Shown here: positions 1 through 64,000 of the stretch, in pieces
How positions within the stretch are numbered: position 1 is the first letter of the stretch
Layout: each line of letters begins with the position of its first letter
DNA from: Vittaforma corneae ATCC 50505
Lineage: Eukaryota; Microsporidia; Nosematidae
Assembly: GCF_000231115.1 (NCBI RefSeq)
Contig: NW_006889835.1
Coordinates: 123,459-187,458, forward strand
Direction: 5' to 3'
Length of the DNA stretch: 64,000 bases
The notes under the pieces: model-generated
The model's input: the letters and a program-made list of their open reading frames with translations, nothing else
Told to the model about the DNA's origin: nothing
Database searches by the model: none
Made by a program: the position numbers and the translations under genes

Positions 1-535
1 GAGTCGCTCTCCGACGGACATGCACAGCTGGAAGACCAGGAGTAGTCGCTCTCGGATGAGTAGACACAGCAGTCGCCAAATCTCATTCTTCTGTACTCGG
101 CGGAGACAAGCGAGATGAGGACTAGTAATAAATGCATGGGACAAGGTTCGATTTTGTATTTATATGTTTTGATTTGATTTGTAAATAATATACGCTTAAA
201 CACGCTTATTCATATTGAATATTAATTGGAATAAACAAAGGAACAAATTTTTATGGTAGAAGAGTCGATGAGACATTGATTCATGCTGGTATGCTCAGCA
301 TGGAATAACAAAGGAATGAATGTAAACTCACTACAATGTACACATTTATTCAACAGAGCCTGGTGCTTAATGTTTATTTAAAAATTTCTTTGAATTTTTA
401 CATCAGTATTATTTGCAAAATACTCTTATACATTAAACTATCCAAAATGAGATTTTTAAATTTATTCTTCCAACATACTTTCATTTTTAGCAATTTTCTT
501 AAAGCTTTATTCCTCCTTCAAAAATTTACCCCAAC
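1..535. other. Window-edge region, no gene seen
   Basis: I see no supported gene here. The first 120 bases are clearly more GC-rich than the rest of the window and contain GTCGCTCTC twice (3-11 and 45-53), 42 bases apart. This may be the edge of a repeat or a contig-end sequence. From about 140 onward the composition is ordinary AT-rich spacer. An AAAAATTT block (520-527) and CCCC (529-532) just before the next start codon form that gene's start signal. Confidence 0.6.
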
Positions 536-1975
536 ATGCAACAAAATCAAACCATGCCGCATACAATACAAAACCAAAGTACCAGCCTACAATACAACTC
601 CATTACACACCAACATCACACCAGAAATCCAAATATATTCAGTCAAGCTTCAGAGCTGTATAAAAATGGAGAAAATAAAGAGTTAGAAAAACTATTTGCT
701 AAGTTTTTGAAGAAATCTTTCGATGTAAGCTTCTGGAATCTTTATATTGAGTATGTTAAAAAATTTTCGACTAAAAAAGTCAACTTGGTTGATGTATATG
801 CTTTTGTTTTTAGTCACTTTGAAGGATCTTATGTTTCTTACGAATTTATTCATGAATATATCAATCAAATAGAGCTGAATGACGAGAATAATACACAGAC
901 AGATATGATCAGGAAAATTTACCATCGTTCATTTGTACCAATGCATAACCTTGGACTGCTGTGGAGTGAGTATGAAAAGTGGGAGATTAAGGTTGACAAA
1001 AGTACAGCAAAGACGTTTATTGATCAAATACATCCCACATTTATGTTAGCATTTAACACTTATCAGAGACTTGTACCATACATTCAATCAAATGCATTTT
1101 TTAAAATTTTTGATATCGAATTGGAAAATCCATTGAGCTTACAACAGAAGGAATATGAAACCCGATTGACCTTTTTATTTACCTTCTACCTCAGTAAATA
1201 TCCAGGTTCAGAACCACTAACATTTCTCTTTTCATTCTACCTAAAAGATATTGCCAAAGATAAATTAGACTTTAAAACAGATAGTACTTTTTTGAAACTT
1301 TGGTACTCTTTTCAATACAATAAACTATATTTTGATTTTGAAGACAAACACAACAGTGAGTTAATGTTGATAAATTATCTCAACTGGATTTCTAAAAACG
1401 AAGGCATAGAATCATTCAGACGAAGATTTTCTGAAATTAAAAGCAAAGCAGGCCCATACGTCTTCATTTATGTTGCAACTGTCGAATTCTACTTAGGAGG
1501 AAGTAGAGAAGGAGCATATCAGACATTTATGGAAGGAATAGAGAAGTATAACGACAATCCTACCCTCAACGAACAATTTTTTCAAATGTTCCTAAAGGCT
1601 GGTGATGAGGATAACGTTAGATTGTTATTCAAGAAATTAAAAAAAACCGAAAGAATGTGGGATATGATGATTGAATATGAATTTCTTCATGGAGAGCTTG
1701 AAGATTATAAAAATCTTCTTGTACAGAAGCAGAAAGAAAGTGATGTATTACCTGCTGTTCCGCTTACATACTTTAAGATTAAAAGCTCAGGATCTCAAGG
1801 TATTTATGAATCTATGATGCATTCGTTTGAATTTTTAGATCTTCAAATATCTACAACTGATTTATTGTCGGATTTTCTTTCTAAAATTCCAGTATTGTCC
1901 AAAAATGAGAATATTTTCTTTAATATTGATAATTTTAAAATCGTAGAGCTTTTATTAACATTATCAAGCAAATAA
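536..1975 (+). CDS. RNA14: mRNA 3'-end processing protein Rna14 / CstF-77
   Basis: The 479-residue protein is almost entirely helical with HAT (half-a-TPR) repeats. The first recognisable one is the LYKNGENKELEKLFAKFL / FWNLYIEYVKK region at about residues 40-75, which is how Rna14 and CstF-77 begin. By family, it dimerises and scaffolds the cleavage/polyadenylation complex on the AAUAAA-proximal RNA. It is shorter than yeast Rna14 (about 680 aa), and no clear C-terminal monkeytail is visible, as expected for a reduced genome. The start is an ATG four bases after CCCC, preceded by AAAAATTT. The stop overlaps AATAAA at 1971-1976. The identification rests on HAT architecture and overall resemblance; other HAT proteins are less likely. 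Confidence 0.75.
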   Translation: MQQNQTMPHTIQNQSTSLQYNSITHQHHTRNPNIFSQASELYKNGENKELEKLFAKFLKKSFDVSFWNLYIEYVKKFSTKKVNLVDVYAFVFSHFEGSYVSYEFIHEYINQIELNDENNTQTDMIRKIYHRSFVPMHNLGLLWSEYEKWEIKVDKSTAKTFIDQIHPTFMLAFNTYQRLVPYIQSNAFFKIFDIELENPLSLQQKEYETRLTFLFTFYLSKYPGSEPLTFLFSFYLKDIAKDKLDFKTDSTFLKLWYSFQYNKLYFDFEDKHNSELMLINYLNWISKNEGIESFRRRFSEIKSKAGPYVFIYVATVEFYLGGSREGAYQTFMEGIEKYNDNPTLNEQFFQMFLKAGDEDNVRLLFKKLKKTERMWDMMIEYEFLHGELEDYKNLLVQKQKESDVLPAVPLTYFKIKSSGSQGIYESMMHSFEFLDLQISTTDLLSDFLSKIPVLSKNENIFFNIDNFKIVELLLTLSSK

Positions 1976-2027
1976 ACTTTTAGTCTAACACTAAATATTT
2001 AATCCATTTATTTATTTTTAGTTTGAA

Positions 2028-2473
2028 TTAACTGCCAAAGGTTTTTCTATTGTACAATTCAAGAGTCACTGCAGCAAAGAATGCACAGTACGATCTTCCA
2101 TTTTTAATATAAACACTAACTAACTCACTCCATTCTCTGAGATAGACTGTGTCTTTGAGGAGTAGTTTATTGTCCTGAACCACAATTTCAAAGGTGTCTT
2201 CAGCACTAAAGCATAGACTGATTTTAGAACGATGGTATTTTTGTTATATTTTATGCTGTATCCCAGAATGGATTTCAAATAGTACAGCAGGGAGTTGTCG
2301 ACTTCCAAGTCGTGGACAGGCTGTTGCATGGAAACAGTGCTTGGGGCAGGCTGTTTTTGAACTGGAATTGTGCTGAGAGGTGTTCTAACCTTCTCCAAGG
2401 TCCTAAGTCTCTCATTTAGAAAAGTATTTTCATCCTCCAGTTCTTTGATTCGCTTCAACAGTTCATCTTCCAT
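2028..2473 (-). CDS. Small coiled-coil plus RWD-like kinetochore protein, frameshifted
   Basis: An uninterrupted frame runs from 2473 to 2120 (117 aa). Its N-terminal third is a coiled coil (ELLKRIKELEDENTFLNERL), followed by a Pro/Gln linker. After about residue 78 the frame loses protein character. The next frame is open down to the TAA at 2028-2030 and reads like a compact alpha/beta domain (ISLCFSAEDTFEIVVQDNKL onward, ending in a helix rich in F, A and L). One extra base in the A5 run at 2238-2242 joins the two into about 148 aa. Short coiled coil plus globular RWD-like domain is the layout of Spc24, Spc25 and Csm1. That assignment is inference; the frame break is seen directly. Confidence 0.5.
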
Positions 2474-3025
2474 GGGAGTGTCAAAAAAAGATTAGAAAAT
2501 AGTATTAAATGGATCTGCAAGAGAAACTTATAGAAAAGCACAGTAGTTAATGTTTACATTTAGATTGTATTAAGAGCTAATAAAAAACAACGAATCAGAG
2601 GAAAATTACAAGTAATTTAAAAAGCGGATGTAAAAATTGGGTTGAGACCGCTTATCATGAAAAAGATGCTTAACCAGTCAAATAAATGAGCTTTTTTTTA
2701 CATTTTATCTTTTTAACTAGCTTTCTTTCAATTTTTCCCTTAAAGGGGCGAGGTTAACAAATATAATAATTTAAGCAAGGAGTTGATTGATTAAACTCTT
2801 TGCTTAACACTAGTAATTAGTAGTGATAGTTAGTGATGAATCCTCCTTCCAAAAATTTAATAAGGCAAACATGAGAGCAAGAATTAATACAGTAACAAAT
2901 ACAATATTAATTTAATGAAAGGTTTAATTTTACATTAAAATATCCATAAAATTGACACTCAAATTCTATTTAAAGTAAGGAAAGTCTTTTGTTCTTCAAT
3001 TTTACAATCAATGAAATTTTAACCC
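2474..3025. other. Intergenic spacer with RdRP start signal
   Basis: AT-rich spacer between divergent genes with no open frame of note. AAATTTT at 3014-3020 and CCC at 3023-3025, touching the ATG, form the start signal of the downstream polymerase gene. Confidence 0.6.
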
Positions 3026-6000
3026 ATGGACAAGAATGGATTGAGAGATAGCTTTACGGTTGAAATACTCAACAGACTTCAAGACATACCACCCATCCCA
3101 TTGGATTACATAAGAAGAATTCTCATGCGGGACCATCTACTATACATTCCCTCAAAAGATATTAGAACACAGCTTCTGAATGAATGGTTAACATATTCAC
3201 ATGCCAATATAGTTGTTACAAACAGTATTAATAGTGATATTAGACAAAACACTAGCATAGCTCACTTAAAGACAAATCTTACTGAACAAATGCTCGAGGA
3301 AAGTAAACAAACTACTTTCATTATGTCATATAATGAATTTTTAGAACAATCCAGACATTTGAAGAATTTAAGCATTACAAAAGGGAATTATACATTTATT
3401 TTTGAAGACGTAAAAGATAGTGAAGAGATAAACCAGACCATTTCAGATCAAATAGTTGTAAATAGCATTCTAAAGTTTTATATTACAGATAGTCCTAGTC
3501 TATTTATTTCATACTTAGAAGAGTGCAGCAAGCCTCTCTGCTGTTACGTGAATAATATTTTTGTAATGAAATCAGCCTACAAGTCAATAATGGAAAATGC
3601 TAGTTTCTTCTATTTTGATGACAGTGAAAATCAAAGAAATGCTCTGATGAAAGTAATTGTTCAATTTAACAGAACTGACCAAGAATTGGCTCAGTTTTTA
3701 ATTCAAAGAGACATCTTTCATTATCTACTCTTTGAAGATGAATATGATTTGAATGAAAATGCAAAATATATTTTAAAAGAGGAAAAGGCCATATCTGGAA
3801 AAATTCAATGTCTTATAAAAATTCTAGAATTTTCAAAAGGCTCTAATATTTTAATATATTTTGACAGTGACATTGATGAATACATAATTTATGAACTAAT
3901 TATGCTTATTTCTAAGCCCACGCATAGAGAGGATCATATTAATAAGCATTTAATTAAAAATAGGAGAATGCAGATTTATCAAGCTATCAAGAAAGGTCTT
4001 TCAAATAGTTCAAGATTTTACATTTCAGATAGAATTCTAAATCAATCAAAAATTTCCTTAAATATTCACTCAACAAGAGATATTCAAATGAATAGAGAAA
4101 TATCCTGTAATATCATTTTTTTTGACTTTCGTCTTTTTACTACTCAAGATTTTAAGATATTCATGGTTCCTGAATCTATGAAAATAAGCCTTAAGACTAT
4201 GATTGTGGATGATTCGAACATCGGAAAAATATATTCTCAGTATCTGAAAAAAGCCCAGAGCAACCACGCCACTCACATTGATAAATCTACAAAATCCTAC
4301 AAGTTTGAAGTCCTTTCAGAGAGCATTGATTCTATTAAAGATTGCATTAAAGGAAAGGACTTTATCTTGTCAGTTGATAAGGTAGATTCTAAGACATTTA
4401 TAACAGCCAGATGCTCTATTGGAAAGATAGTTACGTGCTTTAATCTCTTTAATATAATAAAGGAGCCCATTATCATTCCTAGACTATCTACAAGCAAGCA
4501 ACAATTGATACTTTTTAGTGATAGCATTGAACTTTGCACTATTACTTCTTTAAAGTCTCTATGTAACTCAAAGGTAATTCACAGTAATGGATATTTTGTG
4601 CTTTCGGATAAAAGGCTAATCTTCTACAGCTTTTCATCAGAAAGGAACCTTATGCTTGAAATTGAGACAGAGGATGTTGAGGATTTTATTCTACTTTCCT
4701 ATAAAAGAGGAACAGGTAGGAGTAAAATATTAAAAACTAAAAATTTTAGCACTAAAAATGAAAAAATTCAGGGAGCTTTTGAAAATGATGATGAAGTTGG
4801 AACAGTAATAAAGGAATATCTAGCATTAATCGACCAGCAAGAGATTACAAAAGAGTATATAATTGTTTCATTTTGCCTGAGAAATAGACCAAGAGTGTAT
4901 ACAACTGAACATTCAAACGAAATTGCTTCTAACATATTAAATTCTACTGATATTTCTGAAAAGTGTGCATTTTTCTCTACACTTGAGTGGAGAAGACTAG
5001 CAATTGATAATTTCAATGATCACGAAGAGCGATTTGATCTAAGAATAGCCATTCCATGTTTCCAAGACTTGCCTGTAGGTTCTATAAATGATTTTCTATT
5101 TTCTGTTAAGGAAGTACGACTTGACAGTCTCGAAAATGGTAGTAGAAGTGAACAGTTAAGTATTATTCTAAAGAACTGCTGGAGGAATACTCTTCTCAAA
5201 ATACTTTTTGAATACCCTGCAAGGATTGTAGCTACAGATCTCGTTAGAATGACATCTACAATATCATTGAAAAATATCCTAGAGAGATTTTATGAATATG
5301 ACTTTAGCTTCTTCTATCCTATGGCGTGTTTAATATCAAGGAAAGGTAGGTTTCTACTCTCCAAGATTACCAACTCTGACCTTGAGTATATATCCTCTCA
5401 ATATCTTCCAAAATATTGTGAAAGCTTGGATAGAACGTTGAATACTCGATTTAGGCCGATAAATTTTAGAGTAAACATTGGCACAAAAGATGTAAAGAAT
5501 AGCATAGTGGGCAATAAGAATAGAGTTATGATAAGAATAGCTATTTTAACACCGCTTAGTGTAATATTTAACTATGAAACCACTTCTGAGTCAAATAGAG
5601 TGTTGAACAACTTCGATCCGGACAAATTCTGCAAGGTAGTAATTCGTGAAGAAAATGGAAAAGATAGATTCATGGCTGATCTCGCTAAGAATACGGATGG
5701 TGTATATGATTATTTTCGAAGAGTGATGCTTAATGGATTTGTAATCGGGTTAAGAAAGTACTTCTTTCTGGCCATGACTACCTCTCAGTTAAAGATACAC
5801 GGTTCCTGGTTTATTACTCCCTATGAGCATGACGACATGGTGATAGGTGCAGACTACATTAAATCATGGATCGGAAATTTTCATAAAATCAAGAATATAG
5901 GCAAGTATGCGATTAGAATTGGATTGGCTTTAAGTTCCACTACTCCCACGTATCCGTTCAACGATTTTGTTGAAGTGGATGATATTCAAAAAAATTCTTA

Positions 6001-9000
6001 CTGTTTTACAGATGGTATTGGGCTAATAACAAAAAAATGGGCACATAATATCAGTAACATTCTCGGACTGGGTTTTATTCCGAGTGCCTTTCAAATAAGA
6101 TTTGGAGGGTATAAAGGAGTGATAGCAGTACATCCATGGATGGATGAGCAGAAAAACTTTGAAGAGTGGCTTACTGTGAATTCAAACATTGTTAGAGGCT
6201 ATGGTAAATACTCTAATATCAACAGCCTATTATACAGTAATACATCATCTAATGATGCAGTTAATAGTTTTCATCAGATAGTCGCCTCGTTTAAGCAGTT
6301 AGGTACACCAGATTTAATTGTAAGAAAGAGTATGAATAAGTTTGATTCTTCATATCGTACACTTGAAATCATTGCTGTCTCCAAATCGAGCAGCTTCTAT
6401 TTAAACAGACAGATCATTCTAATACTCGAAGGGCTTGGCGTTCCAATACAAATATTTATTGATTTACAGGATAAGTACATTCAAAACATGCTTTCAAAGC
6501 TGAGTCAAGACTTTACATTATTTATAAAGAAATATGTTAATACTACAATGAACATTTCTACTGACTTACCTTTTTATAGGAAGTTACAGTCACCAATTTT
6601 ATCCAAAGTATTTGAAGAACTAAACACAAAATCAAAAATATTGATTGGACAGGGAAGGAGTGCAATAGGAGTGTTAGATGAACTAGGTATTCTAGAAGAG
6701 GATCAGATATTTTGTATGTTTCAGAAAGATGTAGATGAAAGCATGGAAAATTTAAAAGATTACGGCTCGTATATAGTACCTAACTGCTACTGTATCGTTG
6801 CTAAGAATCCAGTAATGCACCCAGGCGATATTAGAGTGGTTAAATGTGTTGATGCACCCAAGCTTCATTATCTAAAGAACGTAATTGTGTTTTCAAAAAA
6901 GGGTAGTAGACCAATATTCAATCAATGCTCAGGATCCGATCTCGATGGTGACATCTTCTTAGTTTCCTGGTGTAAAGCATTAATACCAAAGGCGACATTC
7001 AAGCCATATAACTATATTAACACATGTGCACTTATAAAAGATAAAGTACTTCTCTCTGATATTGTCAATTTCTATATTCGTCACATGAAGTTCTATCAAC
7101 TCGGACAAATAGCTCATTCATATCTAGCCATGTCCGATAAATTCTCCATATTTAATGAGAAGTCTCTTAGACTTTCTGATATATTCAATAAGAATATTGA
7201 TTATGTAAAGACAGGGCATATTACCTCCATTCCTGAGGATTTAATTCCTACGGAATATCCTGATTTTATGGAACGCTCCCCTTCATATTATTCTACTAAA
7301 GCAATAGGCCATCTCTATCGTAGATCAACCTTTGATTTGTCAGGTATTAATTTCTGTGAATGTCACAACTGTACAATGAAGGAAATTCAAGAGCAGCCCA
7401 GGTGGAAGAGATTTCTTCTTCTTGGAGCAGGCGTTAAAACTCGAGAAACTCCAAGAAACATACCATTTTCAGAAGAGTATCTGTCCATCTACGAGAATTA
7501 TGTGAGTGATATTCGCATACTCATGGATAAAACTCAGACTAAAACCGAAGAGGATTTGTTCTGTCATAACTTTGAAGATGATTCCAACCTAAAACTTGAA
7601 CTGAAAGGTGTCATTTCAAAATACACTGAAATTCTAAAGAATAAGGAAGCGTTGAAAATGTCTAAAATTTGTGAGTGTAAAAATTTTAATGGAATTTTGG
7701 CACTTTGTGGAGATTCATATAAGCTTAAAAGTATGATGAAAAGAGGAATTATAAAAAATGGAACCAGTAATTTTATTTTTAATTCAAAAATCTACCTTTC
7801 ATATCATGAAGAGTCATCCTCACTGAAGAGTAGTCTTGCAGAGGATAAACAGATTAGAGAGTTTTATGAAAATAGGCTTGATTGTGAAAGCATTACAATA
7901 CATTGTGATAGAAGTAATTACGAATCCTTTGTTGAATCTTTGGATTTTAAAAGAAAAGATATATTCAAAGATCTATTTAATTTGATAATTCTTTCAGGAT
8001 TGTTTAGATTAGATCAGATTGATAACATAATTAATTTATTGACAAATCTAAACAAAGCCATGAAAGATGCTACCATTCAGGAATTGTTGAGAGTGGCAAT
8101 ACCCAATTCGAATAATGTATTATTTAAGATTCTCTGTCTTCTCCCTTTAGATTTTTCACTCATAAAGAAGAGCATGCTTCTTAGAGAGAAGGCACTTTTA
8201 AAGTCTAATGAAATGTACAAAATATCAAAGATTTGTAAAAGGTTCTGTTTGATTATTAGTGGAATGCTTGATGAAAATGATGATATTGAGTTTGTTAAAG
8301 AAGGTAAAGCAATCATTCCATGCTTGAAAAACAAAGGAGTGTGCTCTGCCGAGTATTACAAAGATACTCTAAGGGATTTTCTAATCAATATTTTATATTC
8401 AAATGAAAACCTTAGATTTTTAGAAAAGCTGCCATGCATAAAGAAAGAAACAGAGAGTGGCGGACAAAAAAAGTGGAAGAACAATGAATTATTGGATTAC
8501 TTAGAAATGTTAACAGATGAAAAGGAGAAGCTAAGAAAGAAATTCAAGGGAAATGTTCCTGATACAATGCCAATACCCTTGGCATTGTATGAAATATGCT
8601 TTACTCCAGGAAAATTCTCTTTTACTTTGGTGCCGGAAACATACTTAAATAGCAAATTTTCAATTAAGAATATTGAAAGGCTATTATCATCAAAGAGTCC
8701 AGCTGAGGAAATGCTTTTTAATTTTGATAATGTGCACGATGCATTAAATCCTAAAAAGAGGGCAGGATTTCTAAGTTCAATTAAGAAAATGGATGAGAAT
8801 GGTGTAAAAGAAGTATTGAGCTTTATGTACAAAAAGACTCGATTTGATATTGACATATTGAATGGAAAACTACTTAGAATAACCAAGGATAAAAAAACAA
8901 TGGGAAAATCATTTATAATCAATGGGCTACAGAAAAATGATTTACAAGTAGAGCTATTCAGAAAGGAAATATTGTACGATGAAACTGTCAATCTCCTTAA

Positions 9001-9304
9001 AGAAGATGAAATGTTTATGACAGAAAAACTGTTTGTAGTACAGAACGATTCTTATAAATTACTCTTTGATTTACAAAAGTACTCCTGCACCAAAATTAAG
9101 CTTGAAAAAAACGTAGTGTCTTCTAATGAAGATGGCTTTGCAATAGTTTACAAAGCAGTGTTTACTGGAAATGATCTTTTGATTTTAAAGACTGATAAGT
9201 CATGCTGTTATGTTTCAAAGGAGTTTTGCATTAATACGGTTGAAGAATTAAACTTTGATAAGATTTTTGGAAAACTGTGGATGACGTATGCAACAGTGCT
9301 ATAG
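3026..9304 (+). CDS. RNA-dependent RNA polymerase (QDE-1/Rdp1 family)
   Basis: The enzyme copies single-stranded RNA into double-stranded RNA for Dicer-dependent silencing. The catalytic metal-binding loop DLDGD is at residues 1305-1309 in the context CSGSDLDGDIF, the family signature. Upstream are the conserved DGIG (996-999) and FGGYKG (1026-1031) segments of the RdRP domain. At 2092 aa it is far longer than the usual 1100-1400 aa. About 850 residues before the core and 700 after it match nothing I recognise. The reading frame is complete with no break. The ATG directly follows CCC. No Dicer or Argonaute gene lies in the window, so pathway membership is inferred from the family. Confidence 0.95.
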   Translation: MDKNGLRDSFTVEILNRLQDIPPIPLDYIRRILMRDHLLYIPSKDIRTQLLNEWLTYSHANIVVTNSINSDIRQNTSIAHLKTNLTEQMLEESKQTTFIMSYNEFLEQSRHLKNLSITKGNYTFIFEDVKDSEEINQTISDQIVVNSILKFYITDSPSLFISYLEECSKPLCCYVNNIFVMKSAYKSIMENASFFYFDDSENQRNALMKVIVQFNRTDQELAQFLIQRDIFHYLLFEDEYDLNENAKYILKEEKAISGKIQCLIKILEFSKGSNILIYFDSDIDEYIIYELIMLISKPTHREDHINKHLIKNRRMQIYQAIKKGLSNSSRFYISDRILNQSKISLNIHSTRDIQMNREISCNIIFFDFRLFTTQDFKIFMVPESMKISLKTMIVDDSNIGKIYSQYLKKAQSNHATHIDKSTKSYKFEVLSESIDSIKDCIKGKDFILSVDKVDSKTFITARCSIGKIVTCFNLFNIIKEPIIIPRLSTSKQQLILFSDSIELCTITSLKSLCNSKVIHSNGYFVLSDKRLIFYSFSSERNLMLEIETEDVEDFILLSYKRGTGRSKILKTKNFSTKNEKIQGAFENDDEVGTVIKEYLALIDQQEITKEYIIVSFCLRNRPRVYTTEHSNEIASNILNSTDISEKCAFFSTLEWRRLAIDNFNDHEERFDLRIAIPCFQDLPVGSINDFLFSVKEVRLDSLENGSRSEQLSIILKNCWRNTLLKILFEYPARIVATDLVRMTSTISLKNILERFYEYDFSFFYPMACLISRKGRFLLSKITNSDLEYISSQYLPKYCESLDRTLNTRFRPINFRVNIGTKDVKNSIVGNKNRVMIRIAILTPLSVIFNYETTSESNRVLNNFDPDKFCKVVIREENGKDRFMADLAKNTDGVYDYFRRVMLNGFVIGLRKYFFLAMTTSQLKIHGSWFITPYEHDDMVIGADYIKSWIGNFHKIKNIGKYAIRIGLALSSTTPTYPFNDFVEVDDIQKNSYCFTDGIGLITKKWAHNISNILGLGFIPSAFQIRFGGYKGVIAVHPWMDEQKNFEEWLTVNSNIVRGYGKYSNINSLLYSNTSSNDAVNSFHQIVASFKQLGTPDLIVRKSMNKFDSSYRTLEIIAVSKSSSFYLNRQIILILEGLGVPIQIFIDLQDKYIQNMLSKLSQDFTLFIKKYVNTTMNISTDLPFYRKLQSPILSKVFEELNTKSKILIGQGRSAIGVLDELGILEEDQIFCMFQKDVDESMENLKDYGSYIVPNCYCIVAKNPVMHPGDIRVVKCVDAPKLHYLKNVIVFSKKGSRPIFNQCSGSDLDGDIFLVSWCKALIPKATFKPYNYINTCALIKDKVLLSDIVNFYIRHMKFYQLGQIAHSYLAMSDKFSIFNEKSLRLSDIFNKNIDYVKTGHITSIPEDLIPTEYPDFMERSPSYYSTKAIGHLYRRSTFDLSGINFCECHNCTMKEIQEQPRWKRFLLLGAGVKTRETPRNIPFSEEYLSIYENYVSDIRILMDKTQTKTEEDLFCHNFEDDSNLKLELKGVISKYTEILKNKEALKMSKICECKNFNGILALCGDSYKLKSMMKRGIIKNGTSNFIFNSKIYLSYHEESSSLKSSLAEDKQIREFYENRLDCESITIHCDRSNYESFVESLDFKRKDIFKDLFNLIILSGLFRLDQIDNIINLLTNLNKAMKDATIQELLRVAIPNSNNVLFKILCLLPLDFSLIKKSMLLREKALLKSNEMYKISKICKRFCLIISGMLDENDDIEFVKEGKAIIPCLKNKGVCSAEYYKDTLRDFLINILYSNENLRFLEKLPCIKKETESGGQKKWKNNELLDYLEMLTDEKEKLRKKFKGNVPDTMPIPLALYEICFTPGKFSFTLVPETYLNSKFSIKNIERLLSSKSPAEEMLFNFDNVHDALNPKKRAGFLSSIKKMDENGVKEVLSFMYKKTRFDIDILNGKLLRITKDKKTMGKSFIINGLQKNDLQVELFRKEILYDETVNLLKEDEMFMTEKLFVVQNDSYKLLFDLQKYSCTKIKLEKNVVSSNEDGFAIVYKAVFTGNDLLILKTDKSCCYVSKEFCINTVEELNFDKIFGKLWMTYATVL

Positions 9305-9419
9305 CTTTATGATTAAATGCAGTATAAATGATTCAAAATATGGTTTTAACAAAAGATCATTGTTTTAAGCTATTCAAATTATTGGTTAACATTGAAGTGA
9401 TTCCTAACTTGACCTTTCC

Positions 9420-10160
9420 TCATTCTAACGCCCTTACTTGTATTTCCAAATATGAACTTGTATAGTCCTTGAGTATAAACCTTATACTCATCAATCCATC
9501 AGAAAAACAGAGCATAACAGTATTAATTAGTTCATAGAAACTAAGTGCATGCCCTATCCACTCATTGGAACAATAAAAATTGAGATACCCTGAAACTAAA
9601 AACTCTGCATCAACTTCTAACCGTTCATTCATTTCTACTGTGTATTTCTCTATGTATAGTTTATTATTTTCACAGTGATACGTCACATTTCCACTAATGA
9701 AATTTTTAATGCATTCCTTATCAATTATGGCCTTGGTACTATAAATCTCTTTTTGGACATAATGGGATTTAATGGGAGTGACGAAGGGAATCTCTACAAA
9801 TGAAAAGTATATTCTATTTAGACCTTCAACACTTAAGTCCTTATCAATAGGCGCTATGTTATTGAAATCGTCATTGCATCCTGTAAAGGAGACAATTTTA
9901 AATGATGTATCAAGTATAATTAAACTACTGTCAAGTATCTCAATATTCTTCAAAAGCTCATCCACGCGTATTGTAAATTCAATGGGCACGTCAATCTTAT
10001 ATAGACTGTTTTCAAAGGAAAGGTAAATATGGGGAGAGTCAAGTGAAGATATTTTGAAAACATTTTGGTCTATTTCCATTGTTATTTGTGATTTTTGTGA
10101 GAAAATCTTGAGTAAAGAAACAAAGTACGGCTTGTTCTCTAATTTTAAGATAGAAGACAT
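9420..10160 (-). CDS. PCNA-fold sliding clamp (9-1-1 subunit or divergent PCNA)
   Basis: 246 residues, close to the 260 of PCNA. The SSLDSPHIYLSFE segment near residue 33 matches the PCNA position SMDSSHVSLV, and the C-terminal SGYLNFYCSN matches ARYLNFFTK. The pattern of short strands suits two clamp domains. It is far more divergent than an ordinary replicative PCNA, so a checkpoint-clamp subunit (Rad1, Hus1 or Rad9 type) is at least as likely. Such clamps encircle DNA and tether polymerases or damage kinases. No canonical PIP-binding interdomain loop can be called by eye. The ATG follows CCCCT. Confidence 0.6.
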   Translation of the reverse strand: MSSILKLENKPYFVSLLKIFSQKSQITMEIDQNVFKISSLDSPHIYLSFENSLYKIDVPIEFTIRVDELLKNIEILDSSLIILDTSFKIVSFTGCNDDFNNIAPIDKDLSVEGLNRIYFSFVEIPFVTPIKSHYVQKEIYSTKAIIDKECIKNFISGNVTYHCENNKLYIEKYTVEMNERLEVDAEFLVSGYLNFYCSNEWIGHALSFYELINTVMLCFSDGLMSIRFILKDYTSSYLEIQVRALE

Positions 10161-10546
10161 AGGGGATATAATTAAACCGAAACTTTGAATGTAATTAAAT
10201 GCGTGTTGGGATGGAACATACGAGAGAATTTATACATGAAAGGTATTTTATAAAGTATATTGAATGTCTGTTAATGTTATTTACCGATATACTACATGCA
10301 TAGCTAAAAGTAAGACATTGACATTTTGATTAATTTAAAAATGATCAAATGCAAATAGTCATAGACTGCAAATAAAACAAATGCCCTTGTTGGAGCTGGC
10401 CACGTTCAAACCAAAAGAGTTCAGGCAAAGCTCATTGGAAGCTTAGTATTCAAGCATTTATCTAAGAATTTCAACAAGCCGTGCTAAGAATAACACTATT
10501 AACTGGCATGATATATTGCAAAAACTTTCTTGTTCAAAATTTAATA
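10161..10546. other. Intergenic region, no gene recognised
   Basis: The section around 10384-10450 is richer in G and C than the surrounding spacer (GTTGGAGCTGGCCACGTTC) but has no open frame and no tRNA-like T-arm. I cannot assign a known RNA. Confidence 0.5.
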
Positions 10547-11065
10547 TTACATAAAATAGTCAGATTCGTTAAAAATGTGCCCTTTGTGAGCATGCAGAAC
10601 ATGATATTTGAGGCCATTATTATTCTTATATGTCTTTCCACAGTTATCAATTGTACAAATATAAGGCCTTTTTTCATTGTTCTTTTCTGCAGTATGACCA
10701 TGATCCATGTGATATTTTAGCCCGTATGAGCTTGTATATATTTTCCTGCAGTCTTTATAGGGACAAGGAAAATTTCTTCCAGAGGAAAACTTGGAGGAAT
10801 TGTCCGAAGCTATTAAGTCTCTTTCATATGAATAATATGAGGAGTCATCATCTCTTTTTAGACTAGAATCTAATGATTCATCTCCAAAATCAATCTTTTC
10901 GGAAAGACTGATTTTTACAACGGAAAAATCATATACTTCAATGGCTTTGCTATTCACTTTAGTTGAAACGTCGCTTTCTAGTAATTCAAATGGGCCATAA
11001 CAGACTGAAAATGGCTCCGTTGTTTCTCTTGAAATTTTATCCATGAGACTACTGTACTGCCTCAT
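10547..11065 (-). CDS. Sfp1-like C2H2 zinc-finger protein
   Basis: 172 residues ending in two classical C2H2 fingers: residues 101-124 (CPYKDC ... YHMDHGH) and 137-160 (CTIDNC ... YHVLHAH). Both carry the GLKYH core and the second has KTYKNNNGLKYHVLHAH, characteristic of the yeast Sfp1 finger pair. Sfp1 controls ribosome-biogenesis genes in response to nutrients. Whether this protein does so is inference. The N-terminal 95 residues are acidic and Ser-rich, like an activation region. The ATG sits directly after CCC, with an alternative ATG seven codons later. Confidence 0.75.
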   Translation of the reverse strand: MRQYSSLMDKISRETTEPFSVCYGPFELLESDVSTKVNSKAIEVYDFSVVKISLSEKIDFGDESLDSSLKRDDDSSYYSYERDLIASDNSSKFSSGRNFPCPYKDCRKIYTSSYGLKYHMDHGHTAEKNNEKRPYICTIDNCGKTYKNNNGLKYHVLHAHKGHIFNESDYFM

Positions 11066-12273
11066 GGGCTAATACTGGCCTCGTTGGAAATCGTAGAATA
11101 GTAAAGTAAGTTGAGAGTAAGCTCAGGCACAGTTGAATATAAGGAATAAAAAGGGATGTATTTAATTTGTGCGTATTGTTGAACTGCCGTTTATATTTTG
11201 TTTATAAAAAAGGATTTTGGAAAATTTTGATAGCTGGAAAACAAAGAGTAGACTGATGAGTAGCATAGAGAATAAATAAGTTTAAGCATGCAAAAAAGAC
11301 AGTGACCAACATTCATACAAATAAGACTAAAACCATGTCAAGTTGTCAAAATAGAAAAGCAGGCCAGGCCTAAGACTACACACTATATTTAGACGAAAGT
11401 AAGCCAAGTTGTATTCCAAATAAAACTGGAACAAATGAGCACTACTCATTAAAGGCAGGCACATTGGAAAATGAAAGTTAGAGAACTAATGACACAAAGC
11501 AACTCCTATTATGTTTATTATACTTTATTGTTTATACTTAACAAATCCATATGATTTTACTCTTTTACAAAGTTAGGCTGTGCTGATCTGTTATTTTATA
11601 TTAGAGGAATTGGGACTCAAAAAATGACTGGGTAGGTGCATAAAAACAAATGCATAATGTAAGATCACGCCATATCAAACATGGCCTATGGCCAAGGCAA
11701 AAGAAATACGTTGGGAACGCTGACTCGCTTAAATGAGCCTGCACATTGTACGCAAAAGGTGCTTAGTGGGCAGTGCCAATTCTATTTGGGTAACACTACA
11801 TTGTTCAAGAGTGATATTACATGTAAAGCTGTCTGTTCAAAGGCTATACCAATTTTACCAAAAAGTAATAAAGATTGGTTTGGTTAAACTCCATACATTT
11901 TCATAGTTCTACATAAAAATTTTGTTCCTAAAAAGTAAAAGCTAAGATGAGTTTGTTGTGGGGTTTGATATTTGTTCTTTATAGAAAAAGTTCGATGCAA
12001 GTTGCCATGCCAAATAAACTCTTTTATTTGATTTTCTTGTTCTTTCATGCTTTGATTTTAAAGCAGCTGTTTCATTTCATAGTAAAAATTTTAAAAGAGA
12101 AGGCATAAATAAATGTTTAATCAACAAAACTATTTATTGCACAACGGTAAAGTTGAAGAATACTTTAATAGACAGGTAGGAATTAACAGCTGAGATACTA
12201 AAATAAACAATTGATGTATTTATTTTGTATTCAGCGTTTGCTTTGTTGATGTTAAAGCATTGATTTGTAGTTG
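11066..12273. other. 1.2-kb region without a recognised gene; possible structured RNA
   Basis: This is one of the two longest gene-free stretches in the window. Between about 11630 and 11890 the composition changes and small hairpins appear: TGCAT/ATGCA near 11637-11654 and TGGCC-TAT-GGCCA near 11682-11694. A 68-codon open frame (11681-11887, ATG start) covers part of it but has no CCC signal and matches nothing I know. A non-coding RNA gene is possible but unproven. Confidence 0.35.
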
Positions 12274-13401
12274 TTACTCTAACTGTGGTGTTTTGAGCAT
12301 GGATTCTGGCTTGTACACTATCCACAATACCAAAGAGGCTATTGACATTGAAACAATGTAAAAGTAAAAGTGATAGTTGCCTAAAAACTTAGTAAGAAGG
12401 GACACGCCGTAAGTCATTAGAAAGGCCATTAAATAGTTTGTTGATATAGCAAACCAGGACCCAAAATCCAAGGCTGATTCTTCAAATAATTCATCCAGGC
12501 AAGTCCAAGGTATTGAGCTTAATCCACTGTTAAATCCAATAAAATAAATAATAACAGACAGCCCATCCAAGACCCTAAATTGAATGAGTAGCATTGATCC
12601 AATTACACAGGCGACACTGAACATTAAGGCAGTGCGCTTACCAAGCGTATTCAAAATGTAGCCTGAAAGAAATATTACAGCAGTAGCAATTGAATTAAAC
12701 TTTACTGATGCATGTTTGTCTGTAAATAAACGATTCGTAAAAATAGTCATGTAGTTTATGCCTGAGAGTTGTTGAGAAATGTGTAAGGACAAGGCTATTA
12801 AAAGTGCTTTTAAGGCTTTTTGATTTTCAAAAAGGTTAGTACAGGAATTAAAAAAATGGGTTTGCCCAGCTTTGTTTGGCAAGATAAATATGAGAAGAAA
12901 AGTTTGAACAGCCGTAAATAGGATGATATATCTGAGAATTGCATGAGAATCAAACGAGACATTTAAATAATGACCCAGTGCTATCCCCAAACTACAGCCA
13001 GCACTGTTTAGGGTTGTTAGGAATGTTTTGGCTTTTTGGGGTGATATATTGGAAATGTATAATGGAACTATGGCATTTACAATGCCAAAGGCCGTGCCAA
13101 TGATAAATCGGGAGACAGCAAGAATATTAAAATCAAAGCCCAGGAATGGAAGAGAATATCCCAGAACAAAAAGAATGTTTGCAATTACAAGCTTCACTTT
13201 ATCTGAGCCATGAATAGTTCTTATGAAGAAATTAGAAAACAAAGCACCAAAGTACACTAGAGCAACAGCAAGAGTGAAGAGAGATTCGTTTTTGAGTATG
13301 CTTTCAAAGGAGTTAGCCGATGTAAGACTCAAGCCAAAAGATGATGTGGAAAGAGCCAAAACTAGAGCAGTATAGACACTGTGTAATGAAGAGTGACTCA
13401 T
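12274..13401 (-). CDS. Sugar porter of the major facilitator superfamily
   Basis: 375 residues with about ten to twelve hydrophobic segments. The QQLSGINYMTIF segment is the sugar-binding helix-7 signature of hexose transporters (QQLSGIN), and a PESxxxxPQLE end replaces the usual PETKG tail. The loop-2 region and the second half are compact, making it shorter than typical 450-500 aa porters. By family it moves hexoses across a membrane; in an intracellular parasite it would plausibly draw on host sugar. The frame stays open upstream to 13437 only through a GTG. The ATG at 13401 lies two bases after CCCC and is chosen as the start. Confidence 0.85.
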   Translation of the reverse strand: MSHSSLHSVYTALVLALSTSSFGLSLTSANSFESILKNESLFTLAVALVYFGALFSNFFIRTIHGSDKVKLVIANILFVLGYSLPFLGFDFNILAVSRFIIGTAFGIVNAIVPLYISNISPQKAKTFLTTLNSAGCSLGIALGHYLNVSFDSHAILRYIILFTAVQTFLLIFILPNKAGQTHFFNSCTNLFENQKALKALLIALSLHISQQLSGINYMTIFTNRLFTDKHASVKFNSIATAVIFLSGYILNTLGKRTALMFSVACVIGSMLLIQFRVLDGLSVIIYFIGFNSGLSSIPWTCLDELFEESALDFGSWFAISTNYLMAFLMTYGVSLLTKFLGNYHFYFYIVSMSIASLVLWIVYKPESMLKTPQLE

Positions 13402-13638
13402 ATGGGGAAGGAGATAAAGCAACAAAGTAAACAACACAAGCTAAAACATAAACAAACTACATTATTCAAAGGGTAAATTGCACAACATGGGTTGTATCAT
13501 TATTAATGGACAAACAATCGACTAAAACCCCTTGTTAAGTTTTATAACAATGGCAGGATTGTAAATAGCACTTCTGTGCTTAGCTAGTAAGAATGCAGAC
13601 AGTAAACAACACAAATCCATAAATTTTAGGCATTCAAT

Positions 13639-14001
13639 TTATTTTCTCAAGTTGGAATTCAAATTGACTTTCTGAGTCTTTTTGGTATATTCAACAGGCT
13701 TGGTCTTATTTTCAGTCTTTGGCGTCTGCGCAACAAGGAGCTTTGGAACAAGAGTGAATCCTCTAACAATTTTGGTAATGTGGACGAAGTCATTTTGTTC
13801 TTTAACTGACTTATTAGTCTTCTTGAAGAAGGCTCTTGAAGACTGTGTCCATTTGCAGTCACGAGCAGAAATTTTCAGATCAACAAGGGTGCGCTCCTTT
13901 CTTGATCGTGTAAAGGTAATCTTTCCATCATTTCCCACTTTACTTACACCACTTCCCTTTGGGACGACGTATCCGCTAAAAGAGCAGATTCCTTGGTTCA
14001 T
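13639..14001 (-). CDS. RPL24: 60S ribosomal protein eL24
   Basis: 120 residues beginning NQGICSFSGYVVPKGSGV, which matches the CSFSGYKIYPGHG start of eL24, followed by a KITFTRSRKE segment and a basic lysine-rich tail. eL24 sits on the large subunit near the intersubunit face. The usual WT(V/R)xYRRKHKK block appears as KWTQSSRAFFKK. The start signal is the best in the window: AAAAATTTTT at 14011-14020, CCC at 14005-14007, then the ATG. The stop codon overlaps AATAAA (13638-13643 on the opposite strand). Confidence 0.92.
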   Translation of the reverse strand: MNQGICSFSGYVVPKGSGVSKVGNDGKITFTRSRKERTLVDLKISARDCKWTQSSRAFFKKTNKSVKEQNDFVHITKIVRGFTLVPKLLVAQTPKTENKTKPVEYTKKTQKVNLNSNLRK

Positions 14002-14004
14002 TGA

Positions 14005-14020
14005 GGGCTGAAAAATTTTT
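14005..14020 (-). promoter_or_regulatory. Start signal of eL24: AAAAATTTTT plus CCC
   Basis: Read on the minus strand: AAAAATTTTT, three bases, CCC, three bases, ATG. The AAATTT-like block together with the CCC block is known from strongly expressed microsporidian genes, ribosomal proteins among them. Confidence 0.7.
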
Positions 14021-14282
14021 CATTGAGAAAGTGCGCATACAAGCAAGAAATGCGGTGCTAATTGCCAGGAAAGTATAACTGTGGTAAATATCTTACTAGC
14101 AAACAGCCCAGGGTCTGTGCTACAAATTGGTTAATGTTTTATACTCTACACAATGAATATGATATGTAATATGCAAAATTCAAAATCTTTGACTTTTAAT
14201 ACACCAGTCACATCTTTCAAAGTTTTACTCAAGCCCAAACGTGTTTCATATTTTATATGAATAATTGCAACAATCTGCGAAT

Positions 14283-15191
14283 ATGCTGTTTCTGATTATT
14301 TTTAGTGGAATATCACATGCTTTTAAATATTTCGCACCGAGTGTCTACGATTTTGCTGTAGACCCTGAGAATAAAAAATATCAAGAACACTCTGGATTTG
14401 TGCATAGGCATTACTACACTGAGGATAAGAATCACTTCGGAGAAATAGCCTTAATGACATTGAACACGCATGTTGAGAGTGATATTGTTGAGAAAAATCA
14501 AAAAAATGGCATTTTAGCATTGATTGATCTGCATCATCCAGCTGTATTTGCACTTCAGGGACTTACCCAGTCTGTGCTTTCAGGAGTACAAAAAGAAGCA
14601 AGTGAGCACTATGAAGTTGCATGCACAGATGCCCTATTTAAAGAAATAAGGACAAACAAGTTGGAAGTAATGCCTATTTTCTACGATTCAAATTCATTAA
14701 TAAAGATTAAAGAAAGTATAATTGAACCAGAAAAGTATAAAAACCAGGCCTATGCGTGTGTGGTTGTGTTCTATGATAAGCTCATACAAAAAATATACAC
14801 AGTCATCAATGTGGATCTTCCAAGTACAGATCCAAAGGTTATTGACTCACAGGTATACAACATTATTCACAACTTGGAAAATTCAAAATTCAAAGATTTC
14901 CCCGTGTTTGTAGTAGGAACAATCAATACAATGAGTGAAGAATTAAGAAAGCTAGTTAAAAGGGACATGAAAAACCTTATTGATCAAGACAAAAACAATA
15001 TTGGGTTGCGCAAGACAACATTCCACAACCACGGCACTGTAAACGATAATCTACAAAGAGATTTTATACTTTTAAAGGATAAAGCCAAAGAATTCAAGCT
15101 AAATTATTCAAGGATATTGTCAAGGTATTCAAAGATGAGCTTTGAACATTTCCCAGTCTTTTCAATTTTAAGCCGCAGCTCAATCAATTAA
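14283..15191 (+). CDS. Secreted endonuclease/exonuclease/phosphatase-fold protein, probably inactive
   Basis: 302 residues with a clear N-terminal signal peptide (MLFLIIFSGISHA) and the block order of the EEP (DNase I/AP-endonuclease) fold: LNTH, FALQGL, VVGTIN, RDFILL and a terminal FEHFPVFS. In active members these are xxNI/TH, xxLQE, GDFN, xDYI and SDHxP. Here the metal-binding Glu of LQE is Gly, the Asp of GDFN is Thr, and the Asp before the final His is Glu. The fold therefore seems kept and catalysis lost. The frame is open to a TTG at 14265, but the ATG at 14283 begins the signal peptide. Secretion suggests a host-facing or vacuolar role, which is inference. Confidence 0.65.
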   Translation: MLFLIIFSGISHAFKYFAPSVYDFAVDPENKKYQEHSGFVHRHYYTEDKNHFGEIALMTLNTHVESDIVEKNQKNGILALIDLHHPAVFALQGLTQSVLSGVQKEASEHYEVACTDALFKEIRTNKLEVMPIFYDSNSLIKIKESIIEPEKYKNQAYACVVVFYDKLIQKIYTVINVDLPSTDPKVIDSQVYNIIHNLENSKFKDFPVFVVGTINTMSEELRKLVKRDMKNLIDQDKNNIGLRKTTFHNHGTVNDNLQRDFILLKDKAKEFKLNYSRILSRYSKMSFEHFPVFSILSRSSIN

Positions 15192-15333
15192 ATACTGTAT
15201 TTATCTAACTATTTTTAATCAGCAGTAAAATCAGATTGTAAATAGATTTACCAGACACCACCAAACTGTAAGCTATTTGATCAGATTTTATCCTAAATAG
15301 TAATAGCTTAGTAAAGGAAATGCCCATTCTTAA

Positions 15334-15417
15334 GACAGGATGGCCGAGTGGTCTAAGGCGCCACATTCAGGTTGTGGTCCTCCTATGAGGGCGCGGGTTC
15401 GAATCCCGTTTCTGTCA
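15334..15417 (+). tRNA. tRNA-Leu (anticodon CAG)
   Basis: 84 bases. The acceptor stem is GACAGGA with TTCTGTC (one G-T pair) and discriminator A. The D-arm is TGGCCGAGTGGTCTAAGGC. The anticodon stem CCACA/TGTGG holds the loop TTCAGGT with anticodon CAG. The long variable arm CCTC-CTAT-GAGG is typical of class II leucine tRNAs. The T-arm is GCGGG-TTCGAAT-CCCGT. No intron is present. A T5 run at 15433-15437 is the likely Pol III stop. The mRNA start codon of the next gene is only 26 bases downstream. Confidence 0.95.
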
Positions 15418-15432
15418 TTTACACTCCAGTGT

Positions 15433-15437
15433 CTTTT
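15433..15437 (+). terminator. Likely Pol III terminator of tRNA-Leu
   Basis: A T5 run 15 bases past the tRNA end and 6 bases before the ATG of the Kti12-like gene. Confidence 0.6.
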
Positions 15438-15443
15438 TGGCCC

Positions 15444-16031
15444 ATGCCTGTCATTGTTCTTATTGGAAATGCCGAGAGATTCATACCAGAAATCCAACTA
15501 TTTTTCAAAGACAAGTTTGATACGAAAATAATGCAGGAGGCATTCAAACACACACGTTCCACCATGGCTGCTTTGGATGAAAATAAACTGTATGTTGTAC
15601 CGAACTTGACCAAGCCAGAACGCTATGAAATTTTCTGTCTAGCAAGGAAAAATGGACAGCAATTTATAACAATAGCCGATCCAAAAAGTAACGACTCAAC
15701 GGTAAGTGACAAGAATCTTATTTTAATTGATCAGTTCGATGGTGAAAAAATCTACAAAAAATTGTTAAATTCCAGGATTGTCCCAACAACAGTCAACAAG
15801 AGAAGCAAAGGAATAAGTCTTAAAAGTGTTAGCGAATTGAAGGGCTTGATAAACCGAATAAATAGGGAATATGAGCAGTTTGGAAATGCCAATTTGATAT
15901 TTAAAGAATGTGAGGATAAAATTGTTAAAATGTGGAATTTTAACAATACACAAAGCACAGTTGAGGAGGCGGAAGAGTGTTATAGAAAAATGATCGAGAA
16001 CGAACTGAGGAAAAACAATATAAAAAAGTAG
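15444..16031 (+). CDS. Divergent Kti12/PSTK-like protein
   Basis: 195 residues. Residues 45-75 (LYVVPNLTKPERYEIFCLAR) match the Kti12 segment VI-D-S-LNYIKGYRYELYCLAR, and the N-terminal VIVLIGN strand sits where Kti12 has its P-loop. The Walker A Gly-Lys-Ser/Thr is missing, so ATP binding is doubtful. Kti12 regulates Elongator, which modifies the tRNA wobble uridine. Here the protein is about 100 residues shorter than the family norm and the match is weak elsewhere. The open frame runs back into the tRNA gene; the ATG immediately after GGCCC is the start. An unrelated small P-loop-like protein is the alternative. Confidence 0.45.
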   Translation: MPVIVLIGNAERFIPEIQLFFKDKFDTKIMQEAFKHTRSTMAALDENKLYVVPNLTKPERYEIFCLARKNGQQFITIADPKSNDSTVSDKNLILIDQFDGEKIYKKLLNSRIVPTTVNKRSKGISLKSVSELKGLINRINREYEQFGNANLIFKECEDKIVKMWNFNNTQSTVEEAEECYRKMIENELRKNNIKK

Positions 16032-16474
16032 ATTGACTATTTGCAATGATGAAAAACAGAAGAATTCATAAGAAAAGACCTGTCAAGCTATTGATAGATC
16101 TTTCAATAACCAACTGATTCTAAAAAGGTTTAATTAAAAGTGTAGTTTTCAGTTAGATTTACTTAGCTATTAGAATGCCATTTTGTCAACAAAGTTAAAT
16201 TATGCTTAAAATTAGAAATACCCATAATGTAATATTTTCAAACACCTTTGAACCAGTCAAAAGAACCAATTCTAAACCCAGTGTGAAAAGATCACAGATA
16301 AGGTCTTAAAGATGAGGTACTACAAAAGAACACCCAAGAAAAGAACAACGGCATTAATTTAAGATTAGCTAGCTCATTAAATGCCTATTTGTTAACTTAA
16401 TAAAATACAGTCTGCAAATGATCGTTAACATATTTATTTTAGCCTGTGATCACTAATTCTAGCCATAACAGTCT
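16032..16474. other. Intergenic spacer
   Basis: AT-rich, convergent gene ends on both sides and no coding frame. An ATGATGA (16046-16052) and CTGA (16114-16117) resemble snoRNA C and D boxes but lack a closing stem. Confidence 0.5.
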
Positions 16475-17911
16475 TTAATATGCTGACAATCCATTGATAA
16501 CATCAAAGTATTTTCCGACCAGCGTCTCTGCATTGGTCTTTGACCTATTTGCAAAGAATCCCAAATGCCCTCCACTCAAAATTAGAAAACTGAGATTTTG
16601 GTTATTTTTATACTTTTCAGAGGGAATAACCCATCTGGGGATTATAGGATCATCTGATGCACTCAGAAAAAGCATCGGGACTGATATGTTATCAATAACA
16701 CTTATACAGCTACTTTTATCATAAAACTCCTCCAATGTATTGAACTTAAATACTGTTTGTAATAGCTCCTTGTCAATGTCTTCCAAATATTTGCAATGGT
16801 CCAAATATATTGGTGATTTCATTGATCTGCTGATATATTTTTTGTAATTTTTAGCCATACAAAAATTTAGGAATTTACCATAAAATGTCTGGCAGAAGTG
16901 ACGTCTTAGAGTGCCAAAATCAAACGGACAGCACACCCCAATGCCCATCTTGATACGATCACTTTCAGGGTGATTGCCTAGATACATTGCAATCCAATTT
17001 GCTCCCATGGAAAATCCCACCAATGAAAGGGAGCCACTATAGTTATCAAGAATGTACTCAACTGTCTTTTCTATATCAGACACAAGCCCAATATGGTTGA
17101 AAGTGTTGGAAGTTGATGGAAGAAGTGCACCCCTGACGTTAAAACAGAATACTCTGCAGTTCCTCTCAAGAAATTCATTTGCCATTCCTTTAATGTACGT
17201 GCTTCTTGACGTTCCATTCAGTCCGTGCACCAACAGTACATTTTCTTCAACACTATTGTATTTGTGACCGGCATGCAGTGGATCAACTTGTTGAATGTGT
17301 AAAACATTATTTTGACGGCGGCTATCGTCTCCTGAATCGTTTGAACCAGGAAGTTTCTCATCAGTTACTTTTCTTTCTTCTGAGATATGTCGTACTTTAC
17401 ATTTTGAATTTTTACGAGGAGTGCGGAGGCATTCACTGCCAATGGCATAGCAAATCCTAAAAGAGCTCACAATCACCCATCTTAGTAGAGATAAGGTGAT
17501 ATTTACCACTGAGAAAATGTTTCTGGAAGAGGTCTCGAAGATAATACCGAGGAATATGAATAATGGCCTTGACTTCTTCTTAGAACTATATAATAATGGC
17601 TCAAATATTTCCAACAGTATCGTTGAATCATAGTCAACCTCAAGAAGTACCTGCTTCCTCACGGCATATTTCGTTATTTCAACTTTTCTAATAATTTGAT
17701 ATAGCGAGTTGATAGTACCAAATGGAAGCAGAAACATGGGGCAAACTACCCTAGACGCTAGTTTTATGATGCTTTGATGCCTAGAATAGATTATTGGCCG
17801 ATGCACGATGAATACGACATAGTAGATTGTGTAAATCGAATGTAGAAGCAATAAGAAATACACCCATCCCATTTGGGGTAGGACTAATCCAAAAATTATA
17901 TTGTCTGACAT
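16475..17911 (-). CDS. Membrane-bound alpha/beta hydrolase (ABHD1/3 or Eeb1-Eht1-like)
   Basis: 478 residues. Hydrophobic segments at about 8-36 and 130-155 anchor it. The hydrolase domain starts at VLLVHGLNGTSRSTYI, has the nucleophile elbow GFSMGAN with Ser301, an SASDDPIIP acid segment and a GGHLGFF histidine near the end: a complete catalytic triad. This YheT/Eeb1/ABHD lineage contains esterases and lipases acting on acyl esters. Substrate here is unknown. The start is an ATG 20 bases downstream of CCC. The catalytic residues are all present, so an active lipid or ester hydrolase is likely. Confidence 0.85.
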   Translation of the reverse strand: MSDNIIFGLVLPQMGWVYFLLLLHSIYTIYYVVFIVHRPIIYSRHQSIIKLASRVVCPMFLLPFGTINSLYQIIRKVEITKYAVRKQVLLEVDYDSTILLEIFEPLLYSSKKKSRPLFIFLGIIFETSSRNIFSVVNITLSLLRWVIVSSFRICYAIGSECLRTPRKNSKCKVRHISEERKVTDEKLPGSNDSGDDSRRQNNVLHIQQVDPLHAGHKYNSVEENVLLVHGLNGTSRSTYIKGMANEFLERNCRVFCFNVRGALLPSTSNTFNHIGLVSDIEKTVEYILDNYSGSLSLVGFSMGANWIAMYLGNHPESDRIKMGIGVCCPFDFGTLRRHFCQTFYGKFLNFCMAKNYKKYISRSMKSPIYLDHCKYLEDIDKELLQTVFKFNTLEEFYDKSSCISVIDNISVPMLFLSASDDPIIPRWVIPSEKYKNNQNLSFLILSGGHLGFFANRSKTNAETLVGKYFDVINGLSAY

Positions 17912-18091
17912 ATATTATAAATAAAGAGGGAAAATAATTGGAATGTTAGTTAGCACGAAACAGTACTTCTATTTGGGATTGTATGAGTATTTGCCAACCC
18001 AAGCATTTTTGCTTTAAAATAGGTGGAGGAACAAAAAGCCTGGAAATATTGAAAAGTAGAGCAATGATAATTAGTGGATATGGGGAGATAC

Positions 18092-18096
18092 AAAAA
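18092..18096 (-). terminator. Likely Pol III terminator of tRNA-Asp
   Basis: T5 on the minus strand, starting six bases beyond the tRNA-Asp 3' end. Confidence 0.6.
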
Positions 18097-18101
18097 CAAT
18101 G

Positions 18102-18173
18102 CTCTCCGACCGAGAATTGAACTCGGGTCCCCAGCGTGACAGGCTGATATGTTAACCACTGCACCATCGGAGA
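18102..18173 (-). tRNA. tRNA-Asp (anticodon GTC)
   Basis: 72 bases on the minus strand. The acceptor TCTCCGA pairs with TCGGAGA, discriminator G. The D-arm is TGGTGCAGTGGTTAACA. The anticodon stem TCAGC/GCTGG closes the loop CTGTCAC with anticodon GTC. The T-arm CCGAG-TTCAATT-CTCGG is intact. No intron is present. The D-loop GTGGTTAACA and T-loop GAGTTCAATTC hold the internal A and B boxes. Confidence 0.95.
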
Positions 18174-18343
18174 TAATAAGTAAGAAACAAAGCCTACTAG
18201 TATGATTCAATACTTGATTGATCACATCCTGGAAATACATTAGCATCAGTCAATACGGTTGTCTTTTTGTGAAAATCCAATACTATAAGCTTAAATGCAT
18301 TTTACATTCATGAGACATTTGTATTTTCAATATTGAACACAGT

Positions 18344-19315
18344 TTAATTATCCTTTAGTCTTTCAAGCTTAACTTTATTGATGATATACTCTTTTGGAAT
18401 TTCGAGATCAACACAAATAACATCCAGTTCAAGCAAATCAGCACCTAAATTTGGGATTGTCCTGTTAAAATCTCCAGTGACCCACTCTTTAATATAGGCC
18501 CCCGAGGAGGCTTTAATGTCGATATCATAATAGTACCCATCTTTCTCAAGCATACTCACTCTTAATACTTCAATCTGTTTATTTCTAACCATATTTGCTC
18601 TTCTATGAAGTACTCTTAAGGGTGTTTTCTGTTCAATATTGTAAATTTTTTCAAAATTAAGTTTATTTTCTGAAAATATCAGCAAATTATAAAATTTTTG
18701 AGGTGATGTGCAATTTATAAAGTCCTTGCATTCTCTTTTAACGACATAGCAATCCACAATGTCAATTTCTTTGTACAGCTTTACTGAAATTTGGTCCGGA
18801 TTAAGGTTCCTGGTAGGATTGACAATCTCCAGGACGAATGGTCTACCTTTTAAGCACCTAACATCAATGTCTTCTCTGCCACATCCCATGAATTTCACTG
18901 AGGAGGCTCCAAAAAATTTTTGAAAATTTCCACTAAAATCTGATACGTTTTTGCAGGTTTTTTCAACACCATTGATAAACAAGGGTGTCTGGCACATTTC
19001 TCTAGACATTTTAACATATTTGCCATAAATATAAAGGGGAGAATTTCGAATTCTAATTCTAGGCTGATTTTCACCAAAGGTAAACTCTTCAACACCAGCA
19101 AAATCACCTTTTCTCTTACTGAAGTTTTCTGAAATCGGTGAGTAGTCAATTTCTACAACTGTATGGTTTTCATTGCAATTGCCCTGCTTTAGAAGAGACT
19201 TGAGCATTTCTTTTTCTTCTACGTTACTATTCTTGATTTGATATACTGTATTTGAGTACTTTGCCATTTTTGAGTTGAAAAGTGCAGATTCTATGTTGCG
19301 TAGGACAATGTCCAT
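18344..19315 (-). CDS. PUS10: tRNA pseudouridine synthase Pus10
   Basis: 323 residues. KFMGCGREDIDVRCLKGRPFVLEI (GREDIDVR at 146-153, GRPF at 157-160) is the Pus10 catalytic block with the active-site aspartate. SSGAYIKEWVTGD at 271-282 matches the AGTYIKEFVHGD motif III. Pus10 makes pseudouridine at positions 54/55 of the tRNA T-loop in archaea and many eukaryotes. The protein is much shorter than human PUS10 (529 aa) and lacks the N-terminal zinc-binding accessory domain, so the catalytic half makes up most of it. The start ATG is preceded by GAGCC, without a CCC block. Confidence 0.92.
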   Translation of the reverse strand: MDIVLRNIESALFNSKMAKYSNTVYQIKNSNVEEKEMLKSLLKQGNCNENHTVVEIDYSPISENFSKRKGDFAGVEEFTFGENQPRIRIRNSPLYIYGKYVKMSREMCQTPLFINGVEKTCKNVSDFSGNFQKFFGASSVKFMGCGREDIDVRCLKGRPFVLEIVNPTRNLNPDQISVKLYKEIDIVDCYVVKRECKDFINCTSPQKFYNLLIFSENKLNFEKIYNIEQKTPLRVLHRRANMVRNKQIEVLRVSMLEKDGYYYDIDIKASSGAYIKEWVTGDFNRTIPNLGADLLELDVICVDLEIPKEYIINKVKLERLKDN

Positions 19316-19474
19316 GGCTCATTGAAGAATTTTACTAGAACTGCATAAAAGGCGATATAAAATATTATTTGTTTTTATAAAATAACTACAACTTTGCACT
19401 ACGTGCTAAGGATGAATGCTTAATACCAGTTATAGTTCTAAAAGACCATTTATTTATAAAGAAAGCACTCATGT

Positions 19475-20158
19475 TCATTCAAATAGAGTAACTCTTGTTG
19501 CAAGCTCATTGATATGCCTTTTTATGTCTTCACACACATGAACCGTGTTCCACCCAACGGTATTAGCACCCTCAATATTTTTGAGAGAGTCATCAAAAAA
19601 GTAGATGTTCTGGGGGTTAGAAACAGAAAGATAGTTTTCTAAAAACTCATATGCTTGCTTCTGTGGTTTGCATATAAACTCAGTATCCACTATGTCTGTA
19701 CAAATTACAGCCTCAAATACATCTTCAAGCTGAAGGTAGCTAAGCACATGCTTGGCTCTGTACCGGCATGCGTTTGTAAAGCAAAATTTTCTTATTTTGA
19801 TTTTTTCCAATAAAGTTTTCAGTTCAATGTCAGGTTTGACAAAGCTATCAAGCTTTGGACGCTCGTACTTCTCAGAAAACTCAAACAAATCCATTTTGAG
19901 AGTGCTGTGAAAAATTTCACGGTACAAATTAAAATTAGATAAATGGGCCACCCATGTCTCTTCATCAGAATTTGAAAGTTGAAGATAGCTGTCTTTGATG
20001 TGATTTTTTTCATATTCTGCAAGCTCACTACTCTGAAATAAACAATCATCCATATCAAATACAATAGCCATTTCGTTATGTATCGGAACAGGATGCTTCA
20101 AGCCCATATTTCGAGTACACATTTCAATATACTTGTCTGACAGATCTGACAGCATCAT
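19475..20158 (-). CDS. HAD-family pyrimidine 5'-nucleotidase (Sdt1/Phm8-like)
   Basis: 227 residues. HAD motif I is FDMDDCLF (Asp35 and Asp37), motif II is CFTNA, motif III is the Lys of CKPQ, and motif IV is FFDDSLKNI. The order, spacing and the YFFDDSLKNIEGA segment are those of yeast Sdt1 and Phm8, which dephosphorylate pyrimidine or lysophosphatidate substrates. In a microsporidian it probably takes part in nucleotide salvage. The frame is open to 20221 via an alternative codon; the ATG pair at 20158 follows GGCCCCC by nine bases and is chosen as the start. Confidence 0.85.
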   Translation of the reverse strand: MMLSDLSDKYIEMCTRNMGLKHPVPIHNEMAIVFDMDDCLFQSSELAEYEKNHIKDSYLQLSNSDEETWVAHLSNFNLYREIFHSTLKMDLFEFSEKYERPKLDSFVKPDIELKTLLEKIKIRKFCFTNACRYRAKHVLSYLQLEDVFEAVICTDIVDTEFICKPQKQAYEFLENYLSVSNPQNIYFFDDSLKNIEGANTVGWNTVHVCEDIKRHINELATRVTLFE

Positions 20159-20468
20159 GGAAAAGAGGGGGCCAAAACCATGAAAAGTTTTTATAGTAAA
20201 ATAAATAAAACAATCTATCAAACTTGATGGATAACTAAAAAGACAGCAACAAGGAAACTACAAGCAACCCACGCCAAAAGCCAGTATTTTATATTACAAA
20301 GCACTGTTTATAAATTATAAATAGCATTTTTATTAAAAATGTGATTTAAAGAGTGATGAAAGTAGTTAATTTAAGACATAACAGCAAATTAATGGAGAAC
20401 CAGCTTAAACCCAGGAATGCACTCCATGCTTGAGTTTAGCAAATGCGAATATCCATTAAATACTCCTT
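20159..20468. other. Intergenic spacer
   Basis: Apart from the CCCCC start signal of the nucleotidase at about 20167-20172 I see nothing here. No coding or RNA features are recognised. Confidence 0.5.
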
Positions 20469-21806
20469 TCATCCAAAAAACTCTGATTCTAATAATGCTT
20501 GATAGTCATCAGTAACAGAGAAGTCTGAAATAACATACGAGTCAGTTGGAACCATCCTTCTTCTGTAAATACACTCATAAATCCAGACCAGCCTAATATT
20601 CTTAGCTTTGCACTTTTCTGCTAAGTCCTGGTCTTCCAAAACAAACTGTGGATTTTCTAAATCAACCGTAGCTCCAGAAAATATGATAAGAGGAAAATGT
20701 TCAATCTTAGATGCAATTTTAATATTCTTCATAAACACCAACCTAAGAATTTTACTGGCTCTTTTCTTGCACTCAAAATATTTCCTATGAACACTTTTTA
20801 AGATTTTCAGCATTTTCAGCAATTCTTTATCGTTGATTGATTCAGCCAACTTGGCTTTCTCTTCGGGTGAATACTCTCTGCTCATTGTCGATAGTATTTT
20901 CTGACTCTTCACCGTAGTTGGATGTGGGTGTTCTACTACTGCATTGCTCACATCATCATTTGAAGCCGTTTCTACAAGCAAGTTGCTGTTTAAAGATGGC
21001 CCTTCCTCGTTATTGCCATTTACTTCTATATTTGATTCTATCTTTGTGTAGTCGGCTGAATCTTTGATGCTTTGTCTTAGATTTTGATCAGATGAAATAT
21101 CATCGCTCTTTTTTTTGCTGATTTCAAGGTACAAGGGTTCTCCAGAAGTATCATTAATATTCATCTTGTCTCTATACCAAAAAGGTCGTATCAGAACGAG
21201 ATTCTTACTGTAATTCCATACATCAGCCCTGTCATCTATAATAACAACATTCCTTGATATGCATGTTATCCTTTCTATTGATTTCTTCAGCTCATTGAAA
21301 TTTTCATTTCTTGAAACTATTCTATCCCCAAAATATATGCCATTTGGATCTATAGCCTTACATATTTCTGTTACATATTCCCTGGTCCCCATCGTATAAA
21401 TGTGTATCTCAAACATTTTTGAAATTTTCTCTAAAAACCTGTTTAAATGAGGCCTTAACTTTACATAAAACATTGTTGATGAAATTGAAAATGTAAAATC
21501 ACAATCGATTTTCCAAAGAGTTGTATGAAGAATTGTTTGGTCAAGATCCAGTATTAAAATCATTTTCTTTTCCTCATTTAGCTGCTTGTTTCTTATTTTC
21601 TGTAGTTTGCGAGCTTCTTCTGAAGTTTGAAAAACTCTATCCGTGTGATGTAAAACTGGAACGAGATCTGTGCCTTTTAGTATCTCTGCACCACAAATTG
21701 CACAAAGTGAATCAATCCTAAGACTGTGTGTACAATTATTGGCTTCAATCAGCGTTTCGTCATTCAGGCAGTCTTTAATCTTCATTTGGACGTTCCGATT
21801 TTGCAT
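20469..21806 (-). CDS. FCP1: RNA polymerase II CTD phosphatase Fcp1
   Basis: 445 residues. The DxDxT phosphatase signature DLDQT is at 87-91, and VVIIDDRADVW (DDRADVW at 190-196) is the matching FCP1 segment. A small Cys cluster (CTHSLRIDSLCAICG) precedes the domain, as in Fcp1. A BRCT-like domain occupies about 350-440 (FSGATVDLEN ... IRLVWIYECIYRRRMVP). Fcp1 removes phosphates from the heptad repeats of Rpb1 to recycle polymerase II. The middle 210-320 region is low-complexity and acidic. A CCC block lies 15 bases before the ATG. Assignment is firm because of the phosphatase plus BRCT combination. Confidence 0.93.
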   Translation of the reverse strand: MQNRNVQMKIKDCLNDETLIEANNCTHSLRIDSLCAICGAEILKGTDLVPVLHHTDRVFQTSEEARKLQKIRNKQLNEEKKMILILDLDQTILHTTLWKIDCDFTFSISSTMFYVKLRPHLNRFLEKISKMFEIHIYTMGTREYVTEICKAIDPNGIYFGDRIVSRNENFNELKKSIERITCISRNVVIIDDRADVWNYSKNLVLIRPFWYRDKMNINDTSGEPLYLEISKKKSDDISSDQNLRQSIKDSADYTKIESNIEVNGNNEEGPSLNSNLLVETASNDDVSNAVVEHPHPTTVKSQKILSTMSREYSPEEKAKLAESINDKELLKMLKILKSVHRKYFECKKRASKILRLVFMKNIKIASKIEHFPLIIFSGATVDLENPQFVLEDQDLAEKCKAKNIRLVWIYECIYRRRMVPTDSYVISDFSVTDDYQALLESEFFG

Positions 21807-22014
21807 CTACGTGATCGAAGGGCACGAGATGAAATTAATAAATAACAACTAATAATCTAAACACATGGAGTATATTTCAAGACTAAGCATCGAAATAGAC
21901 ATGCAAAGCTCTCATAGTGCAAGCACATAAAGCCATACAGATCAAATGTACGAATAACATCTAAATGCTATGTTTAATAGATAATATTTATTGAACTACA
22001 ACCAATACAGCTAA

Positions 22015-24078
22015 CTATGTTCTAACTCTTCTACGTCTACTGGGTCTTTTGCTAGATTCATCTCCATCAAGCGATTTAGGTGAGTACCTTATAAAAAGTA
22101 GTACAAGGCACAATATTAGCAAGAACACTGAATTATATTTAAGGAAGGTCAAAAACGAACTATGACTTTCACCATCACTTTCTATTTGTACATTAGGCTT
22201 ATCAGCCGATTTCAGATAACTGCAACAATGCTTGAGAAATGCTTCAAAACTCATACTGAAGCTTCTTCTGCTGTTTTTAAATATTCGCAAAAGCTTTTCA
22301 GAGAAACTATACATATAGTATACTACGTTCTGTCTCTGCACCTTTCTAGTCACCAATTCATCATTTATCTCATTCAAAAAATCATTTGTTATTGCCCCAC
22401 TTGAGACAATAATCAATCTCTTCAGTGAAGATGGGTCAACATCCTGGTCTAAAATCATTCGAAAGATCTTTTGAAAATCATAATACAACGAGGCAGCCTT
22501 GGAATATCCTTCAAAAACAACTCTTTCTTCAGCCTTCAATTTTTCAACAATCTGTTCAAGAATGGCCTTTTTCTGCATTAATGAATAGGCCTTTTTCCTA
22601 CCAAAGTCCGAAGTAGTCTTTTCCTCAGGGTTGTATTCCTCTTCAGTTGAGAAATCATCTTCTTTCTCCCGAATAAATTCAATTGCAAATTCCATTTCCC
22701 TCCTTACTTCGTTCCTATCAAGACCTTCCAACTCCTTATCATCTGGAGTCGTAAGTATTCCCTTGAAATCAAAAAAACTGCCCACGTAGCTTGCACCACG
22801 CTTAATCGGCTCTGTAACATAGCCACCAAATGTGGCCACTGCACCTTTTGGAGTGTCTCCAGCCTTCAACAAATCACTTTGTTGAGTTTTGAAGACTTTA
22901 ACAATATCCGCTTGACTGGGTATCCAGTATTGAATACCCAAATCACTGGTTCTAGAAAGGACTGTATCATTGTTTACCGCATCCAGAAAACTATCAACAC
23001 ATTTAGTTGCTGACTCATCTCCTTTAACAACTCTTGAAACCATACTATTAAACTGGTCCTGATCGATGAAATCAAATAATGAAAAAATGAATACTTTTGA
23101 AATATAGTTTAGAATTGTCTCCACAAAATCCTCCCTGTCTTGAGGCTGATCATTTGATAATATTAACTCAAATCCAATTGAGGCAACATCGATTCTATCG
23201 TGTATAAGTTCAAGATACAACTGTACTTTAAATTTATCAATAGCGCTAGTGAAAGTCACGGATTGAAGTATCTTTTTGCTAATACCTCTAAATTTCCTCA
23301 AAAACCTATCAGTTTCGTTAATAAAGTGGGAGCTTAGTGTGGATTGTTCTTTCTTGTTATCCTTTGTGACTGTTACATCTGCCGTTTTGTTAAAATCAAT
23401 TACTAACTTCATCAAACCATCAAAGTAATCAGGGGCCTTTTCTGATGAAAAAGTACTAGTTTTATGATATGCTGGGTAGTAAATACCCTCAATTCTCATA
23501 AGAAGATTCTCAGTAGATAGATGGTCCGTTTTGGGGTCAATCTCTACGCGACTCTTTTGAGAAATTTTATAAAAAACTCTATGAAAATAACTGAGGCACT
23601 TGAAAGTATGTAGAAAGCTGTCTTTTTTCTTTATCTTCTCACTTTTAGCCAAAGCTCCAAAATATTTTTCAGCATCTCGTCTGTAAAATCTATATAAAAG
23701 CATGTCAATCGCCTCACAGCTGTCGTGTTTATTAGTTACCATAGCCTGTCTTAGTTTTGGCTTATTCAAAAGACAATTATACTTGAAAATTTTTCTAAAC
23801 TGGCGTCCTATGTTGTCATTAGCATCCAGCTTCTTGAGTTTTAACTTCAAGCTTGCGAGTGTATTTTCATAACTCTGTTCCTGTTTGGATGTAGGATTCT
23901 CCTCCACCGGGGATAGAATATATTTTGAAACTTCATTGTAATATGCTTGCAATAGTTTTCTTTTTTGATTCACTGAGAGATATCTAGAGGAGGACATTGT
24001 GGACAGCTCTTGTGCCAGTGTAGGACTAAGCATCAATGCTAATGCATTCCAACAAAATAAGATTTGTCGAATATTCAT
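22015..24078 (-). CDS. Large helical membrane protein with signal peptide, lineage-specific
   Basis: 687 residues that I do not recognise. The N-terminus is a signal peptide (MNIRQILFCWNALALMLS). The body is strongly helical and charged. A single membrane helix near 640-660 (LILCLVLLF core) is followed by a short basic tail of arginines (RPSRRRRVRT), giving a type I topology with a long outside or lumenal part. The ATG at 24078 lies 11 bases after CCCCC; the frame reads further only to a TTG. It starts a block of four such proteins between 22 and 30.2 kb that may be paralogues, since size and layout agree, although no clear sequence motif is shared. Confidence 0.7.
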   Translation of the reverse strand: MNIRQILFCWNALALMLSPTLAQELSTMSSSRYLSVNQKRKLLQAYYNEVSKYILSPVEENPTSKQEQSYENTLASLKLKLKKLDANDNIGRQFRKIFKYNCLLNKPKLRQAMVTNKHDSCEAIDMLLYRFYRRDAEKYFGALAKSEKIKKKDSFLHTFKCLSYFHRVFYKISQKSRVEIDPKTDHLSTENLLMRIEGIYYPAYHKTSTFSSEKAPDYFDGLMKLVIDFNKTADVTVTKDNKKEQSTLSSHFINETDRFLRKFRGISKKILQSVTFTSAIDKFKVQLYLELIHDRIDVASIGFELILSNDQPQDREDFVETILNYISKVFIFSLFDFIDQDQFNSMVSRVVKGDESATKCVDSFLDAVNNDTVLSRTSDLGIQYWIPSQADIVKVFKTQQSDLLKAGDTPKGAVATFGGYVTEPIKRGASYVGSFFDFKGILTTPDDKELEGLDRNEVRREMEFAIEFIREKEDDFSTEEEYNPEEKTTSDFGRKKAYSLMQKKAILEQIVEKLKAEERVVFEGYSKAASLYYDFQKIFRMILDQDVDPSSLKRLIIVSSGAITNDFLNEINDELVTRKVQRQNVVYYMYSFSEKLLRIFKNSRRSFSMSFEAFLKHCCSYLKSADKPNVQIESDGESHSSFLTFLKYNSVFLLILCLVLLFIRYSPKSLDGDESSKRPSRRRRVRT

Positions 24079-24283
24079 GAAGAGAGCTAGGGGGTAAAAA
24101 CTCTTCTGAAGTAAAAAGGAGAACAATTTTGAAGTTGGAAGGAAGCAATAGACAGTATTTCAAGAAGGCTGTTTAACTGTAAAGACAGCAAGATGTGTTT
24201 ATGATACCTAAATTCTTTCAAACAATACTAACATAAAAATTGGGCAGCAATGCAAAGTAGCAGTAAAATCGAGACTAAAAAAT

Positions 24284-26242
24284 TTAATGATAGTAATTAT
24301 ATCGAGGTGGTTCCCGACGACGAGCATTAATTTTTCGAGTCGATGGCCTTCCTTTGATACGGTTGAATACAATCAGAACAGTGTCTGTCATAATCAAAAT
24401 CCAAATAGCAATCATTGCCATTTTCTTTTGGACTTCCAATGCTGCAAGCTCACTCAAAATTTGGTATTCTTTTTCTGTTTGTGCTGATCTGTTGAATTTT
24501 TCAAAAATTATGTCCAGCACTGGTCTGAATCCTGTTGTTTCAAATGAAATCTTTCTGAAATTTGGATCATTTTGACTTACAGCAACGTTGTACAATTCAA
24601 ATAGCCTATCAGTCCTTTCCCTTAGTTTGAATTTAGAATAGCTTGCTTCTTTAAATGCCCTTTTTATCTGTTCAACTGCCACACTAAGCTGCTTTTCATC
24701 TTTGATTGCTGACTTGCACGATGACAAGTTCTTTTCTGTTACAAATAATACAAGTTCCAACATTCTGTCCAGCCGTGCTTCAGGATTCTCGAAAAATTCG
24801 GGAAACTTCTGCCTAACAGCAACGTCCAAGTCTTTCTCTTTCTTCTTTGTAGCAATGTTTTTAATTTTTATGTCTATTTCATTATTCTTGTATTCACTCG
24901 AAATAGCATCAATGTCTGATTCCAGGGGACTAAGAATAGTGGTGCATGATCTTAAGTGGTCTCTCACGTGTTCTTCCTGCTTGTCACCTCTACTAAAAAA
25001 TCTGGCAAACGGCCAGGCACGGCCACTGAAGAATGACTGGTTAGTCTCAGAAAGAGGAAGATCGAAGAGTTCTGCAAATTCACCTGTTTTTATGAATTTA
25101 TCGTCAAGAGAATAAAGAGTGATGTTTGAAGATATAAATGCCATATCATCGATAAATGTTCGGGCATTTTCGCGTGTAATGCTCCTTTTCTGTACAGCTA
25201 ACAGCATTAAATCAGTACAAATTTTGAATAGTGAATTGATTGACCTGATAATAGAAAGCGTTCTAAAGACATGTCTAAAATGTATTTCCATGGTTGCAAA
25301 TCGTACATCTATCAAGTTTATAAGAATCATCACATTTATGTTGAACGACTTAAGGACCGAATGCATCTCCTGTTTAAGAAAATTGAATCTTTGAATCTTT
25401 GAATCAGTTAATGAATGAAGCTCTGTTGGATCAATCCAATTCTTCATAACACTATGCGAAATATAGTTTAATTTCAAAAGACTAAGATATGCATTTCTAA
25501 TGAGCTCTAAAATATCAGGATAGCTACTGTTAGGTGCAAATGCTCGGATGCTATTAAGGTAGTCAAGATGCATTACAAAAAGCGAACAGATCTCTGAAAA
25601 TGGAAGGACTTCATCTGTTTCAGTTGACTTTTCTTCCTTTAGAAATGTCAAGAGTGTATCAAAGCTGTTCAAAGCACTATGAAGCTCTTTGGAATGGCCA
25701 TCATCTCTAATTTCTGACTTACCACCTAGCCTAAAAAACTGCTTAAGAGCCTGAAATGCTGTTACAGACTCGTGCTCATTTGCAAAGCGCACTCCTTTTT
25801 TACGAAGCTCTTCAATAAAGAAGGAAAATGCCTTATGGCCATGACGGAAATGTGCAAAAAGTTCAAAAGGCTCATCTGGATGAAAACAGGAACTTATGTG
25901 TGGAGCCACCCGATTTTTAAGATATCCACGAAGATTTTCCGTCTTCAAATCGTTAATATCGATGCTGAATAATTTTTTAAGTTTAGAATTAACAATACTC
26001 AGATATTGATCATAAACAATAAAAGGCAATTCAAAGTCTTGTGAAATGCCATTTTTTGCAAGAACTGTGTGATATCTCCCTGCATCTGCTCTTATTGCAT
26101 TAATCATGGATTTAAGCCTTGAATATTCATCTAAGAATGCACGGGTTTCAGAATCATCATCCTGTGGACTATCATGTGTTTCGTTCCTTGCTCTTCTAGC
26201 ATTCCTTTTTTTGCTCTTATTTCCCCTATTTCTTCTTCCCAT
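24284..26242 (-). CDS. Helical membrane protein with C-terminal anchor and PPRY tail; probably the 3' part of a longer gene
   Basis: 652 residues, unrecognised. The N-terminus is very basic (GRRNRGNKSKKRNARRARNE). The body is helical, and a membrane segment near 608-628 (MIAIWILIMTDTVLIVF) is followed by an Arg-rich tail ending PPRYNYYH, which holds a PPxY motif. The ATG has no CCC start signal. Its first 112 bases overlap the end of the next upstream open frame, and one added base in the A7 run at 26206-26212 joins both into one 820-residue protein with a signal peptide. I think the joined form is the real gene. No enzyme motif is visible. Confidence 0.65.
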   Translation of the reverse strand: MGRRNRGNKSKKRNARRARNETHDSPQDDDSETRAFLDEYSRLKSMINAIRADAGRYHTVLAKNGISQDFELPFIVYDQYLSIVNSKLKKLFSIDINDLKTENLRGYLKNRVAPHISSCFHPDEPFELFAHFRHGHKAFSFFIEELRKKGVRFANEHESVTAFQALKQFFRLGGKSEIRDDGHSKELHSALNSFDTLLTFLKEEKSTETDEVLPFSEICSLFVMHLDYLNSIRAFAPNSSYPDILELIRNAYLSLLKLNYISHSVMKNWIDPTELHSLTDSKIQRFNFLKQEMHSVLKSFNINVMILINLIDVRFATMEIHFRHVFRTLSIIRSINSLFKICTDLMLLAVQKRSITRENARTFIDDMAFISSNITLYSLDDKFIKTGEFAELFDLPLSETNQSFFSGRAWPFARFFSRGDKQEEHVRDHLRSCTTILSPLESDIDAISSEYKNNEIDIKIKNIATKKKEKDLDVAVRQKFPEFFENPEARLDRMLELVLFVTEKNLSSCKSAIKDEKQLSVAVEQIKRAFKEASYSKFKLRERTDRLFELYNVAVSQNDPNFRKISFETTGFRPVLDIIFEKFNRSAQTEKEYQILSELAALEVQKKMAMIAIWILIMTDTVLIVFNRIKGRPSTRKINARRREPPRYNYYH

Positions 26243-26745
26243 TCTAGGCTGTCTGATGCTTGATCCGAACTACCTAGCAAGTCGTCTAAACTTGGATATA
26301 ATCTACCCTGATCCCCATTATCATCATCAGTAATCGGCAGTTTCTCGGTAGATTCGCCCTCCTCTTCTGGATAAAACATTCCTGGTTCATTACGATTGAC
26401 ATCTCCAGCTCCTTGTTGGAAATAGGGAGACGGATACTGTGGCGTTGACTGTCCATAAAATCCAAACTGTGGATTTGGCGGCTGTTCGCTCAAATTTACA
26501 TATCCAGTCTCTTGTCCAAGGCTTGAATAAGGAGGTGGTGGATATTGCGGTACATTATAATTGGTAAATCCGTACTGGCTAGGATGCTGGTATGCTTCAT
26601 TTTGATAACCATAAAAAGGAGAATATGCTGGTGGTTGGTCATCATATGGTGGCGCAGTTGGAGTTATAATAGGAGTATTATTTGACGTGTGCTCCGTGCA
26701 CTTTGCTAGAGAAAAAAAATATACTAAAATATGCATGCTTTTCAT
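26131..26745 (-). CDS. Secreted Pro/Tyr-rich protein with PTAP, PPxY and LYPxL motifs; probably the 5' part of a longer gene
   Basis: 204 residues. The signal peptide is MKSMHILVYFFSLAKC. Then follow PTAP (29-32), PPAY (38-41), PPPY (70-73), a Tyr/Pro/Gln-rich stretch to about 115, an acidic part, and LYPSL (149-153) next to an acidic dileucine DDLL. PTAP binds TSG101/Vps23, PPxY binds Nedd4/Rsp5 WW domains and LYPxL binds ALIX/Bro1. The start signal is complete: AAAAAATTTTT at 26759-26769, CCCC at 26754-26757, then the ATG at 26745. The frame probably continues into the helical membrane protein downstream through a -1 shift at the A7 run. Binding to ESCRT partners is inference from motif sequence alone. 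Confidence 0.7.
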   Translation of the reverse strand: MKSMHILVYFFSLAKCTEHTSNNTPIITPTAPPYDDQPPAYSPFYGYQNEAYQHPSQYGFTNYNVPQYPPPPYSSLGQETGYVNLSEQPPNPQFGFYGQSTPQYPSPYFQQGAGDVNRNEPGMFYPEEEGESTEKLPITDDDNGDQGRLYPSLDDLLGSSDQASDSLEWEEEIGEIRAKKGMLEEQGTKHMIVHRMMILKPVHS

Positions 26746-26753
26746 TGCTTTTT

Positions 26754-26769
26754 GGGGCAAAAAATTTTT
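26754..26769 (-). promoter_or_regulatory. AAAAAATTTTT plus CCCC start signal
   Basis: On the minus strand, an A6T5 block, one base, then CCCC, eight bases before the ATG of the PTAP/PPxY protein. The strong form of this signal suggests high expression. Confidence 0.6.
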
Positions 26770-27128
26770 ATTTTTATAAATCTTTTAAAGGAGTTGCAAT
26801 CAAAACCCAGGCCATTGTGCTTGATTCACATTGTCTAACGACCTTCTTTTCACTGTTTAAGCAAACAGATTTGCAATTTATACCAAATACAGTTAAGTAG
26901 CAGAAATCAAAAAGTTAGTAGCTAGTATGAAATTACTAGAAAAACAAAAAGTATATTTGGCTGAACAGAGCAACTTAATTTTTCATACAAACCAATTGCT
27001 TAACCGTTTCATTCCAGCGTATTTTACAACCAAAATTTTTAAATAAAAATATTTAAACAAAAAATAATTCAAAAACTCAAAATACTACAATTTCAAAACC
27101 AAAGTAAACTAGAACAAGCATACTATTT
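26770..27128. other. Intergenic spacer
   Basis: Very AT-rich with short A and T runs. No coding frame with a start signal and no RNA gene is visible. Confidence 0.5.
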
Positions 27129-28676
27129 TTAATTAACAAGAAATCCGAATTGGAACGAAAGAGACTCTACTCTATTCCTTTCTTCCTCGCTTAGCACGGG
27201 CGTTTCTAATTTCAAATATGATCTTAGAAAGTATAAAATTACCCCATGCTTGACTATCAAGTCTCTACATTCACAGAGTATTTGCGTGTGGTACTCTTTG
27301 GATCTGTCAATAATCTTCACTGCTTCCATCAGTATTTTTGTCTCCATGTTAATAACACCATCATCCACACCGTTTAGTACTTCAAATGACAGTTTAAAGC
27401 CTTTCACAATTTCCTGAATTTCAGCGTCCTTTTTCTCTCCAATTCTCTTCTTGAGCTGTTTCATATTCCTACTCTCCCTCGATCCCAGGCATGAAGATAT
27501 GGTTTTGACGTCTTTGGCTTGATCCCTCAAAAACTCAAACCCGTGTCTTTCGGAACTAATCAAATGCCTTTCTGTCTTCTTTAAGAGAATGTCTTGTGCT
27601 TTCTTCGTCTCTCTTTCATTAAATATACTCAAGAAAACGTTAAATATTTCCACACACTCATCCACACTGGCTGTTGAAACAAAAAAGTTAAATAAATCAG
27701 TTTTTAAATCAGACAATGACTCTCGGAACTCTCTTATGCTACTAGCTGTTGTGTTTATAGATTTTGTAAAGTCTGCAATCTGCCTAAGTACGATTCTACA
27801 ATATTTTGGATCAGTTTTACAAAGCAAGCTGTAAAACATTTTGAAGAAATGATGTATTGCTTCCTCCACCTGTTCTTCTTTGAGATATTCCAGGACCTTA
27901 ATTATAGACTTGAAGAGGTATTTATAATATTCATCGGACACTCTCATTCTGGAGTATGTTGATTCTTTAAAGTTAACTAGGATGGTGTTCATAATTTTCA
28001 ACCTTTTTTGATCAAAAGTGTAGTCATTTTGGTATGACGCTGCTGTAAGGTAAATGTCAGTGAGATTACACATCTCTTCAAATGGAGTTTCTTCTCCAAC
28101 AATCTTTTCATATACTGCCGTTAAGAAATCTATTATTTCTGGTTTAATTGCGTCTAGTTTTTTGGAATTTTCAACCAATTTCCTGTACTTTCCAAGGGTT
28201 TCCATGAAAATGGAGAAATTTAATATATTTGATCTTAGCATTTCCTTGAGATTCATCATTGCTGCATCCTCGCTCACTTCAATAGTAACAGACTCCTCAT
28301 CGATTTCGTCCAGGTTGATATTATGCTTTTTTAGTAAGCTTTCAAACTTTGACACTATGAATGATATTGAACTGCTAGAGTTTGATGAGGCGATATTATT
28401 CTTGGAATAATCATCGCAAATCTGCTCCATCGTGCCTTTGCAGCTGATAAATTTGGCAAAGTTCTTAGGAATAAGATAGTTGAGTCTTGCTTTTGTTTCT
28501 GAAATACTCTTAGAAAAGGCAATGAGTACATCTTGTAATTCAAGAATTGAAAAGTCCATGTATGAAGAATTAATAAAATCTTCTGGGTCTGGAAATTTGT
28601 AGTCCTGGCTATTCTTTATGCATGCTTCATCGGGTATTGCACTATTGCTCTTGAGATCATATCTAGTAGTGTCCAT
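27129..28676 (-). CDS. Large helical protein of the accessory block, lineage-specific
   Basis: 515 residues, unrecognised, rich in helix and charge, with scattered Cys and no membrane helix at the C-terminus. The chosen ATG is 10 bases after CCCC. Upstream of it the same frame stays open and would encode a hydrophobic, signal-like stretch (AFIIIGSISSSPLLA), but only from a GTG and no ATG; it could be chance or a real signal peptide behind a sequence error or unusual start. The gene is divergent from the next one, sharing a 159-base promoter region. Confidence 0.65.
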   Translation of the reverse strand: MDTTRYDLKSNSAIPDEACIKNSQDYKFPDPEDFINSSYMDFSILELQDVLIAFSKSISETKARLNYLIPKNFAKFISCKGTMEQICDDYSKNNIASSNSSSSISFIVSKFESLLKKHNINLDEIDEESVTIEVSEDAAMMNLKEMLRSNILNFSIFMETLGKYRKLVENSKKLDAIKPEIIDFLTAVYEKIVGEETPFEEMCNLTDIYLTAASYQNDYTFDQKRLKIMNTILVNFKESTYSRMRVSDEYYKYLFKSIIKVLEYLKEEQVEEAIHHFFKMFYSLLCKTDPKYCRIVLRQIADFTKSINTTASSIREFRESLSDLKTDLFNFFVSTASVDECVEIFNVFLSIFNERETKKAQDILLKKTERHLISSERHGFEFLRDQAKDVKTISSCLGSRESRNMKQLKKRIGEKKDAEIQEIVKGFKLSFEVLNGVDDGVINMETKILMEAVKIIDRSKEYHTQILCECRDLIVKHGVILYFLRSYLKLETPVLSEEERNRVESLSFQFGFLVN

Positions 28677-28835
28677 TGCCAACAATGGGGAAGAAGAAAT
28701 CGATCCAATAATTATAAAAGCCACCTTAGCAACAAACGTCTTTTTAGGTTGTATGATACAAGTTAATTTATAAAATAATCCAACTGTTATTTATTGGCTG
28801 ACTGAATTATATTGGATTGATTTAAAAGGAGACAA

Positions 28836-30248
28836 ATGCTGAGAGCAATACACTGTATTATAGGTCTTTTTGCCGGTCTCACTTTGGAAACGGCGCCGCC
28901 TGGCAGAAATGCAGATGTGCCAAAAATGGGGGTAGTTGGAATGTTTAGTGATGAAAAATTAAAATTTTCAGTGTGCAAAAAATACATTGAAAACATCAAC
29001 TATCTTTCAGAAATTGTTGATTCTTTTGAGGCGAACAAAGCAAACAAGACAATTTCTGATGCATTAGCATTTTTAATTAAAGTAACTGAGGATAACATAC
29101 AAGAATATTACATAGATTCAAAAGAAGAGGAACTGAGAGAGTTGAATGGATTTGGAAATATATACAGGAAGTTTACAACGATGTCAGAGCCCAAAAACAT
29201 TCCCAAGTCCTCCGCACACTTTTATGAAAAAGGCAAGGCGAATTCTCAAAAAGAAAAGTTTGTTCATTCATTAGATATATTCATGAAAGACATACTCAAA
29301 TATCACAGCAGTGGCAATAACAAAAATTTTGAATGCTTTCTTAGAAAAGTTTGTCTCAGGTTTCTTGGTGAGCTAAGTGCTAGGTTCAAAACAACTGTTG
29401 ATTTTTCTCTTTACATTAAAAATTTTAAGAGCATTAAAAAAATGATTACCACAGTATCAACATGCTTGGAACATTTAGTGGATTTACTAAACCGCAACGC
29501 AATTCATTCTAATACAGCAAGATCAAGTTTCAGTGCACTTGTAAAGGCCTCAAAGGATATTGATGCCTATTTTGAAGAGCTAATCCAAAATGAGAATGGA
29601 AAAGCTGAGTTTTCATATGGACTGACCGTATCATACTTCGCTCTTAGTTCGTGGATTGATATGCTGGCTTTGCTGTCCCAAAGTACTATTGATGCCAAAT
29701 GCGAGAAGGTAATAGACTATAAAGATTTCATGTTGTTGATTTTTAATACAGTTATTTTCAACACTGTTGAAAACGCTGATATTAAACAATACCTTTCATG
29801 TAGGGATGTTTTAGATAACCTTATAAATGGAACTATAAAGTATTACATACTCAATAAGCTCTGGGCAGTGGTAGTAAGAGAACCAAAAAAGACAGTCCGC
29901 GTAGATGCAAAGAAACTCGGAGGAGAATTGCATGAGCAACCATTCGAAGTGACTGAAGAAGAAAATAAGCCTAATGTTGAAAATGTTGTAAGGTTCGATG
30001 AAAATCAAATCAAGTTTATTACAAAATATACTCAATGTCTTAAAGAGATATTGCAGGACACCAAGGGAATCCACAATCTGCCAATTTTTGGATTTGTTAG
30101 GAGGGTTGACATATCAAAAATTAATTTAATATTTAAAAAAAACGTAACTACAGATGAAGATACTTCACCCATCAAAACCCTACAAATTATAGCAGTGATA
30201 GAAGTAATAATCAATCTTATTCTGATCATTACGTTTATAGTCCTTTGA
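28836..30248 (+). CDS. Helical protein with signal peptide and C-terminal membrane anchor, lineage-specific
   Basis: 470 residues, unrecognised. The N-terminus is a signal peptide (MLRAIHCIIGLFAGLTLETA). The helical body has an acidic patch near 375-390, and the protein ends in a single hydrophobic segment (VIEVIINLILIITFIVL) with no tail. That is the same signal-body-anchor plan as the protein at 22.0-24.1 kb. The ATG follows AAAGGAGACAA and has no CCC. It lies head to head with the preceding gene of the same block. A surface or vacuole-membrane location is inferred. Confidence 0.7.
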   Translation: MLRAIHCIIGLFAGLTLETAPPGRNADVPKMGVVGMFSDEKLKFSVCKKYIENINYLSEIVDSFEANKANKTISDALAFLIKVTEDNIQEYYIDSKEEELRELNGFGNIYRKFTTMSEPKNIPKSSAHFYEKGKANSQKEKFVHSLDIFMKDILKYHSSGNNKNFECFLRKVCLRFLGELSARFKTTVDFSLYIKNFKSIKKMITTVSTCLEHLVDLLNRNAIHSNTARSSFSALVKASKDIDAYFEELIQNENGKAEFSYGLTVSYFALSSWIDMLALLSQSTIDAKCEKVIDYKDFMLLIFNTVIFNTVENADIKQYLSCRDVLDNLINGTIKYYILNKLWAVVVREPKKTVRVDAKKLGGELHEQPFEVTEEENKPNVENVVRFDENQIKFITKYTQCLKEILQDTKGIHNLPIFGFVRRVDISKINLIFKKNVTTDEDTSPIKTLQIIAVIEVIINLILIITFIVL

Positions 30249-30452
30249 ACAGGAACAAATAATGGACAGGAAAATCGACTGGCTAAAAAGAAACACGAAT
30301 AGATGCCTATCAAGTATGTTTAAACACACTGGCCATTGCTAAAATTCCAAAATTTGATATTATTTCCATATTTTCTAGTTAAACTCTACTTAATACTGGA
30401 AAACAGTTTCAATACAAATATCATTTTCTACTGCCATGGTAATATTGAACCA

Positions 30453-30848
30453 TTATTCTGACTCTGAGGCACACTCCTCTTTCTCCACTCCAAAATCATC
30501 AGGGTTAATCCCTAGCTGTTTCAAATCAAATGACTGGAACACCGTTCTTGGCACAATGGAAAACTCTTTTTCTAAAATACAAATGCAGTTTTCAATACAA
30601 TCAATATATCTTTTTGTAATTAACCCTATGTCTTTGTATTTTATTTTGAACTGTTTTATCATATTCAACTTTCTATAAGTGTCCTTGGCAGTAAAGAGCG
30701 GATCTTTAAACTGATCACTGTACCTTCTTTTGACACCAGCATTCTTTTCACTACTCTGCTGTCTTGGGCCATAAAATATTTTACCATCGACTTTTATTTC
30801 ATAGTAGTCTTTGATGTTTTCGTTTTCTGGTATTTTAGTAAAAAACAT
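30453..30848 (-). CDS. Small conserved-looking hypothetical protein
   Basis: 131 residues that I do not recognise. It starts MFFTKIPENENIKDYYEIKVDGKIFYG, has a basic middle (KRRYSDQFKDP), a helical part (LNMIKQFKIKYKDIGLITKR) and an acidic tail (EKEECASESE). It has no signal peptide or membrane segment, so it is probably a nuclear or cytosolic subunit of a complex. Codon use and intact frame argue for a real gene. The next gene on the same strand lies upstream beyond a 150-base spacer. Confidence 0.6.
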   Translation of the reverse strand: MFFTKIPENENIKDYYEIKVDGKIFYGPRQQSSEKNAGVKRRYSDQFKDPLFTAKDTYRKLNMIKQFKIKYKDIGLITKRYIDCIENCICILEKEFSIVPRTVFQSFDLKQLGINPDDFGVEKEECASESE

Positions 30849-31001
30849 GGATCTGAAATTTTAAATATTTTTAGTACTTGGCGGAATGCCAAAGAGATTA
30901 TTTTAAATCATTCTACAAATAAAAAGGCTCTGCTAGTATAACCTAAAAAACAGACAACAGTACTGAATGGCTTTAGTAATATAAAATATTTGAGTTTTTA
31001 T

Positions 31002-33410
31002 TCAAAAGACATACTCAATAGTGTTATTCTTTGTCTCAGCCATGCCCTTATCAACCAATTTTTTCAGAGAATCAGTTACAAACTCCTCATTGACTTCTAA
31101 TCTCGACAATCCCTTAATTTCTTTAATTAATTTGCCTACATCTATTCTTTTTACTTTTTTTAACACCTTTACACCAAGTGCTTGAATGTAACTGTCAACA
31201 CAGACGTCTAATATCATCCTTTCTTCTTGATTTCCGATGCAAGAAATATCACATTCTTGAATGTCCTCACAGCTCAGGTAATAGAATCCACGTGCAAACT
31301 TTAATATGCTGTGCTCCATCAGTGAATGAATCACTGTTTTTAATATTTGATCAGAAATTCCTGTCATCTTTGCAATATTAGCAATGTTTTCAGGCCCTTT
31401 GTAGAGACGATCAATAACTATGTACTGGTAAATATTCATTCTTATAAGTATCCCATTGATGCTCAGCACTATCCTTGAGTATTGATGTGCAATCTGAACA
31501 GTCTTTTCTTGTGAATCCTCACCCTTCAGCCTATATTTCATTTCAACTGAATCAATACATTGATGATTTTGAGAACTGAAAGACAAGGGTAGCTTCCCAT
31601 TTGAATTTAAAATAGTAAGATTTGGCACTTCGGCCTTGAGTTCTCTCAAAAGATCGACAGGAAGAATCAGCGACGAATTTTCCGGTTCAATATTCCAGTA
31701 TATGGAGTTAAGAAGCTTAAATTTGGACCTACACTCTTCAATCTCCTCGAGCATTTTATAAAGCCTATCATCTTGTGATATTTCCATGCTATTTAATATC
31801 GAATACTCTTTTCTTAGATTGCTTTCGCCTGATATTATTCTCTCTTTCAATGCGTTTTGATACATGTTCATAAATTCAGACCTGTCGCTGATTAGCTCCA
31901 TGGACGTACAAAATATCTTTGTATTTTCATCGGGCTCAAATGGCTTTAGATTGGAAATCAAGTCTTCTTTATCACCAACCACCATCTGTTGAGTAAACTC
32001 ACACAATCTTTTCATAAAGCAGGGCTTTGTTCGCTGAAGATATTGTCTAAATAGCGAATAAAGAATGTACTGGCAATCAGCATTACAAAAAATATCAAGC
32101 GTTTCTAGCATTAAATGCACTTGCTTGACAGATGATTCCAGCACATTCATATTTGATTTTAACATTGATTCAATATATAAGGCATATGCTTTCTTGATAA
32201 GAGCAAATCCGGCATCTAAGATTCCCAGCGACTCCATGATATTTATGAATACTGGATTATAGGATTTGTATTTGGCGATCTCGAATGTATTTTCTCTTTT
32301 CTTGTTGATAATCCCCTGAAGCTGAACGAAAGTCTTATTAGTTCTGAAAATATTTTCAATATAAATCTTTGTGATGTCAATCTTTTCGTCATTTAAATGC
32401 TCATATCCATCAGAAACGGACAGTATATTTTGGTTATCACAGACAAAGGCGCCTGAAATGTTTTCAGAATCATCAGCTCTGTCGGATATGGGTTTGTGGC
32501 CAGGCTCAAATGAGACGGTAAAGTCAGACCTGCTATCATCTTCAATTTGATTCAGACTTCTGTAATCATCTCTGTTATATTTTAAATTATTAGACAAAAC
32601 TGAATTTTGGCTATTTTCCTCCGTATTAAGGAAATTGTTTATAAAGCTGTTGTAGTTTTCAAGATTATTTATGTGGAAGAAATTTTTGAGGTTAACCAAC
32701 AATTCATAATACTTAACAGACAGAAGACATTCCTCTAGCACCTGCTTAACACGATCGTAGCTACAAGAGAGCATGTATCTTTTCATATACTCAGTTTCTC
32801 TACTTACTATTATTTTTGTAACATCACAGAACTCTAATAAACTAGAAAAGCCTATGGTTTTATACTTTGATCTGATCTGTTGCAGTGCAACTTTTTCATA
32901 TTTTTCCCTATAGTATAATAATTTCTGATTAGTATCGGGTGTAATTTTTTCAAAGCTATTCAAAATTTTCATTATATCGCCCGGATACTGAAAAACATCG
33001 ATGAAAAACGTGTCATTAAAGGACTGTATGACCATTCTTTCCCACAACAAATATCCAAACTCATTCAATTTCTTCTCCTTTACACAGTCATTTAAAAATG
33101 TTCCTAACGAATGGATACTCTCAACCAATTTTTGATACTCTTCAAATCTAATGATATACTCACCAATGTAGTCCTTCGATTCAATAATTTGGTCTCTGTG
33201 AATTTTGCATCTGTTTAGTAGAAAATCCCCAATTTTCCAATATAGCTTGTTCTCAAAAGATGAACCAGAAGTGCAAATGATGTAGATTGTGTTGTAAACT
33301 AATGTAGCATCACAGGTATTTGTTACAGAAAGATTATAAAACTCCTGGTAAAGCACACCCCAAAGATTTGAGAACTCTGACTCACTTAGCATTCTTCTTC
33401 CTATTTCCAT
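31002..33410 (-). CDS. Cullin (Cdc53/Cul1-type) ubiquitin-ligase scaffold
   Basis: 802 residues, the normal cullin length. The N-terminal half is helical, like cullin repeats. The region at about 660-720 (RIVLSINGILIRMNIYQYIV ... MTGISDQILKTVIHSL) matches the cullin-homology winged helix (QMAILLQFN ... TGIPxxELxxTLxSL). The C-terminal neddylation domain contains VKVLK with Lys751 in the VRIMK position, then the VNEEFVTDSLKKLVDKGMAE helix. Cullins hold the RING protein and substrate adaptor in SCF-type ligases. Apc2 is the alternative, but it lacks a neddylation lysine. The start ATG has no CCC block; an upstream TTG extends the frame by 11 codons only. Confidence 0.82.
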   Translation of the reverse strand: MEIGRRMLSESEFSNLWGVLYQEFYNLSVTNTCDATLVYNTIYIICTSGSSFENKLYWKIGDFLLNRCKIHRDQIIESKDYIGEYIIRFEEYQKLVESIHSLGTFLNDCVKEKKLNEFGYLLWERMVIQSFNDTFFIDVFQYPGDIMKILNSFEKITPDTNQKLLYYREKYEKVALQQIRSKYKTIGFSSLLEFCDVTKIIVSRETEYMKRYMLSCSYDRVKQVLEECLLSVKYYELLVNLKNFFHINNLENYNSFINNFLNTEENSQNSVLSNNLKYNRDDYRSLNQIEDDSRSDFTVSFEPGHKPISDRADDSENISGAFVCDNQNILSVSDGYEHLNDEKIDITKIYIENIFRTNKTFVQLQGIINKKRENTFEIAKYKSYNPVFINIMESLGILDAGFALIKKAYALYIESMLKSNMNVLESSVKQVHLMLETLDIFCNADCQYILYSLFRQYLQRTKPCFMKRLCEFTQQMVVGDKEDLISNLKPFEPDENTKIFCTSMELISDRSEFMNMYQNALKERIISGESNLRKEYSILNSMEISQDDRLYKMLEEIEECRSKFKLLNSIYWNIEPENSSLILPVDLLRELKAEVPNLTILNSNGKLPLSFSSQNHQCIDSVEMKYRLKGEDSQEKTVQIAHQYSRIVLSINGILIRMNIYQYIVIDRLYKGPENIANIAKMTGISDQILKTVIHSLMEHSILKFARGFYYLSCEDIQECDISCIGNQEERMILDVCVDSYIQALGVKVLKKVKRIDVGKLIKEIKGLSRLEVNEEFVTDSLKKLVDKGMAETKNNTIEYVF

Positions 33411-33619
33411 ATTGTTTATTTCACCATTTAAATATAAACACAAACCAAATAATCTGAAACACTTACTTTATTATTAAATAAGGTAAACAGTTAAAATGCT
33501 ACACTGAACATCAAAACAAATGGTTAAATACACGCAATATTGCTTCAAATAAACAAAGAAATAAAACGCCGACGTTCATTAATAAAGTTTAGCCATGACA
33601 GACAGTTGGCAGTATTGAC

Positions 33620-35260
33620 TTAATTTTTATTTTCTCCGTATTGATTTTTAATTTGACAGTTATCATTATATTTCAAAACATCATCAAGTGTCAAGTATCC
33701 AAGGTCTCTTAGTCTTTTTACTTTTGCATTAAGCTTCGAGAGATCAAATGGAGGATCCTCAACCATATTTGTCATCAAAAACACAAATGCCTTGGCCTCT
33801 TTTTTATTTTGAAATTCGTAATTAAACAAAAAAGAGAGATCAATCCATATTTCTTTGCAGTATAGATATTTACAAATATCTAAAATTACAAAAAGCGGAA
33901 TGCTTGTAAAGTTGAAAAGCAAGTCTTCTACATGATAAACATTCTTCTTCCTGCATTTTAAAATTGAATACTTTGCACCTCCTGCAATTTCTCTGATAGT
34001 AGAGACGATGGGATGGTCCGGAAGGAGCTTTGAAATTCCTTCAATATTTATAGCATCATATTTCTTAAACAGAGTTGATCTTTTGTAATTCTTGTTAATA
34101 TAGTCTACAATTTCTTGATGATGTGTTGGGTTAATTTTATTTTCATGTATGAATCTTGAAGCAACCTCGTGGACATTTTCGTTATCGTTGAATGAGAGTA
34201 CGTATTTCTTGTCTCCTAGTTCTACATCAAACGAGTGATCATAGCTTCCTTGTGCATCTCCAACCAACACCCATCGAGATCCCAATTCCTTGTAGATTTT
34301 ACTATTTTCTACTTTGTATTTAACGCCTTCCGAAACAAAGACACCCTCATTTGTGTGACTGGAATTTGTTTTTTGTAGCTGGTTAGATTGATTGTCCGTG
34401 TCTGTACTATCCTCTTCAACAATTTCATCTTCATTGACAGTTAAGAAATACATTGTTCCATCACTGCCTGCAATAGATATTCTATTCTTGACAACTCTGA
34501 TACTCCAGCATGTTGGGCATGGCAATTTCTTGCTGAATAATACCTGAAGGGTTTTATCAACTGCAAATACTCTGCCGTTATCTCCACAGATCAGCATAAT
34601 GTCTTGATATAGGCAAATGTCAAAGCACATCTCATCTAGGTTGCGGCTTTTTAATATTTCACCCTGCATAGTAATTTTTAACAGTTTTCCGTAGTTATCT
34701 ATACTGTAAATAATACTATCACTGAAACAAAGACTTCTAACCACATTTGCATGGCAATGCATTTCCTTAAATAGCACATTGTCTTTAAATATTCTTATAG
34801 CATTGTCGGCACATCCTGTCGCAAATGTATTTTTGTTAATGAAAATAGCCTTCCAAACTGTTTGTGGATGTTGAAAAACTTGTTTAATATAGAAGTTTCC
34901 ACCTAGGCAAACATCTGACTTATCGTTTTCTGTTGGAATCAATAAGACTGCCAAATGATCCCATGAGCCACACAAAATAAAGTTTTCATAGCAATCTATC
35001 GTACATATATTTTTATCATGCAAATTTACATACTCCACAGCATTTCTTTCATCCAGCAGCCCTAGTCTTCCATCTGCCAAGCCAAACAGAACTTTATTGT
35101 TGAATGACTTCATCGAGTTTACAGGACAACTAGTTTGTATTTCGATGCCAGTTTGCATATTTTTAATAGTTTTAGAAGAACCACCTACCCATACACCATC
35201 ATCAGATATACATTTTAAGTCACGATTGAAGATCTTTACCTTTTCTATAACATCTAACAT
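33620..35260 (-). CDS. DOA1: Doa1/Ufd3 (PLAA) ubiquitin- and Cdc48-binding protein
   Basis: 546 residues. Six or seven WD40 blades fill about 1-270 (for example FILCGSWDHLAVLLI, FATGCADNAIRIFKD, ISIAGSDGTMYFL). A PFU domain follows at about 310-410 (DHSFDVELGDKKYVLSFNDN with ASRFIHENKI), and a shortened C-terminal PUL-like helical region binds Cdc48 in relatives. Doa1 feeds ubiquitinated cargo to Cdc48 and preserves free ubiquitin. Npl4, another Cdc48 partner, is encoded 4.5 kb away. The ATG at 35260 lies two bases after CCC; the longer open frame upstream uses hydrophobic residues that do not belong to the family. Confidence 0.92.
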   Translation of the reverse strand: MLDVIEKVKIFNRDLKCISDDGVWVGGSSKTIKNMQTGIEIQTSCPVNSMKSFNNKVLFGLADGRLGLLDERNAVEYVNLHDKNICTIDCYENFILCGSWDHLAVLLIPTENDKSDVCLGGNFYIKQVFQHPQTVWKAIFINKNTFATGCADNAIRIFKDNVLFKEMHCHANVVRSLCFSDSIIYSIDNYGKLLKITMQGEILKSRNLDEMCFDICLYQDIMLICGDNGRVFAVDKTLQVLFSKKLPCPTCWSIRVVKNRISIAGSDGTMYFLTVNEDEIVEEDSTDTDNQSNQLQKTNSSHTNEGVFVSEGVKYKVENSKIYKELGSRWVLVGDAQGSYDHSFDVELGDKKYVLSFNDNENVHEVASRFIHENKINPTHHQEIVDYINKNYKRSTLFKKYDAINIEGISKLLPDHPIVSTIREIAGGAKYSILKCRKKNVYHVEDLLFNFTSIPLFVILDICKYLYCKEIWIDLSFLFNYEFQNKKEAKAFVFLMTNMVEDPPFDLSKLNAKVKRLRDLGYLTLDDVLKYNDNCQIKNQYGENKN

Positions 35261-35416
35261 GAGGGTAGTCAAATGCAAAACTACAACACAAAAAATATAT
35301 TTGAACTTAGCCAATTTCCCCATAATTTTACATTTAGCGAGCATCTTTATATAACATGCTTATTCACGGCAGTTTGCCCACTATTTCATTCACTCTTCTT
35401 GAAAGCTCCTTGACCC

Positions 35417-35986
35417 ATGAACTTAAAGTATCGAGATCCAGAAACACTCTCTTCAGAAGAAGAGGTGCACCAAAATATTGACACGAGAAGCTATAGAAAG
35501 TTCATAAAAGAAACACGGCTTCAAAGATTAAATGAACTTAAAACCAAAAAACATCTAAGCCAAGAAGAAACCAAAGAGCTTCAAGAACTGGAATATAAGT
35601 TCTTACCCGTTGACAGAGAGGTATCAGAAGAATCATTTAGGACATCCAAGGATGATACAGAGGCTGATTATACAGACGATTTAATATGGATATTGCATAA
35701 TAACACCGTAAGGGATTTCATTGACTATATGGATAAGAAAATAATCAGTCTTGAGGCTTTTGAAGAGTTGGTATATTTAAATATTAGTGAAATGATCAAG
35801 ATTGGAAACGATGAAATGGGCTTTGAATTTTGTAAGATTGGGTTGATGGCACGGTGGGCAAGAGAATTTGGGAGGTGCTATCTTCTCAAGTTTGAGGATG
35901 ATGAAGAAAGGTTTAACGAAATTGTTGAAGAACATTACAAAACTTCAAAAAGTGTAATTTTGAACATGCGAAATGATGACGTATAA
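35417..35986 (+). CDS. CDC37: Hsp90 co-chaperone Cdc37, short form
   Basis: 189 residues. The N-terminus reads LSSEEEVHQNIDTRSYRKFIKE, the equivalent of the Cdc37 block SDDEDxxHPNIDTxSxxRW that contacts kinases and carries the CK2-phosphorylated serine. The second part (FIDYMDKKIISLEAFEELVY ... FCKIGLMARWAREFGR) resembles the Hsp90-binding helical domain. Cdc37 delivers protein kinases to Hsp90. It is half the usual length; the long N-terminal coiled coil and the C-terminal domain are largely missing. The ATG touches CCC. It is divergent from Doa1 across a 156-base spacer. Confidence 0.82.
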   Translation: MNLKYRDPETLSSEEEVHQNIDTRSYRKFIKETRLQRLNELKTKKHLSQEETKELQELEYKFLPVDREVSEESFRTSKDDTEADYTDDLIWILHNNTVRDFIDYMDKKIISLEAFEELVYLNISEMIKIGNDEMGFEFCKIGLMARWAREFGRCYLLKFEDDEERFNEIVEEHYKTSKSVILNMRNDDV

Positions 35987-36124
35987 GATGAATAAATAGG
36001 AATATACTTATCTGGTTTAAAATTGTAGACAAAAGTGTTAGTGTTTGTGCTCTAATAGCTTTATACCCAAGAAACAGATACTATTAAAGTTTAGTTAAAT
36101 TATAGTTAAATATCAATATTTTTA

Positions 36125-37243
36125 TTAAATAAACTCCTCAAGTGGCACCTTCCAGACCTCGAAGAGGCCGTCACACGACACACTTGCAATTTCCATAGGC
36201 TCTGCTGGATTCCAATCCAAATCATCAACAAGATCAGTGTGCCCACCATGCACAAATAACATCTCTGGACTAGTCTCACCCTCAATCACATCAGTCTTAT
36301 TCAAATCCCATATAATTACTCGGCGGTCTTTTGAACATGAAGCGAGCAAGCTTTCATAATGTGGTGACCACTTGCAGTTTATTAACGAATCATTATGGCC
36401 TCTTAGTACGAACAGGGGTGTCTGCAAAGACCTAACATCCCAGACCTTCAAAATGGAATCTGATGATCCAGTTACAAGCAACTCACTCTTAAAAGGTGAA
36501 AATGCACAACACTCAATAGATTTTAAGTGTGCTTTTTCCAAGACAACTGCACTTTCAATATTTCGAGTATCGTTAATTGCAACCCTTAAATCGTCCGAAA
36601 CTGAACAAAAGGTGTGGGGCTCAAATCTTGAAAATGAAATATCATTGACTATTCCTTCGTGAATCTTTTTAGATGAAATCAGACCGCCATTAATATCAAA
36701 TACATTCACCAGAAAATCTCTCCCACCTGAAGCTAGCTGTCCAAATTTCAAGTAATTCCAGTCAATGGCAAATCCGCCATCCAGGTGTCCTTTTAATTCC
36801 AGGTCAGGACCTTTATTAGAATTAAATGAACAGTGTTTTGTATAATCGTAGATCAATATACTTTCTGCCTCTGTTCTACATGCAATGATATTAGAAGCTA
36901 ATGGACAATATCTACATTTATTTGCATCAACAGGCAATGGAATGGACTGAGTGATTTTGAACTCTATGTCTGCATTGTTTAAGCTGTCTTCATCAACCAT
37001 GTCTGGAAATGTTATTTGGCTAAAAAGGAGGTTTTCCTTATCCTCACCATTTGAAAATGTCGTCATCAACAACCTTTGAACAGATTTTATATTGTCCACT
37101 CTTTGCACGTCAGGAAACCATTGAATGAACGGCGATGAATATTTTAGTGTGCTTGTGTAGACAAGATCATATAAATATGGAACATTCTTCCTCCATATTT
37201 TGTATTCCTCTTCAATCACTTGTTTTTCTATTTCGCTTTTCAT
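36125..37243 (-). CDS. Histone-binding WD40 protein of the RbAp46/48 (Hat2/Msi1) family
   Basis: 372 residues. The N-terminal helix EEEYKIWRKNVPYLYDLVYT and the FIQWFPD segment are the histone-H4-binding signature of RbAp46/48, where the family has [33 protein letters not shown]. Seven WD blades follow (e.g. TGSSDSILKVWDVR, CSKDRRVIIWDLNK, SVSCDGLFEVWKV). Such proteins chaperone H3-H4 in HAT1, CAF-1, Rpd3 and NuRF complexes. A single copy probably serves several of them. The ATG at 37243 follows CCC by two bases; the frame extends three codons further only from TTG. Confidence 0.92.
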   Translation of the reverse strand: MKSEIEKQVIEEEYKIWRKNVPYLYDLVYTSTLKYSSPFIQWFPDVQRVDNIKSVQRLLMTTFSNGEDKENLLFSQITFPDMVDEDSLNNADIEFKITQSIPLPVDANKCRYCPLASNIIACRTEAESILIYDYTKHCSFNSNKGPDLELKGHLDGGFAIDWNYLKFGQLASGGRDFLVNVFDINGGLISSKKIHEGIVNDISFSRFEPHTFCSVSDDLRVAINDTRNIESAVVLEKAHLKSIECCAFSPFKSELLVTGSSDSILKVWDVRSLQTPLFVLRGHNDSLINCKWSPHYESLLASCSKDRRVIIWDLNKTDVIEGETSPEMLFVHGGHTDLVDDLDWNPAEPMEIASVSCDGLFEVWKVPLEEFI

Positions 37244-37450
37244 GAGGGACAACGAAATTTACAGAATATGCTGTAAAAGCTGAAATGCAAACAAAAAGAC
37301 ATTACAATTTACTAAGCACACCATACTGAATGTACAAACAACTTTATTCAACTGTGCACTTTTATATTGCTATTCACGTCCAGCATTTAATAAATTTATA
37401 TAAAAGCAAAAAGATTTGTAAAAAATTAAAAATATTTTTGTTTTATTGAT

Positions 37451-38713
37451 TTAACTGAAAAAAGAAGCAAAGTTTCCAACATCAAACCCATACCCATATC
37501 CTTCAGGCGACTCTTCCCTTCGGTGATGTCTCCTTTCAGATTTCTGTGGATTTGGAAGGTTTCCCAGCGCAGCATTGGTGCTGAAATAGTTACCATGCGG
37601 CTTATGCAGCATAGGCTTGAGATATTCGCTAAGCTTGGCACGATCAAGAGCTGGGTTTATGAGAACATGTGGCTTAATGTAAATATTGCCGCGAATACCT
37701 CTACTTCCAAGGAATCCTTCATTTGACAAAATAATTGCAACATTATCAAAATCTTTGAACGGCTTTACATTAACTGCCAATTTTCTACCATCAGGATGAT
37801 CGTAGTACAGCACACCACCAGTCAGAGCCGTTAATATGTCAACATCAGCTGTGGTAATATAATCGTCGCCAAGTCTGAAGTTATTAGAATCTTCATTTAT
37901 CTGAACAGTAAAAACAACGTCACCTTGAACATATCCTGGATATTCGTTTCCCTGCTTTGAAAATGATATTGTTTCGCCCGCTTCCACACCTGGTTTAATA
38001 TTAACCTCGAGAATTTTTGAATCATCAACAACCTTGCTGCCTTTACACTCAGAGCACATGGGACCCTTGATCATAGTTCCTTTGCCTTCACAATCTGGGC
38101 ATTCAATTTGCTGAGAGCCTGTGATTATTCCAAGATTAAACTTGGCAAAGACCACTCCTTTTCCTTGGCATTTTGAACAGTTTGTAACATCTTTTCCACC
38201 CTTACCGTTGCACATCTTGCATATTTTAGTTGTCTTCACTCTAAACTTGCATTTTTTACCAAGAAATACATCTTTAATGTCCAATTTTATATCGTGCTCA
38301 ACACTCTTAACCTTATTTGCTTTTGCAGAACGCTGTCTTCCACCTGCCATATGTGAGAATAGATCTTCAAATCCATCAAACCCACTAAATCCACTGAAAC
38401 CACTAAATCCACCGCCTGGAAATTCAGAAAACTCCCCCATGCCTGAGTCATAGTCCTTTTTCTTCTTTTCGTCACTCAACACAGTAAAGGCCGAATTGAC
38501 TGTTGCAATTAATTCATCTAATTCTGCCTCTTTCGCAGTCTTCTGCTCAGAAGTCATTGCATTATATTCTGGTGAATCTCTCATCTTTCTTCTAACAGGG
38601 CCAGACGGATGTAGTTCCATCTGCTTCTTTTTGTATGCTTTTTTGACTTCGTCAATGCTTGCGCCAGGCTGTAATTCCAATACTTTGTAGAACCCTTTGC
38701 TGTCGTTGCTCAT
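37451..38713 (-). CDS. Type A DnaJ (Hsp40, Ydj1/Mas5-like) with altered HPD motif
   Basis: 420 residues. Residues 8-75 form the J-domain, then a Gly/Phe-rich stretch (GGFSGFSGFSGFDGF), a zinc domain with four CxxCxG repeats (CKMCNGKGG, CSKCQGKG, CPDCEGKG, CSECKGSK) and the two substrate-binding barrels. This is the full Ydj1 layout. The J-domain's universal HPD is HPS at residues 35-37, followed by GPVRRKMRD instead of the usual DKNP. HPD is required to stimulate Hsp70, so activity may be changed. The C-terminus lacks a CaaX farnesylation box. A perfect heat-shock element lies 39-56 bases upstream of the ATG. Confidence 0.93.
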   Translation of the reverse strand: MSNDSKGFYKVLELQPGASIDEVKKAYKKKQMELHPSGPVRRKMRDSPEYNAMTSEQKTAKEAELDELIATVNSAFTVLSDEKKKKDYDSGMGEFSEFPGGGFSGFSGFSGFDGFEDLFSHMAGGRQRSAKANKVKSVEHDIKLDIKDVFLGKKCKFRVKTTKICKMCNGKGGKDVTNCSKCQGKGVVFAKFNLGIITGSQQIECPDCEGKGTMIKGPMCSECKGSKVVDDSKILEVNIKPGVEAGETISFSKQGNEYPGYVQGDVVFTVQINEDSNNFRLGDDYITTADVDILTALTGGVLYYDHPDGRKLAVNVKPFKDFDNVAIILSNEGFLGSRGIRGNIYIKPHVLINPALDRAKLSEYLKPMLHKPHGNYFSTNAALGNLPNPQKSERRHHRREESPEGYGYGFDVGNFASFFS

Positions 38714-38751
38714 TGTCTCTTTAAGACTAAAAAAATATATTCTCAAAAAAT

Positions 38752-38769
38752 TTCTAGAAATTTCTAGAA
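38752..38769 (-). promoter_or_regulatory. Heat-shock element upstream of the DnaJ gene
   Basis: TTC-TA-GAA-AT-TTC-TA-GAA: four perfect alternating nGAAn units, the consensus for a heat-shock factor trimer plus one. It ends 39 bases before the DnaJ ATG at 38713. The divergent coiled-coil gene at 39010 is on the other side and could share it. Confidence 0.8.
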
Positions 38770-39009
38770 ATTTTTAGGAAGAATTAGCAAAATCACTGAT
38801 TTGTCTTTTAAAGAGTGCACATTCAAATGAATCAAAATTTGCAAGTTGAGAATGTGCGATCACTCGAAAACTCAAGCTATCCAGTGTCTATCATGCTGTC
38901 ATAAATATCGGAATATGCCAGATACACCATTCACGTTTTAATTTGGAAAATTAAATAAACCACCAGCCCGTAAATAAGACTCATCTGTGAAATTCCGATA
39001 ATTTAAAGT

Positions 39010-39507
39010 ATGAATATGCAAGATAAGAATAGCAAACTAGCCAAAGAAAATAACGATTTAAAGATGATAATCTCACAGAAGATGCAAATGCAAGAGGAAA
39101 TAATGAAAAAATCAATAAAAGCGGAATACAATCAAATTCTTTCATATAAACAGATGTTAAAAACATTAGATGAGAGCATTACATCCATTGAAAACGCACT
39201 TAATCAGTGTAAAACCATACGACAGACCATACTAAACAACAAAAGGTTGTTATCTGATTCCACCAATATCATTAGACAAGCAAACGGTGAATCCAAGACG
39301 GACATTTCAGGCTGTACTGTATATCACAAAGAAAATTCCATGGATGGAAATAATGTTGTTGAAAATAGAAAAGTACTCAAAAGGAATAAAACGAGGAATG
39401 ATTTCATCTCTGAATCGGACTTAAAGACAATGAATGAGACAAATGCACATAATCCAACAAAATCAAAAGATATAGAAAAAGAACTGTTTAATAAATGGGG
39501 TAAATAA
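39010..39507 (+). CDS. Small coiled-coil protein, unrecognised
   Basis: 165 residues. Residues 5-95 are a likely coiled coil rich in K, E, Q and M (KLAKENNDLKMIISQKMQMQ), and the tail is basic with a KVLKRNKTRNDF patch and no hydrophobic segment. This design is seen in shugoshin and other chromosome- or spindle-associated proteins, but no diagnostic motif supports a name. There is no CCC signal before the ATG. Its upstream spacer contains the DnaJ heat-shock element. Confidence 0.55.
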   Translation: MNMQDKNSKLAKENNDLKMIISQKMQMQEEIMKKSIKAEYNQILSYKQMLKTLDESITSIENALNQCKTIRQTILNNKRLLSDSTNIIRQANGESKTDISGCTVYHKENSMDGNNVVENRKVLKRNKTRNDFISESDLKTMNETNAHNPTKSKDIEKELFNKWGK

Positions 39508-39816
39508 ACGCGTACACTTCTATTTTGAAATTACACTATGATCAGACTTAATATTGAATGCATGGTAGTTTAAATAGAAGAATGTGAGCTTGTGGAATAT
39601 TCCAATAAATAATATCNNNNNNNNNNNNNNNNNNNNCACCTTAATAATTGCAACAAACGTCAAAACGTTCAACGTTATTGTTAAATACAATATTTGTTTG
39701 CAACTTTTACTATCAAAGACAGCATGTTCCTGTGTTTGTAAAGCTTTCTATCTTAAAACTTATTTCAAAGATTTGCTGGCTTTTTATTTTGTTTTCATGG
39801 GTCTCCCAGAATAGCC
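39508..39816. other. Spacer containing a 20-N assembly gap (39617-39636)
   Basis: The run of exactly 20 Ns is a placeholder for unknown sequence, so real spacing and any small gene here are uncertain. CCC at 39802-39805 is the start signal of the following gene. Confidence 0.95.
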
Positions 39817-41253
39817 ATGCTAGTGACAATTCGAACTCTAAATGCTCAGAGGAAGGTAAAAGTGCAAACCGCCGAGGAGCTTGACAGCAAAATCAAGGAA
39901 ATATACAAAACAGAACAATATCAATTGTATTCCGATCTTGACAAAACCGTACAGATAGAGTTGCAAGATATTAAAGATAAAATGACAGTATACATGGCAT
40001 ATGATATGGGAGAAATCCAGGAATATAAGCCAGAGATAACATGCACCCATAGCCCTGATGCTGTGTGTCCAAAGTGTGTAGATCTTGACAGATCTGACAG
40101 AGTTGTTGAGCCAGATAAGAAAGTAAAATACCTAAGCCATGGGAGTTATTTACAAACACTCAAGGATCGTAGTATGAATGAGGAGGTGTTTGACTATGAG
40201 ACAAAGATCTGTGATCAGCACCCGTCAAATCAAAAATGTTCAAAGTGTATGGAAAAGACAATTACTCTTATGGGACAACAATACAGATACATTGATTATG
40301 TTGAGTTTGATTCAAAGTCTATTGTTGAGAACTTCATCAATCGTTTTAAGGAAACACACAGACAGAAAATAGGATTATTAGTAGGAAGATACGCTGAATA
40401 CTCGGATGTGCCTATGGGGAGAAAAGCCGTGGTTTCAGGAATATGGGAAATAGAACAGGAATGTTTTCCAGACGGGGCAGTTTTAACTGACATTCCCACC
40501 AAATTCTTTACTGAAGAGCTTAAGATTCTTGGAGTAATTTATACTGACCTTATATTTAAAAATGGTGAAATATGTTCACATAAGAGAATGGGGAACTACA
40601 TAGTTTCCACGGTTGAACTGTCGTTTATTAATTTTTTAAGAGAAAAGCTTGACAATAAAGCCTTATTTGGTGTTTGTGTTGCTGCCAATGATGAAAAGCA
40701 GGTAATTACAGAGATTTTTATGGTTTCTGAACAGTTTGCGGCCTTGAGCAAAGCCAACGCCATTTCACTAACCACGGATCCCACGAAATTCAAGGCTAAT
40801 AGGGAAATAGTCTATTGTGTTATTGATGAATATGGCAACAAGGTTTCCAAAGAGGCAGATCCATTTTTTCCAGTGTACTACTTTATTGTCAAGTGTGAAA
40901 ATGGATTCAAAGAAAACCCACTGTTCATACACAACATTGAAATTAAAAAACCTACGCTAAAGAAGCTTTCTGGGTATTTTGGTAATGACTTTAGAATAAA
41001 CAAATTGAAAAACTTCAGCATTCTAACTTCGCTTGCAAAGTATATCCCCAATAATATTCTCGGTGAACTCATTGAGTCAGTTATTAGAAATGATCAAGTA
41101 TTACTTAATAGTGTTGTCCATTCTAAAGATTTCATAAGCTTTAAGAATGAACTTGGCAAATATGACATTAAAACCTGGAACTGCAGTGCATGTACGTATT
41201 TAAACCAGCCATTCAACACTTTGTGTGAAATGTGTGGTACGTCCAAAGAATGA
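39817..41253 (+). CDS. NPL4: Npl4, Cdc48-Ufd1 adaptor
   Basis: 478 residues. A short N-terminal ubiquitin-like part is followed by two zinc clusters (CTHSPDAVCPKC and CDQHPSNQKCSKC), then the MPN-like domain (KIGLLVGRYAEYSDVPMGRKAVVSGIWE). A C-terminal NZF finger (456-473, CSACTYLNQPFNTLCEMC) binds ubiquitin. Together with Ufd1 it brings polyubiquitinated proteins to Cdc48 for unfolding in ER-associated degradation. It is about 100 residues shorter than yeast Npl4 but has all three zinc regions. CCC is nine bases before the ATG. Confidence 0.93.
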   Translation: MLVTIRTLNAQRKVKVQTAEELDSKIKEIYKTEQYQLYSDLDKTVQIELQDIKDKMTVYMAYDMGEIQEYKPEITCTHSPDAVCPKCVDLDRSDRVVEPDKKVKYLSHGSYLQTLKDRSMNEEVFDYETKICDQHPSNQKCSKCMEKTITLMGQQYRYIDYVEFDSKSIVENFINRFKETHRQKIGLLVGRYAEYSDVPMGRKAVVSGIWEIEQECFPDGAVLTDIPTKFFTEELKILGVIYTDLIFKNGEICSHKRMGNYIVSTVELSFINFLREKLDNKALFGVCVAANDEKQVITEIFMVSEQFAALSKANAISLTTDPTKFKANREIVYCVIDEYGNKVSKEADPFFPVYYFIVKCENGFKENPLFIHNIEIKKPTLKKLSGYFGNDFRINKLKNFSILTSLAKYIPNNILGELIESVIRNDQVLLNSVVHSKDFISFKNELGKYDIKTWNCSACTYLNQPFNTLCEMCGTSKE

Positions 41254-41450
41254 AACTATTAACAAAGTAAAGATATTTACAATAACTAGCATTGAAGGAG
41301 TCCAACAAAAGTGTTTAATTGTTAGAGCAGCGTTGTAGGGCACCGCAATATTAAAGGCAGGCTATTGGGCATTTTATTTAGTTATTTATCCTTATGCCAA
41401 ATTCTATAGACTGCTTTAATGTTTTGTATCTTTGCTGCCCTTAGCTTTTG

Positions 41451-42080
41451 ATGGAGCAGCTGAATGAAGACGAAATTGAATTTTTTGAATTCTTGCCTAT
41501 GTCTTTTACAAATGAATTGCAAGAAGCATTACAGGAATGCCTGAACGACGTCACTCAACATTACCATCTTCATCACAAAATACAAACGTACATTTCAGAC
41601 TCTTTTAAGAAGAACTTATTCATTTTCAACAGTTTTGTTCTTAGGAATATTCTTAAGTTTCCAGCAAACTTCAAATTAGAAAGAAAAGTCACAGACAAAA
41701 CAATCCAAGCTGATATTTCAGGAATGGTGGAGGCATTGCGCTTGAAGCAGGAAAAAGTGCTACAGCTAAGTACTGCTGTTCAGGAACTTAGAACCAAAAT
41801 AGCTATTCAAAAGACCAGGAATGATGGGTATAGAAGTCTGCTACAAAATAAGACAAAGTTCGGTGATCTTTGCACAGGCGCAAAAGAGATCAAAGTATTT
41901 CTGAGGGAAACAAACGATCTTTTTGAGAAGTATCAAAATATTGGAAAGAGAAGGGATTGCGAATTTGAAAAATTGATGGAGTATAAAAATATTAAAAGTG
42001 AATACTACAAGAATGAAAGAGCTAAATTGTTAGAGATAGCAGACTTTGAAGCACTTGAAAATTTGAATAAACTTATTTGA
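41451..42080 (+). CDS. MTW1: Kinetochore protein Mis12/Mtw1
   Basis: 209 residues. The N-terminal FFEFLPMSFTNELQEALQEC fits the Mis12 opening (xLxFxPxxFIDExxNxVN). The strong block is IFNSFVLRNILKFPANFKLE at 59-77, matching KFExYxLRNxxxxPxxLxLP of Mis12/Mtw1. The remaining 130 residues are coiled coil. In the Mis12 complex it links Cenp-C and centromeric chromatin to Ndc80. The small Spc24/25/Csm1-like gene at 2 kb may belong to the same machinery. CCC is 13 bases before the ATG; the codon before it is TTG in the same frame. Confidence 0.8.
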   Translation: MEQLNEDEIEFFEFLPMSFTNELQEALQECLNDVTQHYHLHHKIQTYISDSFKKNLFIFNSFVLRNILKFPANFKLERKVTDKTIQADISGMVEALRLKQEKVLQLSTAVQELRTKIAIQKTRNDGYRSLLQNKTKFGDLCTGAKEIKVFLRETNDLFEKYQNIGKRRDCEFEKLMEYKNIKSEYYKNERAKLLEIADFEALENLNKLI

Positions 42081-42305
42081 GTGTAGATAAACAATCGTTT
42101 TGTTGGAAGAGGATAGCCTTGAAATTTTTGGCGTCTAAAATCGAGAAAGTCAATATTATTTAATTGGATTTTGGTTTTTGATCTTGAGAAGTGTTTGAAA
42201 CACCATTTTTCGCACTAGTTATTTATTTCCACCTTCACAGCAATTTGGCTTGACTATTGAAAAATTATATTAGTGCGCTACACCCTTCCAAGACCAGTAA
42301 GAGTA

Positions 42306-42896
42306 ATGAAAATTGTCGCACAAGGAGCAGAAGCCATTTTATATGAAGAAGACAGCATAATTATAAAAGAACGGCCGTCAAAAAAATATAGGATACCCGA
42401 AATAGACTCTAAATTGATAAAATCAAGAACAAAGAAGGAGGCCAAAATACTTGATATGCTTCTAAACAAGGGACTATCTGTTCCAAAGCTTATAAAAGTT
42501 GAGGAAAACAAAATTTTCATGGAGAAAATAGCGGGTGAAACGTTAAAAACAGTTTTAAACGATCAGAACTACTGCTTTCTCATGAGGATTGCCGGAGAAA
42601 TGATTGCGAAGATGCACAAGTTAGATGTGGTTCATGGCGATCTCACCACTTTAAACTTTATATTTAACGGAAACTTGTTTCTTATTGATTTTGGATTAGG
42701 ATTCTCATCAACGAAGGATGAAGATAAGGCAGTAGATCTTTACGTCTTTGAAAGAAGTATAAAGTGTGGCCATAGCGAAAACTATCTTGAACCATTCTAT
42801 GAGGCCTATTCGATTACAGGATCAGTAAGTATTCTCAAAAAGTTAGAAAGTGTAAGGCTGAGAGGAAGGAAGAGAGAAGAAAACATTCTGATGTAG
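42306..42896 (+). CDS. BUD32: Bud32/PRPK kinase-ATPase of the KEOPS complex
   Basis: 196 residues, an atypically small protein kinase fold. It starts KIVAQGAEAILY (glycine-poor loop), has the lysine of SIIIKERPSKKYRIPEID, the catalytic loop HGDLTTLN at 110-117 and DFG at 128-130. Length and the HGDLTTxN form are diagnostic of Bud32. In KEOPS it supports Kae1 in making t6A on tRNAs that read ANN codons. The C-terminus is basic (RLRGRKREE). The frame extends 11 codons upstream only to a GTG; the ATG at 42306 is used. Confidence 0.93.
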   Translation: MKIVAQGAEAILYEEDSIIIKERPSKKYRIPEIDSKLIKSRTKKEAKILDMLLNKGLSVPKLIKVEENKIFMEKIAGETLKTVLNDQNYCFLMRIAGEMIAKMHKLDVVHGDLTTLNFIFNGNLFLIDFGLGFSSTKDEDKAVDLYVFERSIKCGHSENYLEPFYEAYSITGSVSILKKLESVRLRGRKREENILM

Positions 42897-43050
42897 AGAA
42901 ACATTGATCAGACATCACGTTAAATGGGATTTAAGAGCATAATTAAAATCCTATTGAATAATTCAATATTTTTACATAGACTTTAATGCCAAATCAATAG
43001 TACGATATATCAATTTAAAATAAAGCAAGTCCATTACCTATCAAATTGCT

Positions 43051-43842
43051 TTAATGATTGAACTCTTGGATGCTAAATCCTGTTGCAAGAGAAATCTTCA
43101 CAATATCTGCAAAAGCGTTTCTAATCTCAAATGGAACAGAAGCCTCCGTTGAAGTACTAGAACCAAGTGATATTGCGGCAACAATGCCAATAGCCTCTTG
43201 CAAAATGCTAGTAACATCTTCTTCCGTGATTTGAAGGAGCTTTTTATCATATACCTCATCACTTTCAAAGATTTTGATAATATCGAGTCCAAACTCAAAC
43301 GGAAGAATATTCAACATTGTAAGCAGTCTAGCATTAGAAATAGACACTATATCGCCACCAGAGAGAAGCTTATGATCATTGGCAAGATCAATCTTTCCTT
43401 TGTTTATTTTGGTAACGATCTTGGCTGCCTGAAAAATGTTAATTTTTTCAGGGCCAAGACCTGTTGGACCTGCTGGAATTATAACGTCGTTTGGTGCAAT
43501 ATCACCAGGCACTGCAAGTGCCTTTCTCATATTATGTTTTGATGCATCAAGAATAGTTCTCGGGTCTGCGTTGCCAAAGAAAGCAACAATTACGTTACCA
43601 TGTAGCATGCTAATGAGATTGGCGTACTTTTTAGCATCCAAATCTTCTAAGGCTTTCTTCATAATCTTGTTTTTAGCTATGAGGAACTTAACCTTTGAGC
43701 CGATCTCGGCCTTGACATCTTTCAACTGAGTCGACTTTACTCTCTTGATACTCAGAAGCATGTAATTTTCATGGGCAGAAAAGAGCTCCTTTGTCTTGTT
43801 GTACATCAAAATCTTGTGTTCGGCGGCAGTGCATGCTGACAT
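43051..43842 (-). CDS. RPLP0: 60S acidic ribosomal protein P0 (uL10), tail missing
   Basis: 263 residues. The RNA-binding domain (KTKELFSAHENYMLLSIKRV, KFLIAKNKIMKKAL, NVIVAFFGNADPRTIL) and the PNDVIIPAGPTGLGPEKINIFQA block identify uL10. The sequence ends in EIRNAFADIVKISLATGFSIQEF, where the helices that bind P1/P2 begin in other eukaryotes, and the acidic GFGLFD tail is absent. I found no frame change downstream that would restore it. The start signal is AAAATTTT (43851-43858) and CCC (43845-43847), as for eL24. Confidence 0.93.
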   Translation of the reverse strand: MSACTAAEHKILMYNKTKELFSAHENYMLLSIKRVKSTQLKDVKAEIGSKVKFLIAKNKIMKKALEDLDAKKYANLISMLHGNVIVAFFGNADPRTILDASKHNMRKALAVPGDIAPNDVIIPAGPTGLGPEKINIFQAAKIVTKINKGKIDLANDHKLLSGGDIVSISNARLLTMLNILPFEFGLDIIKIFESDEVYDKKLLQITEEDVTSILQEAIGIVAAISLGSSTSTEASVPFEIRNAFADIVKISLATGFSIQEFNH

Positions 43843-43844
43843 TA

Positions 43845-43858
43845 GGGACTAAAATTTT
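43845..43858 (-). promoter_or_regulatory. Start signal of uL10: AAAATTTT plus CCC
   Basis: On the minus strand: AAAATTTT, AGT, CCC, two bases, ATG. It has the same layout as the eL24 signal at 14005-14020. Confidence 0.7.
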
Positions 43859-44090
43859 TACGTTTAGAAAATAAAATTTTTAAGATAGGAGAAAGAAATT
43901 GTTTGAAATCTTACGGTGAATCCAATGTGGCTCATACGCATCCATGATAATGATTATTGGAATTATTGCTGCAAACCTCCATTTAAAAACCCAATGGTAT
44001 GTACAAATGAATCGCAATTAATTAAGAAGATTAAACAGAAACAGTATAGACTCATTAAGCAAGTATTCAGTACATAGTCATTTCTGTTAT

Positions 44091-47000
44091 TTAATAGCTA
44101 GATGTAGATATAAATGAGTCCAAATTGACAGTTATTGCCTTTGAGACATCATTGGTTTTATAAACACCCACCAATGTTCTTGCCTTTTCAAACATATCAT
44201 CCCTCAAGCTAATAATAATAAACTGGGCATCAACATGCAAAAGGTATTGAGAAATAATACTCACATTCTTAAAATCAAGAGCTGCATCAATCTCGTCCAT
44301 AATGTAAAGCGAACTGGGTTTATACTTGTGAAGAGCAAAGATCAAAGCAAGCGAGCTGAGCGTTTTTTCTCCTCCGCTCAAATTTGAAATCTGTTTCCAC
44401 GACTTTTTTGGGGGCATTATACTCAGAACAATTCCATCCCTAAATGGATTTAGATAATCAAGAAGGTCAAGTTCTGCATTGCCACCAAAAGTAATCAAGC
44501 TGAAGATTTCCTTGATGTTCTTGTTGATTGTATTAAACCCATCCATGAACTTAGTCAATCGTTCTGAGTTTAAATTCTCAAGCTCAACTTTCATTTGATC
44601 AAGTTTGGATCCAACAAAATCGCAAGAAGCTTTCAGTTCGTCATAGAGTTTCTTTGCAGATTCATATTCAGAAAAGATAACCCTGTAAATTTCTAGGTCT
44701 TCCTCAGCAGAGAAATCTTGATCTGATTTTATACTTTCTTTTAGTTTTTTAAAGTTAACAGCTTCCTTGCTATTCAACTCCTCAATCATCTCCCTGCTTT
44801 TTTGTTTAAGCTCAACATCATTCATTTCATCAATAAATCCAATACTGTCATCAAGCCTCAGTATCCTTTCCGGATCAATCATTAAGAGTAAATTATTAGT
44901 CATAGCATATTCATTTATAAGCTCTTGCCTCTTTGTCCTACAATTTTCCTTAACTTTGGACACATCCTTGAGGGCTTCTGCAATTTCTTCAATTTTGGCC
45001 TTGTACTCAGCTTCTTGATGATAGTCACTACCCATATCAGTTCTAATCTGATTAATCTGATCCTGAATCATGCTATGCACTTTAAGAGCAGCATTGTATT
45101 CTTCTTCAAGCGTACTCAGAATATGTACGTCTGGCAGTAACTCAGCCTCCAAAGCATCGTACTCTTTTTGTAACCTTGCATACTCTTTTTCAAGAGTAGA
45201 GATGTTATTTTGGGGTTCGAACGAAAGCTTAATTTTGATTTCCTGGTTGATTTTTTGCAAATAATCAATTTTCTCGTTAATCAGCTGAATATCTGCTTTT
45301 AATTCCATCACTCTTGGTGGTAGTTTAATATTTTCAAGCTCTTTAATTTCATTTCTCAACTTAGAAATGTTATTTTCCAAAACCTTGTATTCTTCCATGT
45401 CAATATTGGACTGTCTTCTCACAATGTCTTTGTTTAGCTCATCAATCTGATTTTTAAGAGAACTTAGCATCGTCTTTTGAGTTTCAACAAAGCGAATTTC
45501 TTCAAGCTGATCCATTTTCTTCTCTAATAGTGTTTGCATATTGCTATAGATTTGTTCTAATTCTGCAAAACTTTTTAGCTTTTTAGTAACCTTCCCACCA
45601 CTCATAATTCCGCTTTTTTCAAGAAGCTTTCCATCTAATGTAACTACTCGCCTTCTTACTTTTCCAAAAGCTAGTGTCCTTGCATCTTCTAAGCTTCAAC
45701 ACACAGGGTATCCTTAATAGCAAAGTAAAACATTTTATAAATCTTCCATCTGTCTTGATTCTCTTATAAAGCAATTCGGCCTTAATATTGCTAGGCAAAT
45801 TTTCTGCTTTAGGTTCTGGCAGCTTATCTAAAATGATAAAGGTGGTTCTATTAAGTTTCTTTCTATTGATAATATTAATGCACTCCTCTGCAGTACTAGT
45901 TTTATCCACAACAATGCTATTCAATGACTTAGTAGACGCTTCAATTGCATCTTCATACTTTTTTTCAAATGTGCCTAGGCTTTTCAAGACGCCAAATACT
46001 CCTGGAACATTCTTGAGATTTTCAGATACTTCTTGTTCTCTTTTGTATCCCTGCTCAAGATATTCAAACTCTTCTGCCCTGTGCTTTCTACGGTTAATTT
46101 CATGCAATGTTGCTGAAATGTCGCTTTTAATGTTGGAAATTTCATTTTCAAGAGCAACTTTTTCATTTGAAATATTCTTGATTGCGCCAATCTTGCCAAT
46201 ATTCTGCTGTATTGATTTAACCTTCTCTTTTAACGCATTTATTCCAGTGATTTCAACATTAAAGCCATCCTTTCTTTCAATCAATCTGAGCAGTGTTTTT
46301 TCAATCTGATTTTTTCTAAAGTTTGTCTGCTCAACCTCGCTGTATTGATCAAATTCCTTACTTTTACTCCTAATTTCTTCTTCAAATATTTCGATTTCTT
46401 TGCAGTTATCTTCATAGCTCTTCCTTAAAATAATGGATTCCTTTTCCCAGCTTTTAATACTTTGTTTGCTATCTTCAATATCCTTGAAAGTCTTATCCAA
46501 GTTTTTTTCGATTCTCTTTTTTTTCTGATCCTTTGATCTATTTTCTCTCTCAATTCGGTTATGTTCATTTCTGTATCGAACTAGCCCATCCTCTTTGTGC
46601 TTCAAATTTAATTTAGATGCTTCAACTTCCAGCCTTTTCACACTTTTACTGGCCATTTCATGTTTCTCTGCTAATTTTAATAGCTTAGTCTCAATAATAG
46701 CTCTTTCATCTAATAAGCCCACTTCTTTTCGCTCAGCAAGTGCCTGCTTAACTAGCACGATCCTGTTTTTCATAACCAATGATTCATTCCTAAACATCAA
46801 TAAATTGGCCTTCTCGTCTCTTCTTCCTTTTTTGAATAAATAATCAGTTTCAACAAATTTTAAATTACTCATGGCAGAATCTAACTCTTCCTGGCGTGTC
46901 TTTATATCATTTTCGAGGGTTTCAATTCTTGGTTTATAGTCTGATGTCCCGATGCAATCTTCAATATATTCAAGAAGGTCTATGGGGCTCATCATAGCAA

Positions 47001-47430
47001 TTGTTTCAATCTCTCCCTGAAGAATAAGGAACCTGTTATTGTCAAGATCAATGCCATTAGTCTTTAGAAACTCAATCGACTCAGATGCTGATATTTCGCT
47101 TCCATTCAACTCATACTTACTTACAACAGTCCTAACAGTACCAGCATCATCTATTCGTCCCTTGAGAGATCTAGACAGTTTAAAGCTATTGAAAACAAGC
47201 TCGACACAGCATTCAGAGCATCCAGTGGTAATTAAGTCTTTTAGTATTGCATGCCTCATTTTCTTGGCTTTAAATCCTAGAACAAAGAGAATGCTGTCGA
47301 TAATGTTGCTCTTTCCACTCCCATTCGGCCCAACAATAGCCGTGAAGTGATTATCCAAAGCTGAAATGGTGTGTAAACCTTTGAAACTCTTGAAGTTTAG
47401 AATGTTTATAAACTCCAGCTTTAAGGACAT
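44091..47430 (-). CDS. SMC4: Condensin ATPase Smc4, reading frame broken twice
   Basis: The first open frame (47430-45619) has the Smc4-type head, Walker A GPNGSGKS at 34-41 and FVLGFKAKKMRHAILKDLI, then a coiled coil and the hinge start. The second (45605-44091) has the rest of the hinge exit, coiled coil, LSGGEKTLSSLALIFAL signature and MDEIDAALD Walker B. Between them the family sequence CFYFAIKDTLCVEA and EDARTLAFGKVRRRVVTLDG can be read in two successive other frames. One base added in the A4 run 45727-45730 and one at 45689-45694 restore a continuous protein of about 1113 aa. Smc4 pairs with Smc2 in condensin. The ATG touches CCC. Confidence 0.88.
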
Positions 47431-47611
47431 GGGTGGAGTTGCAAATCCAAATTTGTATAAAGATATATAATATTGATGAAGACATTTAAAGCATTGGAAT
47501 CACGTGAACTTTTATTTGAAAACCATGAAAATTGGCTCCAACTCGCTCACCAATTTTTTCTATTAGCAAATTTGCTGCAACTTTTGCTTAAGCTCTAAAA
47601 TCTTTTACCCC

Positions 47612-47861
47612 GGAGCCAGAAGCTTCTGCAAGGATTGAAAAATCTTAGGAAGGTCTGAGACGAGACGTTGAGAAAAGAACCCGAAATGGTCAATGGTTAA
47701 TGCCATTAGCTGCTTTAACAGAAAAAAAGCATCGCATAGGACCTTTGGGAATGATTGTGCTGGTGCGTGAAAAAAGTAGCTGTCTCACTAAAAAATAGTC
47801 AAATGCAGAAGACAGCGATTGTGCTGCAACATAATTCAGACTACTCTTTGGCTCCATTTTT
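47612..47861 (+). ncRNA. RPR1: RNase P RNA
   Basis: The conserved region I GGAAGGTCTGAGAC (47648-47661) is identical to the human RNase P RNA segment, and conserved region V AATTCAGACTACTCT (47833-47847) is too; they pair to form helix P4 of the catalytic core. GGAGCCA at 47612-47618 and TGGCTCC at 47849-47855 form P1, immediately after region V as expected. AACAGA (about 47718) suits region IV. A T5 run at 47857-47861 is a good Pol III stop. Only about 30 bases separate P1 from region I, so the eukaryotic P3 arm must be tiny or absent. The RNA trims tRNA 5' leaders. Confidence 0.9.
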
Positions 47862-48304
47862 ATTTAATTATTATTTTTGCGGCTTTTTGTTTTGTAAATA
47901 GGCTTTTGCAGAGCTTGGCATTTCTAAAAATTTATTGATACTCAAGGTTGTAAATAGGTGCAGGGGTTATATAAACAAAGCTTATTTCCATGCACACACT
48001 AGGCAAGCAGAACAAAGTGAGTTGGTGGTTTTAACGAGTGTGAATTGTCAAAACTTGATGGATAGTTGGAGACGACGTTATTTAGTTCGACCAATATGGC
48101 TGTTAAGTTAACAGTGATGTAATATGTAAGTTTTCCAAAGCTAGGAGGCTTCTCAGAGTGGCATTCGATCTTTATAATTGCTTTTAATCTTTCTATTAAT
48201 TTGCCTTCTAGCATTATGTACTGCATCTGCACTTTAGTATATCAAATTGACCACATAGACGATTTTATAGAACAAAAGATTGGAAATAAGATTAGCATTT
48301 TACT
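47862..48304. other. Spacer between RNase P RNA and Aos1
   Basis: A 75-codon open frame on the minus strand (ATG at 48226, stop at 47999) covers part of it. The peptide is not recognised and there is no CCC signal, so I do not call it a gene with confidence. Confidence 0.4.
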
Positions 48305-48793
48305 CTAAAAATTTACTTTGTATGATTTGACTGAATCCTTGCCTTGTATGAATTTGATAAACTCCTGAACGGCAAGTGCCCCAACCAGACAGTATTTAAC
48401 TTCCAAAAGATCCGTTTCCAGTGGGACACAGTCGTGGATGTGTGTTTCGGCATTAATTGACAAACATTTTGAACAAACAAAATAGAAACTTGACTTATTT
48501 CTGCTTTCAATGTCGATATTAAAAGTAAAGTCACATTCAGTTGGAAAATCTAAAAACATAATTTCAAGTGCGGGATTTATGCATTGAAGTGAATCAGGAA
48601 CTAGCTTTTTTGTCTCATCCAACAGCTCCCTACTGATTATAATTTTCCCAACACCAAGAAGAACAATATTCTTTACAATTTCTGCGGAAATCAAATTGAC
48701 CGATCCTAGCACTTGCACTTTCATTGAGCAGAGTTTTTCCTGTGTTTCTACTCCAAAAAGACGGATTTGCCTGTCGTACTTCACCGTGTCCAT
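48305..48793 (-). CDS. Minimal SUMO-activating enzyme subunit Aos1/SAE1-like
   Basis: 162 residues. The start VKYDRQIRLFGVETQEKLCS is the conserved opening of Aos1/Uba1 adenylation domains (YDRQIRLWGxExQxxL), and the end VGALAVQEFIKFIQGKDSVK matches their last helix (GGIxAQExIKxItG). Both ends are kept but 180 residues are missing between them. The nucleotide-binding GxGGLG is VLGSVNLISAEI, lacking the glycines. Aos1 is the non-catalytic half of the SUMO E1 with Uba2, so structural duty may remain. SUMO itself is encoded 3.5 kb away. CCC is one base before the ATG. Confidence 0.75.
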   Translation of the reverse strand: MDTVKYDRQIRLFGVETQEKLCSMKVQVLGSVNLISAEIVKNIVLLGVGKIIISRELLDETKKLVPDSLQCINPALEIMFLDFPTECDFTFNIDIESRNKSSFYFVCSKCLSINAETHIHDCVPLETDLLEVKYCLVGALAVQEFIKFIQGKDSVKSYKVNF

Positions 48794-48979
48794 TGGGTGA
48801 AAATTTTGTGGAGAATTTTCCAGTTCATAATAGATTTGTTACAGCTTCAGCCAGGAATATGGCTGACCTCGTCTAAAGACCTAATAAAAATATGATATGT
48901 ATAAATAATCAAGCTATAAATTATTGTTACAACCAGAGTGTTGTCAGTCAAAGGTGCTATTTAATCTTAAGCCAAAATC

Positions 48980-50659
48980 TCATAAAGCGAGCTTTTCAAC
49001 ACCTTCAATCGCAGAAATGTCCGGTTTAGACTCAGTTTGGACATAGCTCTGAAGATTAGCTAATTGTTCTTCTGTTAAAGGATTAAATAGGATGTGAATA
49101 TCAGAAGATATACTGGCCTTAGGGATTATTTCAAACCTACTCGGGAAAATACCGGATTCAGCTTTGCACATTCTAAAGATTTTCTTAGACGTTTCCGGTA
49201 TGAATGGCTCCAAGATATGAGCCAAAAAGACAATTGCAGAATATCCAATTTGGAAACCACGGGCAATTTTATCCTTTTTGCCTTGCAAATCCTGAATGTA
49301 CTTATTCGTAACAGACGATATTTCAACAGCCTTATTCAATCCTTCTCTGAGCGATATTTTTTTCATGCATCCATGATATTCATCAAGAAGATGGTTCACA
49401 TTGTCAATGAACTTCTGATCTTCTTCATCAATCGTGTCCACCGCTATTTTGCTTCCACAATTCTTTGCAATATACTTCAGTATTCTCTGACAGAGATTGC
49501 CTATATTACCCAGTAGATCAGAATTGGACACATTGATAAAGTCCAAAATATTAAAATCAGAATCTTTTGTCTCAGGTCTTCTCTTTATTAGATAGAATCT
49601 CCATAAACATGAAGGCCCCAGATCCTTTTGTACAAGATCCATTCCGAAAATGCCAATGCCTCTGCTCTTACTGAACTTTTCCTTGTTAAATGTAAGGTAC
49701 TCTGTACTATTGATAACATCAACTGTAGGGCTGTTAGAATCAGAAGCAAGAAGTATTCCAGGAAAGATAAAAGAATGGAAGAAAACGTTGTCTTTGCCCA
49801 TGAATTGAATGAATTCCGCACTCTTAAGCCATTCCTCCCAGTCTTCTCTTATCTGTGATAAAAATGTTAAATATCCAATAACAGCATCAAACCAAACATA
49901 GAAGACCTTATCTTCAAAGCCTTCAAGTGGAACGGGAACACCCCATTTGTATTTGAGGGTTCTAGTCATGCACCTGGATATCAAATCCTTTTCTAACCAC
50001 TCATTGTAAATGTTAATGGCGTTTTCACTCCATCCGTATTTCTTTTTGTCCATGCATTCTTTAATTTTATTCTGAAGTAAATCTAAACGCAGGAAAAGAT
50101 GGTTAGAAGACCTAACAAGAGGCACACCAGAACATATGACACATTTTGGATCTTTTAAATCATTATTTCTAAGACACCTACCACATTGGTCACACTGATC
50201 TCCCCTGGCGTTCAAATAGCCGCACAGTCCGCATGTGCCTTCAACATATCGATCGGCCAAAAATTGTGCACACTCTTCACAATAGAACTGCTCAACCTCT
50301 TGTATTTCAAAGTATCCATTTTTATAGCATCTTCTGAATATTTCTTGCACTAATTTAGTGTGTTCTGGACAGCTTGTCTGACCAAAAAAGTCGAATTCAC
50401 AGTTTATCCAATCGTAAACTTTCTTGTGAAGCGCTCTGTTCTTCTCAACAATTTCTCTGGGGTGTACATTCTGCTTGATTGCTTCCATTTCAGTCGCTGT
50501 TCCATACTCGTCTGTGCCGCATATAAAAATGGTTTCTTCGCCAGACTTTCGGCAATATCTGTTGTATACATCGGATCCTAGGACTGATCCAACAATGTTC
50601 CCCAGATGTGGCTGATTATTTACATAAGGAAGAGCCGAAGTTATAAATTTCTTTGGCAT
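48980..50659 (-). CDS. Methionyl-tRNA synthetase, cytosolic
   Basis: 559 residues, complete frame. The class I HIGH motif is PHLGN (17-21) and KMSKS is KFSKS (328-332). Four Cys pairs in the connective zinc region (FYCEECAQF, GTCGLCGYL, DQCDQCGRC, KCVICSG) form two zinc knuckles. TSALPYVNNQPHLGNI and GTDEYGTATE are typical of MetRS. It lacks both the N-terminal GST-like and C-terminal tRNA-binding extensions of fungal enzymes. The ATG touches CCC. Confidence 0.97.
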   Translation of the reverse strand: MPKKFITSALPYVNNQPHLGNIVGSVLGSDVYNRYCRKSGEETIFICGTDEYGTATEMEAIKQNVHPREIVEKNRALHKKVYDWINCEFDFFGQTSCPEHTKLVQEIFRRCYKNGYFEIQEVEQFYCEECAQFLADRYVEGTCGLCGYLNARGDQCDQCGRCLRNNDLKDPKCVICSGVPLVRSSNHLFLRLDLLQNKIKECMDKKKYGWSENAINIYNEWLEKDLISRCMTRTLKYKWGVPVPLEGFEDKVFYVWFDAVIGYLTFLSQIREDWEEWLKSAEFIQFMGKDNVFFHSFIFPGILLASDSNSPTVDVINSTEYLTFNKEKFSKSRGIGIFGMDLVQKDLGPSCLWRFYLIKRRPETKDSDFNILDFINVSNSDLLGNIGNLCQRILKYIAKNCGSKIAVDTIDEEDQKFIDNVNHLLDEYHGCMKKISLREGLNKAVEISSVTNKYIQDLQGKKDKIARGFQIGYSAIVFLAHILEPFIPETSKKIFRMCKAESGIFPSRFEIIPKASISSDIHILFNPLTEEQLANLQSYVQTESKPDISAIEGVEKLAL

Positions 50660-50862
50660 GGGTTCAGGATAAAAAGTTTATAAAACCGAAAGAATTTCAC
50701 AGGTCTTGATTTTGAACCCACAAAAACTGTAGCCATGGTTTCTCAGGAGGACATAAGCATTTTTTATATGAACATATCTTAATGCAAGATAAAAATTGGG
50801 GCATAGTGTCAGCTGAGAATTGCTTCACCAAAAGCCATCTACACTTAGAATCGGATTTAATT

Positions 50863-52041
50863 TCAAATGTAAAACAATAGCTTTTCTTTTAACACTCTTA
50901 GTCTCACACTTCTCCATTCGTGATCTGTCATCCACAACTCCTTGGAACTTTCCAGATTAGAAAACAGCTGTGAGCCTGAAATTGCCATTTCTATGACACC
51001 TTCAAGCCTTTCAGCATTTTGGAAATCAACATCAACTGAGTAAATCTTTTTTGAAATCTTCTCATACTTTTCCTTGTTAAAGAGGTATCTCATTCTATTA
51101 GCAAAGTTTTCTGCAAAATCTTCTTTTCTATTATACTCAAAAAATGATCCACTTCCATGTTCTTTAGCAATGTGGCTGTTAATTTTCTCTTCTGTATCTT
51201 CTTTTCCACCACACTCATCGCAAGAGAACCTTAAGCTTTCATCAATTGTTGCCAATCTACTATATTCTTCAGCATAGTCCTGATCGTCTAGCCTAGCTTT
51301 AACATACGAACCACCATTGCTTTGAGTCATTTCACAGGTGTCAATAAGACAAAAAGTCATCCACAAATGAAAACCCGGTTTTGTAAATAAATGAACAGTA
51401 GTTCTGATTTAGATGAAAGCTCAAGCAGAGTGACAATGGCAATATCATTATGGCCTTAAACCCCAATTGGTTGAGAACGATGTCAATGAGTGATATTATA
51501 TCACTTCTGCCCATAAAATCATTGATAATCAACTGTATAGGTACTGTTCTATTCTTTATATTTTCGTACTCCTGAGATACTCTCTTTAATTCACTGTAAA
51601 GTAGAGAATAAATGTTATCAAGACACTTCTGGATAGATTTATACTTTACAATGTTCATTTTGTTATTTAAAAGGAAGTCATGCTCGATTTTTTACCATTA
51701 ACCACAATAAGTCCGTCTAAGACTAGGAACTGTGCAGCAGGGTCTGAAGACGGGTATAATGGATATTTTAGGTTTTCTGGAGTGAAAAAAGACTGCTCGG
51801 ACCTCATAAAATAGCTTTGGATGTTTTTATTTGGAGTTGTTATTGGTTCGAAAACAAAGCTTGAATTTACTGGAGTGAACTTCATCTGTCTGGAAAATGA
51901 AGGGTACTTAAGAGAATGCTGCATGTAATGATTACATTCTTGTATAAACTCTGGATTTTCAGATAAGGACAGCAAGCTAATAAATGGTGCCAATAAACAA
52001 AGCTTACAGATCAAAGAAATAACAGTCTGAACGAAAAGCAT
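50863..52041 (-). CDS. Actin-related protein, Arp8-like, broken into three open frames
   Basis: Three frames (52041-51667, 51658-51341 and about 51360-50863) join into about 392 aa if the A6-run at 51688-51693 gains a base and the run at 51351-51355 loses one. The middle part (VPIQLIINDFMGRSDIISLI, NQLGFKAIMILPLSLCLSF) matches the Arp8 actin-fold segment, and the end (ISGSQLFSNLESSKELWMTD, HEW) matches the Arp8 C-terminus GGSVLACLDTTQELWIYQREW. Arp8 is part of INO80 chromatin remodellers. A C-x2-C-x12-H-x4-H finger (DECGG ... HIAKEH) sits in the insertion after the first half. The start is uncertain: the first ATG directly touches the SUMO stop codon. Confidence 0.65.
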
Positions 52042-52356
52042 TTACTCTTTAAGGTAGGAATAGCCACCAGTCTGGGATGCCACAACATTGATAGTTGCGT
52101 CAGAAGGAAAGTTGTAAGCTTCAAGTCTCTCGTCCAAGTGTAGAACCTTGTCTTTATAAATGAGTCTGTGTTCTTTTGGATCAACTTTATGTTCTTTACA
52201 GAAAGCATCTAGTAATTTGTAAACTTTGGTGGAGGATTTAGCTAGTACTATTGTCTTAAACCCCATGCCCCCTTCTAAATACAGCTTCACTTGGGGTGCT
52301 TTGTTCTCATTCTTCTGGCCTTCTGGCTTAATTTCAGACTCCTTGGCCCTACTCAT
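52042..52356 (-). CDS. SMT3: SUMO (Smt3) precursor
   Basis: 104 residues. A flexible 20-residue N-terminus is followed by a ubiquitin-like fold with QVKLYLEGG, AFCKEHKVDPKEHRLIYKDK (SUMO has SYCERQGVSxxSLRFLFDGR) and SQTGG ending at 98, the SUMO-type QTGG. Six residues (YSYLKE) follow and must be removed by a Ulp1-type protease to expose GG. No internal psi-K-x-E site is obvious beyond LIYKDK. AAATTTTTT lies about 15 bases before the ATG, without a CCC block. Its stop codon abuts the next gene's first ATG. Confidence 0.92.
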   Translation of the reverse strand: MSRAKESEIKPEGQKNENKAPQVKLYLEGGMGFKTIVLAKSSTKVYKLLDAFCKEHKVDPKEHRLIYKDKVLHLDERLEAYNFPSDATINVVASQTGGYSYLKE

Positions 52357-52548
52357 GGATGAGAAAAAATTTAGTAATTTGAAGACAAGAAATAAGAGAA
52401 AACAGCCTATGACTCAAAACAAATAATAACTTGGCATTTAGATAGACACTCATCACCTGGCATGGTACAAACGATGTTTGTCAATATGTATCAGATGATA
52501 ATTTTTACAAGCCAAGACAAGAGTAGTCGAGAAAATACCCCTTTATAT

Positions 52549-53229
52549 TTAGTTTTCGCCACCTGACAATCTATAAACATATCTTATCGCTGAATAAAAG
52601 GCCTTTTCATTCTTAATTTCTATACAAATCTTATCTTCAACATGGAGCTTGGTACTGTCATACACTTTGCTACTACCGTTAAGTTGATCATCGATAATGC
52701 ATCTGTCTACCAAAGAAGTTTCTCCCTTTTCAAGTCTAAAAGTGCCTGTATTTTCAACGTCACTTGTCATTATTACATAGTCATCGTCGCATAGCAGGAG
52801 CGGATACTCTTCTATGATGTCATTAACAGGATCGCTCACTTTCTCAAATGTACCTTGCAAATACTTCTGATAATCCAGGACATCTTCAATGGTATGTTTC
52901 TGTTCATCTCGCATCAACAGCTCATTTCTATCACTCTTCTCTTGGTAGTACAGACTATCTATCTGTGTTCCTTGTCTGAGCCAACTCTCTGTTTTAGTAT
53001 CATCGAGGCTTCTCATCTCTGCCAGCACATCAATTGGAAACATCTCTGTTATTGGGGTGTGTATGATCTTATAATCGCTATCTAATGCATTTGAGTAGGA
53101 TCTTGTATCAATATTCGGGACCATTTCCATATAAAAATAACTGGGAAGTGGGGCTGGTGTGGTCTTTTCAAACTCTATGTCCTTTAACCTAAGCTCTTCA
53201 TGGTTCTTCTTTTCACTCATCTTTCCCAT
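52549..53229 (-). CDS. PAF1: Paf1, subunit of the RNA polymerase II Paf1 complex
   Basis: 226 residues. The order of blocks follows Paf1: a PAPLPSYFYMEMVPN start (cf. SLPDIPFDPKF), HTPITEMFPIDVLAEM (cf. LTEPDLGVTIDLINP), ESWLRQGTQIDS (cf. VPWMRKTEYIS), RDEQKHTIEDVLDYQKYLQG (cf. RDSQITAIEKTFEDAQK), and the final AFYSAIRYVYRLSGGEN (cf. VYYNELETRVRLSKR). It is half the length of human PAF1, losing the acidic tail. The complex couples elongating polymerase II to histone modification. The ATG may be at 53229 or three codons later. No CCC block is present. Confidence 0.78.
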   Translation of the reverse strand: MGKMSEKKNHEELRLKDIEFEKTTPAPLPSYFYMEMVPNIDTRSYSNALDSDYKIIHTPITEMFPIDVLAEMRSLDDTKTESWLRQGTQIDSLYYQEKSDRNELLMRDEQKHTIEDVLDYQKYLQGTFEKVSDPVNDIIEEYPLLLCDDDYVIMTSDVENTGTFRLEKGETSLVDRCIIDDQLNGSSKVYDSTKLHVEDKICIEIKNEKAFYSAIRYVYRLSGGEN

Positions 53230-53392
53230 GGTGAAGTAAAGTAGGAAAATTTTTAGTAAAACAAGAAAATAATCATATAAATTTGTTTGACAGTTAAATA
53301 TATAAGAATGTGTCGGACACTTTGACTAAATTATATTGCATGATCTATATGGAAAATTAGTCTTAAAAAGAAAAATTTTCGTCCTTCTAAAA

Positions 53393-54657
53393 ATGAAAAT
53401 AGAGAGCATCTACCACTCAAAAGAAGCTAGAAGAAAAGAATGTAAAGGTGACAAATCAGACAGAAGATACTCCAAGGATCCAGTCCATCACCCAATGCTT
53501 TTAGAAAGAGAATATGTCAGAGCACTGAATGCCGTTAAAATTGAACGCATGCTTTCAAAGCCCTTTATAACAGCGCTTTCACATCACAGAGAAGGAATCA
53601 ATAGACTGTCAAAAGATTATAGCTCAAATGTATTTGTATCTTCCAGTTACGACAACAAAGTTGTGGTGTGGGATCTTTTCTACAAAAATATCATCTTTGA
53701 AAAGAAATACGAAGGCTTGATTAATGGAATAGCAGTGAATACAACTGATAATAAGAACAATATATTTGTTTCGCAGAACAAAAAAGTCATTCTTGAGAAT
53801 AGTCTTGAGTTTGCAGTTGAGTCTCCAGTTTCAGGTATTGATTTTTCACAAGATCTTTGCGTTGGCCACAGTCTTGGCATTTCTATATTTGATGTTGACA
53901 GAATTACCCCAAAGATCTCGTATTTGAATGATGATATTACCTTTGTAAAGTACAATAGATCGTTCAAGTACATCATAGCTGGGCTAAGTAGATTAGCTAT
54001 AGATCTCTATGATAATAGATCTAGTAAAGGATTTATGCAGATTGATCACTCTGGTGCCAACTGTGTATCCTTCAATCCTCAGCAAGGCTATCTTTTTGCA
54101 TGTGGCAACGAGGATGGCAATGGGTATCTGTACGATATTAGGAACAGCATCAAGCCTATTGAGACATATAGAGGACATACGAATGCCGTTGTAAGTATTT
54201 CATTTAGTCCTGATGGGAAAGAGGTTGTGACAGGTAGCTTTGATAGAACAATCAGAATATTTAAGATGGATGAGAGAAAACCAGGGATTGCTACTACAAC
54301 GATAGAATGCAAATTGTGCATGCAGTTGAATATTCAAATGATGGAGGCTTTATCATTTCTGGTAGCGACGATGGGTCTTTGCGACTCTGGAAAGCTCACG
54401 CCAGTAAAAAGGCAGGACCTGTCTCAAGGTTTGAAAAAGAGTCATTAGAATACACAGACGCACTTAAAGAGAAATTCAAGTATGTTGGTGAAATTTCCAG
54501 AATTAGTAAGCATAGGTTTTTGAATAAAGAGATAAAACGCGAGATGAGGACTAAGCATGAAATGTACGAAGGACAGCTAAGAAGAGCCGCCAAAAGGGAA
54601 AAGGAAGCAGAGTTCAAATTAAAAAATGATTTGGAAGTGAGTTCTGATGAAAGCTAG
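53393..54657 (+). CDS. SOF1: U3 snoRNP protein Sof1 (DCAF13), one frameshift
   Basis: The N-terminal REYVRALNAVKIERMLSKPF matches Sof1 REYTKALNATKLERMFAKPF. Seven WD40 blades follow (e.g. FVSSSYDNKVVVWDL, FACGNEDGNGYLYDI, VTGSFDRTIRIF). The first frame runs to 54448, but homology stops near 54280. From there the second frame reads CYYNDRMQIVHAVEYSNDGG, IISGSDDGSLRLWKA and the basic C-terminal KRISRHR-like tail (ISRISKHRFLNKEI). One base added in the A4 run 54277-54280 restores a 421-aa protein. Sof1 acts in 18S rRNA processing. The ATG at 53393 is chosen; the frame is open further up only to a TTG. Confidence 0.9.
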
Positions 54658-54844
54658 CTGTCTATTGCATTAAAACTCATATAATTCATATGTGGTAAAA
54701 AGAGCAATTCAGATGGCTTTTGGGTCTATGTTCTTATGTTATCAGCTGTTGATTAAATACACATCTTAGCACTGTTCATCTATTCTTATCCATATGCATT
54801 TGGTTCTCTATCTTCAACTTTTGTGTTTTCTGTTTTTGTACCCC

Positions 54845-55450
54845 ATGTTTTTCCTGTTTCTAAGCTGCATACTAGCAGAAATCTTTGTGTTTCAAAGACC
54901 AGGAGATACAATCACGATAAAGTTTACACTCGATCCGGAAAACATCAATACCGGATTTTTCAATCCTGAAGTGGGGCATAACATGAAGTTTAAGGTAAAG
55001 ATAGCAAGTAAAGACGATAAACGGATTCTATATCTAAACGATTCCCTTCCTGAAGGCAAAGAAACACATTTTTCATTTAACAACACTGATTCGCAGGACA
55101 TTTTACTCCACATTCTATCAATGGCTGCCGATGAAAAGACGCCAACCTCACCCTCTGAGTTTCAAATGAAGTTTGAAAGTACTGCAGACACCTTCAACAC
55201 AAAGGTATCAAAGGAAGTACAGTACAAGCCGGCCATCAACGCACTCAATCATTTACTTGCAAAGCTGAATAACATTACAACTACCACTAAAGAGGTATAT
55301 AACAAGTCAGGCGATTTGAGAAATGAACAAAAGAAGATGCTGTCATTTGTGCTGGGATTTTCTATCATTTCACTGTTTGCCTTTGCAGTATTGAACTTCT
55401 TCAAGCTGTACCTGATGAAGTCGTATCTCAATGAAAAGAAGTACTTGTAA
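54845..55450 (+). CDS. p24/emp24 (TMED) family cargo receptor
   Basis: 201 residues. Signal peptide MFFLFLSCILA, a GOLD beta domain (about 20-115), a coiled coil (NALNHLLAKLNNITTTTKEV) and one C-terminal membrane helix (VLGFSIISLFAFAVLNFF), then a short tail ending EKKYL. This is exactly the p24 plan. The family cycles between ER and Golgi in COPII/COPI vesicles and selects cargo; the KKxx-like KKYL tail fits COPI binding. The ATG at 54845 immediately follows CCCC, so the earlier ATG at 54794 is not used. It lies between Sof1 and a membrane protein of unknown role. Confidence 0.88.
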   Translation: MFFLFLSCILAEIFVFQRPGDTITIKFTLDPENINTGFFNPEVGHNMKFKVKIASKDDKRILYLNDSLPEGKETHFSFNNTDSQDILLHILSMAADEKTPTSPSEFQMKFESTADTFNTKVSKEVQYKPAINALNHLLAKLNNITTTTKEVYNKSGDLRNEQKKMLSFVLGFSIISLFAFAVLNFFKLYLMKSYLNEKKYL

Positions 55451-55778
55451 CAAGTCTTCTATTTTATGAAATAAAACAATGGTTATATGTTATATTTTAA
55501 ATACTTTCTTGAGTATTGTCTTTAATTTATACAAAATAATGGTGTTAGGACTCACAAAGACACCATAAGCTGGCTTGTAAATGGGTTTTATTGCATCACC
55601 GCTTCTGTTATGCAAATTTGTCATATTGCATAGTAACCGTATAGCTCTTTGCCAGCAATAGTATGGAAGATGTCCTGCAAAGCATTGTTTAGACTATTAT
55701 AAATTGGATTTAAATATCATGCTATAGATGTAGTGTGTATTTGTTTACAGCAATGTACTTGCCAGATTTTTGCTACCC
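55451..55778. other. Intergenic spacer with a small hairpin
   Basis: ATGGTGT (55539-55545) and ACACCAT (55560-55566) form a 7-bp inverted repeat with a 14-base loop, too small to assign. No coding frame of note. Confidence 0.4.
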
Positions 55779-56543
55779 ATGTTTTTCTATTCTTCCCTGC
55801 TATTTACTTTCTTGTGTTCTCTTCTTGCCTATTTTCTCATTCAAAGAATCAAATCACGACTAACAAAAGAATCAGAGGCAAGAAGGTTCAACATGCAGCT
55901 CAAAAGCACATATTTTCCTAATTATTTCCAGGCAATTGATGTTTATAGTCTTTCTGGTGAATCGGTGAACAATGAAGATAAAAAAGTGGTATCCAATCTA
56001 CCAAAAAACGTGGTGACACTGTTTACCACCACTACTCTGAGAAGTAGATGTGATATTTATGCGTTGCTATACACTGATGGCATTTCTACTTTCCACATCA
56101 ACCTTGACTTTGCAATACGTGCTCCCTGTTTCTACATTTACAAAAAGTCTATTCCCTTTATCCATGTTGGAAAGACGTTTAGCAAACCATTCCTTCTGAA
56201 CAAGTCAAAGTATCATGTTTATGGAAATATCTCCGACATTCTACATGACTTTATTTGTAAGTTTGATGTTGAGTATTTCTATTCTAGCTATCTTCCAACC
56301 ACTTGTTCGGAAAACGAAAAGAAGTGCAGCACTGTCGAACTCAAGGCAAGACTTGACTCTGTTGATGGTGAGTTCTTGTGTATGTTTTTAAAAATATTCT
56401 CTCATGTTGAATATGAAAATGAGAATAAGTACCAAAGGATTATTAAGGAATTTAGATTAATGAAATCTCAAGAAGAAGCATATGAAAATTTAGGCTTTCT
56501 GCAGAAATTAGACAAGTATCTTTATGACACTAAGAATAAATAA
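55779..56543 (+). CDS. Single-pass membrane protein, unrecognised
   Basis: 254 residues. The N-terminus is one hydrophobic segment (FYSSLLFTFLCSLLAYFLI) followed by RIKSRLTKESEARRF, so it is either an uncleaved anchor or signal, with the rest presumably cytosolic. The body has mixed strands and helices (NVVTLFTTTTLRSRCDIYAL, RAPCFYIYKKSIPFIHVGK). I know no family. The ATG touches CCC, in the context ACCCATGTTTTTC, nearly identical to the start of the p24 gene upstream. The stop is preceded by AATAAA. Confidence 0.7.
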   Translation: MFFYSSLLFTFLCSLLAYFLIQRIKSRLTKESEARRFNMQLKSTYFPNYFQAIDVYSLSGESVNNEDKKVVSNLPKNVVTLFTTTTLRSRCDIYALLYTDGISTFHINLDFAIRAPCFYIYKKSIPFIHVGKTFSKPFLLNKSKYHVYGNISDILHDFICKFDVEYFYSSYLPTTCSENEKKCSTVELKARLDSVDGEFLCMFLKIFSHVEYENENKYQRIIKEFRLMKSQEEAYENLGFLQKLDKYLYDTKNK

Positions 56544-57621
56544 TATAATAACGACGTTGGCAAGGAAGTATGACTTTTAACAATCTGATTTATCAATACA
56601 TGTAGCTGGTGTATGGAATTTAGATTGCATTATTAAATAAGTAATATACAAAACATGATGTGAATAGAGATGCCTTGGGGTAGAATATCTGCCTCTTTGA
56701 GGAGGGCCTACAAAGCTGCCAAAGCCTTTAAGAGATGATTAAAGACAGTAGTTGGATAATCTTTTAGGATATTTACTTAGATTTATGTGCATTGATGATA
56801 TGTATCTACTTCAGTACTAAACTTAAATGAAGTGAAGTCTTCAAGCTACATTTGATCTCCCACAAGGCTCATTGATATTCTTCTACACTGTGTAGTTCAA
56901 TTTCACTGGATATGTTTTTAACGACATTGAACATATTATTACAATTTTCTGGCATTACTATACTAACTATATTTTGATATAATATAAATATTATCTACCA
57001 AACCATAGACTATGCAAATATACAGTTAAATTTCTGCACAAAAAATTTGCTAATGCCCGATGACCATCGTACAAGTAATTCTTCAAATAAGGCCGATGGT
57101 AGTTGTAACAGTTGCGAATCATAGGTTCTCCAGAAGAGAAATATATTCCAACAACAGCAATAATAATAAGAAAACTGTAAAGAATCTAAATAGTGGGCTA
57201 ATATATCTATATATAAACTGTAAATGGAGAAAAGCGTATGTGATTTCAATATACAATAAGTATCTATTTGGTGAGATGTAGAACCAGACATTGAGCTAGT
57301 TTAATTCTGTATTCGTTTTAATATTGAAAATGTAGGCATTGGCAATCTAATGGAGAAATTCAAGGATGCAACTGCATCTCAGGAACTGTACATTGGAAAC
57401 AAGTGGCAGCAAGAAACAGAATAAATCGTACATGACAGCAAATAATACCACTAGATCCAGAATTGTCCTGTGGAAAGAATGGCATGGCACGGAGAAAAGT
57501 TGGCTCATATAGACTGATGAAAAGTAAATTGATGAGCACAAATGTTCATCAAAGGATTAAAAGAAACTTGTTTGGCAAATTGTAAGCATTCTTACTTTCT
57601 TCAATTGTTTTCACCTTGCCC
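56544..57621. other. 1.08-kb region with no supported gene
   Basis: Besides the small open frame at 56670-56738 I see only broken short frames. The stretch 57350-57560 has codon-like composition (for example a 23-codon frame from 57351 reading MEKFKDATASQELYIGNKW), but all frames stop quickly, so it may be a decayed gene. The CCC next to the following start codon is at 57619-57621. Confidence 0.4.
56670..56738 (+). CDS. Possible 22-residue cationic amphipathic peptide
   Basis: The frame ATG-CCT-TGG to TGA encodes a 22-residue peptide with W3, seven Lys/Arg and no acid residue; its C-terminal 16 residues (ASLRRAYKAAKAFKR) would form an amphipathic helix. It stands out in a gene-poor spacer by its G+C content. 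It has neither CCC nor AAATTT signal, and such a short frame can arise by chance. Ribosomal eL41 was considered and does not match. Confidence 0.2.
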   Translation: MPWGRISASLRRAYKAAKAFKR

Positions 57622-57987
57622 ATGCTAGTTGTCCTTGCAACACTAAACAATAAGATTATCTTTTATAAATACTTTGGAGAGAAAAAGCACTCTGTTGCAT
57701 ATCTTCTAGCGTATTCTGCACTTGACACCGAGGATCCGCTTTCAATCGACGACTTTGTCTCAAGTACTACTCTTCTTGAAAGTGGGCACAAAATAGTCAC
57801 TGTTCATAGAACTACAGACAGAGATGTAAGTTACAAACCTGGAATACTAAGCCAGTTTTTGGGTGCAAAGAGTAAATCTAAAAAGACCGTAGATGCCCTT
57901 ACGAGCATGTTTGTAGATGAAATGCTTAATCCTTTTGTAGATTGTAATTCTGGGTTGAGCGAAGAGTTTGGCAAAAATATACCTTAA
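57622..57987 (+). CDS. TRAPP complex subunit of the sedlin/TRAPPC2L (Tca17/Trs20) family
   Basis: 121 residues with a longin fold. The order is a strand start MLVVLATLNNKIIFYKYF, then YLLAYSALDTEDPLS (cf. HTSLDVVDE), a strand block LESGHKIVTVHRTTDRD, and the C-terminal helix DALTSMFVDEMLNPFVDCNS, GLSEEFGKNI, which fits MFxxLHxxYTDxxCNPFYxPG. TRAPP tethers ER-derived and Golgi vesicles. Which paralogue it is cannot be decided by eye. The ATG follows TTGCCC; the reading frame also extends two codons to that TTG. Confidence 0.78.
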   Translation: MLVVLATLNNKIIFYKYFGEKKHSVAYLLAYSALDTEDPLSIDDFVSSTTLLESGHKIVTVHRTTDRDVSYKPGILSQFLGAKSKSKKTVDALTSMFVDEMLNPFVDCNSGLSEEFGKNIP

Positions 57988-58339
57988 TGCTTGAGGATAT
58001 TGGAGGCTTCAAAATCTAAAGGAGAACCAGCATGATATAAAGATACATAAAATGTATTGAAAGATAAAACTAAAGCTTAATAAACTATTGTTAACTATAA
58101 ATAAGCTATTAGCTTATTAAAGACTATGTGTTTGATTTTGATCGTGGCGAAGCCACAGGGCCATATGTCTTTACTATTTATAAATGCAACTGTACAATTA
58201 AGCACTCCATTAATCTTAAATATTTTTGCTCATATATTTGTATCAATTTCTTCCAGCAGCTCTTTTAACAATGATCTGATCGAAACTCCTTTTTGGCCTA
58301 AAATATAAAATTTTTTGTGCAGACAAAAATAACTCCAGG
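57988..58339. other. Intergenic spacer
   Basis: It contains a 60-codon open frame (58126-58308) with hydrophobic stretches but no start signal, and a GTGGC-GAA-GCCAC hairpin near 58144. Neither is convincing as a gene. Confidence 0.4.
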
Positions 58340-58867
58340 ATGATTAAATTTACTTTCTTTGCGATACTAATCAGCACGTCTATGTCTGTGCATGCATCAC
58401 AAATTCCAAATGATAATTCAGAACAACAAATATTCATGCCTGATGGTGAAAACCCAACGCCTCCTTCTAGTCCATGTGTTTCATCCACAAATCCATCATT
58501 TGATGTCAGCTCCGCATCATTTTCACCTTTTAATGAACAAGATGTACTGAAATTGATAAAAAGCCTAAACCAAATATCTCATAATGCACCTAGTCAAGTA
58601 GCGCCGTCGTCATCTTCGGATCTGGTGTCCAGTGACTATGCTCAAACTACACTTTTAGATTCAACTAAGATAGGAACTAATATAGAAAGGGAACAACAAA
58701 AGACTTCAGGCCCTGGAGAAGACACAACTCAAGACATGGAACTATTGAACTTGCCTGAGCCACGATCTTTTGATCAACACCATTCTGATATTGACATGAT
58801 GGATATCGAAATGGTTCAGGATGGAGGTACAATCACTCCACAAGAAGCCTTTGAAATTAACCAATAA
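58340..58867 (+). CDS. Secreted Ser/Pro-rich acidic protein
   Basis: 175 residues, unrecognised. Signal peptide MIKFTFFAILISTSMSVHAS with a good AxS/A cleavage site. The mature part is disordered, rich in Ser, Pro, Asp and Glu, and contains no Cys pair or domain. Such small disordered secreted proteins are common in microsporidian secretomes and may be host-exported; function is unknown. The last 11 codons overlap a weak opposite-strand frame. It opens a run of secreted or repeat-bearing genes to the end of the window. Confidence 0.6.
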   Translation: MIKFTFFAILISTSMSVHASQIPNDNSEQQIFMPDGENPTPPSSPCVSSTNPSFDVSSASFSPFNEQDVLKLIKSLNQISHNAPSQVAPSSSSDLVSSDYAQTTLLDSTKIGTNIEREQQKTSGPGEDTTQDMELLNLPEPRSFDQHHSDIDMMDIEMVQDGGTITPQEAFEINQ

Positions 58868-59111
58868 ACGTTTTAAAAATCAGTGTTTTACCAAAGAAAG
58901 AAAATATTAAGAGCAACAGCTCATTTAGTTGAAAAACGGAAATATCCACATTTGTCTTTGATGTCCAAGAGACTGTAAATGATGTACAAGAATATACTAG
59001 ACTAACTGCTTCGAGAGACCTTTGTATTTGTTCTTCATCTAACAGGTATGGCAAAACAGGAGATGCAGACAACAAAAATTCAGCTACAAAGAAGAGAATG
59101 CCGTAGCGCAT
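58857..59111 (-). CDS. Doubtful small membrane protein
   Basis: 84 residues from the ATG at 59111, with hydrophobic segments at the N-terminus (ILFFVAEFLLSA) and C-terminus (LLLLIFSFFG). It overlaps the end of the secreted protein gene on the other strand. No start signal or family match. Confidence 0.25.
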   Translation of the reverse strand: MRYGILFFVAEFLLSASPVLPYLLDEEQIQRSLEAVSLVYSCTSFTVSWTSKTNVDISVFQLNELLLLIFSFFGKTLIFKTFIG

Positions 59112-59642
59112 GAATAATACATCAGAAATGCATTCGGCCACCTCTTCAGCATGGATGTACAAATAGTGAGCTATTTAACGACCATGGTATAATGACTAAT
59201 ATAATAAAACTTATAACCTTTTGCAACCAACGAAAATAACAACAAACTGGTCGCGGAAGAACTAACGGCTTCTGATAACCGGCATATAAACGTGTATACA
59301 TTCATTAATTACAACCATGCTGTTTCGGCTTAACTAAAATCTTTAATTCTGCAAGCTTAAAGCATACTCTTGGCCCAAATTTTTGATTTAATGGAGAGTC
59401 TAGCTTTGTAATTGTAAGGGTCTACAAATGGTCTCTAAGTCCTTACTTAAACCACAATGCAAGCTTTGGGCCAGGAACAAACTCTGAAGGAAGGACTTTC
59501 CAATGCCATTATTTTCGCTTATATCTGTCATTTGAATGAATAGTAATGTAAAATACAGCTTGATTGATAGGCATTATTAAAGAACATAACAATAATTGTG
59601 ACCAGTTTCAATACCAAAGATTTATTTGTTGCCACTCTAAAG
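58868..59642. other. Region with a 9-bp inverted repeat, no clear gene
   Basis: Besides the doubtful frame above, TGGCCCAAA (59371-59379) and TTTGGGCCA (59465-59473) form an inverted repeat with an 85-base loop, and TGCAAGCTT occurs beside both arms. This could be a structured RNA or a remnant element. Confidence 0.35.
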
Positions 59643-61928
59643 TTAGAACACTACTCTTGTGTTTTTGAACTTACTCCTAATTGTTTTATGCAACGTACTA
59701 TCAATTTGACAGCGTCTTAGATCCAATACAACAAGAGTATCGGTCAAGCTCCCAAAATCAAATTCTGATGTCAGTCTTCGTCTAATCTCCAGATTGTATC
59801 CAATATTTAGCCTTTCTAGCATTTTGAGGTTTTTAGTGGCCTTTAATATATCAGCATCTAAATCACAGCACCTCATTTTTAGTTCAATGAGAGTACTCTC
59901 CAAATTTTCAAAATCAAAGCCAGGTGTTATAAATCGCCCAATGCCCAAGTTCCAGCAAATATCTAATCTTTTTAACTTCTTAAGCTTGAAAATAGCTCTC
60001 AATCCATAAATACTTAAACTACAGCGCTCTGCCTTTAACTCAATAAGGGTATTTGCTAGGTTTCCAAAATCAAAGCCCAGGCCCATTTCTTGTCCAATAT
60101 TTTGATTAAAAGAAATGTCTAGCTTTTCTAGCTTATCCAGCTTACAGACAGCCTTCAATGCATCTAAGTTTAAGCCACAGCACAACAGTTTCAACTCAGT
60201 AAGGGTACTTCTTATATTAGCAAAGTCAAAATTTGAAGTCATATCCTGTCCAAGGAATACGTTCCAACAAACATCCAGCTTTTCTAGCTTCTTAAGCATA
60301 CAAATAGCCTTCAGCCCATTTAAGCTTAAGTTACAACCATCGACTTTTAGTTCAACGAGAGTATTTCTTATATTGTCGAAGTGAAAATCCGATGATATGC
60401 CATATCCAAGCATTTTATTATAGCCAATATCTAACGATTTTAGATTTTCAAGCTTACAAATAGCCTTCAGCCCATCCAAGTTTAGGTCACATTCCATTGC
60501 TTTTAATTCAACAAGAGTACCTTTCAAATTACCAACGTCAAAATTTGATAGCATAGCCCATCCAATAGAATAATTCATGTTGATATTCAACCTTTCTAGT
60601 TTCTCAAGCCTGCAAATAGCACTTAAAGTATTGAAACTCAAGCCACATTTCATTAAGTTCAGCTCAACAAGAGTGCCTTTCAGGTTGCCAAAATCAACCT
60701 CTGAAACCTTACTGTTCTCAATTTTACTATTTCTACTGAGATTTAGCTTTTCTAGTTTCTCAAGCTTGCAAATAGCACTTAAAGCATTCGAATTCAAATC
60801 ACATTTCATTAAGTCCAGCTCAACAAGAGTGCCTTTCAGGTTGCCAAGATCAAATTCAGACGTTATTCTTTCTCCAATTTCATCATTAAAGCTAGCATCT
60901 AGCCTTGACAGTTGCTTAAATGTACATATTTTCTTAAGCCAATCTAAATTAATATTACAATCGCGCATCGTCAGCTCAGTAAGGCTTCTTCTTAAGTTGC
61001 AGAAGTCGAGACTATTAGGATTCACTCTTCCTATTTCTCCGTTTTGGCTCAGATTTAACTTCTCTAATTTTTTACAATCACAGATTGATTTCATCCATTC
61101 TATGTCTAGTCTGCAAAAATTCATGTCAAGGTCTTTAAGCGTATTTTTCAAATTTCCAAATATGATCTTCTTGTTTTCTGGCTTTGTTGAGCCTATCCTG
61201 GGATTTTCCGAAACATCCAAGATTTCCAAATGTCTAAATTTCGATACAATCATTCTAAAATTGTTAAAGTCCAACTGGCAACTTCTCATCCTCAGCCCCT
61301 GGAATTTAGCTCCTGGTATTTCGAAATTAAACTCATCACTGTAAAGCATTACTGATAAATCGTTGTATGAAATATCCATGTAAGATAGCTTTGGCATCTT
61401 CATTAGCTTTATTAGCTGATTCAGGTAGATTTGGCCCATGCCTCTAAAAATTATTTTCTCCATTCTTTCCCTTAAAACTCTAAGGTCTTTATTTTTGAGG
61501 ACTAAATGGGGATTATACGACACATTTAACATTTTTAAGTTCTTCATACACGCTATCGCTTTGATTGGAAGTCTTTTTAAGCACATGTTTGAAAGGTCGA
61601 GTGATTTACATTCTTCAGTGATGAACCCCAAGTGTTGATAGACGTCATAAAAGTTTACATCAGCACTTTGTGAGCATTGAGTTCTTAAATCTATCTGCCC
61701 CTTTGAAGCCAATGCGTTTGCCACTATTATAAAATCCGGCAAGATTATTTCTTGTAATGAAACGGGAGTTTTTGAACTATCTTCAGATCCATAGATTTCC
61801 AAATTTGACATCTTCATTCCTTTCAATGAGACGGCACAATCCGATCTGTCTTCATTACTTCGCTTAGTGTTTTCTACCAACACTGAATGTAATATCCCAA
61901 TAATATTGGTGACTCTATCGATCTTCAT
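59643..61928 (-). CDS. Leucine-rich-repeat protein with 52-residue tandem repeats
   Basis: 761 residues. After an LRR-like N-terminal part (LDLSNMCLKRLPIKAIACMK, LKMLNVSYNP) come nine tandem repeats of exactly 52 residues to the C-terminus, consensus GNLxxTLxELxxxxCxLxxxxLKAICKLxKLExLxIxxNxxIGxxxxSxFDF. Each repeat is two LRR turns. They are close enough in sequence to imply recent duplication. LRR proteins are an expanded, fast-evolving family in several microsporidia, some secreted. Here the N-terminus (NIIGILHSVLVEN) is only weakly signal-like, so location is uncertain. The ATG lies two bases after CCC. Confidence 0.88.
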   Translation of the reverse strand: MKIDRVTNIIGILHSVLVENTKRSNEDRSDCAVSLKGMKMSNLEIYGSEDSSKTPVSLQEIILPDFIIVANALASKGQIDLRTQCSQSADVNFYDVYQHLGFITEECKSLDLSNMCLKRLPIKAIACMKNLKMLNVSYNPHLVLKNKDLRVLRERMEKIIFRGMGQIYLNQLIKLMKMPKLSYMDISYNDLSVMLYSDEFNFEIPGAKFQGLRMRSCQLDFNNFRMIVSKFRHLEILDVSENPRIGSTKPENKKIIFGNLKNTLKDLDMNFCRLDIEWMKSICDCKKLEKLNLSQNGEIGRVNPNSLDFCNLRRSLTELTMRDCNINLDWLKKICTFKQLSRLDASFNDEIGERITSEFDLGNLKGTLVELDLMKCDLNSNALSAICKLEKLEKLNLSRNSKIENSKVSEVDFGNLKGTLVELNLMKCGLSFNTLSAICRLEKLERLNINMNYSIGWAMLSNFDVGNLKGTLVELKAMECDLNLDGLKAICKLENLKSLDIGYNKMLGYGISSDFHFDNIRNTLVELKVDGCNLSLNGLKAICMLKKLEKLDVCWNVFLGQDMTSNFDFANIRSTLTELKLLCCGLNLDALKAVCKLDKLEKLDISFNQNIGQEMGLGFDFGNLANTLIELKAERCSLSIYGLRAIFKLKKLKRLDICWNLGIGRFITPGFDFENLESTLIELKMRCCDLDADILKATKNLKMLERLNIGYNLEIRRRLTSEFDFGSLTDTLVVLDLRRCQIDSTLHKTIRSKFKNTRVVF
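59663..61287 (-). repeat. Tandem 156-bp coding repeats
   Basis: About nine units of 52 codons each within the LRR gene, plus a partial first and last unit. Boundaries are approximate. Confidence 0.7.
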
Positions 61929-62301
61929 TAGGGTAGCGGAAAACTTTGCTAAAATATCTTTATCACATTATTAATGCTTAACAGGCTTAAACCAGTAAAG
62001 ATATACAAGAATAAGGTATAATTTAAATATTTCAACACACAGAAAAGTAAGATTATTTAAGCATATCAACAACTATGACTGCCATTCTAGATTAGAATAT
62101 GTAGCAAAAACTCATTGTAGAGGAAAGATACTTACACCAACTGGAATGTTTGAGTGTAAACAATATAAGCACTTTGATACTCGCTTGTTCATAAGAAAAC
62201 GAAGCGCCTTCTAGCATTTCATTCAATTCAACATCAGTCTATATTTTGACCAGTCTTTCTACTTACAAGTCTAAACCTTTCCATATCTGCCTTTTTCATT
62301 G
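61929..62301. other. Intergenic spacer
   Basis: AT-rich divergent promoter region. The CCC start signal of the LRR gene is at 61931-61933. No other feature recognised. Confidence 0.5.
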
Positions 62302-63117
62302 ATGGTTAAAATTTTTATTCTTGACTCAACCATGTTTCAAAAAGTTTTACTCAACAAGTTGAATTTGATTTTGATAGAAACCGTGTTATGTTCTAACGGT
62401 TCAGAAGGCAGCTCAGTACAATACAGCATCACTTCAAACCATCAATTTAATGGTACAATTGGTTATAATGGCGGGGAGATTCAGCAACGTGAAATGAATC
62501 CTAGCACTGAAAATACTTCATACACATCTGACCCGTTTGAACCTGATATTTCTAATGGAACTAATGATAATGAGCAGGATTGTTTGATAGAGCCTGATGA
62601 TCTATCTTCAGGTGTTACTTCAATACTTCAGGAAATACGATGGGACGAAATTAAGGATATTGTGAGAAGGGACGTTGATTCTGCATATATTGCAAATGCT
62701 CATTTTGATCTTGAAAAAAGCATAAAATCTCTAGAATACATTGATGCGATCTTTAAAACGATTTGTACTGGTGGTAATATTTGCTTTTATAAAGATTCGA
62801 TCGATCATATCTTTTTTGCAATGTATATTGAACTGGCTAGAATTGGCTATTATTTTCAAATTTCTGAGGATGCAGTTGGATGTGATCTTGATAGCGTGTA
62901 TACGGGATTGAGCTATAATAAGTTGTTTTTTCATATTGGCATGACCATTTCCTTCTTGAAAAATCACTTGGCTTTTAACCATGGTAATGATCCATCCTTT
63001 TGTATTGACACTGAGATATGGAAGGGTTTGATGCACTTAGGACTGCATCTGTATAGTAAAGAATATTTGAAGAAAGATCAACAACTGATTAGCTTTTCTG
63101 ATCAAATAAGTATGTGA
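62302..63117 (+). CDS. Probable secreted protein, unrecognised
   Basis: 271 residues from the ATG at 62302. A second ATG at 62332 gives a typical signal peptide (MFQKVLLNKLNLILIETVLCSNG) and may be the true start. Residues 40-90 are disordered (Asn/Ser/Thr), the rest is helical with LARIGYYFQISED and MHLGLHLYSKEYL. I know no family. It sits between the LRR gene and the DDWxLLP-repeat gene, all plausibly host-facing. Confidence 0.55.
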   Translation: MVKIFILDSTMFQKVLLNKLNLILIETVLCSNGSEGSSVQYSITSNHQFNGTIGYNGGEIQQREMNPSTENTSYTSDPFEPDISNGTNDNEQDCLIEPDDLSSGVTSILQEIRWDEIKDIVRRDVDSAYIANAHFDLEKSIKSLEYIDAIFKTICTGGNICFYKDSIDHIFFAMYIELARIGYYFQISEDAVGCDLDSVYTGLSYNKLFFHIGMTISFLKNHLAFNHGNDPSFCIDTEIWKGLMHLGLHLYSKEYLKKDQQLISFSDQISM

Positions 63118-63235
63118 TTAAAGCTGTATGTTTATCAAGTATTATCTTCTATAACAAAGCATTTCCTTTAATGCAGATTACCACAGCCATTATCTTTTTA
63201 ACCTATAACGTTATTGACGTTTTGAAAATTTTGAC

Positions 63236-63250
63236 AAAAATTTTTACCCC
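63236..63250 (+). promoter_or_regulatory. AAAAATTTTT plus CCCC start signal
   Basis: AAAAATTTTT at 63236-63245 and CCCC at 63247-63250, seven bases before the ATG at 63258. Confidence 0.6.
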
Positions 63251-63257
63251 TATTTAG

Positions 63258-64000
63258 ATGAGAAAAACTATGAAGGATAAAATGTTGAAGCTAATGTTAG
63301 TAATTGTAGGACTGGTAAATAGTTTGACATACAATAGGACTATCGACCCATGCCCAACAGTTCAAGAGCCAGAACTGGATATAAAGAGCCATACTGGAAA
63401 TTTTTCTGATAAAGCTGAATCGACTTCAACGGATGATGACTGGATTTTATTGCCCAGAAATTTATCTGAAGTACCAACAATTAAATCCTATGACCCCATG
63501 AATCAAATTAAGGATTTAAAAGCCTCTGAAAGCCAAAAGCTAGTTGAAAGTCAACAGTCTATCAACACATCTGAGCATGAATCTATCAAGAAGTCTGGAA
63601 CATCCGATGAGGATGGGTCTACTGCAATGGATGACTGGTGCATTATAAACAAGAATCTATCAGGGCTACCTGAAATAGAATCTTCCACTTTAGAAGATCA
63701 AGAAGATTCAAATGACAGCGAATCTACTTCGATAAATGATTGGACTCTTTTACCTGAAAATATGTCTGATGTATCAACAATTGAGTCTTATGATCCTGAA
63801 GCACCAACTAAATCAGCCAGGGAGACTGATTTGAACTTTGACTTTATTGAGAGTACGATTAGGTCTAGATCGTTAAAATATGAGCCGCTCCACCCTGGGC
63901 GTCTAGTCTATCTTCTTAATCAGATATTCGATGCATTGCCACTCGGTCGTAAGAACCGTGTGTTGCCGCTTAAAGATACTGTCCTTGGTATTTTCAGAAT
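63258..64000 (+). CDS. Secreted protein with three DDWxLLP repeats, 3' end outside the window
   Basis: Open from the ATG to the window edge, 247 codons. A signal peptide (KLMLVIVGLVNS, residues 10-22) is followed by a disordered acidic Ser/Thr-rich region with three copies of a motif of about 22 residues, consensus DDWxLLPxNLSxVxTIxSYDP, at 59-80, 125-143 (degenerate) and 160-180. After residue 195 the character changes to LKYEPLHPGRLVYLLNQIFD, probably the start of a folded part. No known family. The start signal is complete (AAAAATTTTT, CCCC, ATG). Confidence 0.65.
   Translation, partial: MRKTMKDKMLKLMLVIVGLVNSLTYNRTIDPCPTVQEPELDIKSHTGNFSDKAESTSTDDDWILLPRNLSEVPTIKSYDPMNQIKDLKASESQKLVESQQSINTSEHESIKKSGTSDEDGSTAMDDWCIINKNLSGLPEIESSTLEDQEDSNDSESTSINDWTLLPENMSDVSTIESYDPEAPTKSARETDLNFDFIESTIRSRSLKYEPLHPGRLVYLLNQIFDALPLGRKNRVLPLKDTVLGIFR

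What the first reader, a model, noticed from the sequence alone, without database searches (positions are those of the whole stretch)
26131..26745. A secreted protein carries PTAP, two PPxY and LYPxL motifs together
Within 204 residues after a signal peptide I read PTAP (29-32), PPAY (38-41), PPPY (70-73) and LYPSL (149-153). These are the three classes of short motif by which enveloped viruses recruit TSG101, Nedd4-type ligases and ALIX. All three in one microsporidian protein is striking. If the N-terminal part faces the host cytosol it could engage host ESCRT or Nedd4 for membrane remodelling, nutrient capture or exit. The motifs are short and the region is Pro/Tyr-rich, so chance or an endogenous sorting role is possible.
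Basis: partly seen in the sequence, partly recalled or inferred. Interest (0 to 1): 0.85.

Follow-up and report, generated by a model that had tools for sequence, protein, structure and literature searches.

The report
Microsporidian surface protein with ESCRT-type motifs
A gene of an intracellular parasite seems to encode a surface protein whose flexible outer end carries the same three kinds of short tags that budding viruses use to borrow the host cell's membrane-cutting machinery, and a diverged relative keeps the same tag set, though no binding has been shown.

Summary
The four motifs are real: on the minus strand, 26131-26745 encodes PTAP 29-32, PPAY 38-41, PPPY 70-73 and LYPSL 149-153 behind a signal-peptide-like start. 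The 204-aa ORF is only part of the protein. It overlaps, in another frame, a 652-aa ORF (24284-26242); the one relative found, P0008 (858 aa; predicted protein, DNA not seen), covers both. Codon preference changes frame in the overlap, and of the two ATGs only the upstream one has the microsporidian CCC signal. Two housekeeping-type genes in the window are frame-broken too, so an assembly or sequencing indel is likelier than programmed frameshifting. About 30 of the residues first read are out of frame. Most likely product: a type I surface protein with the motif segment outside. P0008 keeps PSAP, PPPY, PPAY and LYPNL although aligned N-terminal residues are 51% identical. All three classes arise together in 8.5e-5 of shuffles, and none of the other 192 sampled ORFs combines two. 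No UEV, WW, BRO1 or ALIX V domain was found in the parasite genome, a weak negative. Host ESCRT recruitment is the leading, unproven reading.

The parts
26131..26745 (-). ORF of the finding (P0001, 204 aa): N-terminal part of a larger protein; residues after about 172 are out of frame
26754..26757 (-). CCCC signal 8 nt upstream of the ATG, behind an A/T-rich AAATTT-like stretch (CCC-like start signal of microsporidian genes)
   Evidence: CCC or GGG within 30 nt in 22 of 35 gene starts examined; 19% of random 30-mers; PMC2803860 passages
26698..26745 (-). Signal-peptide-like residues 1-16 (charged start, short hydrophobic core, SLAKC)
   Evidence: 10% of 193 ORFs have a stronger N-terminal hydrophobic core; SLAKCT is kept in the relative; no signal-peptide predictor was available
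26326..26697 (-). P/Y/Q-rich, probably disordered segment (residues 17-140)
   Evidence: composition; disorder not computed
26650..26661 (-). PTAP, residues 29-32 (TSG101 UEV type)
   Evidence: the relative has PSAP at 27-30, three residues off register
26623..26634 (-). PPAY, residues 38-41 (WW-domain type)
   Evidence: DQPPAYSP recurs exactly in the relative at 104-111, in the second copy of a duplicated unit; the in-register site there is degenerate
26527..26538 (-). PPPY, residues 70-73 (WW-domain type)
   Evidence: kept in register in the relative
26287..26301 (-). LYPSL, residues 149-153 (ALIX V-domain type), inside a conserved LYPxLDxLLG block
   Evidence: LYPNLDELLG in the relative, in register
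26131..26242 (-). Overlap of the two reading frames; the coding signal changes frame here; contains a short homopolymer run
24284..26242 (-). 652-aa ORF (P0002): polybasic start, large body, transmembrane helix, basic tail; the rest of the same protein
   Evidence: 397 of 643 aligned positions identical to P0008
26186..26218 (-). Polybasic linker with a conserved Lys-Arg pair (possible processing or membrane-binding site); lies at the frame change, so its exact extent is uncertain
   Evidence: KSKKR in the window, KKKKKR in the relative
24365..24418 (-). Hydrophobic stretch read as a transmembrane helix (P0002 residues 609-626)
   Evidence: sequence; kept in the relative
24287..24364 (-). Basic C-terminal tail, probably on the parasite's cytosolic side; ends EPPRYNYYH (VPRYNHYH in the relative)

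Best explanation
The ORF is the N-terminal part of a lineage-restricted type I surface membrane protein of a microsporidium. Supported by sequence: signal-peptide-like start, P/Y/Q-rich segment carrying P[TS]AP, two PPxY and LYPxL, polybasic linker, body of about 570 residues, one C-terminal hydrophobic helix, basic tail; one continuous predicted protein in a relative. Inferred: the signal peptide puts the motif segment outside the parasite plasma membrane, and the basic tail stays in the parasite cytosol. In a parasite lying in host cytosol (or if the segment is cut off at the conserved Lys-Arg pair) the segment meets host TSG101, Nedd4-family ligases and ALIX. It would work as a multivalent late-domain array that gathers host ESCRT at the parasite surface to wrap, shed or pull in membrane, for example for uptake of host cytosol or budding exit. 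No readers of these motifs were found in the parasite, so the host's are the plausible partners. The frame break in this assembly is most likely a sequencing or assembly indel.
For: All four motifs present; all three classes in 8.5e-5 of shuffles, and in 4.2e-4 of shuffles of the relative's segment. The relative has one P[TS]AP, two PPxY and one LYPxL although 86 of 168 aligned N-terminal residues are identical; a simple drift simulation keeps such a set in 0.2% of 100,000 runs. Of 14 motif anchor residues 12 are identical in register, against 64 of 137 other residues (Fisher p 0.005) and 25 of 45 P/T/A/Y/L elsewhere (p 0.04). Unique among 193 ORFs. One 858-aa relative, 62% identity in the body. 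Start signal on the upstream ATG and not on the downstream one, and change of coding frame. No UEV, WW, BRO1, ALIX V or Snf7 match in the genome while HECT, uL3 and Vps4_C were found. Of six microsporidia in Table 1 of PMC5913265 (passages), five lack RSP5, the fungal Nedd4. Precedent: Toxoplasma GRA14 uses PTAP and YPXnL towards host ESCRT (PMC8700025, abstract and sections 7 and 12).
Against: Only one relative, so conservation rests on one comparison, and the tests are post hoc. PTAP is not conserved in register, and the relative's PPAY sits in a repeat absent from the window protein. The conserved LYPxL block extends beyond the motif (LDxLLG, YPEEEGES), so something other than ALIX binding may hold it. 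PPxY is cheap in a P/Y-rich segment (27% of shuffles). The start is a weaker signal peptide in the relative (27% of 193 ORFs have a stronger core). 33 secretory Toxoplasma proteins carry P(S/T)AP (PMC8700025 section 7), and mutating the GRA14 PTAP stopped TSG101 recruitment but motif mutants took up host protein normally (section 12). Topology, host, life stage and cytosolic contact are unknown. The domain negatives have weak controls: UEV and BRO1 rang in none of the tool's 14 control genomes, WW, Snf7 and ALIX_LYPXL_bnd only below cut-off.
Confidence: 0.4

Rival explanations
1. Structural surface or spore-coat protein: the P/Y/Q-rich segment is an extracellular, self-associating or tyrosine-cross-linked spacer of an anchored coat protein, and the late-domain-like motifs are by-products of PPPPY- and YP-rich repeats.
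For: Signal-peptide-like start and C-terminal hydrophobic helix; extreme P+Y content, 26% in the richest 150 residues against at most 15% in the other sampled ORFs of at least 150 aa; the relative holds two copies, 60 residues apart, of a unit with QPP and YQQYG, as structural repeats do; neighbours P0003 and P0005 also look like signal-peptide plus C-terminal-helix proteins and carry none of these motifs.
Against: P[TS]AP and LYPxL are rare even at this composition (1.6% and 2.1% of shuffles) and both recur in the relative; the LYPxL block lies in an acidic, not P/Y-repetitive, part.
Confidence: 0.3
2. Other host-directed or sorting short motifs: the segment binds host partners other than ESCRT (WW, SH3, ALG-2, or LD/YxxPhi readers), and one or two motif matches are incidental.
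For: PPPPY, and the relative's PPYPGF, resemble WW/ALG-2 ligands (TgGRA8 motifs PPxY and PPPPGF, PMC13419437 section 9); YPSL also fits YxxPhi and LDDLL the start of an LD motif (both recalled).
Against: PPYP and PxPGF are absent from the window protein (only PQYP), so the ALG-2 type is not shared.
Confidence: 0.15
3. Endogenous sorting adaptor: the N-terminus is not a signal peptide, the protein is anchored by its C-terminus with the motifs in the parasite's own cytosol, and they engage parasite trafficking machinery.
For: The hydrophobic core of the start is short and not extreme (10% of 193 ORFs have a stronger one; 27% for the relative's); Vps4_C matches are present in the genome.
Against: No UEV, WW, BRO1, ALIX V or Snf7 match in the genome (weak controls); Pfam finds no WW in either HECT protein; the C-terminal tail is strongly basic, which fits the cytosolic side.
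Confidence: 0.12
4. Programmed frameshifting: the two ORFs are a deliberate pair, making a short secreted motif-bearing protein and, on slippage, the anchored long form. This concerns the gene's form and can co-exist with the readings above.
For: The frames overlap around a short homopolymer run and both are open there.
Against: The relative is predicted as a single 858-aa protein (its DNA was not seen); an SMC gene (44091-47430) and a Sof1-like gene (53393 onward, identity by eye) in the same window are frame-broken too, the latter with no run of five or more near the break; coding preference of the short frame falls off in the overlap.
Confidence: 0.07

Closest known systems
Toxoplasma gondii GRA14 (host ESCRT recruiter; PMC8700025)
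   Same: Secreted parasite membrane protein of an intracellular eukaryote; P[TS]AP and YPXnL motifs in a part outside the parasite.
   Different: No homology tested or claimed; GRA14 motifs are C-terminal and shown to face host cytosol. Here they are N-terminal, with two PPxY in addition, and exposure is inferred.
Toxoplasma gondii GRA8 (ALG-2 recruiter; PMC13419437, preprint)
   Same: N-terminal and central proline-rich motif elements with PPxY, predicted C-terminal transmembrane helix, element number varying between relatives.
   Different: The window protein lacks PPYP and PxPGF; the relative has one PPYPGF.
Viral late domains (recalled, and as described in PMC10159163 passages and PMC8700025 section 7)
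   Same: The same short motif classes close together in a probably flexible segment.
   Different: No viral kinship seen; probably membrane-anchored with a signal peptide, so it would reach the host cytosol from outside a parasite cell.
Animal LITAF/NDFIP-type PSAP plus PPxY adaptors (recalled)
   Same: P[TS]AP and PPxY motifs close together at the N-terminus of a membrane protein.
   Different: Those motifs are cytosolic in their own cell; no sequence kinship was tested.

Membership tests
Late-domain protein (ESCRT-recruiting) | P[TS]AP motif | tested here: met
   PTAP 29-32; 1 of 193 ORFs sampled
Late-domain protein (ESCRT-recruiting) | PPxY motif | tested here: met
   38-41 and 70-73
Late-domain protein (ESCRT-recruiting) | LYPxnL motif | tested here: met
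   149-153
Late-domain protein (ESCRT-recruiting) | Motif set conserved in relatives while linkers change | tested here: met
   1 of 1 relative found keeps all classes; PTAP and PPAY not in register
Late-domain protein (ESCRT-recruiting) | Segment flexible and in the same compartment as host ESCRT | tested here: inconclusive
Late-domain protein (ESCRT-recruiting) | Direct binding to TSG101 UEV, Nedd4 WW and ALIX V domains | not testable with these tools
   needs binding assays
TgGRA14 family | Sequence homology to GRA14 | not tested
   no GRA14 sequence was compared; Pfam gives no family for P0001 or P0002 at E 0.1, and for P0008 only one at E 0.27, under its cut-off
ALG-2-binding (GRA8-like) protein | PPYP or PxPGF elements | tested here: not met
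   absent from P0001; one PPYPGF in the relative
Paralogue family with neighbours P0003 and P0005 | Detectable sequence similarity | tested here: not met
   BLASTP of P0002, E 0.88 and 0.14; hhalign probability 0.1% each
Extracellular P/Y-rich structural protein | Regular P/Y repeats | tested here: inconclusive
   one duplicated unit in the relative; regularity in P0001 judged by eye only

The most novel reading that the evidence does not exclude
A microsporidian surface protein displays the full viral late-domain triad (TSG101, Nedd4-family and ALIX ligands) on the outside of the parasite. Having lost its own ESCRT-I, ALIX and Nedd4 readers, the parasite would capture the host's ESCRT machinery from outside the way a budding virus does from inside, to take up host cytosol or to bud out through the host plasma membrane.
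Probability: 0.3. Interest if true: 0.88.

Novelty: new variant of a known kind. Interest (0 to 1): 0.66.

Why it matters
How microsporidia remodel host membranes is, to my knowledge, largely open: Enteropsectra longa was seen leaving by budding off the host plasma membrane, with the pinching step unresolved (PMC5179134 passages). Late-domain mimicry by an intracellular eukaryote is documented for Toxoplasma. In the papers library I found no microsporidian case, within these limits: microsporidia with PTAP, whole words, 0 papers; with TSG101 2 papers; with Nedd4 9 papers, 6 listed; with ESCRT 34 papers, 15 listed; a five-term search 20 papers, 8 listed. I judged most of these by title and opening lines only, so unlisted papers and those outside the library could hold one. 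If the motifs bind, a host-ESCRT model becomes directly testable with peptides and host knock-downs, and it would be an independent, fungal-lineage use of the viral strategy.

Tried and rejected
P0001 searched alone found only itself (57 candidates scored). P0002 found the genome's own shorter call P0007 and P0008 (the 7991 candidates sharing most words were scored); a two-sequence profile found nothing further (7687 candidates). These searches reach only relatives sharing exact short words, and how well the database covers microsporidia is unknown to me, so lineage restriction is provisional. Pfam gives no family for P0001 or P0002 or, above cut-off, P0008. The PDB profile search gave one chance-level hit at E 0.55. 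No second match of P0001 or P0002 in the genome. Kinship with neighbours P0003 and P0005 rejected. Species: uL3 is closest to 7qep, 6zu5, 6rm3 and 7qca (species recalled; the best shown alignment is far from identical), so none of these is the organism; the Enteropsectra and Pancytospora genomes of PMC10393165 (passages) are 4.2 to 6.0 Mb, larger than this 2.9 Mb one; I make no species claim. Programmed frameshifting considered and ranked low. The ALG-2 reading was rejected for the window protein (no PPYP or PxPGF).

The 35 gene starts were chosen by me from the 42 ORFs of at least 130 aa; left out were 44091, 45833, 48305, 50863, 60577, 62302 and 63258 (SMC second part, antisense overlaps, unsure starts, window end). 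The motif-anchor test dropped residues 1-17 and gapped non-motif positions. The drift simulation used one overall identity rate and no insertions.

Full report
1. What is there. The ORF at 26131-26745 lies on the minus strand and encodes 204 residues. PTAP 29-32, PPAY 38-41, PPPY 70-73 and LYPSL 149-153 are present as described. The first 16 residues look like a signal peptide: an early basic residue, a hydrophobic core and small residues at the end. 10% of 193 sampled ORFs have a stronger N-terminal hydrophobic core, and 27% a stronger one than the relative's; no signal-peptide predictor was available. The genome is 2.9 Mb in 35 contigs. Its uL3 matches best the PDB entries 7qep, 6zu5, 6rm3 and 7qca, which I recall as microsporidian ribosomes; the window holds an RNA-dependent RNA polymerase-like gene (recognised by eye). 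So microsporidian is right; species and host are unknown.

2. The ORF is a fragment. Directly downstream and overlapping by 112 bases in another frame is a 652-aa ORF (P0002, 24284-26242) with a basic start, a large body, a C-terminal hydrophobic helix and a basic tail. Searching a 5.8-billion-protein collection with P0002 (7991 candidates scored) gave the genome's own shorter call (P0007) and one relative, P0008, 858 aa, identical at 397 of 643 aligned positions. P0008 is one predicted protein (its DNA was not seen) whose first ~210 residues match P0001 (E 1e-23) and whose remainder matches P0002. P0001 homology stops near residue 172. Codon preference is best in the P0001 frame from its start (weakly in the P/Y-rich part), about equal in both frames at 26250-26160, and best in the P0002 frame from 26205-26115 on. 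The P0001 ATG has a CCCC signal behind an A/T-rich stretch; the P0002 ATG has no CCC or GGG within 30 nt. Such a triplet precedes 22 of 35 gene starts examined, against 19% of random 30-mers; CCC-like signals mark microsporidian starts (PMC2803860 passages). So the two ORFs are most likely one gene whose frame is broken in this assembly. An SMC gene (44091-47430) and a Sof1-like WD40 gene (53393 onward; identity by eye) in the same window are broken too, which favours sequencing or assembly indels over programmed frameshifting.

3. Architecture. Signal-peptide-like start, P/Y/Q-rich segment with the motifs, acidic YPEEEGES...LYPxLDxLLG block, polybasic linker with a conserved Lys-Arg pair, body of about 570 residues without a Pfam relative or a significant PDB sequence match, one hydrophobic helix, basic tail ending PRYNxYH. 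By the positive-inside rule (established knowledge) this is a type I membrane protein: motif segment outside the parasite membrane, tail inside.

4. Is the motif set more than chance? Shuffling residues 17-172 gives all three classes in 8.5e-5 of 200,000 shuffles; the relative's residues 17-211 in 4.2e-4. The two are homologous, so not independent. Over 193 non-nested ORFs of at least 100 aa (264 kb, about 9% of the genome; spurious ORFs included) P[TS]AP occurs once, two or more PPxY once, LYPx1-3[LI] three times, and only this ORF has more than one class. In the relative: PSAP 27-30, PPPY 76-79, PPAY 106-109, LYPNL 188-192. Three MAFFT modes gave the same alignment, 86 identical of 168 aligned residues. 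In register: PPPY and LYPxL anchors fully kept, PTAP 3 of 4 (aligned to PPAP, the PSAP three residues away), PPAY 2 of 3 anchors, while an exact DQPPAYSP lies in a second copy of a duplicated unit. Anchors: 12 of 14 identical, against 64 of 137 other residues (p 0.005) and 25 of 45 of the same letters elsewhere (p 0.04, marginal); a simple drift simulation keeps a P[TS]AP, two PPxY and a LYPxL in 0.2% of 100,000 runs. These tests are post hoc and rest on one relative.

5. Who could read the motifs? In the parasite's own genome the family searches found no UEV, WW, BRO1, ALIX_LYPXL_bnd or Snf7, but HECT matches in two genes (Pfam finds no WW in either), two Vps4_C matches and uL3. The negatives are weak: UEV and BRO1 rang in none of the 14 control genomes, the others only below cut-off, and divergent short domains can be missed. 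They agree with print: RSP5 is absent from five of six microsporidia in Table 1 of PMC5913265 (passages), and Vps25 from E. cuniculi (PMC1579232 passages). Host readers are thus the more plausible partners.

6. Mechanism. Best reading (0.4): a host-facing late-domain array on a parasite surface protein. Precedents: TgGRA14, whose motif region substituted for a viral late domain in a particle-release assay and whose PTAP was needed to recruit TSG101, although motif mutants took up host protein normally (PMC8700025, sections 7 and 12), and TgGRA8, with PPxY and PPPPGF elements, which binds ALG-2 (PMC13419437, abstract and section 9). The ESCRT-pathogen review PMC10159163 does not mention microsporidia (0 occurrences). 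A microsporidian process in need of such a machine is known: budding of Enteropsectra longa spores off the host plasma membrane (PMC5179134 passages); whether this organism does so is unknown. Rivals: structural coat protein (0.3), other short-motif ligands (0.15), endogenous adaptor (0.12), programmed frameshift pair (0.07; this concerns the gene's form and can co-exist with the others).

7. Verdict.

Noticed in passing
63258-64000 (+), continuing in L029:117-1706 (+): A 529-aa protein with a signal-peptide-like start carries three acidic-W-x-x-[LI] cores (DDWILL, DDWCII, NDWTLL) in similar units, resembling Atg8/LC3-interacting (LIR) motifs (consensus recalled). Of 188 ORF readings of at least 130 aa in the window plus 200 kb (nested ones not removed), 8 hold [DEN][DE]Wxx[LIV] and only this one holds more than one. 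A possible host-autophagy ligand.
   Followed up: partly
L004:409-1998 (+), G000 contig C12: HECT-domain protein (529 aa, two HECT stretches) whose N-terminus looks like a signal peptide by eye: a possible secreted HECT ubiquitin ligase.
   Followed up: partly
44091-47430 (-): SMC gene split into two ORFs in different frames just after the hinge: probable assembly or sequencing indel.
   Followed up: partly
53393-54790 (+): Sof1/DCAF13-like WD40 gene (identity by eye) whose C-terminal part continues in another frame after about 54280; no homopolymer run of five or more at 54240-54330.
   Followed up: partly
22015-24078 (-) and 28836-30248 (+): Two further proteins with signal-peptide-like start and C-terminal hydrophobic helix (by eye) flank the gene, P0003 with a basic tail; no detectable similarity to P0002 and no Pfam family above cut-off.
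   Followed up: partly
27129-28676 (-): Weak Sec5 (exocyst) match just under the Pfam cut-off (E 0.00013) next to the finding.
   Followed up: no
14283-15191 (+): Signal-peptide-like protein that by eye resembles an endonuclease/exonuclease/phosphatase fold; no Pfam match at E 0.1.
   Followed up: no
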